DNA from: Bacillota bacterium
GTDB taxonomy: Bacteria > Bacillota > Bacilli > Alicyclobacillales > SLC66
NCBI GenBank assembly: GCA_021805735.1
Contig: JAJZEE010000024.1
Span: 1-44,469, forward strand
Direction of reading: 5' to 3'
Length of the DNA: 44,469 nt
Position numbers and translations under genes: made by a program. The notes beneath the pieces are model-generated. The model searched no databases and was not told where the DNA came from. It was given only the letters and a program-made list of their open reading frames with translations. Positions 1 through 44,469 of the stretch are shown piece by piece (positions within the stretch are counted from its first letter, which is position 1; every line of letters begins with the position of its first letter).

Positions 1-225
1 CAGGTCATGCACCCGAAGCAGAGTATTTTTATACACGTGCTCAAGGCAACAATCGGCGATGCTCAAAGGTGCAATCGGTCGGTTTTGAACACGGGGTGTA
101 TCCCACCAGAAAAGCGCCGACCTGTGACCTGCTAGTACCAGTATGGATCTTCAATTATCAAGGAACAAGAAACATTTTCATGCTTGGTGGTGGCCATCAG
201 GCCATGGTAGTTTTGAACAACCTCT
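1..225. other. left edge, no gene recognised
   Basis: No open frame with a ribosome binding site or recognisable protein similarity was seen on either strand. The stretch may be the tail of a transcription unit that lies outside the window. No structured RNA was recognised. Confidence 0.4.
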
Positions 226-263
226 AAAAAGAGGACACAGCGGTTAACTTGACTGTGTCCTCT
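226..263 (-). terminator. Rho-independent terminator of the permease gene
   Basis: On the minus strand an 11-bp perfect stem (230-240 pairing with 253-263, AGAGGACACAG with CTGTGTCCTCT) has a 12-nt loop and is followed by a run of five T residues (226-230 read on the minus strand). It begins 25 nt after the permease stop codon. The stem plus U-tract geometry is that of an intrinsic terminator. Confidence 0.8.
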
Positions 264-287
264 GCCGATCTGTCGAAACGACCGGAT

Positions 288-1352
288 CTAGATTGAGCCG
301 ATCAGCCCGGCCGCGACGCCCACCACGCAGGTGGCCGCAGCCGTAAATAGAAGCGCTCGCTTCGGGAATCTCTTCCAGACCATGGCTGTGGAGGGGGCGC
401 TGATCGCCGGCAACGTCATCAACAGCGCAAACGCCGGACCAGTGCCGAGCCCATAGTGCATCATCGTTTGAATGATGGGAACTTCACCGGCGGTCGGAAT
501 GACGAAGATGGCGCCCGCCAGCGCCAATCCAAGGATCCACAGCGGTCCCTGCGCATGACCGAAATCGATGGCGGGAAAGAACCAGCTGCGCAGGGCGCCG
601 ACAACGAGCACCATCAGGATGTAGACGGGAACCACTGATAAAGTCAGACGACCCAACAGCGTGAAAAAACGATTCCAGACGGGGCGCTGGTCCAGTTCCG
701 TCGCTTTGGCCACCGCGATGTGCGCCGATTCGGGAACCTCGCGATCAGCGGAGAAGCGGTTGACGAACAGCCCCACACCCAGTACCAGGATGAGACCTAA
801 CACGACACGGACGAGGGCGAACTGCCAACCCAATACGAATCCAATAAAGACGATCGTGGCTGGATTGAGAACGGGATTGCCCAGCCAAAAGGCAAGCGCC
901 GATCCCGCCGCCACGTTTTGTTTGCGCAAGCCGACCACAATCGGAGCAGAGCAGCACGTACACATCATGCCGGGCACAGACAGGGCGCCTGCGGTTACGA
1001 CTGATTTGGCGGAACGGCTTCCGAGTGTTCGTAGGATCCAGTCGCGTGGAATCAGGACCTGTACGCCAGCGCCAACGACCACGCCCAATATGACCGCCTG
1101 CCAGACCGCCTGAAAATACTTCACGGCGTAGTGCCAGGCCGCAGCCAAGGATACTGCGGGCGCGACATCCCCTTTTCCGCTCACGATAGAACTCCCGATC
1201 GAGTGTTTGGCTGCCGCGATGAATGCCTTGTGATAATAGGGATTCCATTTGACGTACCATTCACCGACCAAAAGGATGATCACAAATAGGGCAACGCGCC
1301 AAACCCAGCGGAGCTTGCGTGCTTCGGGTTGCGTACCGGTCAACTCTGACAT
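288..1352 (-). CDS. DUF318/UPF0718-family permease (ArsP-like)
   Basis: A 354-residue integral membrane protein with about eight hydrophobic segments in two blocks separated by a charged cytoplasmic linker near residues 205-225. The diagnostic stretch is GMMCTCCSAPIVVGLRKQ around residues 128-145, a cysteine-rich motif shared by UPF0718 permeases; a matching hydrophobic GEVPIIQ segment lies in the second half. Family members export or handle small thiophilic compounds such as organoarsenicals (ArsP), but many are uncharacterised, so the substrate here is unknown. The start is supported by GAGGTGAA ten bases upstream of the ATG. The gene is divergent from the CstB-like persulfide gene, has its own promoter and palindrome at 1504-1532, and ends in a good terminator. 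The pairing with a persulfide enzyme makes a sulfur- or metalloid-related role plausible, but that is inference. Confidence 0.8.
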   Translation of the reverse strand: MSELTGTQPEARKLRWVWRVALFVIILLVGEWYVKWNPYYHKAFIAAAKHSIGSSIVSGKGDVAPAVSLAAAWHYAVKYFQAVWQAVILGVVVGAGVQVLIPRDWILRTLGSRSAKSVVTAGALSVPGMMCTCCSAPIVVGLRKQNVAAGSALAFWLGNPVLNPATIVFIGFVLGWQFALVRVVLGLILVLGVGLFVNRFSADREVPESAHIAVAKATELDQRPVWNRFFTLLGRLTLSVVPVYILMVLVVGALRSWFFPAIDFGHAQGPLWILGLALAGAIFVIPTAGEVPIIQTMMHYGLGTGPAFALLMTLPAISAPSTAMVWKRFPKRALLFTAAATCVVGVAAGLIGSI

Positions 1353-1412
1353 TGGTTCACTTCACCTCGACGTTAGATTTCCATGCTGCTGCGCGGCGTT
1401 CCCAGTGCAATG

Positions 1413-1434
1413 AAAAAGCGCCTACGGCGTTTTT
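1413..1434. repeat. short hairpin repeat, copy 1
   Basis: A 22-nt near-palindrome: an A-run, a bulged G, CGCC, a 3-nt loop, GGCG and a T-run. The same architecture, bulge included, occurs at 11049-11070, and a degenerate copy lies at 13455-13476. It sits between the permease start and its promoter, so it would be in the permease leader RNA. Confidence 0.5.
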
Positions 1435-1503
1435 TAGGGATGAAAGGCCCACTTGTCAGGATTCGCATGCTGTGCGCGTCGCGAGTTCGGATCAGTCAGA
1501 CTC

Positions 1504-1532
1504 ATTATAGTGATATAACTAATATATATCAA
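1504..1532 (-). promoter_or_regulatory. permease promoter with 21-bp palindromic operator
   Basis: On the minus strand a TTGATA -35 box (1527-1532), a 17-nt spacer and a perfect TATAAT -10 box (1504-1509) form a near-consensus vegetative promoter for the permease. A perfect inverted repeat, TGATATA / TATATCA with a 7-nt spacer (1511-1531), covers most of the spacer and runs into the -35 box, where a repressor would block polymerase. The size and AT-rich arms resemble ArsR/SmtB-type operators, but the cognate regulator is not in the window. Confidence 0.7.
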
Positions 1533-1637
1533 CGTCATAACGGTATGTCATGATTAGAAGAGAAATGATGAACCACAGATAATCCGGCGACAATAATAAT
1601 GATTGCGTCAACGTAACCAGATGTATATAGTTTTCCC

Positions 1638-1669
1638 TTGTACACATACCCCTATAGGTATGGTATCAT
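1638..1669 (+). promoter_or_regulatory. CsoR/CstR-type operator and promoter upstream of cstB
   Basis: The palindrome CATACC-N6-GGTATG (1645-1662) matches the form of operators bound by CsoR-family repressors, which includes the persulfide sensor CstR. It lies between a possible -35 box TTGTAC (1638-1643) and a possible -10 box TATCAT (1664-1669). The 20-nt spacing is longer than ideal. The next gene downstream encodes a CstB-like enzyme, which in Staphylococcus is controlled by CstR. The leader from here to the cstB start is about 280 nt and holds no convincing gene. Confidence 0.6.
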
Positions 1670-1951
1670 TGTGGGTACAGTCACTCAACTGAATCTCAGG
1701 CATTCGTTTCAGTTCTGAAAGGTGTTGATTTTCCGTGCAATAGGACCACAACTCGCAATGGGTTTATGGCTTATTCGTGAGTCATAAGATCAGGATTTCC
1801 CTTGATACAATACCCCGGAATGTATATAGTAACAGGATGGTGTCAGTTCTGAGTAAACTGGAGATTCTAAGCAGTGCGGCGACTGCTCTCGAGAAGTTGC
1901 CGAAGATCGTCATCTCTTACCACACAATGACTATAGAAGGAGTTGGGTTTC

Positions 1952-3376
1952 ATGTTGCTGAAGTACTTTTACAATGACAAACTGGCGCACGCTTCTTACC
2001 TGGTAGGCTGTCAAGCGACGGGAGAGGCGATTGTGATCGATCCATCGCGCGACATCTCCAAATACCTGGAGGCAGCGCAGACAGAAGACGTACGAATCGT
2101 AGGAATCACAGAGACGCACATTCATGCTGACTTCCTGTCTGGCGCTCGGGAACTCGCGGCGCAAACAGGCGCGACGCTTTATCTCTCTGCGGAGGGTGGA
2201 CCCGATTGGACGTATCAGTTTCTGGATGAATATTCATCGCAGCCTGTGCATGACGGCGATTCGTTTAACATTGGCAACATCAAGTTTGAAGTCATGCACA
2301 CCCCTGGGCATACTCCTGAACACATTGCGCTTCTGGTCACGGACGGCGGCTCAAAGGCATCCGCTCCGATGGGTATATTTTCAGGGGACTTCGTGTTTGT
2401 GGGCGATGTGGGGCGCCCGGATCTCCTGGAAAAAGCGGCTGGCGTCCGCGGTTCTTCTGAAATAATGGCGCGCAAGATGTTTGAATCCCTGCAACGGTTC
2501 AAGAAACTTCCCGATTTTCTTCAATTGTGGCCTGCCCATGGCGCAGGCAGCGCGTGTGGCAAGGCTCTTGGAGCCATCCCGTCATCCACGGTTGGATATG
2601 AAAAAATGGTGAATTGGGCGCTTGCGTACAACGACGAGGACGCGTTTGTCAACGCGTTGCTGGAGGGGCAACCGGAACCGCCGCGCTATTTTGCGATGAT
2701 GAAAAAATTAAACAAGGAAGGTCCGCAACTTTTGTCGGCGATCAATGCGCCGCAACGGGTCGCAGAGTCGCCGGAAACCGTACAGCAATGGCTCGGTCAA
2801 GGGATTGTCGTCGATACGCGTCCAGCCACGGTATTCGCGAAGAACCATCTGGTTGGCGTGCTCAACATTCCCTACAATAAATCGTTTGTGACATGGGCAG
2901 GATGGTTTCTGGACTACAATCGGCCGATCTATCTGCTGTGCGATGAGGACAGCATGGAAGCGATCGTTAAGGAACTGCAGTACATCGGGTTGGATAACGT
3001 TGAGGCCACGATGGGAACCGGCGTTTCAGCGGTAGTGGCCGCCGGCGGGCCGCGCGTGATGAGCTACACAGAGGTGGAGCCTGAGGACGCTGCGCGCAGC
3101 ATCGACCGCGGAGAGGTCTTCCTGCTGGATGTTCGCAACGCCACTGAGTGGTCGGAGGGGCATATCCCTCAAGCCACCCATATTATGCTTGGTCATCTGG
3201 CGCAACGGGCGCAGGAGGTGCCGAAAGACAGACCAGTTCTTGTGCAGTGTCGCACTGGCGGACGATCTGCGATTGCGGCGAGCATTTTGCGGGCGCAAGG
3301 GTTCGAACATGTGCAGAATATGCTGGGCGGCTATGAAGAATGGTCGAAACTGGGTCTTGCCGCAGTGAATCGCTAG
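1952..3376 (+). CDS. cstB: CstB-like persulfide dioxygenase-rhodanese fusion
   Basis: A 474-residue three-domain enzyme. Residues 1-235 are a metallo-beta-lactamase persulfide dioxygenase domain with the HIHADF, HTPGHTPEH and SGDFVFVGDVGRPD iron-binding motifs and a WPAHGAG segment. Cys202, in GSACGKAL, lies where Staphylococcus CstB has its persulfide-carrying Cys201. Residues about 270-355 form a degenerate rhodanese and residues about 365-474 an active rhodanese with Cys433 in the loop CRTGGRSA. The family oxidises persulfides made from sulfide and releases thiosulfate, so this is likely sulfide detoxification. ATG 1952 was chosen because AAGGAG (1937-1942) lies nine bases upstream; the in-frame TTG at 1943 touches that site. 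No sqr, cstA or cstR lies beside it, unlike the staphylococcal cst operon. Confidence 0.85.
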   Translation: MLLKYFYNDKLAHASYLVGCQATGEAIVIDPSRDISKYLEAAQTEDVRIVGITETHIHADFLSGARELAAQTGATLYLSAEGGPDWTYQFLDEYSSQPVHDGDSFNIGNIKFEVMHTPGHTPEHIALLVTDGGSKASAPMGIFSGDFVFVGDVGRPDLLEKAAGVRGSSEIMARKMFESLQRFKKLPDFLQLWPAHGAGSACGKALGAIPSSTVGYEKMVNWALAYNDEDAFVNALLEGQPEPPRYFAMMKKLNKEGPQLLSAINAPQRVAESPETVQQWLGQGIVVDTRPATVFAKNHLVGVLNIPYNKSFVTWAGWFLDYNRPIYLLCDEDSMEAIVKELQYIGLDNVEATMGTGVSAVVAAGGPRVMSYTEVEPEDAARSIDRGEVFLLDVRNATEWSEGHIPQATHIMLGHLAQRAQEVPKDRPVLVQCRTGGRSAIAASILRAQGFEHVQNMLGGYEEWSKLGLAAVNR

Positions 3377-3505
3377 TTCCGCTTTTCTGATGGATTACGG
3401 TATGGCGCACGGTTCACATGCAGCCATGGGCTCCACTCATGTAGCGGGCAGCAAAGCAGCAAAGGCAGCGGCTGGTAAGATCTGCAGGGCGTTGTTTGGG
3501 ATGCG

Positions 3506-3548
3506 AAAGACACGGCGGCGTCAACACTGGCTGCCGTGTCTTTGACTT
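3506..3548 (+). terminator. probable terminator after cstB
   Basis: A perfect 11-bp stem (AAAGACACGGC at 3506-3516 with GCCGTGTCTTT at 3533-3543) has a 16-nt loop. The T-run is short, so termination may be weak. The remainder of 3377-3660 holds no convincing gene. A possible TTGACG -35 box at 3583-3588 precedes a TATACA at 3609-3614, but the 20-nt spacing makes this promoter for the kinase gene doubtful. Confidence 0.55.
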
Positions 3549-3660
3549 GGTGGCGCGAATGCGAACGGCGGCGCCTGGTTATTTGACGTAGAACGGACTT
3601 TGCGCAACTATACATATAAGCTTTGGACATGGATTGCCATCAGAAACAGGGAGAGCAGGC

Positions 3661-5178
3661 ATGCAAATCAGTCGATTTTTGCAGGGAACATCCAGATCGA
3701 GGCACGGATGGCTGCCCTATCTGGCAACCACCCTGGCGATCGGGTTACTGACCATATTGCTGCTTAGAGTCGGACTATCCTTCCAACTGGCCAATATCGC
3801 GCTCCTCTTTCTGCTGCCAGTGCTCTTTAGCGCCGCGCGATGGGGATTCGGCCCGTCCATCTATGCCGCTGCGGTTGGCGTGGTGGCGTTCGATTATTTC
3901 TTTGTGCCGCCTATCTTCAGTTTTTCAGTGAGCGACCTGCGCTATCTGATCTCGTTCGCCGTCTTTCTGAGTGTTGCGATCTTGACGGCCACATTGGCGT
4001 TGCGCCTGCGTATGCAGGTCAATGAGTCGCGCCAGCGGGAAGCGGACACCGCGGCGCTCTACGATCTCAGCAGGCAGATGACCGCTCGCGGTGATTTGAC
4101 TGGCATTTTGGAAGCCATAGTGACCCACGTCTACGGTACCTTGCGTCTCCCTGCCTGGATTGCGCTTCCTGCTGATGGAGACAGAATGTCCGTCAGCGCG
4201 AGGGCAGGCCAGCCTCCTCATGCCGACGGAGTCGAGGAAACGATATGCCGATGGGTCTATGTGCATGGGAACACGGCGGGGCGCGGAACAGGGCGCTACG
4301 AACATACGGATCAGATCTACGTTCCCCTGAAGACCGAGGATGTTGTTCGGGGAGTTCTCGTTTTGGATGTACGCGGTCAAGCCGGCGCTCTGCTTGCGGA
4401 ACGCCTGCGTCTCATTGAAGCGTTTGCGGGGCTCTCTGCAGTGTCGATTGCCCGCATTCAACTGGAAAAAGAAGCGCACATGGCGCGCCTGTCGGCAGAA
4501 TCGGAACGGTTGCGCACGGCTTTGCTCGATTCCATCTCGCATGAACTGCGCACGCCGCTGGCAGGCATCATCGGGTCGGTGACAGGCATGATCGAAAACG
4601 CTGCCATGCTCACCGATGAGGATCGCCGCGACTTACTGTATACGATTCGCGACAGCGCCATGCGCATGAATAGACTGGTGACCAACCTGCTCGGCATGGT
4701 GCGCCTGGAGAGCGGTATGCTCAGCTTACACAAACGGACCTGCGACGTCTCTGACATGCTGGGGGTAGCATTGCGGCAAGTGCAGGATTCACTCCAACAT
4801 CGCGCAGTTGAGGTGAACCTGCAGGGAGATTTGCCGCCTTTGCAGGTAGACGATGTGTTGATTGAGCAGGTGCTCGTCAACATCCTGAGCAATGCGGTCA
4901 AGTATTCGACTGACGATAGCAGGATCGAAATTCGCGTGGCGGAACGTGACGGAACTGCGGTTCTCACGGTTGCAGACGAGGGGATTGGGATACCGGAGGG
5001 GGACGAAGACAGGATTTTCGACAAATTTTACCGCGCGGAGGGGGCGAAGAGAATTCCAGGAACAGGACTGGGGCTGGCGATATGCAAAGGCATTGTTGAA
5101 GCGCACGGAGGCGGGATCGCGGCGGAGCGAAGAGCGGGCCGGGGAGTCAGGATCGTGATTCGACTGCCTGTCGACTGA
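3661..5178 (+). CDS. kdpD: KdpD-type sensor histidine kinase lacking the N-terminal sensor module
   Basis: A 505-residue kinase equal to the C-terminal half of KdpD. Residues about 15-110 form the four-helix DUF4118 membrane domain, about 130-275 a GAF-like region, then a HisKA domain with the phosphorylated His294 in SHELRTPL, and an HATPase domain with N (ILSNAVKY), G1 (DEGIGIP) and G2 (GTGLGLAI) boxes. Normal KdpD is near 900 residues because it begins with a KdpD ATP-binding domain and a USP domain; both are absent here and are encoded separately, in duplicate, at 11133-13448. ATG 3661 follows AGGGAG with seven bases of spacing; an in-frame TTG lies upstream at 3634. The gene is 13 nt ahead of kdpE. 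It should sense potassium limitation or turgor and phosphorylate KdpE. Confidence 0.88.
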   Translation: MQISRFLQGTSRSRHGWLPYLATTLAIGLLTILLLRVGLSFQLANIALLFLLPVLFSAARWGFGPSIYAAAVGVVAFDYFFVPPIFSFSVSDLRYLISFAVFLSVAILTATLALRLRMQVNESRQREADTAALYDLSRQMTARGDLTGILEAIVTHVYGTLRLPAWIALPADGDRMSVSARAGQPPHADGVEETICRWVYVHGNTAGRGTGRYEHTDQIYVPLKTEDVVRGVLVLDVRGQAGALLAERLRLIEAFAGLSAVSIARIQLEKEAHMARLSAESERLRTALLDSISHELRTPLAGIIGSVTGMIENAAMLTDEDRRDLLYTIRDSAMRMNRLVTNLLGMVRLESGMLSLHKRTCDVSDMLGVALRQVQDSLQHRAVEVNLQGDLPPLQVDDVLIEQVLVNILSNAVKYSTDDSRIEIRVAERDGTAVLTVADEGIGIPEGDEDRIFDKFYRAEGAKRIPGTGLGLAICKGIVEAHGGGIAAERRAGRGVRIVIRLPVD

Positions 5179-5191
5179 GGGGAGGCGCCGC

Positions 5192-5878
5192 ATGGGAGCC
5201 AGGATTCTGGTTGTGGATGATGAGTTGCAGATTCGCAAGTTGCTTAAAGTGACGTTGCAGGCCCATGGTTTTACGCTGCTGGAAAGCGCGACAGGATGCG
5301 ACGGCGTGGTATGCGTGGGCATGGAGAGGCCCGATCTTGTGGTTCTCGATCTCGGACTTCCCGATATGGACGGAACAGAGGTTTTGCGGCAAATCCGTGA
5401 ATGGTCGCAGGTTCCGGTCATTGTGCTCAGCGTACGCGACAATGAGGCCGAAACCGTGGCTGTGCTTGATTCGGGAGCTGATGACTACATCACGAAACCG
5501 TTTGGCATGGGAGAACTCGTTGCGCGCATTCGAGTCGCTTTGCGTCATGCCGCGCATGCTCCGGGTGAACCGGTTATCACGGTTGGCGATGTAACCATCG
5601 ATCTGGCAAGAAGGCTGGTTGAAAAAGGTGGGCAGACAATTCATCTCACCCCCATTGAGTACGATTTGCTGAAGGCAATGGCGGTAAACGCTGGTCGCGT
5701 CATGACACACCATCAGCTTGTAAGGCAGGTGTGGGGCGATCAAAACTATGACGCGGCAGCCCACTATCTGCGTGTGTATATTGGACACCTGCGCAAGAAA
5801 GTGGAGAATGATCCAACGCGGCCGACCCTGATCATTACCGAACCGGGCATTGGTTACCGATTGCTTGATTTTTCCTGA
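5192..5878 (+). CDS. kdpE: KdpE response regulator, OmpR/PhoB family
   Basis: A 228-residue regulator with an N-terminal receiver domain (acidic pair at residues 9-10, phospho-acceptor Asp53 in VLDLGLPD, conserved lysine in ITKPF) and a C-terminal winged-helix DNA-binding domain ending in the usual GIGYRL sequence. It lies directly behind the kinase, with a GGGGAGG ribosome site before the ATG, and is followed by a strong terminator. It is the likely activator of the kdpFABC genes downstream. Length and motifs fit KdpE well. Confidence 0.92.
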   Translation: MGARILVVDDELQIRKLLKVTLQAHGFTLLESATGCDGVVCVGMERPDLVVLDLGLPDMDGTEVLRQIREWSQVPVIVLSVRDNEAETVAVLDSGADDYITKPFGMGELVARIRVALRHAAHAPGEPVITVGDVTIDLARRLVEKGGQTIHLTPIEYDLLKAMAVNAGRVMTHHQLVRQVWGDQNYDAAAHYLRVYIGHLRKKVENDPTRPTLIITEPGIGYRLLDFS

Positions 5879-5944
5879 GCAGAGCCCCCGGATTCCTGCA
5901 GTCGCATGTGCTCTTGGGGAGCCCAGGATGAAAATGAATATGTG

Positions 5945-5975
5945 CCGTTCACATCACTGTGAACGGTATTTTTAT
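5945..5975 (+). terminator. Rho-independent terminator after kdpE
   Basis: An 8-bp perfect stem, CCGTTCAC (5945-5952) with GTGAACGG (5959-5966), has a 6-nt loop and is followed by TATTTTTAT. It separates the kinase-regulator pair from the transporter genes, so kdpFABC probably has its own promoter or depends on read-through. Confidence 0.75.
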
Positions 5976-6209
5976 GTTCCCTTTATGTCTGCGGCCTGAT
6001 TATCGAAGCGCATTTTGACGTGTTCACCCACTACACTCAAGTCATTCGCCTGCTCCCGCAAAGTCATGCGGGGCTGTCGCTTAAAGCCTGTGCCAAAAGG
6101 GCAGGCAGGGACCGGGCAGTGTGAGGAAGCGGGCCGAGCACTGCGGAACAAGCGGCAGAACATACAATTGGCGCGAACAATCTCTGCGTACGGAAGCGAG
6201 GTGTTCAGG
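5976..6209 (+). promoter_or_regulatory. structured leader upstream of kdpF
   Basis: This gene-free stretch of about 230 bases can form several hairpins: CCGCA / TGCGG at 6056-6070, GCCTG...CAGGC at 6086-6105 with an AAAA loop, and GCAGTG / CACTGC at 6116-6144. A TTGACG at 6015-6020 is a possible -35 box without a good -10 partner. I could not match the structure to the ydaO c-di-AMP riboswitch or to another known class. It may hold the KdpE binding site, but no clear direct repeat was seen. Confidence 0.35.
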
Positions 6210-6293
6210 GTGGGCAATCTGCTGTCGTTCCTTCTGTTCTTCGCAATTTTTGGTATGTTCATGGTGCTGTTTCGGGCGTTTGACAAGGCTTAG
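6210..6293 (+). CDS. 27-residue single-span membrane peptide upstream of KdpF
   Basis: GTG 6210 opens a 27-codon frame whose product is almost entirely one hydrophobic helix (about residues 4-21) with a short charged tail RAFDKA. GAGG at 6198-6201 gives an eight-base spacing to the GTG. The stop codon is merged into the AGGAGGGA ribosome site of kdpF, so the two tiny genes appear translationally linked. The position suggests an accessory subunit or assembly factor of the Kdp ATPase, like KdpF, which is also a single helix. I recall extra small genes being described in the Alicyclobacillus kdp operon but cannot verify it here. The product is not otherwise recognised. Confidence 0.55.
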   Translation: MGNLLSFLLFFAIFGMFMVLFRAFDKA

Positions 6294-6304
6294 GAGGGAG
6301 ACGG

Positions 6305-6382
6305 ATGTGGGTTCTGCTCGTTATTTCGGCGGGAGTCACGGTGTATCTGACATACGTGATCTTCAATCCGGAGAAGTTCTGA
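6305..6382 (+). CDS. kdpF: KdpF subunit of the potassium-transporting ATPase
   Basis: A 25-residue peptide: one transmembrane helix followed by the typical ending FNPEKF. KdpF peptides are this short and stabilise the KdpABC complex in the membrane. A strong AGGAGGGA site lies just upstream of the ATG, and the gene stands 29 nt before kdpA. It is too short for ordinary gene callers and easily missed. Confidence 0.85.
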   Translation: MWVLLVISAGVTVYLTYVIFNPEKF

Positions 6383-6411
6383 TCGATTATTTTGTTTGGG
6401 AGTGAGCAGGA

Positions 6412-8118
6412 TTGACTGTAGCCGGTTCGATCGGCATCGTGGCCGTGATCGCTGTCGTGTTGCTCCTCGGCATCCCTCTTGGGGGGTATCTTCACCGTGT
6501 CTTTACGGGCGCGCGCAGTTGGTTCGAGCCAGTGTTTGATCCTTTTGAGCGCCTGTTGTACAAGCTCGTTGGCGTGAATCAGTCCGTGCGCATGGACTGG
6601 AAGGCGTATCTCAGGGCCCTGATGCTGGTTAATTTTATGATGATGATTTTCGCCTATCTGATCTTTCGCCTGCAGGGGATGCTGCCCTTAAATCCCGATC
6701 ATATTCCGGGCATGAGTTGGGATCTGGCGTTCAACACGGCCGCGAGCTTCATCACCAACACAAACTGGCAGAACTACGCGGGCGAGCAGTCCATGTCGTA
6801 CCTGGGGCAAACGCTCGCCATCACCTACCTGCAGTTTACGTCGGCGGCCACCGGATTCGTCGCTGCCATCGCGTTTGTTCGCGGGTTGACGGCTAACAGG
6901 AGCGATTCGATCGGGAACTTCTGGGTGGATTTTATCAAGATTCATACGCGCGTGTTGCTGCCGCTTGCCATCGCGTTTGCCGTTCTTCTGGTTGGCCTGG
7001 GCGTTCCGCAGACGCTGCTTGGCGCGCAGACGGCGCACACCTTGCAGGGCGGAACGCAAATCATCTCGCGCGGACCCGTCGCGTCTCTGGAAGCGATCAA
7101 GCAAATCGGCACAAACGGCGGTGGTTTCTTCAATGCCAACTCCGCCCACCCATTTGAAGATCCGACGGCGTTCACGTCCGTGTTGGAAATGGTTGCCATG
7201 GGGGTCATTTCCGTCGCGTTGATTGCAGTCTTTGGAAAATTCGTCGCCAATCGTCGGCAGGCGAGGGTGCTGTATGTCTTCCTGACGACGATTTTGCTGG
7301 TCGGGGCGTTTGTCGTGTACGCCAACGAAGCGGCGGGCAACCCGCTTGTCCATCAGGCCCTCGGCATTGCAGGGCCGAACATGGAGGGCAAGGAGTGGCG
7401 CTTCGGCCCGGCGCTCAGCAGCGTATTTGTCGCCATGACAACAGCGTTCACCACGGGCGCCGTGAGTTCCATGCACGACAGTTTGATGCCGCTGAGCGGT
7501 CTGGTGCCGTTTCTCTTCATGATGTTCAACCTGATTTTTGGCGGCAAAGGCGTCGGGTTGTTGAATATTGTCATGTTTCTGATCATCACCGTGTTTTTGT
7601 CCGGGTTGATGGTCGGACGGACACCCGAGATATTCGGGAAAAAAATCGAGGCCAGGGAGATCAAGCTGGCAACGGTGGCGATGCTGGTCCATCCCTTTTT
7701 CATTCTGGTTCCCACGGCGATCGCCGTGGCGACAAAAGCCGGAACGTCGTCGATCCTGAATCCCGGACTGCACGGCTTTTCGGAAGTCCTCTACGCGTTC
7801 ACCAGCGCTGCCGCCAACAACGGATCGGCGTTTGCGGGTCTGAATGGCAACACTGTGTTTTACAATGTGTCGCTGGGCATCGTCATGCTGCTGGGGCGTT
7901 ATGTATCGATCATCGCGATGTTCGCGATTGCGGGCTCCCTGGCCAAAAAGGCGGTCATACCAGCCAGCGCAGGCACGCTAAAGACGGACACATTTGCCTT
8001 TGGCGCCGTGTTTGTGGCGGTCTTTGTCATCGTGGGAGCGTTGACTTTCTTCCCTGCCTTGGCCATCGGTCCGATCGGGGAACAGTTGCAGATGCTGAGC
8101 CGCCTGGCGGGTCATTGA
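6412..8118 (+). CDS. kdpA: KdpA, potassium-binding and translocating subunit
   Basis: A 568-residue polytopic membrane protein of normal KdpA length (E. coli 557). It contains the family's selectivity-filter regions, including SFITNTNWQNY (about residue 110), TNGGGFFNANSAHPFE (about 234) and SAAANNGSAFAGLN (about 465). KdpA is related to the Ktr/Trk channel superfamily and carries K+ for the KdpB P-type ATPase. The start is taken as TTG 6412, behind a modest AGCAGGA site; no better in-frame start is visible. It lies 29 nt after kdpF and 87 nt before kdpB in an evident operon. Confidence 0.95.
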   Translation: MTVAGSIGIVAVIAVVLLLGIPLGGYLHRVFTGARSWFEPVFDPFERLLYKLVGVNQSVRMDWKAYLRALMLVNFMMMIFAYLIFRLQGMLPLNPDHIPGMSWDLAFNTAASFITNTNWQNYAGEQSMSYLGQTLAITYLQFTSAATGFVAAIAFVRGLTANRSDSIGNFWVDFIKIHTRVLLPLAIAFAVLLVGLGVPQTLLGAQTAHTLQGGTQIISRGPVASLEAIKQIGTNGGGFFNANSAHPFEDPTAFTSVLEMVAMGVISVALIAVFGKFVANRRQARVLYVFLTTILLVGAFVVYANEAAGNPLVHQALGIAGPNMEGKEWRFGPALSSVFVAMTTAFTTGAVSSMHDSLMPLSGLVPFLFMMFNLIFGGKGVGLLNIVMFLIITVFLSGLMVGRTPEIFGKKIEAREIKLATVAMLVHPFFILVPTAIAVATKAGTSSILNPGLHGFSEVLYAFTSAAANNGSAFAGLNGNTVFYNVSLGIVMLLGRYVSIIAMFAIAGSLAKKAVIPASAGTLKTDTFAFGAVFVAVFVIVGALTFFPALAIGPIGEQLQMLSRLAGH

Positions 8119-8205
8119 CGGGAACATGGCAGGCCGCCAGTTTTCGTCCTGAATTGCGTTCCATCAGGGGCATGTGGGATTTGGCGATAGAGGAGAAGGT
8201 GTTCC

Positions 8206-10260
8206 ATGGCTAAAGAGTCTTCCAGGACCATATCTGGCGAAATCTTGACGCGGGCTGTATGGGAGTCGTTTGTCAAACTCGACCCGCGCGTCCTCATCAA
8301 GAATCCGGTGATGTTTGTGGTGGAAATCGGATTCGCAATCACTCTGGCGCTGTCTGTCGATCCGCTCATCTTTGGCGGCGTTCGGCACCCAGGCCAGAGG
8401 GCGTACAACATGACTGTGGCGGTCATCCTACTGATTACGATTCTGTTTGGCAATTTTGCGGAGGCTGTCGCGGAAGGGCGGGGCAAAGCCCAGGCGGATT
8501 CGCTGCGCAAGGCGAAGACGGATTTGACCGCCAATCGTCGCAAGAGTTCCGGGAACTTTGAGTCGGTTCCCGCCACCGCCTTGCGCAAGGGCGACGTTGT
8601 ACGAGTGGCTGCGGGCGACATGATCCCCGCCGACGGCGAGGTGCTTGAGGGTCTGGGAAGCGTGGACGAATCAGCCATAACCGGAGAATCGGCGCCGGTG
8701 ATCCGGGGCGCGGGCGGAGACTTCAGCTCGGTCACCGGGGGCACAAAGCTGCTGTCCGATGAACTGATTATCCGGGTGACCGTCGATCCCGGCGAGTCAT
8801 TTCTGGACCAGATGATCAATCTGGTGGAGGGCGCCAGTCGCCAAAAAACGCCCAATGAGCTGGCGCTCTCGGTCCTGCTCGCCGGACTCACGCTTATTTT
8901 CGTGATCGTCGTGGATACGCTTGAACCGATGGCGACGTACGTGCACGGCAGCATTGGCGTCGCGACTCTCATCGCGCTGTTGGTGTGCCTGATTCCCACG
9001 ACGATTGGGGCGCTCTTGTCCGCGATCGGGATTGCCGGCATGGACCGCGTGATTCGCTTCAATGTGATCGCCAAGTCGGGAAAGGCCGTGGAAGCGGCCG
9101 GCGACGTGAATACCCTGATTCTCGACAAAACGGGAACGATCACGATCGGGAATCGGCTGGCGAGCGAGTTCATTCCCGTGGGCGATCATTCCGAACAGGA
9201 ACTGATTGAGGCGGCGGTGATCTCCTCGCTGTTTGACGAGACGCCGGAAGGACGCTCAGTGGTTGACTTGGGAAAGGAAAAAGGCGTTTCGCGCGCGCGT
9301 GAATCATACAGCGACGCGGAAAACGTGGAGTTCAGCGCAGACACAAGAATGAGCGGATTAAACCTGGCCGATGGATCGCTGTATCGCAAAGGCGCGGTGG
9401 ATGCGATTCGCCGCCATGTGCTGGAGCGCAAGGGACAGGTGCCCGACGATTTGGCCGGCAAGACCGAAACGATCGCCAGGGCCGGGGGAACGCCGCTCGC
9501 CGTGATTCGGGGAACGGATGTCTGTGGACTGATTTATTTGAAAGACATCGTGAAGCCGGGGATGAAGCAGCGATTCGCGGAACTGCGCAAAATGGGCATC
9601 AAAACGGTCATGTGTACCGGCGACAACGCGCTTACCGCCGCAACCATCGCAAAGGAAGCGGGCGTGGACGACTACATCGCCGAGGCCAAACCGGAAGACA
9701 AAATGCGGCTGATCAAGGCGGAACAAGGTCAGGGCAAACTGGTGGCGATGTCCGGCGACGGAACGAACGATGCGCCGGCGCTGGCGCAGGCCGACGTGGG
9801 GCTGGCCATGAACACGGGCACGACGGCCGCCAAGGAAGCTGGCAATATGGTCGATCTCGATTCCGATCCCACCAAGCTGATCGAAGTCGTGTCGATCGGC
9901 AAGCAGTTGCTGATCACGCGCGGCGCAATCACGACGTTTTCCATCGCCAACGACGTGGCCAAATACTTCGCGATCATCCCGGCGATGTTTGTGGCGATGA
10001 TACCCAGTCTGCAGGCGCTTAACGTGATGCGCCTGACAAGCCCGCACAGCGCGATCCTGTCTGCGCTGATCTTCAACGCGCTGATCATTCCCCTGCTGAT
10101 TCCGCTGGCGATGAAAGGCGTCAAATACCGCCCCGTGAGCGCGACGTCCATGCTGTTGCGCAACCTTCTGATTTATGGCGTCGGCGGGGTGATCACGCCG
10201 TTTGCGGGCATCAAGATCATCGATCTTCTCTTGACGGCGTTGGGGCTGGCCCATATTTGA
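8206..10260 (+). CDS. kdpB: KdpB, P-type ATPase catalytic subunit
   Basis: A 684-residue P-type ATPase. Asp307 in [12 protein letters not shown] is the phosphorylation site and has the same number as in E. coli KdpB. The actuator motif [10 protein letters not shown] (about residue 160), the nucleotide-binding region with YRKGAVDAI, and the hinge [18 protein letters not shown] are all present. It hydrolyses ATP to drive K+ through KdpA. The ATG follows GGAGAAGG with a good spacing. Length and motifs are complete, with no sign of damage. Confidence 0.97.
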
Positions 10261-10300
10261 GGGTGAGAGTCGCCGGACTGTGAAATTGGAGGGGTTATGC

Positions 10301-10870
10301 ATGATTAATCTCTGGCGCTCCCTGCGTTTTACGATCGTGTTTGCCGTCTTGCTGGGCCTCCTGTATCCGCTGCTGATCACGGGGATCGGCAACCTCCTGT
10401 TTCCCTGGCAGGCGCAGGGGAGCATGGTGGTCTGGCGCGGGCGGGTGGTCGGATCAGAGTTGATCGCCCAACAGACGACTGTTCCGTGGCTCTTTCATCC
10501 GCGGCCGTCAGCCGTGGATTACGCTGGCAACGCGTCGGGCGGCTCTAACCTGGGACCGACGAATCCGGCGCTGATCGCCGAAATCAGGCGCAACCTGCAC
10601 GTCGTGGAACGACAGAATCCCGGCGTCACAGTGTCCTCCATTCCCACGGAGATGGTGGAATCGTCCGGTTCCGGGCTCGATCCGGACATCTCGATACCCG
10701 ACGCCCTGATCCAGCTTCCGCGCGTCGCGCGGGCGTCCGGCCTGAGCCGTTCCTATCTGGCAGGGCTGATCGCCAGGTACACGCAGGGACGGGTATTGGG
10801 AATCTGGGGAGAACCGATGGTCAACGTGATGCGGCTCAACATGGCGATCGTCAGGCGCACCGGACGGTGA
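10301..10870 (+). CDS. kdpC: KdpC subunit of the potassium-transporting ATPase
   Basis: A 189-residue protein with one N-terminal membrane helix (about residues 9-31) and an extracytoplasmic domain holding FHPRPSAVDYAGNASGGSNLGPTN, shortened here to its key parts FHPRPSAVDY and SGGSNLGPTN, which are the family signature. KdpC raises the affinity of KdpB for ATP and completes the complex. ATG 10301 was chosen over the upstream GTG at 10280 because GGAGGGG at 10288-10294 lies six bases before it. The gene ends the transporter block; a repeat-rich spacer follows. Confidence 0.93.
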   Translation: MINLWRSLRFTIVFAVLLGLLYPLLITGIGNLLFPWQAQGSMVVWRGRVVGSELIAQQTTVPWLFHPRPSAVDYAGNASGGSNLGPTNPALIAEIRRNLHVVERQNPGVTVSSIPTEMVESSGSGLDPDISIPDALIQLPRVARASGLSRSYLAGLIARYTQGRVLGIWGEPMVNVMRLNMAIVRRTGR

Positions 10871-10892
10871 GCCGGCGGGGATTCTCGGGCTT

Positions 10893-10977
10893 GGACGGCT
10901 CATGCATGCCGATGCGGCGAGTATTAGCGGCCGTAGGCCGCGGCTGTCTGAGCGGCAGCGGCATGCATGAGCCGTCC
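10893..10977. repeat. 85-bp inverted repeat with 19-bp perfect arms
   Basis: GGACGGCTCATGCATGCCG (10893-10911) is repeated in perfect inverted orientation at 10959-10977. Nested inside is a second hairpin, GCGGCC-GTA-GGCCGC (10927-10941). A further stem CGAGCC / GGCTCG follows at 10986-11010. The structure has no T-run, so it does not look like a simple terminator. It fills the 262-bp spacer between kdpC and the tandem-sensor gene and may be a small mobile repeat or a structured RNA. Confidence 0.7.
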
Positions 10978-11042
10978 GGGGGGCACGAGCCACCGTGATG
11001 TTTCGGCTCGACTTCCATGGCGCTGGCGCGCCACCAACAACC

Positions 11043-11074
11043 GGGAAGAAAATGCGCCTGCGGCGATTTTCTGG
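11043..11074. repeat. short hairpin repeat, copy 2
   Basis: A 22-nt near-palindrome at 11049-11070 (A-run, CGCC-TGC-GGCG, T-run) flanked by GGGAAG and CTGGGG. It differs at three of 22 positions from the copy just beyond the end of the next gene (13455-13476), and it has the same bulged-G build as copy 1. A more degenerate trace, GGCGGGGATTCTCGGG, lies at 10874-10889. Confidence 0.55.
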
Positions 11075-11132
11075 GGCGGAACTGCGATTCATGCAAAGCG
11101 GGTGATGGCGCTTGAATCAGGAAGAGGATGGT

Positions 11133-13448
11133 ATGACGCCGGAAGCAGAGCGTGCGCCTGGCAACATCTTTGGGGGAGAACCCGGTGAACTCAAACTGTT
11201 CATCGGAGCGGCTCCGGGAGTCGGCAAAACGTACACCATGCTTCGTGAAGCGGCGGGGCTGCGCGAGCGCGGCGTAGATGTAGTGGTGGGCTATGTGGAC
11301 TCCCACGATCGCGCGGAGACGCAGGAGCAGGTGGGTGATCTGGAGGTCATTCCACGGCGCCTGATTCACTACCATGGACATACATTTGAGGAGGTTAATC
11401 TGGAGGCCGTCTGCGCTCGTAAACCAGAGGTCGTCGTCATCGATGAACTCGCCCATACAAACGCGCCTGGTTCACTGTTTCCGAAACGCTACATGGATGT
11501 CGAGTATCTGTTGGACCAAGGGTTCAGCATTTTGACGGCGGTCAATGTCCAGCATATCGAGGGCATCCGGGAGGAGGCCGAGGCGATCACGGGAATCCGT
11601 GTCAGGGAGTTGATTCCCGCCTCCTTTGTGACGCGCGCGCGCGAGGTTGAGGTCATCGACGTGACCCCGGAGACGCTTCGCCAGAGATTGCGCGACGGCA
11701 GCATCTATGCGCCGGCAAAAGTGAATCAGGCGTTGGACAATTTTTTTCGCAAGTCCAATCTCTTCGGACTTCGCGAACTTGCGCTTCGGATGGTGGCCGA
11801 GGACGTTGACCAGCGCCTGCAACGATCTTATGAGCGTTCCCGTATCCAGGGACCTGTGGGCGCGCGCGAGACGATCATGGTGTGTGTCAACGACCTTGAG
11901 CGGGCGAAGCAACTCATCCAGAGAGGCTATCGGATGTCCCGTCGCATGAAGGCCGATCTGTATGTGCTCACCGTATGCAACACGGTGGAGGAGCACTTGA
12001 AGGAGCGCGACATCGAACGGCTGGCGACCTTGAAAAAAATGGCCCATGAGCATGAAGGCGAGTGGATTTTGGAACCGCAAAACGATCGCGCCATCGGACC
12101 GGCGATTCTACATGTGGTTAACAGACTCAACGTCACGCAGGTGGTCATCGGACAGCCCGGTCGCGTAAAACGCTGGCGATGCATCTGGAATGACGCGCCT
12201 GTTCGCTACCTGCTTCGGCACACGAAATATGCGGATCTGCGGGTCGTGGGGAGGAAAGAGGCTGAACAGGCGCAGGGGCGCGCCAGTGGTTGTGCGCCCG
12301 CGGATGAATCTGCGCACAGGCGGCAGCCCACCCGCAATGCCGCGTCTTCGGAACCGGCAAAGGGGGGGAATCATCGGGGTCGACTGACGATCTATGTTGG
12401 CGCGGCGCCTGGTGTCGGAAAGACGTATAAGATGCTTCGTGATGCGCGCGACTGGCGACGGCGGGGTAAAGATGTGGTCGTTGGATTGGTGGAGACGCAT
12501 GGCCGCGCAGAAACGGCGGCTCAAATCGAAGATCTGGAGATCATCCCCAAGCGGTTGCATCGTCTGCAGGACCGACTCTATGAAGATCTGGACGTCGATG
12601 CGATTCTCCGCCGCAATCCGCACATCGTCGTCATCGATGAACTGGCGCACTCCAATGTTCCGGGCAGTGTGCGGGCCAAGCGCTATCAGGATATCGAATA
12701 CCTGCTCGATCGCGGGATCAATGTTGTCACGGCCGTGAACATCCAACATCTGGAGAGTTTGCACGACAAAGTGGAGCATATCACCGGGGTCAAGGTGCGC
12801 GAACGGATTCCTGACTGGTTCATGAAACTGGCGCGGGAAGTGAAGCTCATCGATATCACGCCGGAGACTCTGCAGCAGCGGTTGCTGGACGGCAAAATCT
12901 ACGCGGACGACAAGATACAGCGCGCTCTTGACAACTTTTTTCAGGTTGCCAATTTGGCCGCGCTGAGGGAACTGGCCCTGCTGGAGGTTGCGGATGATGT
13001 CGACCAGCGTCTGGATCGCGAACGGGGGGAAAAAGGGGCGGCGGACACCGCAACCGAGCGCATCCTTGTAGCGGTCAACCACAGGCCGCACTCGGAAAAG
13101 TTGATCCGCAGAGGCTGGCGTCTGGCCGATCGGCTTAAGGCGGAGTTATGGGTGCTCGTGGTGTTGTCGCAAGAAAACATGTCCGAAGAAGATACGAGGG
13201 ATCTGCACAGGATTCAGCGGCTCAGTGAACAGTTTGACGCCAGATTCATCACCAGAAAAGCGCTTGATCAGGGAGTGGGAGCGACGATTGTGGCGGTGGC
13301 CGAGGAACTCGGCATCTCCCAACTTGTCACAGGGCAACCCCTGCCGCCGATTCGCTTCATCAATCGCCTGCAGGGGAACCCGATCGATTATGTGCTGCAC
13401 CATGCCGACTTTGTGGATCTCTATATTGTCGCGAATTCCCGGGATTGA
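11133..13448 (+). CDS. tandem KdpD sensor-module protein (no kinase domain)
   Basis: A 771-residue soluble protein made of two homologous halves. Each half has a KdpD-type ATP-binding domain (Walker A GAAPGVGKTY at residues 25-34 and 423-432; Walker B-like DELAHTN and DELAHSN) followed by a USP-like domain that begins near GARETIMVCVN and TERILVAVNH. A hydrophilic linker of about 40 residues joins them. There are no transmembrane, HisKA or HATPase segments. This is the part missing from the kinase at 3661-5178, present twice. In E. coli KdpD this region binds ATP and tunes kinase/phosphatase activity, and USP domains of some KdpDs bind c-di-AMP, so it probably acts in trans on the kinase. ATG 11133 follows AGGAAGAGG; an in-frame TTG lies at 11112. 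It is separated from kdpC by 262 bp of repeats. Confidence 0.85.
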   Translation: MTPEAERAPGNIFGGEPGELKLFIGAAPGVGKTYTMLREAAGLRERGVDVVVGYVDSHDRAETQEQVGDLEVIPRRLIHYHGHTFEEVNLEAVCARKPEVVVIDELAHTNAPGSLFPKRYMDVEYLLDQGFSILTAVNVQHIEGIREEAEAITGIRVRELIPASFVTRAREVEVIDVTPETLRQRLRDGSIYAPAKVNQALDNFFRKSNLFGLRELALRMVAEDVDQRLQRSYERSRIQGPVGARETIMVCVNDLERAKQLIQRGYRMSRRMKADLYVLTVCNTVEEHLKERDIERLATLKKMAHEHEGEWILEPQNDRAIGPAILHVVNRLNVTQVVIGQPGRVKRWRCIWNDAPVRYLLRHTKYADLRVVGRKEAEQAQGRASGCAPADESAHRRQPTRNAASSEPAKGGNHRGRLTIYVGAAPGVGKTYKMLRDARDWRRRGKDVVVGLVETHGRAETAAQIEDLEIIPKRLHRLQDRLYEDLDVDAILRRNPHIVVIDELAHSNVPGSVRAKRYQDIEYLLDRGINVVTAVNIQHLESLHDKVEHITGVKVRERIPDWFMKLAREVKLIDITPETLQQRLLDGKIYADDKIQRALDNFFQVANLAALRELALLEVADDVDQRLDRERGEKGAADTATERILVAVNHRPHSEKLIRRGWRLADRLKAELWVLVVLSQENMSEEDTRDLHRIQRLSEQFDARFITRKALDQGVGATIVAVAEELGISQLVTGQPLPPIRFINRLQGNPIDYVLHHADFVDLYIVANSRD

Positions 13449-13481
13449 GGGAAGAAAATACGCCTGCCGGGATTTTCCGGG
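13449..13481. repeat. short hairpin repeat, copy 3
   Basis: GGGAAG, then a 22-nt A-run/CGCCTGC/T-run element (13455-13476), then CCGGGA. It begins at the stop codon of the tandem-sensor gene and is a direct repeat of the element upstream of that gene at 11043-11074. A separate 8-bp inverted pair, ACGCCTGC (13460-13467) and GCAGGCGT (13501-13508), spans the convergent gene ends. Confidence 0.5.
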
Positions 13482-13496
13482 ATACTTGTGCGGCGG

Positions 13497-14222
13497 CTAC
13501 GCAGGCGTGCTGATGTTCACTCCGATCGCGGTGTCGAGCGCGAGTTCGATCATCTGGTTAAACGTTGTCTGCCGCTCTTTAGCAGTTGTCTGTTCGCCGG
13601 ATACGAGGTGGTCGCTGACTGTGAGGATGGCCAGAGCTTTGGCCTTGAAGCGGGCGGCCAAAGTATAGAGAGCCGCGCTCTCCATTTCTACCGCCAGCGT
13701 ACCATGCAGAGCAAGCTGTTTTACAGACTCTGTGTCATCGTTGTAAAACGTGTCGCTCGTCAAAATGTTGCCCACGTGCACCGGATATCCGCGTTCCTGC
13801 GATAACTGGTAAGCGGTCTGCAATAGGGTGAAATCGGCGGCAGGGGCATAATCGACGGTCCGGAATCGACCGCGATTGACTGCCGAATCTGTAGAACAAC
13901 TCATGGCAAGGATCAGGTCGCGCATTCGAATGTGTTCCTGCATGGCGCCGCAGGATCCTACGCGTATCAGCGTTCGGGCTCCGAAATCTGCGAGCAGTTC
14001 GTGCGCGTAAATGGAGATCGAGGGAACGCCCATGCCAGTGCCCTGGACCGAAACGCGGCGGCCTTTGTAATGGCCCGTGTAACCGTGCATTCCGCGGACC
14101 TCGTTGTAGAGAATAGCCCCTTCCATGAATGTCTCCGCGATATATTTGGCGCGCAGTGGATCCCCCGGCAGCAACACTGCCTCCGCGATCGCGCCTTCTT
14201 CGGCTCCAATATGAGTGCTCAT
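13497..14222 (-). CDS. deoD: purine nucleoside phosphorylase, DeoD type
   Basis: A 241-residue enzyme of the hexameric DeoD family. It carries [15 protein letters not shown] near the N-terminus (phosphate binding), RVGSCGAM in the middle, and [14 protein letters not shown] with the catalytic SDH in LTVSDHL. It cleaves purine (deoxy)nucleosides with phosphate to free base and (deoxy)ribose 1-phosphate in salvage. GAGGAGGAA lies just upstream of the ATG. The gene converges on the tandem-sensor gene and is divergent from the CCA-adding enzyme gene. Length is normal (E. coli 239). Confidence 0.95.
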
Positions 14223-14322
14223 GGCACTTCCTCCTCATGATGTGCAAGAGTCCAGCACTCGAGTGTGATATCATAAATGTACAGGATTTTGCTGATACGG
14301 GCTAGTATAACTATGGAGAGAT

Positions 14323-15585
14323 ATGATGAATCGCGAAGATTTGGCGCTTGCGGTCGAATCCGCAGGTGGAAGGCTCTACCTGGTTGGCGGCAGTGTGCGA
14401 GACAGGCTGCGTGGGTTGCGGCCCGTCGACGACGACTACTGTGTGACAGGTCTCACCGGAGAAACGTTTGAGGTCATGTTCCCCGACAGTTATCCTGTAG
14501 GAAAAGCGTTTCCTGTCTATCGGGTGCAGATTGAGGGGCGCTTCGCAGAAGTTTCTCTGGCAAGAACCGAGAGTAAAGCAGGAGTCGGGCATACGAGTTT
14601 TGACGTCGCTGTTTCCCCGTTTATTACGATCGAACAGGATCTGCGGCGACGCGACCTGACGATCAATGCGCTCGCCTGGGATGTGCTTGCGAAACAGTTG
14701 GTCGATCCCTACGGCGGGGTGGAGGACATCCAGGAAAGGCGAATTCGGGCAGTCTCTTGCGCGTTTGCCGAAGATCCGCTCCGTGTATACCGGGCCGCTC
14801 GTTTTGCGGCACAGCTTGGATTCACGATTGACCCGGAAACCGTTTGTCTCATGGAACGTCTGCGCGCCGAATTGCCCGCCTTGAGCGTGGAACGCGTCTT
14901 TACAGAGACACGCAAGGCATTGTGCAGCGATCGGCCGTCAGTGTACTTTCGCGCGCTCTTGCAAGCGGAAGTTCTGGATGTTCACTTTCCCGAAATAAAG
15001 GCGCTGTGTGGAGTGCCGCAACCGCCCAGACACCACCCGGAGGGGGACGCGTTTGAACACACGATGCAGGTGCTCGACGCGGCGGCCAACCTTACGCCAC
15101 GCGAGGAAATCCGCTTTGCGGCGTTGGTTCACGATTTGGGCAAGGCGGAGACTCCAACGCATCTATGGCCCGCGCACCACGGACATGAAGCCAGAGGCGC
15201 GGCGCTCGTCAGACGGCTGTGCGAACGGCTTAAACCGCCTGCCGCGTGGACGCGCGCGGCCGTTTTTGCCGCTGAACGCCACATGCAGGCGCATGTTCTC
15301 AATCAAATGCGCCCGATCAAGGTTGTGGATCTGCTGGAAGCTGCTAACCGAAACCCGATCGGCGTTGAGGGATTTGCCATGGTTGCCACCGCGGACATGC
15401 GTGGACGAAACAAGCCTGACTTCGTTCATGAGAATGCAGTGATGATGGTGGATCTGTGGCGGAGAATGTCGAATGAGGTCACTGGGCGCGACATCAACTG
15501 CGCTTGCCAGGGGAAGGCGTTTGGCGAAGCGCTGCGAAAAGCGCGGGCGGATTTTGTCAGTCAATATCGAGCCACATTTCATTGA
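14323..15585 (+). CDS. cca: CCA-adding tRNA nucleotidyltransferase with HD domain
   Basis: A 420-residue protein. The nucleotidyltransferase head has YLVGGSVRDRL (residues about 19-29) and the catalytic acidic pair in VDDDYCVTG. RRDLTINALAWD and EDPLRVYRAARFAAQLGF are the conserved class II CCA-enzyme motifs. The C-terminal half has an HD phosphohydrolase domain with LVHDLGKAETP and WPAHHGH. This is the E. coli Cca layout (412 residues, HD domain), whereas Bacillus Cca lacks this HD segment. It repairs or adds the tRNA 3' CCA; the HD part in E. coli has phosphatase and phosphodiesterase activity. Two adjacent ATG codons, 14323 and 14326, follow a GGAGAG site. Confidence 0.88.
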   Translation: MMNREDLALAVESAGGRLYLVGGSVRDRLRGLRPVDDDYCVTGLTGETFEVMFPDSYPVGKAFPVYRVQIEGRFAEVSLARTESKAGVGHTSFDVAVSPFITIEQDLRRRDLTINALAWDVLAKQLVDPYGGVEDIQERRIRAVSCAFAEDPLRVYRAARFAAQLGFTIDPETVCLMERLRAELPALSVERVFTETRKALCSDRPSVYFRALLQAEVLDVHFPEIKALCGVPQPPRHHPEGDAFEHTMQVLDAAANLTPREEIRFAALVHDLGKAETPTHLWPAHHGHEARGAALVRRLCERLKPPAAWTRAAVFAAERHMQAHVLNQMRPIKVVDLLEAANRNPIGVEGFAMVATADMRGRNKPDFVHENAVMMVDLWRRMSNEVTGRDINCACQGKAFGEALRKARADFVSQYRATFH

Positions 15586-15648
15586 TTGACGCCGATCATG
15601 TGAACCCATATGGAAAGTGCTCCGAAAAACGAGGGGAGTTGAGGGCAA

Positions 15649-16497
15649 ATGTTTCAGCATGACTTGCTCGCGGGCAAGGTTATTGTCATTACTGGCGGGG
15701 GAACAGGACTCGGCCGGGCTATCGGGGAACGGTATTTGGAACTCGGCGCAAAGCTTGCGATCACCAGCCGCCGGGAGGATGTGTTGCGGGAGGCCGCAGC
15801 GCAGATGTCGGCAGCAGGCGGCGAGGTTTTCTACGTCCCTTGCGACGTGCGCGATCCGAACCAGGTCTCTGCCATGGTGGACGCTGTGATGGAGCGGTAT
15901 GGAAAAATCGACGTCCTGGTCAACAATGCAGCGGGCAATTTTGTGAGTCCCACGGAAAAACTGTCCACCAGGGCGTTTGACGCCGTGATTGGCATTGTGC
16001 TTCACGGCACTGTGCATTGTACGCTCGAAGTCGGCAAACGATGGATTGCGGCAGGGGTGGGCGGCGCGATGTTAAATATCGTGGCGACGTATGCATCCTC
16101 CGGCGCCGGATCGGGATACGTTGTTCCGTCGGCAGTCGCCAAATCAGGAGTGCTTGCACTGACTCGCTCTCTGGCCGTGGAGTGGGCCAAATACGGCATT
16201 CGCCAGGTGGCCATAGCCCCTGGGCTGTTTCCAACGGAAGGCGCATGGTCGCGGTTGGTGCCAACAGCGGAACTGGCTGAACGGATTGTCGAACGCGTGC
16301 CTTTGCGCAGAGTCGGAGAGAAACGGGAACTGTGCAATCTGGCAGCCTACCTCATATCAGATGAAGCTGCCTATATCAATGGAGAAGTGGTAGTCATAGA
16401 CGGGGGCGAGTGGTTGCGTGGAGCCGGACAGTTTAACGATCTGGAAAGGCTGACAGAGCAGGAGTGGGCGACGCTCTCCGCCATGGCGAAGCGATAG
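15649..16497 (+). CDS. SDR-family oxidoreductase, 2,4-dienoyl-CoA reductase-like
   Basis: A 282-residue short-chain dehydrogenase. The Rossmann motif is TGGGTGLG (about residues 15-22) and the NNAAGNF segment near residue 90 is typical of dienoyl-CoA reductases. The usual Tyr-x3-Lys pair is replaced by PSAVAKSGV: the lysine remains and the tyrosine does not, as in mammalian and YkuF-type dienoyl-CoA reductases. APGLFPTEGAWSRL also matches that group. It probably reduces 2,4-dienoyl-CoA with NADPH in unsaturated fatty acid breakdown. GAGGGGAG precedes the ATG. It stands between cca and pepF with no other beta-oxidation gene next to it; an enoyl-CoA hydratase lies 5 kb downstream. Confidence 0.8.
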   Translation: MFQHDLLAGKVIVITGGGTGLGRAIGERYLELGAKLAITSRREDVLREAAAQMSAAGGEVFYVPCDVRDPNQVSAMVDAVMERYGKIDVLVNNAAGNFVSPTEKLSTRAFDAVIGIVLHGTVHCTLEVGKRWIAAGVGGAMLNIVATYASSGAGSGYVVPSAVAKSGVLALTRSLAVEWAKYGIRQVAIAPGLFPTEGAWSRLVPTAELAERIVERVPLRRVGEKRELCNLAAYLISDEAAYINGEVVVIDGGEWLRGAGQFNDLERLTEQEWATLSAMAKR

Positions 16498-16617
16498 CCG
16501 CCGCCCCGCCCCTCCCAAAAAGGTGATCCATGGACAGAAATAACGAGCGGGGCTGGCAATTTTCATTTTGAAACGTTACATTAAGTAAGGACTGGGTATT
16601 TTCGAGGGGGTTGTTCG

Positions 16618-18426
16618 TTGGAGAAGTTACTTGAACGATCAGAGCTTGACGTTAAATATACGTGGTCGACAGAGGCCATGTTTGCGTCGGACGAACGATG
16701 GGAAGAAGAATTGCAGGCTGTGAAGACGTTGGTTGACCAGGATCCGTTCGCCGGCGTTCGGGGGCGGTTGGGTGAATCCGCAGACTTTGTCGGACAGTAT
16801 TTTCTCATTGCGCAGACGCTCGCAGAACGCCTGGGGAAACTTCAGATTTACGCGCATACAAAGGCGGATCAGGATACAAGATTGGCGGAGTACCAGGCCA
16901 TGATGAGCAGAGTCCAAAGTGTATCTGCCGAGTATGCGGAGAAGGAGAGCTTTTTTGAACCGGAACTCCTGTCCTTGCCTGAAAGTCTTCTCACTACATA
17001 TTTGCAGGACAATGCTCTGACAGACCATCGCCACACGCTGGACAACGTCATCCGCAACAAGCCGCATGTACTCTCCACTGAAACGGAAGCGGTAATCGCC
17101 TCTTTCAGCGATGTATTGCACGGTTCCGGGCAAACCTTTTCACAACTTACAAACGCTGATTTTAATCACGGATCATTTACCGTCGACGGCACGGAATATG
17201 TGGTGACAGAAGGACGTTTGGGACTTCTTCTTCGCAATCCGGACAGAACCGTCCGACAGCTCGCCTATGAACGTCTTTACGATACCTATCTGGGTCACAA
17301 AAATGCGATTGCGGCACTGTACGCCAACAGTGTTAAAACCGATATTAGACTGGCGCGCGCGAAACGCTTTGAGACGGCGAGAGATTTTGCCCTGTTTGAG
17401 AATAACATTCCCACCTCTGTCTACGACGCTCTCGTTACAGGGGTTCGCAATAATGCGGCGCATCTACACCGCTACTTTGAACTCCGTCGCAAACACCTTG
17501 GACTTGATCGCGTTCGGCTGTACGACAAGTATGTTCCATTGGCGGAAGCGCAGTTGGATGATTACGCGTTCGAGGACGGGTTCAGGCTTATTAAGGAAGG
17601 GCTTGCAAACCTGGGCGGCGAATATGCAACTATTTTGGACCGGGCCCGTGAAGAGCGCTGGATCGATGTATATGAGACTCCGGGGAAACGCAGCGGCGCC
17701 TATTCAACTGGCTTCTACGCGACCAGGCCCTATATCCTGCTGAACTATCAGGGGAATTACAATAGCGTTTCGACGCTTGCGCATGAATTGGGGCATAGTG
17801 TTCACACGCATCTGGCAGGACGGTCGCAGTTGCCCCAGTACTCGGGATACTCCATTTTTCTCGCTGAAATCGCCAGCACGGTAAACGAAACATTGCTTGT
17901 CAATCATCTTCTTGACATTACAAAAGATCCCATGGCGCGCGCGACCCTGATCAACCAGCAACTGGACAGTCTTACGGGCACTATTTTCAGGCAGACGATG
18001 TTTGCGGACTTTGAATGGCAAACGCATCGTGAAGTTGAAGAAGGGCGCGCGCTTACGCACGACAGTCTGTGCGAGCTGTACGCAGGGCTGAACCGCGCAT
18101 ACCAGGGTGAAGCGTATGAAGAGGATGATCGTTCCTCCGCAGAGTGGGCGCGCATTCCCCACTTTTATCACGCATATTACGTGTTTCAATACGCGACGGG
18201 TATGAGCGCCGCTCTGGTGTTTGCGGATCGCATCCGGAAGGAGGGTTCAGCGGCAGCCGACCGTTATCTGGGTTTTCTGCGCGCCGGTTCAAAAGATTAC
18301 CCGCTCGAAGTCCTGCGAGAAGCCGGATTGGACATGACAAATCCGGATGTGGTCACACAGGCCCTGAGTATATATGGGGAACTTGTTACAGAACTTGAGC
18401 GACTGTTGGCGGTTCTAAAACAATGA
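16618..18426 (+). CDS. pepF: oligoendopeptidase F, M3 family
   Basis: A 602-residue cytoplasmic zinc metallopeptidase. The zinc site is LAHELGHSVH with His389, and the third ligand lies in FLAEIASTVNE about 27 residues later. The N-terminal helical PepF domain and the C-terminal M3 domain (HFYHAYYVFQYATGMSAA) are complete, and length fits the family (about 600). It cleaves short peptides. TTG 16618 is taken as start because GAGGGGG lies about eight bases upstream and the protein begins as others do. The 3' end nearly meets the XRE gene on the opposite strand (5 nt apart). Confidence 0.92.
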   Translation: MEKLLERSELDVKYTWSTEAMFASDERWEEELQAVKTLVDQDPFAGVRGRLGESADFVGQYFLIAQTLAERLGKLQIYAHTKADQDTRLAEYQAMMSRVQSVSAEYAEKESFFEPELLSLPESLLTTYLQDNALTDHRHTLDNVIRNKPHVLSTETEAVIASFSDVLHGSGQTFSQLTNADFNHGSFTVDGTEYVVTEGRLGLLLRNPDRTVRQLAYERLYDTYLGHKNAIAALYANSVKTDIRLARAKRFETARDFALFENNIPTSVYDALVTGVRNNAAHLHRYFELRRKHLGLDRVRLYDKYVPLAEAQLDDYAFEDGFRLIKEGLANLGGEYATILDRAREERWIDVYETPGKRSGAYSTGFYATRPYILLNYQGNYNSVSTLAHELGHSVHTHLAGRSQLPQYSGYSIFLAEIASTVNETLLVNHLLDITKDPMARATLINQQLDSLTGTIFRQTMFADFEWQTHREVEEGRALTHDSLCELYAGLNRAYQGEAYEEDDRSSAEWARIPHFYHAYYVFQYATGMSAALVFADRIRKEGSAAADRYLGFLRAGSKDYPLEVLREAGLDMTNPDVVTQALSIYGELVTELERLLAVLKQ

Positions 18427-18431
18427 AGATG

Positions 18432-18953
18432 CTATGACTCGGGGGAGTCTCGCTGTGCGCGGGTCTCCTCCAGGCTTGCCTGGTGAATAAACTCGCTGAC
18501 CAGTTGCAGAACTTGTTGTGAAGAATGCCGACTGGCGTGAAGTTTTTGCGCAAACGCGAGATACTCCTGCGCCTCTTCCTGAAGCATGAACGCAATGGTG
18601 TCCGGTCGCAGAGCGCGACTCCACTGGGGGAGGGTTTGCGCGAACAGCAGATCTTCATCCTCCTCCTGTCGCTCGCGACCTTTCGGCCGTGGGGAGACGG
18701 GATACAGGAACTGGCCTGCCGACGTTTCCACCTTAAGAGGCTCCTTGTCGAGGAAGAAATAGATGGAGACGGGAAACGCTTCGGCCAAGTCATAGATCAG
18801 ATCAATCGACGGACTCTTGCGTCGCCCTTTTTCCAGAGCTGACAGGTGACTGACCGACAACCCTGAACGTCTGGACAGTTCCTCCAGCGACCAGCCCTGC
18901 AGTTTGCGCAGTTGTCTAAGTTTTGCGCCGTTGAAGCGGCTAACGTGTTCCAT
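18432..18953 (-). CDS. XRE-family transcriptional regulator
   Basis: A 173-residue protein. Residues about 8-65 form an XRE helix-turn-helix (GAKLRQLRKLQGWSLEELS, GLSVSHLSALEKGRR), followed by a hydrophilic C-terminal region of unknown function with no cupin or peptidase motif that I recognise. GAGGTG lies five bases before the ATG. The gene has a promoter with a perfect palindrome 44 nt upstream, which suggests autoregulation. Targets are unknown; the neighbours pepF and proS are transcribed separately or convergently. Confidence 0.8.
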   Translation of the reverse strand: MEHVSRFNGAKLRQLRKLQGWSLEELSRRSGLSVSHLSALEKGRRKSPSIDLIYDLAEAFPVSIYFFLDKEPLKVETSAGQFLYPVSPRPKGRERQEEDEDLLFAQTLPQWSRALRPDTIAFMLQEEAQEYLAFAQKLHASRHSSQQVLQLVSEFIHQASLEETRAQRDSPES

Positions 18954-18986
18954 GGTTCACCTCGGCATCCGATTCGCTATACATAC

Positions 18987-19018
18987 ATTGTACAAGGCTT
19001 TACACAAATGTGTAAAGC
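18987..19018 (-). promoter_or_regulatory. promoter and 22-bp operator of the XRE regulator
   Basis: On the minus strand TTTACA (-35, 19011-19016) and TACAAT (-10, 18987-18992) are 18 nt apart. The perfect inverted repeat GCTTTACAC-AAAT-GTGTAAAGC (18997-19018) covers the -35 box and most of the spacer. That placement is typical of a repressor acting on its own promoter. Confidence 0.75.
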
Positions 19019-19251
19019 GCTCGCGCGATTGGATTTTCTGAGACGCCTCTTTGGTGCACGCAGCGGGTTCCGGCGGTACTTTACGCCGTAGTCGAGTTGT
19101 CTGCCACAGTGGGGGAGTTTGCCTGCTCGCCGGACCAGCGCGAAGTTGTGCGACCGCCGGTCCGGACGAACAGTTGGCACAATCCTGTATATCCAGGTTA
19201 ATCTGTGCTATCGCATGATCTGCGTTTCGATTGCATTGCTGCCATGCGGGT
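19019..19251. other. gap between XRE gene and proS
   Basis: No gene was recognised. One stem, CCGGACC (19130-19136) with GGTCCGG (19159-19165), lies about 90 nt beyond the proS stop codon and could terminate proS, but it has no T-run. Open frames here lack ribosome sites and have odd composition. Confidence 0.4.
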
Positions 19252-20700
19252 CTAATAGGAGCGGGCAAACCACACGGTATGCTCGGCTTTTTGCCCGCAC
19301 GTTACACAGACGTCGATATGCGCAGGCGGCGAAAATGGAATGTTGCGGCTGGTGGCGCCCGTTTCCTCTTTGATCTTCTCTTCGCAGGCTGCGCTGCCGC
19401 ACCATCCGACAAGGGCAAAACCCCGTTCTGTACGTACAATTTCGTGCAGATCGGCAAGGTTCGCGGCAATCCGTGAATGCTCCCGCTGGAACTCCTGTGC
19501 CCGCGTAAACATAGATTGCTGGATTTCCGCCAGCAGGGCTGGAATGCGGGTTGTGATCTGGGCCAGGGGAACTGTCTCCTTTTCCCCAGTATCGCGTCTC
19601 GCGAGTACAGCCTGATCGGCGTCCAGGTCGCGCGGCCCCAACTCAAGACGCACCGGAACTCCTCTCATCTCGTATTCGTTGAATTTCCACCCAGGGCTCT
19701 GATCTTCACTGGCGTCCATCTGAACGCGAATGCCGCCGTCACTGAGCGCGTTCATCACCTGCCTGGCAGCGGGCAGTACCCTGTCACGCGTTTTTGCCGG
19801 GCCAATCGGAACGATCATGACTTGTGTCGGAGCAATGCGGGGTGGCAGTTGCAGTCCACGATCATCCCCGTGAACCATGATCAGCGCGCCGAGTATGCGC
19901 GTGCTCATGCCCCAGGAAGTGGTATGGACAAACTTGCGCTCGTTGTCGCGATCGAGAAACTTGATGTCGAATCCCTGTGCAAAATTTTCGCCAAGGTAAT
20001 GTGACGTGGCCGCCTGAAGCGCTTTGCCGTCTTTCATCATGGCTTCGAGTGAATAGGTGGCAATCGCTCCGGGGAACTTTTCGGAGGGAGTCTTCTGTCC
20101 ACGTATGACGGGGATCGCCAGCTCGTTTTCGACAAAATCCGTGTAGACATCCAACATCCGCATCGTTTCCTCGCGGGCTTCCTGATCGGTCGCATGCGCA
20201 GTGTGCCCTTCTTGCCACAAGAATTCGCTGGTGCGCAGAAACGGCATGGTGCGTTTTTCCCAGCGCACGACGTTGGCCCACTGGTTTATAAGGACAGGGA
20301 GATCCCGATAGGACTGGATCCACTGACTGTACATGTAACCGATGATGGTTTCCGATGTCGGGCGGATCGCCAACCGCTCCTCAAGCTTCGCATCCCCCAC
20401 TTCAGTTACCCAGGGCAACTCGGGATTGAATCCTGCCACGTGTTCTTTTTCCTTCTCAAAAAAACTCTCCGGAATAAACAGTGGAAAGTAGGCGTTGCGG
20501 TGCCCCGTCGCCTTGAATCGGCGATCGAGCTCCCGCTGGCAGGCTTCCCAAAGTTCGTATCCGTCTGGCTTGAACACGATGCACCCTCGCACAGGTGAAT
20601 AATCCATCAGATCGGCTTTCGTGATGGTGTCCAGATACCAACGCGAAAAGTCTTCGCTCTGCGGTGTAATCTCTTTCACAAAATCTTTTTCTTTCGCCAT
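19252..20700 (-). CDS. proS: prolyl-tRNA synthetase, archaeal/eukaryote-type (ProS type 3)
   Basis: A 482-residue class II synthetase. Motifs include RPTSETIIGYMYSQWIQSYRDLP (cited in part: RPTSETIIGYMYSQW), RWEKRTMPFLRTSEFLWQEG and the anticodon-binding domain. The C-terminus carries a zinc-type domain with GWCGSAACEEKIKEETGA and CVTCGQ and ends in a tyrosine, as in archaeal-type enzymes. The roughly 180-residue editing insertion of bacterial-type ProRS is absent. It charges tRNA-Pro. ATG 20700 follows GGAGGATTGC; the open frame continues upstream but without similarity. No T-box leader was seen. A tRNA-Pro gene lies 4 kb away. Confidence 0.93.
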   Translation of the reverse strand: MAKEKDFVKEITPQSEDFSRWYLDTITKADLMDYSPVRGCIVFKPDGYELWEACQRELDRRFKATGHRNAYFPLFIPESFFEKEKEHVAGFNPELPWVTEVGDAKLEERLAIRPTSETIIGYMYSQWIQSYRDLPVLINQWANVVRWEKRTMPFLRTSEFLWQEGHTAHATDQEAREETMRMLDVYTDFVENELAIPVIRGQKTPSEKFPGAIATYSLEAMMKDGKALQAATSHYLGENFAQGFDIKFLDRDNERKFVHTTSWGMSTRILGALIMVHGDDRGLQLPPRIAPTQVMIVPIGPAKTRDRVLPAARQVMNALSDGGIRVQMDASEDQSPGWKFNEYEMRGVPVRLELGPRDLDADQAVLARRDTGEKETVPLAQITTRIPALLAEIQQSMFTRAQEFQREHSRIAANLADLHEIVRTERGFALVGWCGSAACEEKIKEETGATSRNIPFSPPAHIDVCVTCGQKAEHTVWFARSY

Positions 20701-20926
20701 GCAATCCTCCCGCTTTTTCTCCTTGTTACCTAGCTTGATCTGCATTATACACGAACATACCCGGCGTTGCGCGGATGACCGTGCGGTTTGTACAGACAAC
20801 CCAGATCGCTCCGGTTCGCTGTAAGGTCGCAACGACAAACGTTTCGTTATGTTCACAGACAATACACCCCATATTTTTCAAATGAGGAAATATGTTATAC
20901 AATAGAGGAATCGGGAGGTGCCCATC

Positions 20927-21133
20927 ATGAAAGCGACTTTGGGTGAACGTATGAAAGAAAGACGTCTCATGCTAGGATTGTCGGTTAAAGAGCTGGCGAA
21001 ACGCGCAAAAGTATCAGCCAGTTACATATATGCAATCGAGTCTGGAGAACGCGGATCGCATATCGACAAGTTGGCTCGCATTGCTCGGGCGCTGGAAACC
21101 AGCCTGGTTGAACTGTGGCCGCTGGATAAGTGA
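20927..21133 (+). CDS. small XRE-family DNA-binding protein
   Basis: A 68-residue protein that is essentially one XRE helix-turn-helix domain (LGERMKERRLMLGLSVKELA, then SASYIYAIESGERG). GGGAGGTG precedes the ATG by about six bases. Upstream lie a TATACAAT -10-like box (20895-20902) and an ATATTT / AAATAT inverted pair in 20871-20894, possibly an operator. It is divergent from proS. Such single-domain regulators resemble SinR-type or phage-type repressors, but the target is unknown. Confidence 0.75.
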   Translation: MKATLGERMKERRLMLGLSVKELAKRAKVSASYIYAIESGERGSHIDKLARIARALETSLVELWPLDK

Positions 21134-21220
21134 ACTGAAAAATTGTATTTCCCCAAGTATAGTGTAGTATAAAAATATAGGCAGGAGTTTATTGGTCTGA
21201 CCGTGATTCTTGGAACTCAG

Positions 21221-21242
21221 GCCTACCTTCCGTCCGGTAGGC
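21221..21242. promoter_or_regulatory. 22-bp palindrome upstream of the enoyl-CoA hydratase gene
   Basis: GCCTACC (21221-21227) and GGTAGGC (21236-21242) form a perfect inverted repeat with an 8-nt spacer, about 90 nt before the start codon. A possible promoter, TTGTAT (21143-21148) and TAGTAT (21165-21170), lies upstream. It could be an operator for a fatty-acid-type repressor or simply an RNA hairpin. Confidence 0.4.
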
Positions 21243-21328
21243 GATCAAGATGCAAGGCACAATGTCCAGTGCTGGAAGTGCTGGCTATATAGAAAACTGT
21301 CCAGTTGGACTGTCGGGAGGTGAACTGG

Positions 21329-22108
21329 TTGGGCGAGACCGTATTGCGCGCCACTCAGGGAGGCGTTTTGACACTCAGTCTAAATCGGCCAGAGGTGCTA
21401 AACGCGTGTAATCGGGCGCTGCTTGCCGAACTGGTGGAAGGACTGGCGGAAGCGGCAAGGAATCCCGCCGTTCGTGCGGTAGTCATCAGAGGTAGTGGCC
21501 GCGCTTTCTGTTCGGGGCAGGATCTGGGCGCGACAGTTCCCGGAGAAGGCGCCTCCATCGCCGATGTCGTCAGAGAGATGTACAATCCCCTCATAAGGGC
21601 CATGAGTGAACTCCCCAAACCAATCATCGCGAGTGTGGGAGGCGTGGCTGCCGGAGCGGGCATGAGCTTGGCGTTAGCCGCGGATTTGCGGATTGCCTCG
21701 ACATCCGCCAGATTTGTGTATGGATTCAGCGGGATTGGATTGGCGCCAGACAGCGGCGCGAGCTACTTCTTGCCGCGAATCGTCGGAGTTGCGCGGGCGC
21801 TTGAATTTGCGCTGCTCGGCGGCGCAGTCGACGCCGAACAGGCGTTGCGCTTGGGACTGGTGACCAAAGTGGTTGCAGATGAGGATTTGACGCAGGAAAC
21901 AGGGTTGCTGGCCGCGCGGCTGGCAGGCGGACCGACTGTGGCGTTCGGATTGACCAAACGGGTGATTTACGAAGGATCAACAGGCGCTCTTTCCGATGCC
22001 CTGGAGCGCGAGGCGCTCTATCAGCAACTGGCCTCAGAAACGGATGATTTTAGAGAGGGGCTGCGAGCGTTTGCGGAAAAGCGACCCCCTCAGTTCGAGG
22101 GGCGCTGA
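21329..22108 (+). CDS. enoyl-CoA hydratase/isomerase family protein (PaaG-like)
   Basis: A 259-residue crotonase-fold protein. It has LNRPEVLNACN near the N-terminus, the oxyanion-hole segment RAFCSGQDLGA, GVAAGAGMSLALAADLRIAS in part as the second oxyanion element, and GIGLAPDSGASYFLPR. The DSG sequence at the catalytic position (Asp rather than Glu) is characteristic of PaaG-type ring-epoxide isomerases and related isomerases, so isomerase activity is more likely than simple hydration. TTG 21329 follows GGGAGGTG with six bases of spacing, which decides the start over an in-frame TTG at 21305. It is transcribed alone, with a palindrome upstream. Confidence 0.8.
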   Translation: MGETVLRATQGGVLTLSLNRPEVLNACNRALLAELVEGLAEAARNPAVRAVVIRGSGRAFCSGQDLGATVPGEGASIADVVREMYNPLIRAMSELPKPIIASVGGVAAGAGMSLALAADLRIASTSARFVYGFSGIGLAPDSGASYFLPRIVGVARALEFALLGGAVDAEQALRLGLVTKVVADEDLTQETGLLAARLAGGPTVAFGLTKRVIYEGSTGALSDALEREALYQQLASETDDFREGLRAFAEKRPPQFEGR

Positions 22109-22260
22109 CGGATCAGCGGGAGAGGATGGGCGTGAGCATCGATTCGTCGGACATGACGGCTCTATCCATGTCGTTTGCTGGTACTGCGCGGCGGCATGGG
22201 GCGCCCCCATTGCAACCGGGAACCCTGCATGGGTACAATGGATAAGGGCGGTGGTGGCGC

Positions 22261-22683
22261 GTGGAAACGGATTCGTATATGTCGGAGTTGCGTGAGCGCG
22301 GATATCGGATAACTGGAAAGCGACGGGAGATTCTGGGGTACCTGCTCAGGAACGACCGGTATATGAGTGCGCGCGAACTGATTGAGTATATGAAAGACAG
22401 ATACCCTACCATGAGTTATGAAACTGTCTACCGCAATCTTAAAACGCTGCGCGACGAGGGCATTATTGAAGAATCGCAGTTTGCGGACAACGAAGCGAAG
22501 TATCGCATGGCCTGCCAATCTGGACACCATCATCACTACATTTGCGTGGCCTGTGGACAAACGATGGTGATAGAGCATTGTCCTATGCCTGAACTTTGCG
22601 TTCCCGATGGATTTCAGGTCTTGCGACATCGCTTTGAAGTTCTCGGATACTGCCAGAATTGCCGGGCAGTCGAAAGCAAATAG
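22261..22683 (+). CDS. zur: Fur-family regulator, probably Zur
   Basis: A 140-residue Fur-superfamily repressor. Residues 1-80 form the winged helix (YRITGKRREILGYL, SYETVYRNLKTL). The dimerisation domain has HHHHYICVACG, a second cysteine pair YCQNC, and CPMPELCVPDGFQVLRHRFE in part. The CPMxxLC...GFQVxxHxFE..G.C..C pattern fits Bacillus Zur better than Fur or PerR. It would repress zinc-uptake genes when zinc is bound. GTG 22261 is the start behind a GGCGGTGG site. No zinc transporter gene is adjacent. Confidence 0.78.
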   Translation: METDSYMSELRERGYRITGKRREILGYLLRNDRYMSARELIEYMKDRYPTMSYETVYRNLKTLRDEGIIEESQFADNEAKYRMACQSGHHHHYICVACGQTMVIEHCPMPELCVPDGFQVLRHRFEVLGYCQNCRAVESK

Positions 22684-22806
22684 CGCGCGAACGACGGAGA
22701 ACAACTTGGAAGCGTTCCAATCTCTGCGTCGGCGCCGTCCGACGGTGAAACACCCTGCAGCAGGCTTTGCTAGGCGTAGAATCTGGACAACCGAGGTGTT
22801 CTCCGC

Positions 22807-23097
22807 ATGCAGTTGGATAAGCTCCGCGATCGTGAGGTCGATCAGTTATTTGAGGCCATCTTGAAACTGGAGACGGTGGAAGAGTGCTACCATCTGTTTG
22901 ATGATCTGTGCACGGTAGGCGAAGTGCAATCACTGGCCCAACGTCTGGAAGTGGCGCGCATGTTGCGGCAAGGGAAGACATACAGCCATATCGAAACAGA
23001 AACAGGCGCCAGCACCGCCACGATTAGCCGAGTCAAACGTTGTCTAAACTATGGAGCAGATGGATACACTCTGGTGTTAGACAGATTGAAGCGGTGA
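22807..23097 (+). CDS. yerC: YerC-type TrpR-like regulator
   Basis: A 96-residue protein of the YerC/YecD family related to the Trp repressor. The helix-turn-helix is GEVQSLAQRLEVARMLRQGKTYSHIETETGASTATISRVKR, of which SLAQRLEVARML and GASTATISRVKR are the recognisable parts. GAGGTG sits eight bases before the ATG. The stop codon is five bases from the pcrB start, as in Bacillus where yerC precedes pcrB. Its exact targets are not established. Confidence 0.88.
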   Translation: MQLDKLRDREVDQLFEAILKLETVEECYHLFDDLCTVGEVQSLAQRLEVARMLRQGKTYSHIETETGASTATISRVKRCLNYGADGYTLVLDRLKR

Positions 23098-23101
23098 GTG
23101 A

Positions 23102-23779
23102 GTGGAGATTCGCTATTGGCGCCGTGTGGCCAAACTGGATCCGGTTCGCCCCCATAGCCAGGGGCTTATTGACCGTGTCGCGAAAAGCCCGTTTGACGCC
23201 ATCGTGATTGGCGGCACATGGGGCGTCACGGCCCAAAACGCCACGGACCTGGCGTTGTCGCTGCGCAAAGTCCGCGTCAGACTGCCAGTCTGGCAGGAAT
23301 TGTCCGGTGAACAGGATGTTGCTTTTGGAATGGATGGCTACTTTGTTCCCATGGTGTTAAATACAGCGGACATCACGTATCTGGCTCGCAGCCACGTACG
23401 CGCGATCCGCAACTATAGGGGCAGGATAGCGTGGAGATATATAGTGCCCACAGGCTACATCGTCATGCGCTCAGACTGCGCGGTGGCGCGCCGCACCAGA
23501 GCGGAAACGCCTCGCGACATGGAGGACGTGATCGCCTACGCCGAATACGGCGTAAGATTTTGCGGACTGAGCATGCTCTATGTGGAGTACAGCGGAGCGC
23601 TCGGCGATCCCGCTGTACCTGCCCGTCTGCGCGAGGAATTTCCGGACATTCAGATATTTTACGGCGGCGGAATCGCGAGCAACGATGACATGGAACGCTA
23701 TCTGGCAGCGTCTTCGGCCGTCGTGGTTGGCAACGCGCTGTACGATCGGGCGCAGACAGACCTGCTGACGCAACGATAA
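23102..23779 (+). CDS. pcrB: heptaprenylglyceryl phosphate synthase PcrB
   Basis: A 225-residue TIM-barrel prenyltransferase. It has the N-terminal KLDP motif, IVIGGTWGVT, the phosphate-binding YVEYSGALGDP and FYGGGIASNDDMERY. PcrB joins heptaprenyl diphosphate to glycerol 1-phosphate to make an archaeal-like ether lipid precursor in Bacillales. GTG 23102 is the start, nearly abutting yerC. In Bacillus pcrB is followed directly by pcrA; here pcrA is 4 kb away. Confidence 0.9.
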   Translation: MEIRYWRRVAKLDPVRPHSQGLIDRVAKSPFDAIVIGGTWGVTAQNATDLALSLRKVRVRLPVWQELSGEQDVAFGMDGYFVPMVLNTADITYLARSHVRAIRNYRGRIAWRYIVPTGYIVMRSDCAVARRTRAETPRDMEDVIAYAEYGVRFCGLSMLYVEYSGALGDPAVPARLREEFPDIQIFYGGGIASNDDMERYLAASSAVVVGNALYDRAQTDLLTQR

Positions 23780-23899
23780 AAATCTGCACAAACAGAAACG
23801 TGCGGTATTTTATCGTTGGTTGGGTGTCGGACATGCAACCTTTTCCTGCGTGAAGCGTCTAACTTAGTGGCATACATCCCTAAGGAGGCGCATTTTATT

Positions 23900-24688
23900 A
23901 TGAGGATTCATCAAAAAGTTCGATTTGCCGCGGCGACTGTTGCACTCGGCGCCGCATTTGCCGTGGGAGGGCTTATCAGTTCAGGCGGACTGGGTGCTGC
24001 GCATGCGCAGGGCGCGAGTGGGTCCTCGCCAACGCCAGCCACGGGCCAGACCCTTACGGTCACCGGTCTGGCCACCACGACAGCTCCGGTCGATGGAGTG
24101 GCGCTCCAGGTTTCCATGAACGACAGTCAGATGGCGGTGGCCACTATCTCCGCCCAATTGCAATCGGTTCACGGCAATATCGTTGCGGCGCTGGAAAGGG
24201 CAGGCGTGCCAGCGGCGGCAGTACAGACATCCAACTTCAACATTTGGTCCCAACAGGGCGGCAATTATAATGCGAGCGAACAGATTACGGTCCTGCTAAA
24301 AAGCCTTCCCCAAGCGTTAAACATCATGAATCTTGTCAACCGAGACAGCGGCAGATTGGTCGCCAATGGACCTGTGACGCTAAATTTCAACACGCAATTT
24401 TCAGCGAGTATTTCATCTGCGACGCGGACCAGGCTGTTTGCCGCGGCCTTGCAAGACGCCAAAACACAGGCGACAACTCTGGCGTCTGATGTTGGAGAAC
24501 AACTGGGCGCGGTCGTCAGCATGTCCACTGGATCATCGCAAGGAGGCAGCGCCGTGTACCAGAATAGCCCATACCTGCCGATCAACGCCAGCGCAATCGG
24601 CGGCCTGCAGGAACAGCAGAGCCCGTTTGGCGGCGCCGTCAGCGATGTCTCCGCCCAGGTTACGGTGTCGTACGCGCTTGTACAGTAG
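23900..24688 (+). CDS. secreted SIMPL-domain (DUF541) protein
   Basis: A 262-residue protein with a signal peptide (positive start, hydrophobic core at residues 9-35, likely cleavage after AHA at about residue 38). The mature part is a SIMPL/DUF541 domain: ITVTGLATT-like opening (TLTVTGLATTTAP), repeated helix-strand units and AALQDAKTQATTLASDVGEQLG near residue 195. ATG 23900 follows AAGGAGGC. Proteins of this domain form oligomeric rings and some act in membrane-surface or kinase-associated roles; the function here is unknown. It ends 107 nt before the tRNA gene. Confidence 0.82.
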   Translation: MRIHQKVRFAAATVALGAAFAVGGLISSGGLGAAHAQGASGSSPTPATGQTLTVTGLATTTAPVDGVALQVSMNDSQMAVATISAQLQSVHGNIVAALERAGVPAAAVQTSNFNIWSQQGGNYNASEQITVLLKSLPQALNIMNLVNRDSGRLVANGPVTLNFNTQFSASISSATRTRLFAAALQDAKTQATTLASDVGEQLGAVVSMSTGSSQGGSAVYQNSPYLPINASAIGGLQEQQSPFGGAVSDVSAQVTVSYALVQ

Positions 24689-24795
24689 TGAAGGCGTCGC
24701 AGAGGAGATGGCGATGGGAAAGCAAGCGGGAACTGCGCGCCCGTTTCCGGCATTTGACGAGACGCGGAGACGGGTGTTATAGTATCGGGTGTCAC

Positions 24796-24872
24796 CGGAA
24801 TGTAGCTCAGCTTGGTAGAGCGCACGGTTCGGGACCGTGAGGCCGCAGGTTCGAATCCTGTCATTCCGACCA
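24796..24872 (+). tRNA. tRNA-Pro (anticodon CGG)
   Basis: A 77-nt cloverleaf. The acceptor arm is CGGAATG paired with CATTCCG, the D arm is TAGCTCAG-CTTGG-TAGAGC, the anticodon stem CACGG / CCGTG holds the loop TTCGGGA with anticodon CGG, and the T arm contains GGTTCGAATCC. The 3' CCA is encoded (24870-24872). Confidence 0.95.
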
Positions 24873-24882
24873 TACCGCTTCA

Positions 24883-24915
24883 CAAAGCCCTTTGTCTTCG
24901 CGGCAAGGGGCTTTG
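24883..24915. terminator. hairpin after tRNA-Pro, possibly bidirectional
   Basis: CAAAGCCC (24883-24890) pairs with GGGCTTTG (24908-24915) ten bases after the tRNA. It lies between the tRNA and the convergent chemoreceptor-like gene. No long T-run follows on either strand, so the call is moderate. Confidence 0.45.
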
Positions 24916-24934
24916 CGTTCTGCCAAACGCGCGG

Positions 24935-25783
24935 TTACTGTGCAAATGTTCCACCGGTCAACCGCTCTGAGTTAACCTCCGACAGCTGCGCGAGGCGGTT
25001 GGCCAGTGTCTGCAATTCTTGGGCAGTCGTGACCATCTCCTCCAGAGAAGCGCTCAGTTCCTGGGACACAGCCCCCAATTCCTCGGCGCGCGAGGCGACA
25101 TTGCCGATTGACGACTGCAGTCCGCGTACAAATGTCGTGATGGACTTGGCGGCATCTTTATTGCTGGCGGCCATCTTTCTGATCTCGGAGGCGACCACGT
25201 TGAAACCACGCCCGTACTCCCCCGCATGCGCAGACTCGATGGCCGCGTTTAGGCCAAGCAACTGGGTGCTGTCTGCCACCTGTTTGATGAACGCGGCCAT
25301 GCTGTCTGCCTGTGTGGCGGTTTCCGATGTCCTGGCGGCCACTTCGGCCAACGTTCCAGCGTGTTCAGCGAGCGTCGTCGCAAGCGCCACAAGATTTTCA
25401 ACCGCTCTGGTGACTCTTTGCACAGCGCCCGCGGATTGTCGGGACATATCCTGTAACTCCCGTTCACGATACAGTGGAATGGCTGTCGCGAAAGAGCCCA
25501 CGATCTGGTCGCCGTCAAAGATGGGAATCGTTGCTGCGATAAAGGGAACGCCATGAGCAGTCGCTTCGATCTCTGCGATGATCTTTTGTCTGCTGGCGAT
25601 GGCATGAAACGTACTGCCTTCAGGGGACAGCAGGTCTCCCGCCTTAATTCCGACATCGAGATCTCGGGCGGGAATGTAGGCGAGGAATTTTTCGCAGTCC
25701 GTCACTGCGAGAATCACGGAACCCATCAGTGCTTCACTGAGCATGGGCAACAGATCAATGAGCGTATCCGGAGCAATGTTCAA
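24935..25783 (-). CDS. soluble methyl-accepting chemotaxis-like protein (YfmS type)
   Basis: A 282-residue protein with no membrane span. Residues 1-105 form a small sensory region with GTP-free PAS/GAF-like features (YIPARDLDVGIKAGD, IPIFDGDQIVGSFATAIP). Residues about 150-260 form a short MCP signalling hairpin with GLNAAIESAHAGEYGRGFNVVASEI in part at its tip, the CheA/CheW contact. The adaptation helices are short, so methylation may be limited. It resembles the cytosolic YfmS receptor of Bacillus. The start is TTG 25783, seven bases from AGGTGA. Its ligand is unknown and no chemotaxis gene lies nearby. Confidence 0.82.
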   Translation of the reverse strand: MNIAPDTLIDLLPMLSEALMGSVILAVTDCEKFLAYIPARDLDVGIKAGDLLSPEGSTFHAIASRQKIIAEIEATAHGVPFIAATIPIFDGDQIVGSFATAIPLYRERELQDMSRQSAGAVQRVTRAVENLVALATTLAEHAGTLAEVAARTSETATQADSMAAFIKQVADSTQLLGLNAAIESAHAGEYGRGFNVVASEIRKMAASNKDAAKSITTFVRGLQSSIGNVASRAEELGAVSQELSASLEEMVTTAQELQTLANRLAQLSEVNSERLTGGTFAQ

Positions 25784-26103
25784 ACTGTAGTCACCTATCC
25801 TTTATGTCCGAAGTTGGCCTGTCCTGTCGCATGACCGGCGTCTCGACTGCAACGGTCAGTCATGTTTCGCTTGCGATTGGCAGACGACAATCATGCGGAT
25901 CTCTGAGCTTGTCATGATAAAATTATAGCAAACTATCCGTCGGTTTCAGACAAGCGCAGGGAGCAGAATACAAATAAGTGCGTGTTTCCGCCGTGATGTT
26001 GGGGAGCCTGCGCAGACAGTGTGTTTTTGTTATAGTTAGGGAAGCGACCCTCAGCGTTGCGACAGGGTTATCAGCGTGTTTAGTATATGAGGTGATGGAA
26101 AGG
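25784..26103. promoter_or_regulatory. intergenic region with chemoreceptor-like gene promoter
   Basis: On the minus strand a perfect TATAAT lies at 25922-25927, with a weak CTGAAA -35 candidate 16 nt upstream (25944-25949). On the plus strand a TATAGT (26031-26036) could serve purE, but no good -35 box was found. No purine riboswitch or other structured RNA was recognised. Confidence 0.45.
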
Positions 26104-26619
26104 GTGTCTTTGCGGGCGGTAGTCGGGGTGATCATGGGCAGCAAGTCGGATTTTGAAACGATGAGGCATGCTACCGACATTTTGCGTGAGTTCGGAGTGT
26201 CGTTCGAGACGGAGATCGTATCTGCCCACCGCACACCCGATAAGCTGTACCAGTATGCGCGTACGGCGCGGGAACGCGGCTTGCAGGTGATCGTGGCGGG
26301 CGCCGGAGGCGCCGCGCACTTGCCGGGCATGACCGCGGCTCTGACAACTGTTCCGGTGATTGGCGTGCCGGTGGAATCCAAGGCGCTGCATGGGCTTGAC
26401 AGCCTGCTGTCGATCGTGCAGATGCCAGCTGGCATCCCTGTGGCCGCCGTGGCCATCGGTGTGGCCGGCGCGAAAAATGCAGGGTTGTTGGCTGTGTCGA
26501 TTTTGGCGGCCACAAACGCACAATTGGCTCAGCAACTCGAAATGTTTCGGGGACGGCAAACGCAGACCGTTCTTGATACTGAACTGTTTGATTCAGGGGA
26601 AGAAGAGACCGAACGATGA
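26104..26619 (+). CDS. purE: N5-carboxyaminoimidazole ribonucleotide mutase PurE
   Basis: A 171-residue class I Pur[14 protein letters not shown] opens the fold, [13 protein letters not shown] holds the catalytic histidine region, and [24 protein letters not shown] in part is the second signature. It converts N5-CAIR to CAIR in purine synthesis, using the product of PurK, encoded next. GTG 26104 is preferred because GAGGTG (26089-26094) lies nine bases upstream; ATG 26095 is adjacent to that site. The stop overlaps the purK start by four bases. Confidence 0.93.
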
Positions 26620-27752
26620 GAACCATTGGAATTCTCGGAGCGGGGCAATTGGCGCAAATGACATGTCTGGCTGGACGGGAACTTGGGTTTGTCATGCACG
26701 TCTTTGCCAATCACGCGCTGGAACCTGCCGCACTGGTGGCTGACAGGGTGTGCGTCGGCAGTCTGCGCGATCTCGGTCGACTGAAGGAGTTCGCGCAGAC
26801 CGTGTCCGTGGTGACATACGATACAGAACTCCTGCCGATTGAAAGTGTGCGTTGGGTCAGTCAATACACAAGAGCGGCGCCGGACCCGCAAGTGCTTTTT
26901 ACGGCTCAGAATCGCGAGCGGGAACGGCTGTTTCTGATCGAACAGGGGATTGAAACTCCGCGCGTGGCGTTCATTCACTCGGAGAGGCAACTCGCTGAAG
27001 CGGTCTCGCGCGTGGGAGTTCCCGCAGTATTAAAGACCCTGGAACAAGGTTACGACGGCAAGGGGCAGGCATTGGTGCGTCGCGGCGCGGACATGGCAGA
27101 CGCCTGGCGGGCATTGGGGAGTGTTCCCTGTGTTTTAGAGGAGTGGCTGGAGTCTCCTTTAGAGATGTCCGTCATTGTCGCCCGTGGAGAAAACGGCGAC
27201 ATGCGGTCGTATCCTGTCATCGATAACGAGCATCGCCGCCACATTTTACACCGCTCCGTGTCGCCTTCCGCGCTTCCTGACGATGTGCAGCGACAGGCCG
27301 TGGCCATTGCGGAACGCATTGCCGTCGCCCTATCCCTGACAGGTCTGCTGACCGTGGAGATGTTTTATGCGTCAGACGGACGGGTGTTGGTCAATGAACT
27401 GGCTCCACGACCGCACAATTCGGGTCATCACACCCAACTCTCCGCTGCCACGAGTCAATTTGAGCAGTTGGTGCGCGCTGTGTCTGGGTTGCCCTTGGGC
27501 GACACGAAACACCGACCTGCGGCCATGATAAATCTTCTTGGTGATGTGTTTGCCGACACCGATGATCACTCGTACCGCAGGCAGGGCTTCGTATACCCTG
27601 ATCGTTCCGCTGGCAACGTCTACTTTTATGGCAAGTCCGAAGCCCGTCCCGGGCGAAAGATGGGCCATCTGATCGCGCTGGCCGATACGGCCGCTGAAGC
27701 GGCGAAAGAGGCGGATGAATGGTATGGAAAGTTTGTGAATGCCAGGAGATGA
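26616..27752 (+). CDS. purK: N5-carboxyaminoimidazole ribonucleotide synthase PurK
   Basis: A 378-residue ATP-grasp enzyme. The N-terminal [10 protein letters not shown] segment, [12 protein letters not shown] and the ATP-grasp [16 protein letters not shown] motif are intact. It makes N5-CAIR from AIR, ATP and bicarbonate for PurE. The start ATG overlaps the purE stop (ATGA), so the two are translationally coupled. In Bacillus purEK begins a long purine operon; here the next gene is pcrA and no other pur gene follows. Confidence 0.95.
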
Positions 27753-27908
27753 ACGCTGTTCACTTCGCCCATGAGCCGCAAACGGCAGATCCCCGAAGAC
27801 TGGTGGCATACGCCGCTGGGTTTGTCCTGCAAGGTGATAGAGTCGGGCATCGCATCCTGCCGCGACGTGTTGGCAGAGTTACAATCGGTTGAGTAAAGGG
27901 ATGATCGC

Positions 27909-32275
<4,367 letters not shown>

Positions 32276-32454
32276 GCAAAAACCTCCCTTGAAGAACCGC
32301 GCGTTTTGAAAAACTGCGCATAGTGAAGGATATGTGTGCCGCCGCCTGATTAGACCCGGATTTGCAAGGCGCCATATGGGGCGGGGAGTTCCTCAGCGTG
32401 GCAGGAGGCAATGACCGAATGACCGGGGGCCTGTTTTCCTGGCGCCGCTTATTT

Positions 32455-32463
32455 TGGTATACT
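32455..32463 (+). promoter_or_regulatory. extended -10 promoter for the TagO-like gene
   Basis: TGG followed by TATACT (32458-32463) is an extended -10 element; the -35 region (TTTCCT at 32435-32440) is weak, as is common with extended -10 promoters. It lies 44 nt before the ATG at 32507. The rest of 32276-32506 holds no gene that I recognise. Confidence 0.5.
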
Positions 32464-32506
32464 GACAGTGGTCGTCTTGTATCATATCGGGGGGGCTCCT
32501 GGATCC

Positions 32507-33463
32507 ATGTATTATATCCTAGCGGTCGTTATCAGCTTCGCGCTGGTGTATGCTTCTGTTCCTTATGTGCAGAAACTGGCGCTTAGGACCGGATTTGTAG
32601 ATATCCCCAATCAGCGCAAGATCCACAAAGATCCCATTCCACTTCTCGGCGGTTTGGCCATTTATGGCGGATTTATCGTGACGGCCGCCATATTTGTCCA
32701 TCGCGCCCCCGAATTCTGGGGGATCACCCTTGGGGGCGGGATTATATTCCTTCTTGGGATCGTCGATGACTTTTACAAAACGAGAAAACAGGATCTGCCT
32801 GCCTGGCCAAAGTTTATCGTTCAGATCATCGCTGCGTGTGTGCTCCCCATATTTGGCGTCAGTATCCAGGGCATAAATGTTCCATTTATGCATGCTTTCA
32901 TTGTCTTCCCGACGTGGTTGCGTGTTGTTACCACCATGGTGTGGGTGGTGGGCATTACCAATATGATGAATTTCCTTGACGGCGTTGATGGCCTGGCGGC
33001 GGGGATTGCCGCCATTTCGGGAACGACGCTTTTTTTCATTGCGATAATCAAAGGCCACCACGCCATGGCCCTGCTGTCCATCATCCTGATCGGAAGTTCG
33101 CTCGGGTTTCTACGACATAATTTCCATCCCGCGCGTATCTTCATGGGGGACGCCGGAGCAACGTTTATCGGCTATGTCCTCGCGGCCATCGCTGTTGGAG
33201 GCGCTTTCAAGTCGGCCACGCTCGTATCGGTCCTGATCCCTGTCCTGGCCTTGGGAGTGCCGATCATGGATACGTTCTATGTGATTTTTCGACGGTTTCG
33301 TGAAAACCGCCCCATTTATGTCGCCGATAAAGGCCATACGTTTCATCACTTGATGAGTTCAGGATTGTCGCAAAAGCAGACAGTGACATTTCTCTATCTG
33401 CTGGGCATCTGTTTTTCGTTGGTTTCGATCGTGATTTTGCTGGTGGGTAATGGTCTTCGTTGA
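32507..33463 (+). CDS. tagO: undecaprenyl-phosphate GlcNAc-1-phosphate transferase, TagO/WecA type
   Basis: A 318-residue membrane protein of the MraY/WecA superfamily with about ten membrane helices. The catalytic acidic motifs are GIVDDFYKTRK, NMMNFLDGVDGLAAG and FMGDAGATFIGY, and the DKGHTFHHLM loop is the WecA/TagO-type histidine motif rather than that of MraY. It transfers GlcNAc-1-P to undecaprenyl phosphate to start teichoic acid or other wall glycopolymers. ATG 32507 was chosen as start; an in-frame GTG at 32468 would add residues without similarity. It precedes gatC by 23 nt and may be cotranscribed. Confidence 0.88.
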   Translation: MYYILAVVISFALVYASVPYVQKLALRTGFVDIPNQRKIHKDPIPLLGGLAIYGGFIVTAAIFVHRAPEFWGITLGGGIIFLLGIVDDFYKTRKQDLPAWPKFIVQIIAACVLPIFGVSIQGINVPFMHAFIVFPTWLRVVTTMVWVVGITNMMNFLDGVDGLAAGIAAISGTTLFFIAIIKGHHAMALLSIILIGSSLGFLRHNFHPARIFMGDAGATFIGYVLAAIAVGGAFKSATLVSVLIPVLALGVPIMDTFYVIFRRFRENRPIYVADKGHTFHHLMSSGLSQKQTVTFLYLLGICFSLVSIVILLVGNGLR

Positions 33464-33486
33464 GATCATGGCAGGAGGAACCCGGT

Positions 33487-33789
33487 GTGAGTTTGAGTCG
33501 GAAGGATGTTCTGCATGTAGCGGCATTGGCGCGTCTGCATGTGACAGACGCGGAGCAGGAGGCGCTCGCTCAGGAGTTGAGCCGCATCCTGGCATACGCG
33601 GCGCAACTGAATACGCTGGATTTGGTGGCGAGTCTCGCGGGGGTTGAAGTGACGAGCCATATGAGCGTGTCAAGCATGGTCACGCGACCGGACGCGCCAG
33701 GTGAATCACTGCCCCCGGAAGTGGTGATGGCCAATGCGCCTGACGCAGAGGAACAGCAGTTTCGCGTTCCCGCAGTACTGGAGGGTTAA
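33487..33789 (+). CDS. gatC: Asp-tRNA(Asn)/Glu-tRNA(Gln) amidotransferase subunit C
   Basis: A 100-residue GatC: the opening LSRKDVLHVAALARLHVTD is typical, followed by the acidic helix and a proline-containing tail. GatC wraps around GatA and holds it to GatB. GTG 33487 follows AGGAGG with eight bases of spacing. It begins the gatCAB cluster, four bases ahead of gatA. Confidence 0.92.
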   Translation: MSLSRKDVLHVAALARLHVTDAEQEALAQELSRILAYAAQLNTLDLVASLAGVEVTSHMSVSSMVTRPDAPGESLPPEVVMANAPDAEEQQFRVPAVLEG

Positions 33790-33793
33790 GTGA

Positions 33794-35254
33794 GTGGATT
33801 TTTTTAGTAGCCTACAGGAGTTGCACGCGGGTTTGCTGAAGCGGGAAGCAACCGCTTCCGAACTTGCGGATTTGAGTCTGCAACGGATTGCATCGTTGGA
33901 TGACCGCGTGCACGCCTTTTTGCATGTGTCTGCCGACTGTGTTGCTGCCGCGAAGGAGACGGAAACGGTCATTGGCCAGGAGCGAATACTGGATGGCATT
34001 CCTTATGCGCTCAAAGACAACATGTGCACTCGGGGGATTGAAACCACCTGCGCCAGCCATATCCTCAAAGGCTACATACCGCCATACTCGGCTACGGTCG
34101 CAGAGCGGTTGAACGACGCCGGGGCCGTACTGATGGGCAAACTCAACATGGACGAGTTTGCCATGGGTTCCTCCACTGAGAACTCGGGCTTCTTTCCCAC
34201 GCGCAATCCGTGGAACCTGGAGCGGGTTCCGGGAGGGTCAAGCGGGGGGGCCGCGGCGGCCGTCGCGGCGGGCATGGTGCCTTTCGCTCTCGGTTCGGAC
34301 ACCGGCGGTTCCATTCGCCAGCCTGCCGCCTTTTGCGGGGTGGTAGGACTAAAGCCTAGCTATGGACTGGTATCCAGATTTGGTCTCGTGGCCTTTGCGT
34401 CTTCGCTTGATCAGATCGGCCCGCTGACGCATACTGTCGAGGATGCGGCGATTGTCCTTCAGGCGATAGCCGGAAAAGACGAACGCGATTCCACCTCCGC
34501 CAATATTCAGGCGCCTGACTATCGGGCTGCGTTGACGGGCGATGTCCGGGGCCTGCGCATCGGGATTGCCAGCGAATATTTTGGGCCAAGTGTAGAGATC
34601 GGCGTCCGAAACGCGGTTACGAAGGCCATCGCGCTGCTGGAGCAACTGGGGGCTACGGTCTCTCCGATCAGCTTGCCCCATACGGAGTATGCGTTGTCCG
34701 CCTATTATCTGATTGCGCCTGCAGAGGCGTCTTCGAACCTTGCCCGCTACGATGGGGTGCGGTACGGGGTTCGGGCCGTCGATGCCGGGAATCTGTTGGA
34801 CATGTATGAAAAGACGCGCAGCACAGGGTTTGGTTCGGAAGTGAAGAGACGGATTCTGATCGGCACGTATGCGCTGTCTTCAGGTTATTATGATGATTAT
34901 TATAAACGCGCCCAACAAGTGCGTACGTTGATTCGACAGGATTTCTTGGATGCCTTTGAGAGCGTGGACGTCATTGTCTCTCCGACGGCGCCGACGACGG
35001 CTTTTCGCTTGGGAGAAAAAGTACACGACCCGCTGACCATGTATCTCAGTGACATCTGCACTATCCCCGTCAATCTGGCGGGGTTGCCGGCGATCAGCGT
35101 CCCCTGCGGCGTCATCGACGGTCTGCCCGTAGGACTGCAGATGATCGGTCGCATGTTTGATGAACAGACTCTCCTGCGGGTCGCGCACGCCTATGAGCAG
35201 GCGGCTGGCATGGCGCCGCTGCGCCCTGCTCTGGCCATGGGGGTGAAGGCATAA
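33794..35254 (+). CDS. gatA: Glu-tRNA(Gln) amidotransferase subunit A
   Basis: A 486-residue amidase-signature enzyme. The Ser-cisSer-Lys triad lies in YALKDNM (Lys), [10 protein letters not shown] and [12 protein letters not shown] (serines). It releases ammonia from glutamine, which GatB uses to amidate mischarged Glu-tRNA(Gln) or Asp-tRNA(Asn). GTG 33794 begins four bases after gatC and the stop codon directly abuts the gatB ATG. The length is standard. The presence of GatCAB implies that the cell forms Gln-tRNA by the indirect route. Confidence 0.96.
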
Positions 35255-36694
35255 ATGACAGCGCTGGAAACGGTCATCGGTTTAGAAGTTCATGTGGAGC
35301 TCGGTACGAAAACGAAGATCTTTTGTTCTTGCGCCGTAGAGTTTGGCGCGCCGCCAAACAGTCATGTCTGCCCTGTCTGCCTTGGCAGCCCCGGCGCCCT
35401 TCCGGTATTGAATGAGCAGGCGTTGGCGCTCGGTATTCGCGCGGCGCTGGCGCTCAATTGCAGCGTGCCTGCGCAAAGCAAATTTGACCGCAAAAACTAT
35501 TTTTATCCCGACAGTCCCAAGGCGTATCAGATTTCTCAGTACGATGAACCGATAGGACAACACGGGTTCATTGAAATTGCAGTTGGTGGAGAAAAGAAGA
35601 GGATTGGCATCACTCGCGTACATCTGGAGGAAGACGCCGGAAAGTTAAACCATTCTCCCTATGGCGATGTATCGTTTGTCGATCTCAATCGCGTTGGTAT
35701 TCCATTGATTGAAATCGTCAGCGAGCCCGATATCCGCAGCGCGGAGGAAGCGCGTCTCTATCTGGAAGAAATCCGTTCGATCATGCAATACTGTCTGGTG
35801 TCAGAATGCAGGATGGAGGAAGGATCCCTGCGCTGTGACGCCAACATTTCGCTTCGTCCTGTAGGGCAACGGGAGTTTGGCACAAAAACGGAAATCAAGA
35901 ACATGAACAGTTTTCGCAATGTGCAACGGGGACTCGAGTATGAGCAGGAGCGACAGACGGGCATACTGGCGCGAGGAGAAAACATTGCCCAGCAGACTTT
36001 GCGGTGGGATGAAGCGACAGGAACTACTCTCGTGATGCGATCAAAAGAGGACGCTCACGACTACCGTTACTTCCCTGATCCCGATCTGCCGCGCATTGTG
36101 TTGTCTGCCGCGTATATCGACGCGCGGCGCGACGAGATTCCAGAACTGCCGGCCCAAATGCGCGAACGGTTTGAACGCGAGTACGGCTTGCCCGCCTATG
36201 ACGCAGGCGTGTTGACAGCATCGCGGGGGCTGGCAGAGTATTTTGACCAAACGGCTCAGCGTGTTCGGGATCCAAAATCGGCCAGCAACTGGATCATGGG
36301 GGAACTGCTCGCCTATCTGAAAGCGGCCATGCTTGAGATCGACGAGATTCATGTCACGCCTTTCGCGCTTGCCGATCTGATCCGTCTGATCGAGGACGGA
36401 ACGATTTCCGCAAAGATCGCGAAAACCCTCCTTAAGGATATGCTGGATTCGGGGAAAGACGCGAAAACACTCATTGCAGAGCAGGGGCTCATACAGATTT
36501 CCGACGAGGGTGAGTTGCGGGCGATTGCTCTGCGCGTGCTGGCGGCGAACCCCAAAACAGTGGACGATTATCGCGCAGGCAAGGAGAAAGCTTTGGGCTC
36601 CCTGGTTGGACAGATGATGAAGGAAACGAGGGGAAAGGCCAATCCCCAAATCGTCAATCGCGTCATACTTGAGCTCATTGCAGGCGGGGAGTGA
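35255..36694 (+). CDS. gatB: Glu-tRNA(Gln) amidotransferase subunit B
   Basis: A 479-residue GatB. The N-terminal [18 protein letters not shown], the zinc-site [27 protein letters not shown] and [10 protein letters not shown] are all conserved kinase/cradle motifs, and the C-terminal YqeY-like tail binds tRNA. It phosphorylates the misacylated glutamate and transfers ammonia to it. The start codon directly follows the gatA stop, and its own stop overlaps the dgkB GTG by four bases. Confidence 0.97.
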
Positions 36695-37596
36695 GCGCGG
36701 TGCGTTCCAGAGTACGGCTCATATACAATCCTACAGCCGGAAAGGAAGCGTTCAGGGCCCAGTTGGCAGATGTCTTGCGCATTCTGGAGGAGAGTGACCT
36801 GGAAGCGTCATGCCACGCGACACGCGGACCCGGTGACGCGATTCAGGCAGCCGCAGAGGCTGCGGCAGACGGATTTCAGTTTGTGGTGGCCTGCGGCGGG
36901 GACGGGACTGTTCACGAGGTGGCGAACGGCCTCGCATCTACTGCGGAACGTCCTGTGCTGGGGATTATCCCTGCGGGCACGACAAACGATTTTGCGCGGG
37001 CATTGCACATTCCTCTCAATATCATCGAAGCTGCGCGCGTCGTCGCCAGAAGGACGGTGCAGCCACTTGACCTGGGGCGCCTTGGCGGGGATCGCTATTT
37101 TGTGAATATCGCCGCATGTGGTCGCTTGACGGAAATTACATATGATGTGCCGAGTAAACTGAAGACGGTTCTCGGGCAGCTTGCCTATTATGTCAAAGGG
37201 CTTGAGTTGCTTCCTGGATTGCGCCCGATTGATTTGGACATCCAGGCGGGCGACTTTACCTACAGCGGAAAGGCGATGCTATGCCTGATCACCAATTCCA
37301 GATCGGTGGGCGGTTTTGAAAATATCGCGCCCAAGGCGTCAGTGAGCGATGGAGTTCTGGATGTGCTTGTCGTCAAACCGACGAATCTCGGCGATATGAT
37401 ACGCCTTGTGAGCACCGCCCTGCGCGGTGAGCACATCCATGACGAACGCGTGCTGTATTTCCACGCCCGGCAGATTGAACTGGACTCCGACGAGGTTGTC
37501 GATCTGAACATCGACGGCGAATACGGCGGCCGCCTGCCACACAGTGTCGAGGTCATGCCGCAGCATCTGTCGGTCATCGTCACTGAGGCGCAATAA
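36691..37596 (+). CDS. dgkB: diacylglycerol kinase, DgkB/YegS type
   Basis: A 301-residue soluble lipid kinase. It has [11 protein letters not shown] near the start, the nucleotide-binding [15 protein letters not shown] at about residue 70 and [13 protein letters not shown] at about 97, then a beta-rich lipid-binding domain. DgkB phosphorylates diacylglycerol left over from lipoteichoic acid synthesis, returning it to phosphatidate. GTG 36691 overlaps the gatB stop, so the gene is coupled to the gat operon, as in Bacillus. Confidence 0.92.
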
Positions 37597-37628
37597 CACA
37601 TTCTGAAGAGCGAATCGGGGCTGGTCTA

Positions 37629-39161
37629 TTGGTAAAGCGAGATCGTATGACACTGCCTGTAAAGGTAGGCGATCAGATCGATGTATCAGTCGAGCGCCTG
37701 GGGTATCGCGGTGAAGGAGTGGCCCGTCATCAGGGCGTCGCCGTCTTCGTGGAAGGCGTGCTGCCCGGTGAACGGGCTGCTGTGCGGATTACACGAGTCG
37801 CCAAGTCGCACGTGTTCGCAAAAGCGTTGCGTATCGTTGAGACCGCTCATGACAGAGTTGCGGCGCCGTGTCCTGTATTTGGCGTATGCGGCGGGTGCCA
37901 GGTGCAGCATCTATCTTATGAAGGACAGTTGCGTTTCAAACGACAACTCGTAAAGGATGCACTCCAGCGGATCGGAAAATTCGACGCTGATGTTGTGGAC
38001 AGACTTGTGAAGCCCACCATCGGGCAAGCGGATCCCTGGCGTTACCGCAATAAAGTGAGCGTCATGGCCAAAGCGCGCGAGGGTCGGTTTGTGGCTGGAT
38101 TTGTCGAGGAAGGCACACACGAGCCCGTGGAGCATGGGGAGTGTCTGATTCGGCCCGCTGCCTACGACGATGTGCAAAGGACATTGGTTCGACTTCTCGG
38201 GGAATTGGCCATTGCGCCATACGATGAGGGCGACCGAACAGGAGCGGTTGCAGAGATTGTGATACGTTCCACGCGGGCGGGAGATGTGATGGTCGTTCTT
38301 AGAACTGCCTCGCCCCTGCTTGCGGCTGGCGCGGAATTGGCGCGCAAACTCAGCGAGGAGATGCCTGCAGGGTACAGGCTTGCCAGTGTTGTCGAGCAGG
38401 CGGTTGCCCAGTCTGGACCAGGACGCGAACCTGGGTCGAGAACGGTGGCGGAACATGGACCTGGATCAGGGATTGGGCAGGCGTCTGGATCGGGGCATGG
38501 ACCAGGACGCGGCCGCAGTGCGCTGCGACAGGACAAGCTGATCTGGGGTTCTCAGTACATTGTCGACGCAGTGGGAGAAGCGGGAGAGTTGCAAATGCAG
38601 GTGTCAGCGTCGTCGTTTTTACAGGTCAATCCTGTGCAGACGGACATCCTGTATCGCAGGGCTTTGGCCATGGCGGATATCGGGTCTGACGATATCGTGT
38701 TTGATCTCTACTGCGGCATTGGCACATTGTCCCTTCTGGCGGCCAAACACGCACGCTCTGTGTACGGCGTGGAAAGTGTGCCCGCCGCTGCCGCGGACGC
38801 GGTTGCAAACGCCAGGCGCAACAAGGTCGACAACGCCCACTTTATCACCGGGCGCGCGGAACATGAAGTTCCGTTACTCATCGAAAGCGGGATCAGACCG
38901 AACGTGGTTCTTCTGGATCCTCCGCGTTCGGGCTGTGAAGCAGACGTGCTGCTCGCGCTGGCGGCGGCGCAGGTTGCCCGCGTGGTTTACGTGTCGTGCA
39001 ACCCCGCCACATTGGCCCGTGACTTGCGTCTTCTGGTCGATCACGGATACGTGATCGACGATGTGGCTCCCGTCGACATGTTTCCGCAGACGGCGCATGT
39101 CGAAGTTATATCGTCAATGTTTCTGGACAAATCCAGGGGGCATCGATTGCAGCGAGACTAG
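37629..39161 (+). CDS. rlmCD: 23S rRNA (uracil-C5) methyltransferase, RlmCD type
   Basis: A 510-residue RumA-family enzyme. An N-terminal TRAM domain (VGDQIDVSVERLGYRGEG, about residues 12-30) is followed by an iron-sulfur cluster motif CPVFGVCGGCQVQHL (about 83-97), a SAM-binding domain with VFDLYCGIGTLSLLA, the DPPRSGC motif and the catalytic loop VYVSCNPATLARD. In Bacillus one such enzyme, RlmCD, makes m5U747 and m5U1939. Residues about 262-304 are an unusual Gly/Pro/Ser/Arg-rich insert encoded by imperfect DNA repeats. The start is uncertain: TTG 37629 or ATG 37647. The stop codon lies inside the following terminator. Confidence 0.88.
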   Translation: MVKRDRMTLPVKVGDQIDVSVERLGYRGEGVARHQGVAVFVEGVLPGERAAVRITRVAKSHVFAKALRIVETAHDRVAAPCPVFGVCGGCQVQHLSYEGQLRFKRQLVKDALQRIGKFDADVVDRLVKPTIGQADPWRYRNKVSVMAKAREGRFVAGFVEEGTHEPVEHGECLIRPAAYDDVQRTLVRLLGELAIAPYDEGDRTGAVAEIVIRSTRAGDVMVVLRTASPLLAAGAELARKLSEEMPAGYRLASVVEQAVAQSGPGREPGSRTVAEHGPGSGIGQASGSGHGPGRGRSALRQDKLIWGSQYIVDAVGEAGELQMQVSASSFLQVNPVQTDILYRRALAMADIGSDDIVFDLYCGIGTLSLLAAKHARSVYGVESVPAAAADAVANARRNKVDNAHFITGRAEHEVPLLIESGIRPNVVLLDPPRSGCEADVLLALAAAQVARVVYVSCNPATLARDLRLLVDHGYVIDDVAPVDMFPQTAHVEVISSMFLDKSRGHRLQRD

Positions 39162-39180
39162 GGGAAAACCCTAGTCTTTC
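39156..39180 (+). terminator. Rho-independent terminator of the gat-dgkB-rlmCD unit
   Basis: GACTAGGG (39156-39163) pairs with CCCTAGTC (39169-39176) around a GAAAA loop, followed by TTTC. It overlaps the stop codon of the methyltransferase gene and marks the end of the housekeeping block. Confidence 0.8.
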
Positions 39181-39194
39181 GCGTTTCTTCGGGG

Positions 39195-39420
39195 TTATTC
39201 CCTCGACAAATCAATATGTTGCGCAACCGTCTCCACATCCATCCCGGACAGTAACAGGTTCCTCGCTATGTTTTCTGCTGCTTGTAGCGCACCTATCTTC
39301 AAATGCTTTTTTCATGAGGGAATCCTACATTGCAATCGCGTCCAATTCTCGACGGATGTCTTCATTCTCTCCAGCTTCCAAGAGTTTTCCTAGCTTAAAA
39401 AGGTACGCAACTCTTCTTGA
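39195..39420 (-). pseudogene. decayed C-terminus of an Rpn/PD-(D/E)XK nuclease-transposase
   Basis: Two adjoining minus-strand fragments read as one degraded protein tail. The first (39420 to about 39328) reads FKLGKLLEAGENEDIRRELD and ends at a stop after AIAM. The second, in another frame, reads AENIARNLLLSGMDVETVAQ, then HIDLSRE and a stop at 39195. The ARNLL.SGMD.ETVA pattern is the typical C-terminal tail of Rpn-family recombination-promoting nucleases. An in-frame stop, a frameshift and the missing N-terminus show it is dead. Its upstream part overlaps the 3' end of the PIN toxin gene. Confidence 0.55.
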
Positions 39421-39839
39421 GACCTGATCGGATTCCGGTAATCGAGTCCAACCATATCATGTAACGGAGCAAAGTCCTTGTCATTGTTACCAATCAGAGA
39501 TGCCTTGTGCAGGAGGGCAGTCGCTGCGATGATGGCGTCTGGCAGCTTCAGATTTTTCCCGGTGCGAGTTTTCCATAACCTTCGAATTTCTGCTGCTTTC
39601 CGAGCAATCCCTTCAGTAACATCGACGACACGATGTACAGCTGAAATATAACTCTCCATGTCGGTTCGGATTGTCTCGTTGTGATCCACTGCTGTTGTAG
39701 AAAGAAGCTCACTGATTTGTACGACGGAGAGGAGGATTACCGCCCCCTTGTTCAATTCAGCGTTAATTGCATCGACAACAGGCGGGTACTTCCGATAGTG
39801 ATAGAGATAGATGTTCGTATCAAACAGCACATTATTCAA
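39390..39839 (-). CDS. PIN-domain (VapC-like) toxin
   Basis: A 149-residue PIN-domain ribonuclease. The acidic metal-binding residues appear in LFDTNIYLY (N-terminus), QISELLSTT, KLPDAIIAATALLH and GNNDKDFAPL, the normal order for VapC toxins. They cut RNA, often tRNA or rRNA. TTG 39839 was chosen because GGGAGG lies eight bases upstream; it overlaps the stop codon of the antitoxin-like gene by eight bases, the usual toxin-antitoxin coupling. In-frame ATG codons at 39860 and 39881 would extend it into the antitoxin gene. It lies in AT-richer accessory DNA. Confidence 0.78.
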   Translation of the reverse strand: MNNVLFDTNIYLYHYRKYPPVVDAINAELNKGAVILLSVVQISELLSTTAVDHNETIRTDMESYISAVHRVVDVTEGIARKAAEIRRLWKTRTGKNLKLPDAIIAATALLHKASLIGNNDKDFAPLHDMVGLDYRNPIRSQEELRTFLS

Positions 39840-40134
39840 AGTGGGAATCCTCCCGATCATCCTCATCGTCGCGATTCGCATGTGCCAGCATATCGTCGAA
39901 TACTGATCCGGGGATTTGCCCGCCTCGTCCGGCTAAGTTCTGAAATGTATCGTAGCGTTGCTTTGCCGTGCGTGGGTTACGAAAGCGAAGGATCAATTCA
40001 TCCTCATCTTCGACGACATCAATCAGAACTGTCTGATCACGATGTTGACTGATCCGTGCACGGACATTTTCCAATAAGGCATCAATTTCGCTTGTTGAAA
40101 ATTCCTTGCGTGCCTCCAAACTGTTCATCTCCAT
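39832..40134 (-). CDS. putative antitoxin paired with the PIN toxin
   Basis: A 100-residue small protein directly upstream of and overlapping the PIN toxin gene. The first half has mixed charged helices (STSEIDALLENVRARI), the middle reads DELILRFRNPRTAKQRYD, and the C-terminus is a highly acidic tail (NRDDEDDREDSHFE), a common feature of antitoxin segments that wrap toxins. I do not recognise a named DNA-binding fold. The role is inferred from position and overlap. No strong ribosome site precedes the ATG. Confidence 0.55.
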   Translation of the reverse strand: MEMNSLEARKEFSTSEIDALLENVRARISQHRDQTVLIDVVEDEDELILRFRNPRTAKQRYDTFQNLAGRGGQIPGSVFDDMLAHANRDDEDDREDSHFE

Positions 40135-40231
40135 TCGTTTCTAACATCTCTAAATGGGTCGATGGTCTGTGGATTCATTTAAATACATTCTATCACACCA
40201 TACGGGATCGAGCTTTACCGCGAGTTGATCA

Positions 40232-40348
40232 TCAGCGAAAATCCACGCGAATATCAACGTTGTTCCCATCACGCGTATACTCGATTCGCTCCATAATCTG
40301 CTTTGCCAGGCGGTTTTCTCCATCGGATCGATATCGATGGTATCCCAT
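40232..40348 (-). pseudogene. possible C-terminal remnant of a site-specific recombinase
   Basis: A 38-codon minus-strand frame ends with AKQIMERIEYTRDGNNVDIR, then VDFR and a stop. This resembles the last strand-helix of serine recombinases, which often end in an ERIEYxRxGxxVDIxVxFR pattern. The frame is closed by a stop just upstream, so only a tail remains. The rest of 40135-40474 holds no other recognisable gene; a likely insertion-sequence edge lies around 40420-40450. Confidence 0.35.
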
Positions 40349-40474
40349 GCGGCCTTAAACCCTGCATTCCCGAAACACATAACGATGATCTGATTCAAAA
40401 GGGCGAAAAGCCCCTGAGTTTATTGGGTTTTTGTCAGTTTTGACACCCCTGCTCCTCGTTATGTCTTATAACGC

Positions 40475-41819
40475 GTGGAACACTATGAGAACACCTTTAA
40501 GAATGACATCCGCAGCGGAAAGTTGAGTCACACCACACTGGAGCGGCATTTGAACGGCATGATGGACGCCGTGCGAAACGAAGTCTTGGCGCGTACAGCA
40601 CGGTTGATACAGCAAGAAGCCGAAGAACAGGCGCAGGAGGGTAAAAAAAACGGCTCTGCCCCACCTGCGCACGAGAAACCAGAGTCAATGCGATAGACGT
40701 GCATCTGCAAATCACAACGACTCAGGGCGTCATGGACCTCGTTCGTGACTGGTATGTGTGTCGCCTCTGCGGGCACGGATTTAGCCCTGTGGATACGGCG
40801 CTTGGCATCGAAGAGATCGGGCACAAGGTGACGCCGGAGATGGCGGCGCGCATCGCGTATGTCGGTCAAATGGCGTCCTCATTTGAGACGCGAGTGAATG
40901 CTTTGGCTACCTGTTGGGAACTTCCGTGAGTGCCTCCTTGATCCGTGACGTCACTGAAGAAACGGGGAAAAAGGTGGAGCAGGAACAGCGGACGGAGGCC
41001 CTCATCGCGTATACCCACCCGGAAGAAGCAGCCCCTCAGTTCCTGCCTGCAGAGCGCAAGCGCGGCACATTGTACGTGCTGACGGATGGTTCTCAGGTCA
41101 ATACGCGCCAGCAAGGTAAGGACGGATCGACCTGGAAGGAGATGAAGCTCGGGGAGGTGTACAGCGATGACCATGTGATCCGGAGTCAGGGAGGACGGGC
41201 GCTTTTGACCCAAAAGGAATATGTCGCGTACTTTGGCAGTGTGGAAGGGTTGAAGCCGTTGTTGTTCGATGCGGCGGCGCGAGCGGGCTATGGGCAGTAT
41301 GAGCGAACGGTGATGATTGGAGATGGGGCGCATTGGATCTGCAACCTGTGTGATGAATTATTTCCCGATGCGATCCAGGTGCTCGATTATTATCACATGA
41401 GCGAACACGTGTACGCGTATGCCCGCTATCTGTATCCCGAGAACGAGGGGGCGATGAAGGGGTGGGCGAAGGCGACCATCAAGGACATTGAATGTGGGAA
41501 CGTGGAGGGAGTGATCGCGAGTCTGGATGGCGCGAATGTACCGCCGGGAGTGGCGAATCTGCGGCAATATCTGGGCCATAACCGCCATCGAGTGAACTAC
41601 CAGGAGCTCAAAGATCAGGGGCTACATGTGGGAAGCGGGGCGATTGAGAGCGGGAATAAGAAAGTGATCCAACAACGGATGAAGCAATCAGGGATGCGAT
41701 GGGGAGAGGTAACGGGGCAATACGTGGCCATCTTACGGGCAAAGAGCGCGAGCATGATGTGGGCATATATGGAACGGATGCTATGTATTTCCTGGTCGCT
41801 GGGATTTATCGGTACATAG
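40475..41819 (+). pseudogene. ISKra4-like transposase, frameshifted
   Basis: Three frames read on as one transposase. Frame one (40475-40650) gives the N-terminal helical part. At 40643-40651 the run A_AAA_AAC allows a -1 shift, after which KRLCPTCARETRV and WYVCRLCGHGFSPVD (a zinc-ribbon) read on. A second -1 change near 40885-40888 is needed to reach the third frame, which reads FGYLLGTSVSASLI and continues to 41819 with MIGDGAHWICNL, ILDYYH-like VLDYYHMSEH and the C-terminal VGSGAIESGNKKVIQQRMKQ and SGMRWGE. These are ISKra4-family hallmarks. The first shift may be programmed; the second looks like a one-base deletion, so the gene is probably inactive. Terminal inverted repeats were not found. 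Confidence 0.75.
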
Positions 41820-41926
41820 CCTGAAACCGCACCCCAATACAAAGGTATACAGAATAGTATAATTGAGGTATCATGATTCCAGAGCGGACGTCAAGAAGTT
41901 GTAGAATAGTACAAGGGGTGGTGTAT

Positions 41927-42112
41927 ATGGCCAAGTTGATCACGGTACCATCTAAGACTCTGAACCTGACACAAAGTTCAGTTCCAGAAGCATGGTTCGT
42001 TACGCGCGACTTCGTTTGGGTCATCGCGGAGAAATTGGACGAGTCCGATAGCCTACGTTCGGATCCCCAAGACCCAATGAGAGGGCTTCCTAATCTGCGT
42101 CCTGTCTTCTAG
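41927..42112 (+). CDS. hypothetical 61-residue protein
   Basis: ATG 41927 follows AAGGGGTGG and opens a 61-codon frame (AKLITVPSKTLNLTQSSVPE, then WFVTRDFVWVIAEKLD). No family is recognised. Upstream, TATAAT at 41857-41862 may be a -10 box, and the sequence AGAATAGTA occurs twice (about 41850-41858 and 41905-41913), each followed by a G-rich site and an ATG, which looks like a small local duplication. It stands alone between a dead insertion sequence and an inverted repeat whose left arm starts in its last codons. Confidence 0.4.
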   Translation: MAKLITVPSKTLNLTQSSVPEAWFVTRDFVWVIAEKLDESDSLRSDPQDPMRGLPNLRPVF

Positions 42113-42173
42113 GGGACATGTGATAAACCCAATGTCGGCAGGCGCACTGCGGACTTTATCACATGTTCCCTAG
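42109..42173. repeat. 65-bp element with 19-bp inverted repeats
   Basis: CTAGGGGACATGTGATAAA (42109-42127) and its inverted partner at 42155-42173 match at 18 of 19 positions around a 27-nt centre. There is no T-run, so it is not a clear terminator. The ends resemble insertion-sequence termini and may be a small non-autonomous repeat or abutting ends left after a deletion. Confidence 0.6.
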
Positions 42174-42433
42174 CAGTTGACTACCTGAGGCACTTGATCC
42201 TCCGCTTATCTCCTGATTACCACAGAGTTTCTGAGTCCTCAACTTGTCTTAACCTATGCGAGCACGCTTGTAGTTTCGGTGGAAGGGGATTGCGATGACA
42301 TCCTGAGGAGAAACGTAGCGCCGTGTTTGGCGACGCCCAGTTCATGCTTAGATTGTGCCCTGTGTCAGATGCATTTCGAGTGCCCCTTTCCAACCAGTCA
42401 AGATGACCTGACAGTCCGAGCGAGGTGTTCACG
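42174..42433. other. gap before the ABC exporter
   Basis: No gene, RNA or clear promoter was recognised in these 260 bases. Reading frames are short and lack ribosome sites. Confidence 0.4.
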
Positions 42434-43369
42434 GTGGTTCTTTCGGTTGAAGGTTTGAGCAAGACGTACAGTCGTCGTGGTGATGCCCCGGTGCATGCTG
42501 TGAGCGACATGAGCCTTTCCCTAGATGCGGGCGAAATTTATGCCTTCCTAGGACCCAATGGTGCAGGAAAGACCACGACGATCAAGATGATCGCTGGACT
42601 TGTCCATCCAGATTCGGGAGATGTGCAAATCTGCGGGTACAGTGTTCTGCGAAAGAGGCGTGATGCCTTGTCCCATGTCGGTGCCGTTCTTGAGGGAAGT
42701 CGCAATCTCTATTGGCGGATGACGGCGATGGAAAACTTCCTGTACTGGGGCGGACTGAGAGGCTTGCCCAGATTGGAGGTCAGAAAGCGAGGCGCCGAGC
42801 TGCTGGAGATATTCGGACTCGCACAGAAGAGAAAGGACACCCTTCAGAAAATGAGCCGCGGTATGCAACAACGAGTTGCGATCTGTACCGCACTGCTCCA
42901 TCACCCAAAACTCCTCCTGCTCGACGAGCCCACGCTCGGTTTGGATTTGGAAGCCTCCGACAGCGTGCAGGAGGTTGTGCGCGGGTTGGCCAATGATTCT
43001 GGCACAGCGATATTGCTAACCACGCATCAGATGGATGTCGCGCAGGCCCTTGCACGACGCGTCTGTATCGTCCGAGAAGGGAGGATCGTGCTGGAAGGTG
43101 AGACGAGTGTGGTGCTCGAAACCTTTAGTACAGGTTCCTACACAGTGGAATTGGCGGAGCCAGTAGCTCCGTCCAGGCAGACTGAGTTGACTGAACTCGG
43201 CGCGCTATGGCTTTCCCCCGCCAGCCTGAGAGTATCGGCCAATCAAGATCGTCCCATACACGAATGGCTGCAGCACTTGGACGGTTATCGGATCGTACGT
43301 GTGGAGTTGGAAGGAATGGATTTGGGACGGGTATTCAGGCAGGTCACCATGAAGGAGGCGAGCTCATGA
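42434..43369 (+). CDS. ABC transporter ATP-binding protein
   Basis: A 311-residue ABC ATPase of the ABC-2/drug-and-polysaccharide export type. Walker A is GPNGAGKTTTIKMIAG (about residue 40), the signature is KMSRGMQQRVAI in place of the usual LSGGQ form, and Walker B is LLLLDEPTLGLD. The C-terminal 90 residues form the extension common in CcmA/NatA-like exporters. GTG 42434 is preferred for its spacing to CGAGG; GTG 42425 is an alternative. Its stop overlaps the permease start (ATGA), so the two work together. Substrate unknown. Confidence 0.88.
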   Translation: MVLSVEGLSKTYSRRGDAPVHAVSDMSLSLDAGEIYAFLGPNGAGKTTTIKMIAGLVHPDSGDVQICGYSVLRKRRDALSHVGAVLEGSRNLYWRMTAMENFLYWGGLRGLPRLEVRKRGAELLEIFGLAQKRKDTLQKMSRGMQQRVAICTALLHHPKLLLLDEPTLGLDLEASDSVQEVVRGLANDSGTAILLTTHQMDVAQALARRVCIVREGRIVLEGETSVVLETFSTGSYTVELAEPVAPSRQTELTELGALWLSPASLRVSANQDRPIHEWLQHLDGYRIVRVELEGMDLGRVFRQVTMKEASS

Positions 43370-44148
43370 CGCAGGCAAGGGCACTTCTGGCGGAATTTTA
43401 TATGGCACTCGTCCAGTTGCGCAGGTACCCGACGGAGTCGATAAGCCAACTGGTCGGACTCACAGTCTTGTTCTATGGACTGTTCCTGGGTGCATCGTAC
43501 ATGTCCGGGAACCCGCTGCTCGGTCACCGCTTGAGTGATATCATCGTGAGCTACGGCCTTTGGACGCTTTGTCTTGGGGCCGTGGCCAACATCGGTCACG
43601 AGATTGGCAATGAAGCGCAAAATGGCACGTTGGAGCAAGTGTTTCTCATCCCACTTGGCGGAGGACGGATTTTCCTGTACCGAGGAATTGCTCAACTCGT
43701 GTCACAGGTTATTTTAACATCTGTTGTGATCCTTATTATATCCTTGATCACCCGCCATCATCTTTCGTTTTCGGCGCTTGATCTTGTTCCTATGGCGATG
43801 GCTTCCCTGTCAGCAATGGGTGTCGGCTATCTCGTGGCGAGCGTGACGTTGCTGTTCAAGCGCTCCGGTCAACTGCTAAGTATAGTGCAATTCATACTTC
43901 TGTTCTTCATCATGATCCCGTTCAGCAGTTTTCACGGATGGTTGATCGATGTCACCATTTTTGTTCCTCTTGGGCCCATGATCGCAAGTCTTAAACAAAT
44001 GATGGTGGACGGACATGGTCTGCTTACCGTGCATGGCTGGTTCTGGTGGGGATTCGTCAACGTCGCCCTATGGCTTGGAATCGGTTACTTGGTCTTCTTG
44101 AAGACTTCCAGGAAAGCGGCCCGTCTTGGAGTACTTGGACATTACTGA
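43366..44148 (+). CDS. ABC-2 type permease
   Basis: A 260-residue membrane protein with six hydrophobic segments and the ABC-2 fold: an amphipathic start (LAEFYMALVQLRRYP), the coupling region GHEIGNEAQNGTLEQVFLIP, where TLEQ is the common ABC-2 motif, and a final helix near IGYLVFLKTSRK. GGAGGCGAGC precedes the ATG, which overlaps the ATPase stop. With the ATPase it forms a simple exporter; the substrate cannot be told from sequence. Beyond its stop, 44149-44296 holds no gene I can support. Confidence 0.85.
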   Translation: MTQARALLAEFYMALVQLRRYPTESISQLVGLTVLFYGLFLGASYMSGNPLLGHRLSDIIVSYGLWTLCLGAVANIGHEIGNEAQNGTLEQVFLIPLGGGRIFLYRGIAQLVSQVILTSVVILIISLITRHHLSFSALDLVPMAMASLSAMGVGYLVASVTLLFKRSGQLLSIVQFILLFFIMIPFSSFHGWLIDVTIFVPLGPMIASLKQMMVDGHGLLTVHGWFWWGFVNVALWLGIGYLVFLKTSRKAARLGVLGHY

Positions 44149-44296
44149 TACGCTGTCGCGGACGTTCCCAGTGGAACACCACGACGACAGGTCTGGTCTC
44201 AGGGCCATTCTCCTCAAAAACCACTCGACCTGTTGGCGCGAAGGCGCGAAACCAGGGCTTTATTTGGCTCTTGCTCAAAGACGAAGACAATGGACT

Positions 44297-44469
44297 TCAA
44301 CCTGATAAAACCATGTACGCATTGAGCAAGAAAATGCCCGCTCTGCCCGCACTCCTTCGGTGAATTGCCTTGATTCTGCTATTGATTCCTTCCAGCGGCC
44401 CGTTGCTTATCTCGCCATAGATCAAGCTGTTTTTGACAGCCTCATAATCATCGGCTAACCCTTTTGCAT
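44297..44469 (-). mobile_element. C-terminus of an ISL3-like transposase, cut by the window edge
   Basis: A minus-strand frame enters from the right edge and ends at 44297. It reads ADDYEAVKNSLIYGEISNGP, then LEGINSRIKAIHRRSAGRAG and a short hydrophobic end. The SNGPLEGINSRIK segment holds the last catalytic glutamate of DDE transposases of the ISL3/IS204 group. The insertion-sequence end may lie around 44264-44285 (GGCTCTTGCTCAAAGACGAAG-like terminus GGCTCTTGCTCAAAGACG). Whether the whole gene is intact lies outside the window. Confidence 0.65.

Follow-up and report, generated by a model that had tools for sequence, protein, structure and literature searches.

The structural picture of Kdp, a model P-type ATPase, derives from Escherichia coli. 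Single-helix peptides such as CydX, AcrZ, MgrB and those of the TorE/NapE type act in an accessory or regulatory manner on a partner membrane complex, and the action of MgrB on PhoQ shows that the partner of a single-span peptide can be a kinase. In Clostridium acetobutylicum, kdpZ and kdpY are said to be small ORFs, with kdpY resembling kdpF, and the operon of Alicyclobacillus acidocaldarius has reportedly been written with kdpZ before kdpF. The C. acetobutylicum transcript is given as kdpZYABCXDE in the part of PMC5401905 that cites Treuner-Lange et al. 1997. By letter order, and compared by transcript name only, kdpZ is the gene before kdpY, which in turn stands before kdpA.

Here we describe a short gene that precedes kdpF in a member of the Bacillota. 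Going by the gene order in the transcript name and the small size given for kdpZ, the two may be the same gene, and the name kdpZ has priority if this proves to be so. No description of a family of such peptides was found among the matches listed from open-licence literature on kdpZ, on genes upstream of kdpF and on small proteins, nor in the available parts of PMC10903887, PMC9650054, PMC8552747, PMC11364881, PMC6134056 and PMC11018627.

The kdp locus and its two short frames

The stretch of DNA analysed here (the window; 44,469 nucleotides) comes from a genome of 3.76 Mb, in which it is part of contig C136. The KdpA encoded here most resembles proteins from metagenome assemblies labelled Bacillota (98–99%, some matches covering part of the protein), followed by those of Sulfoacidibacillus thermotolerans (87%) and Alicyclobacillus ferrooxydans (81%). 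The features described below between 3634 and 10870 lie on the forward strand. A sensor histidine kinase of the KdpD type that lacks the N-terminal KdpD domain is encoded at positions 3634–5178 (Pfam DUF4118, GAF, HisKA and HATPase); its product matched the NCBIfam KdpD model only at model positions 409–882 of 895. It is followed by the gene of a KdpE-like response regulator (5192–5878), which was recognized by Pfam and scored 273.5 bits with the NCBIfam model PRK10529 (KdpE), below the cut-off of 325. Further downstream, kdpA (6412–8118) and kdpC (10280–10870) were identified by Pfam and NCBIfam, and kdpB (8206–10260) by its position and the DKTGT motif in its translation.

Between the end of kdpE (5878) and the start of kdpA (6412) lie two short frames. 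The second is kdpF (6305–6382, ATG to TGA; 25 residues, MWVLLVISAGVTVYLTYVIFNPEKF), which matched TIGR02115 and PF09604, the latter at 8.5e-10 with 38.7 bits (cut-off 21.2). The first, at 6210–6293, runs from GTG to TAG and encodes a KdpZ-like single-span peptide of 27 residues (MGNLLSFLLFFAIFGMFMVLFRAFDKA). A predicted ribosome-binding site, GAGGTG (6198–6203), stands six bases ahead of the GTG at 6210. The translation agrees with the initial annotation, which had claimed a 27-residue single-helix peptide with its own ribosome site directly upstream of the 25-residue KdpF. The merging of the peptide's stop codon into the kdpF ribosome site, which had also been claimed, is borne out by the bases themselves: the AG of the TAG (6291–6293) is common to the AGGAGG (6292–6297) that would serve kdpF. 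With the stop codon overlapping or abutting the ribosome site of kdpF, joint synthesis of the two peptides in similar amounts is probable.

Two further observations concern the surroundings of these frames. The spacer between kdpF and kdpA comprises 29 bases only in the window; in a close relative (L028) it holds a repeated segment, with AAGAFFSRLLV occurring twice in one frame. Moreover, kdpD is split in the window, the histidine kinase half (3634–5178) lying upstream of kdpE and the N-terminal domain, apparently doubled (11112–13448), downstream of kdpC. We know of no tandem form of this domain. A split kdpD in A. acidocaldarius is named in the title of Schleussinger et al. 2006, as given in the reference list of PMC3035248, and the available part of PMC11018627 describes the KdpD N-terminal domain as a serine kinase on KdpB and mentions short forms without histidine kinase.

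In the intergenic region, a 12-pair inverted repeat followed by a T-run (CCGTTCACA...TGTGAACGG; 5942–5969) resembles a terminator between kdpE and the peptide gene. One repeat of this kind was observed and 0.9 were expected in shuffles; the assignment is suggestive only, and the repeat could instead be an operator. If the terminator is real, the peptide would be the first gene of its own transcript. A consensus scan of the forward strand from 5800 to 6450 detected no promoter-like sites. A T-rich stretch at 6010–6031 (GCATTTTGACGTGTTCACCCAC) is a weak candidate KdpE-type box, with six of 10 matches to TTTTTTACAC; the two genus-mates of the window have six and seven of 10 and are weak as well. 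Matches of 8–10 of 10 were obtained upstream of the peptide in 26 of 36 loci of the Alicyclobacillus group (for example CATTTTTATGATTTTTTTACACC in L019), a label of this analysis that includes Sporolactobacillus and members of the window's family. The heptamers ATTTTTA and TTTTTAC were each present in 24/36 of these loci, compared with approximately 1.3 expected in single-base shuffles; this control covers 7-mers only, and the counts for the 10-base box stand without one. The box resembles catttttatactttttttacaccccgcccg ahead of E. coli kdpF, which we take to be the KdpE site.

Conservation and selection among relatives

Within the window's family the peptide was matched by sequence in 13 of 18 genomes. 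KdpF exceeded the Pfam cut-off at 20 places, distributed over 15 of the 18 genomes, and the peptide was located directly upstream at all 20 (13 by sequence search, seven from a scan of the upstream region). For one of the 13 (G007) the contig stops short of kdpA. Three family genomes lacked KdpF, and in these neither KdpA nor the peptide was found; two of the three are incomplete (65% and 88%). In five family genomes a second, divergent kdp operon (L072–L076) encodes a KdpF and a divergent peptide of its own (for example MSDLYMIALLLVGFGFSLALMRYLDKL); the KdpA proteins of these operons are 47–49% identical to that of the window.

We searched close relatives for loss of the frame or of the start codon and found both to be kept, so that the claimed gene survives. 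GTG serves as the start codon in the window and in both of its genus-mates, and the remaining family members retain the frame and a usable start, which in L065 is placed three residues earlier. The consensus of 36 aligned peptides of the Alicyclobacillus group reads MGDxxSxxLFxAxFGLFxxLxRxFDKA, with M1, F14 and D25 each present in at least 90% of the rows.

For 33 close pairs, the pooled pN/pS was 0.30 in the frame of the peptide and 0.98 and 1.83 in the other two frames, with 156, 80 and 297 differences at the three codon positions. These pairs remained from 38 that were picked by hand, after removal of one pair of unequal length, two that were less than 60% identical and two identical ones, and some of them share a member. 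KdpF itself had a pN/pS of 0.21, calculated from pairs with KdpFs of equal length (seven of the 33 had unequal ones). We conclude that the peptide is under purifying selection.

Distribution across phyla

Nine sets of kdpA neighbourhoods were assembled from sampled genomes of Bacillota, Actinomycetota, Bacteroidota, Desulfobacterota, Pseudomonadota and Chloroflexota, from named relatives retrieved by a KdpA search and from 12 annotated plasmid records. Each phylum sample consisted of at most 30 best-scoring KdpA loci and was not random, and the phylum labels of sampled genomes rest on the named centre locus. The 306 loci yielded 236 usable unique ones after removal of 31 duplicates, 28 without kdpA, eight without the 5' end of kdpA and three with a short upstream region. 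KdpF was found in 201/236, and a hydrophobic short ORF lay just upstream of it in 173/201. By set, such an ORF accompanied KdpF in 36/38 loci of the Alicyclobacillus group, 11/11 other named loci of the KdpA search, 14/16 of Actinomycetota, 25/27 of Bacteroidota, 14/15 of Desulfobacterota, 24/25 of Pseudomonadota, 28/29 of Chloroflexota and 10/12 plasmids; among sampled Bacillota it was present in 11/28 and missing in 17/28. Examples from beyond the window's family are MLDIVFIATGLAFFGLAAGYAILCERL, MGVLIYVVLTIAVFAVLGLTQKLVERL, MLITFLLLALAVVLFAICFKSVEFFEKI and MLDTLIVLVTLLTFLIFVGFTLACERL. In Deinococcus radiodurans R1 the corresponding ORF has 26 residues and overlaps kdpF.

About six of the 173 positives look like chance frames or other genes (L150, L151, L164, L169, L180 and L181; four of them in Actinomycetota), and in L186 the wrong ORF was chosen, a likelier one having been identified separately. 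L012 and L017 were counted as misses, yet both carry the peptide. The ORF-picking script favours starts that yield about 28 residues or that place a D close to the N-terminus; for this reason peptide length and N-terminal acid statistics were not used as evidence. A profile built from the family alignment alone matched 161 of the 299 genomes sampled from the phylum (E up to 1), at listed places that were mostly not kdp. Such a search being too noisy beyond the window's family, we relied on synteny with kdpA. Searching plasmids with single peptides by tblastn gave no match, perhaps due to the low-complexity filter, and the hhalign comparison of two of our alignments (A1 and A2) was set aside because they share members and are not independent.

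A hydrophobic frame of this size could arise by chance and have no function, and 7.2% of dinucleotide shuffles (286/3980) did contain one. By the same criteria, which could be applied to 199 of the 201 KdpF loci, 171/199 were positive on the coding strand and 5/199 on the antisense strand; with stricter hydrophobicity the numbers were 133/199, 1/199 and 1.3% of shuffles. Chance is refuted in the window's family by the conservation at 20/20 places and more widely by selection at the codon level (pN/pS 0.30). Together with the 173/201 KdpF loci that have the frame, this makes a functionless frame extremely improbable.

Hydrophobicity was separated from family membership with profiles trained while whole groups were held out, using 632 membrane-like decoy frames. 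When all Bacillota were held out, leaving 111 peptides for training, the 36 peptides of the Alicyclobacillus group scored a median of 19.0 bits, compared with 2.6 for the decoys and 4.4 for the group's own peptides after shuffling. The AUC was 0.997 against decoys, which likewise speaks against chance, and 0.999 against the shuffled peptides, and 35/36 peptides lay above the decoys' 99th percentile. The window peptide reached 14.0 bits, equalled or exceeded by 3/632 decoys. When held out, 23/24 peptides of Pseudomonadota, 28/28 of Chloroflexota and 13/14 of Desulfobacterota were also above that percentile. Recognition was weaker in other Bacillota (9/11), Actinomycetota (10/14, AUC 0.85) and Bacteroidota (12/25, AUC 0.92), so that the most distant peptides, in the last two phyla, could be convergent rather than homologous. 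Judged by these sequence comparisons, the peptide belongs to a family spread over several phyla and is not a local curiosity.

Similar size, a single span, the same inferred topology and the adjacent position might indicate that the peptide is a duplicated and diverged KdpF. Like KdpF, it is a small single-span peptide encoded in the kdp operon 5' of kdpA, with the same inferred charge asymmetry, and both escape annotation at times: kdpF was unlisted in 5/12 annotated plasmid records. It differs in lacking the YL...(P)E[KR]F tail of KdpF and in having the pattern M.D....L....F..........[DE][RK]. For the window peptide neither Pfam nor NCBIfam gave a match at E up to 1, KdpF included, and the peptide does not reach the gathering score of PF09604 (21.2 bits); nor does it stand directly 5' of kdpA, as it precedes kdpF and kdpF precedes kdpA. 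Searches with 45 diverse members gave scattered matches only, all at E >0.01 and none common to more than three members, a single one of the 45 matching KdpF (E 0.29), and PDB chains gave no match to the family profile at E up to 1. On the peptide profile, KdpFs of the window's group had a median of 7.1 bits compared with 19.0 for the peptides (AUC 1.0). This separation was weaker in other Bacillota (0.89), Actinomycetota (0.77) and Bacteroidota (0.74), but taken together the comparisons leave descent from KdpF very improbable.

The peptide has largely escaped annotation, as had been supposed: one of the 10 plasmid records that carry it also lists it, the gene table being incomplete. The exception is Mycetohabitans endofungorum, in which a 34-residue product with the same place and pattern (WP_212667346.1) is named 'potassium ABC transporter ATPase', a mis-annotation for a peptide of this size. 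In the record of Rhizobium acidisoli one locus-tag number is skipped exactly at the place of the peptide, and the gene may therefore be annotated there in the original.

Association with KdpF and proposed role in the Kdp complex

We examined the 35 loci without a called KdpF for the peptide. Neither was present in 24, among them L008, a contig of G007, whose kdpF and peptide are on another contig. Six loci had both the peptide and a KdpF that the filter had missed (L236, L237, L244, L249, L255 and L274), three had a KdpF-like ORF alone (L166, L167 and L227), one (L163) had the peptide with an atypical ORF at the usual position of KdpF, and L168 was the sole clear case of a peptide without a KdpF-like ORF. 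No natural fusions of the peptide with KdpF or KdpA occurred among these 35 loci.

Presence of the peptide was associated with a proline in the KdpF tail: both occurred in 165 loci, neither in 18, the proline only in 10 and the peptide only in eight (Fisher p 6.5e-13, confounded by common ancestry). In sampled Bacillota (L091–L118) there are two KdpF tail types, PE[KR]F-like and AEEL/TEEL-like, and 17/17 KdpFs without the tail proline also lacked the upstream peptide. The peptide is mostly absent where KdpF has an AEEL-like tail, and it is rare without KdpF, whereas KdpF does occur without the peptide, namely in the 18 KdpFs without tail proline and in the E. coli record. In the latter, no ORF of this kind separates the T-rich box from kdpF, and KdpF ends in NAEAF. 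Since the Kdp of E. coli functions as a pump, the peptide is not a general requirement for pump function. The second small peptide that had been claimed can be upheld as a peptide distinct from KdpF, under purifying selection and tied to kdpF across phyla. We conclude that the ORF is a conserved and mostly unannotated gene family that travels with KdpF.

This tight operon linkage would also fit a leader cistron or a regulator of KdpD. As a leader, translation of the short ORF would control translation of kdpF and downstream genes or the stability of the mRNA, and the peptide would have no function of its own. The spacing to kdpF suits such a role: among the 173 peptides, 44 overlap kdpF by four or one bases and 107 end 0–20 bases ahead of it, with gaps of 21–60 bases in 18 and of >60 bases in four. 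However, a pure leader would not account for selection at the amino-acid level (pN/pS 0.30) or for a motif common to phyla in the held-out tests, and the conserved D...F...[DE][RK] pattern would be superfluous. The charge is one-sided as well, K and R being commoner on the C-terminal side in 165/173 peptides, on the N-terminal side in one and equal in seven, and Rfam gave no match at E up to 1 in 5879–6500. We therefore regard a leader cistron as unlikely.

Alternatively, the peptide might be a small membrane regulator of KdpD or potassium sensing that acts in the manner of MgrB on PhoQ and is not a subunit of the pump. Kinase-acting single-span peptides of this sort are known, and in the window the genes for the KdpD kinase half and the response regulator stand immediately before the peptide. 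On the other hand, the peptide tracks kdpF, at 20/20 KdpF places in the family, and adjoins it even where an unrelated gene is listed as the upstream neighbour (CopC in R. acidisoli, L294). We consider a regulator of this kind improbable.

Our preferred explanation, in which we have reasonable confidence, is that this conserved single-span peptide gene encodes a second small accessory subunit of the Kdp pump beside KdpF. The step from gene to subunit draws on operon position, co-occurrence and analogy with KdpF, which make it the most likely reading. The peptide shares with small single-span accessory subunits as a kind a short ORF, one hydrophobic helix and purifying selection, and it is encoded and co-occurs with its presumed partner complex (20/20 family KdpF places; 173/201 KdpF loci). 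The resemblance to CydX, AcrZ, MgrB and TorE/NapE-type peptides is one of kind only, as the partners differ and the peptide has no significant family match. The peptide gene comes first in the pump operon, followed by kdpF, kdpA, kdpB and kdpC, and would be translated jointly with kdpF when KdpE induces the operon. The T-rich box upstream of the peptide in 26/36 loci of the Alicyclobacillus group counts for this reading, and the weak box and missing promoter-like site in the window count against it. From the C-terminal excess of K and R and the positive-inside rule, we infer that it inserts into the membrane with its N-terminus outside and its positive C-terminus inside, which would be parallel to KdpF in the orientation known for that subunit. 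It may then pack on the membrane domain of KdpA/KdpB near KdpF and, as part of the KdpFABC assembly, stabilize or tune the complex.

There is about an even chance that the ancestral Kdp complex had five kinds of subunit, that a KdpZ-like peptide stands beside KdpF in most complexes whose KdpF has the PE[KR]F tail, from Alicyclobacillus, Deinococcus and Rhizobium to Chloroflexota and Bacteroidota, and that it was overlooked because the model pump of E. coli lacks it. The peptide is probably one component of a textbook transport machine that has gone largely unnoticed. Should most Kdp operons beyond the E. coli lineage encode a second conserved helix, the accepted architecture would lack a component across a large share of bacterial diversity, and studies of Kdp from other hosts in which this cistron is left out may concern a partial complex. 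The family profile allows an unannotated gene to be called in many genomes, and the peptide, if a subunit, would be well suited to show how P-type ATPases are tuned by small helices.
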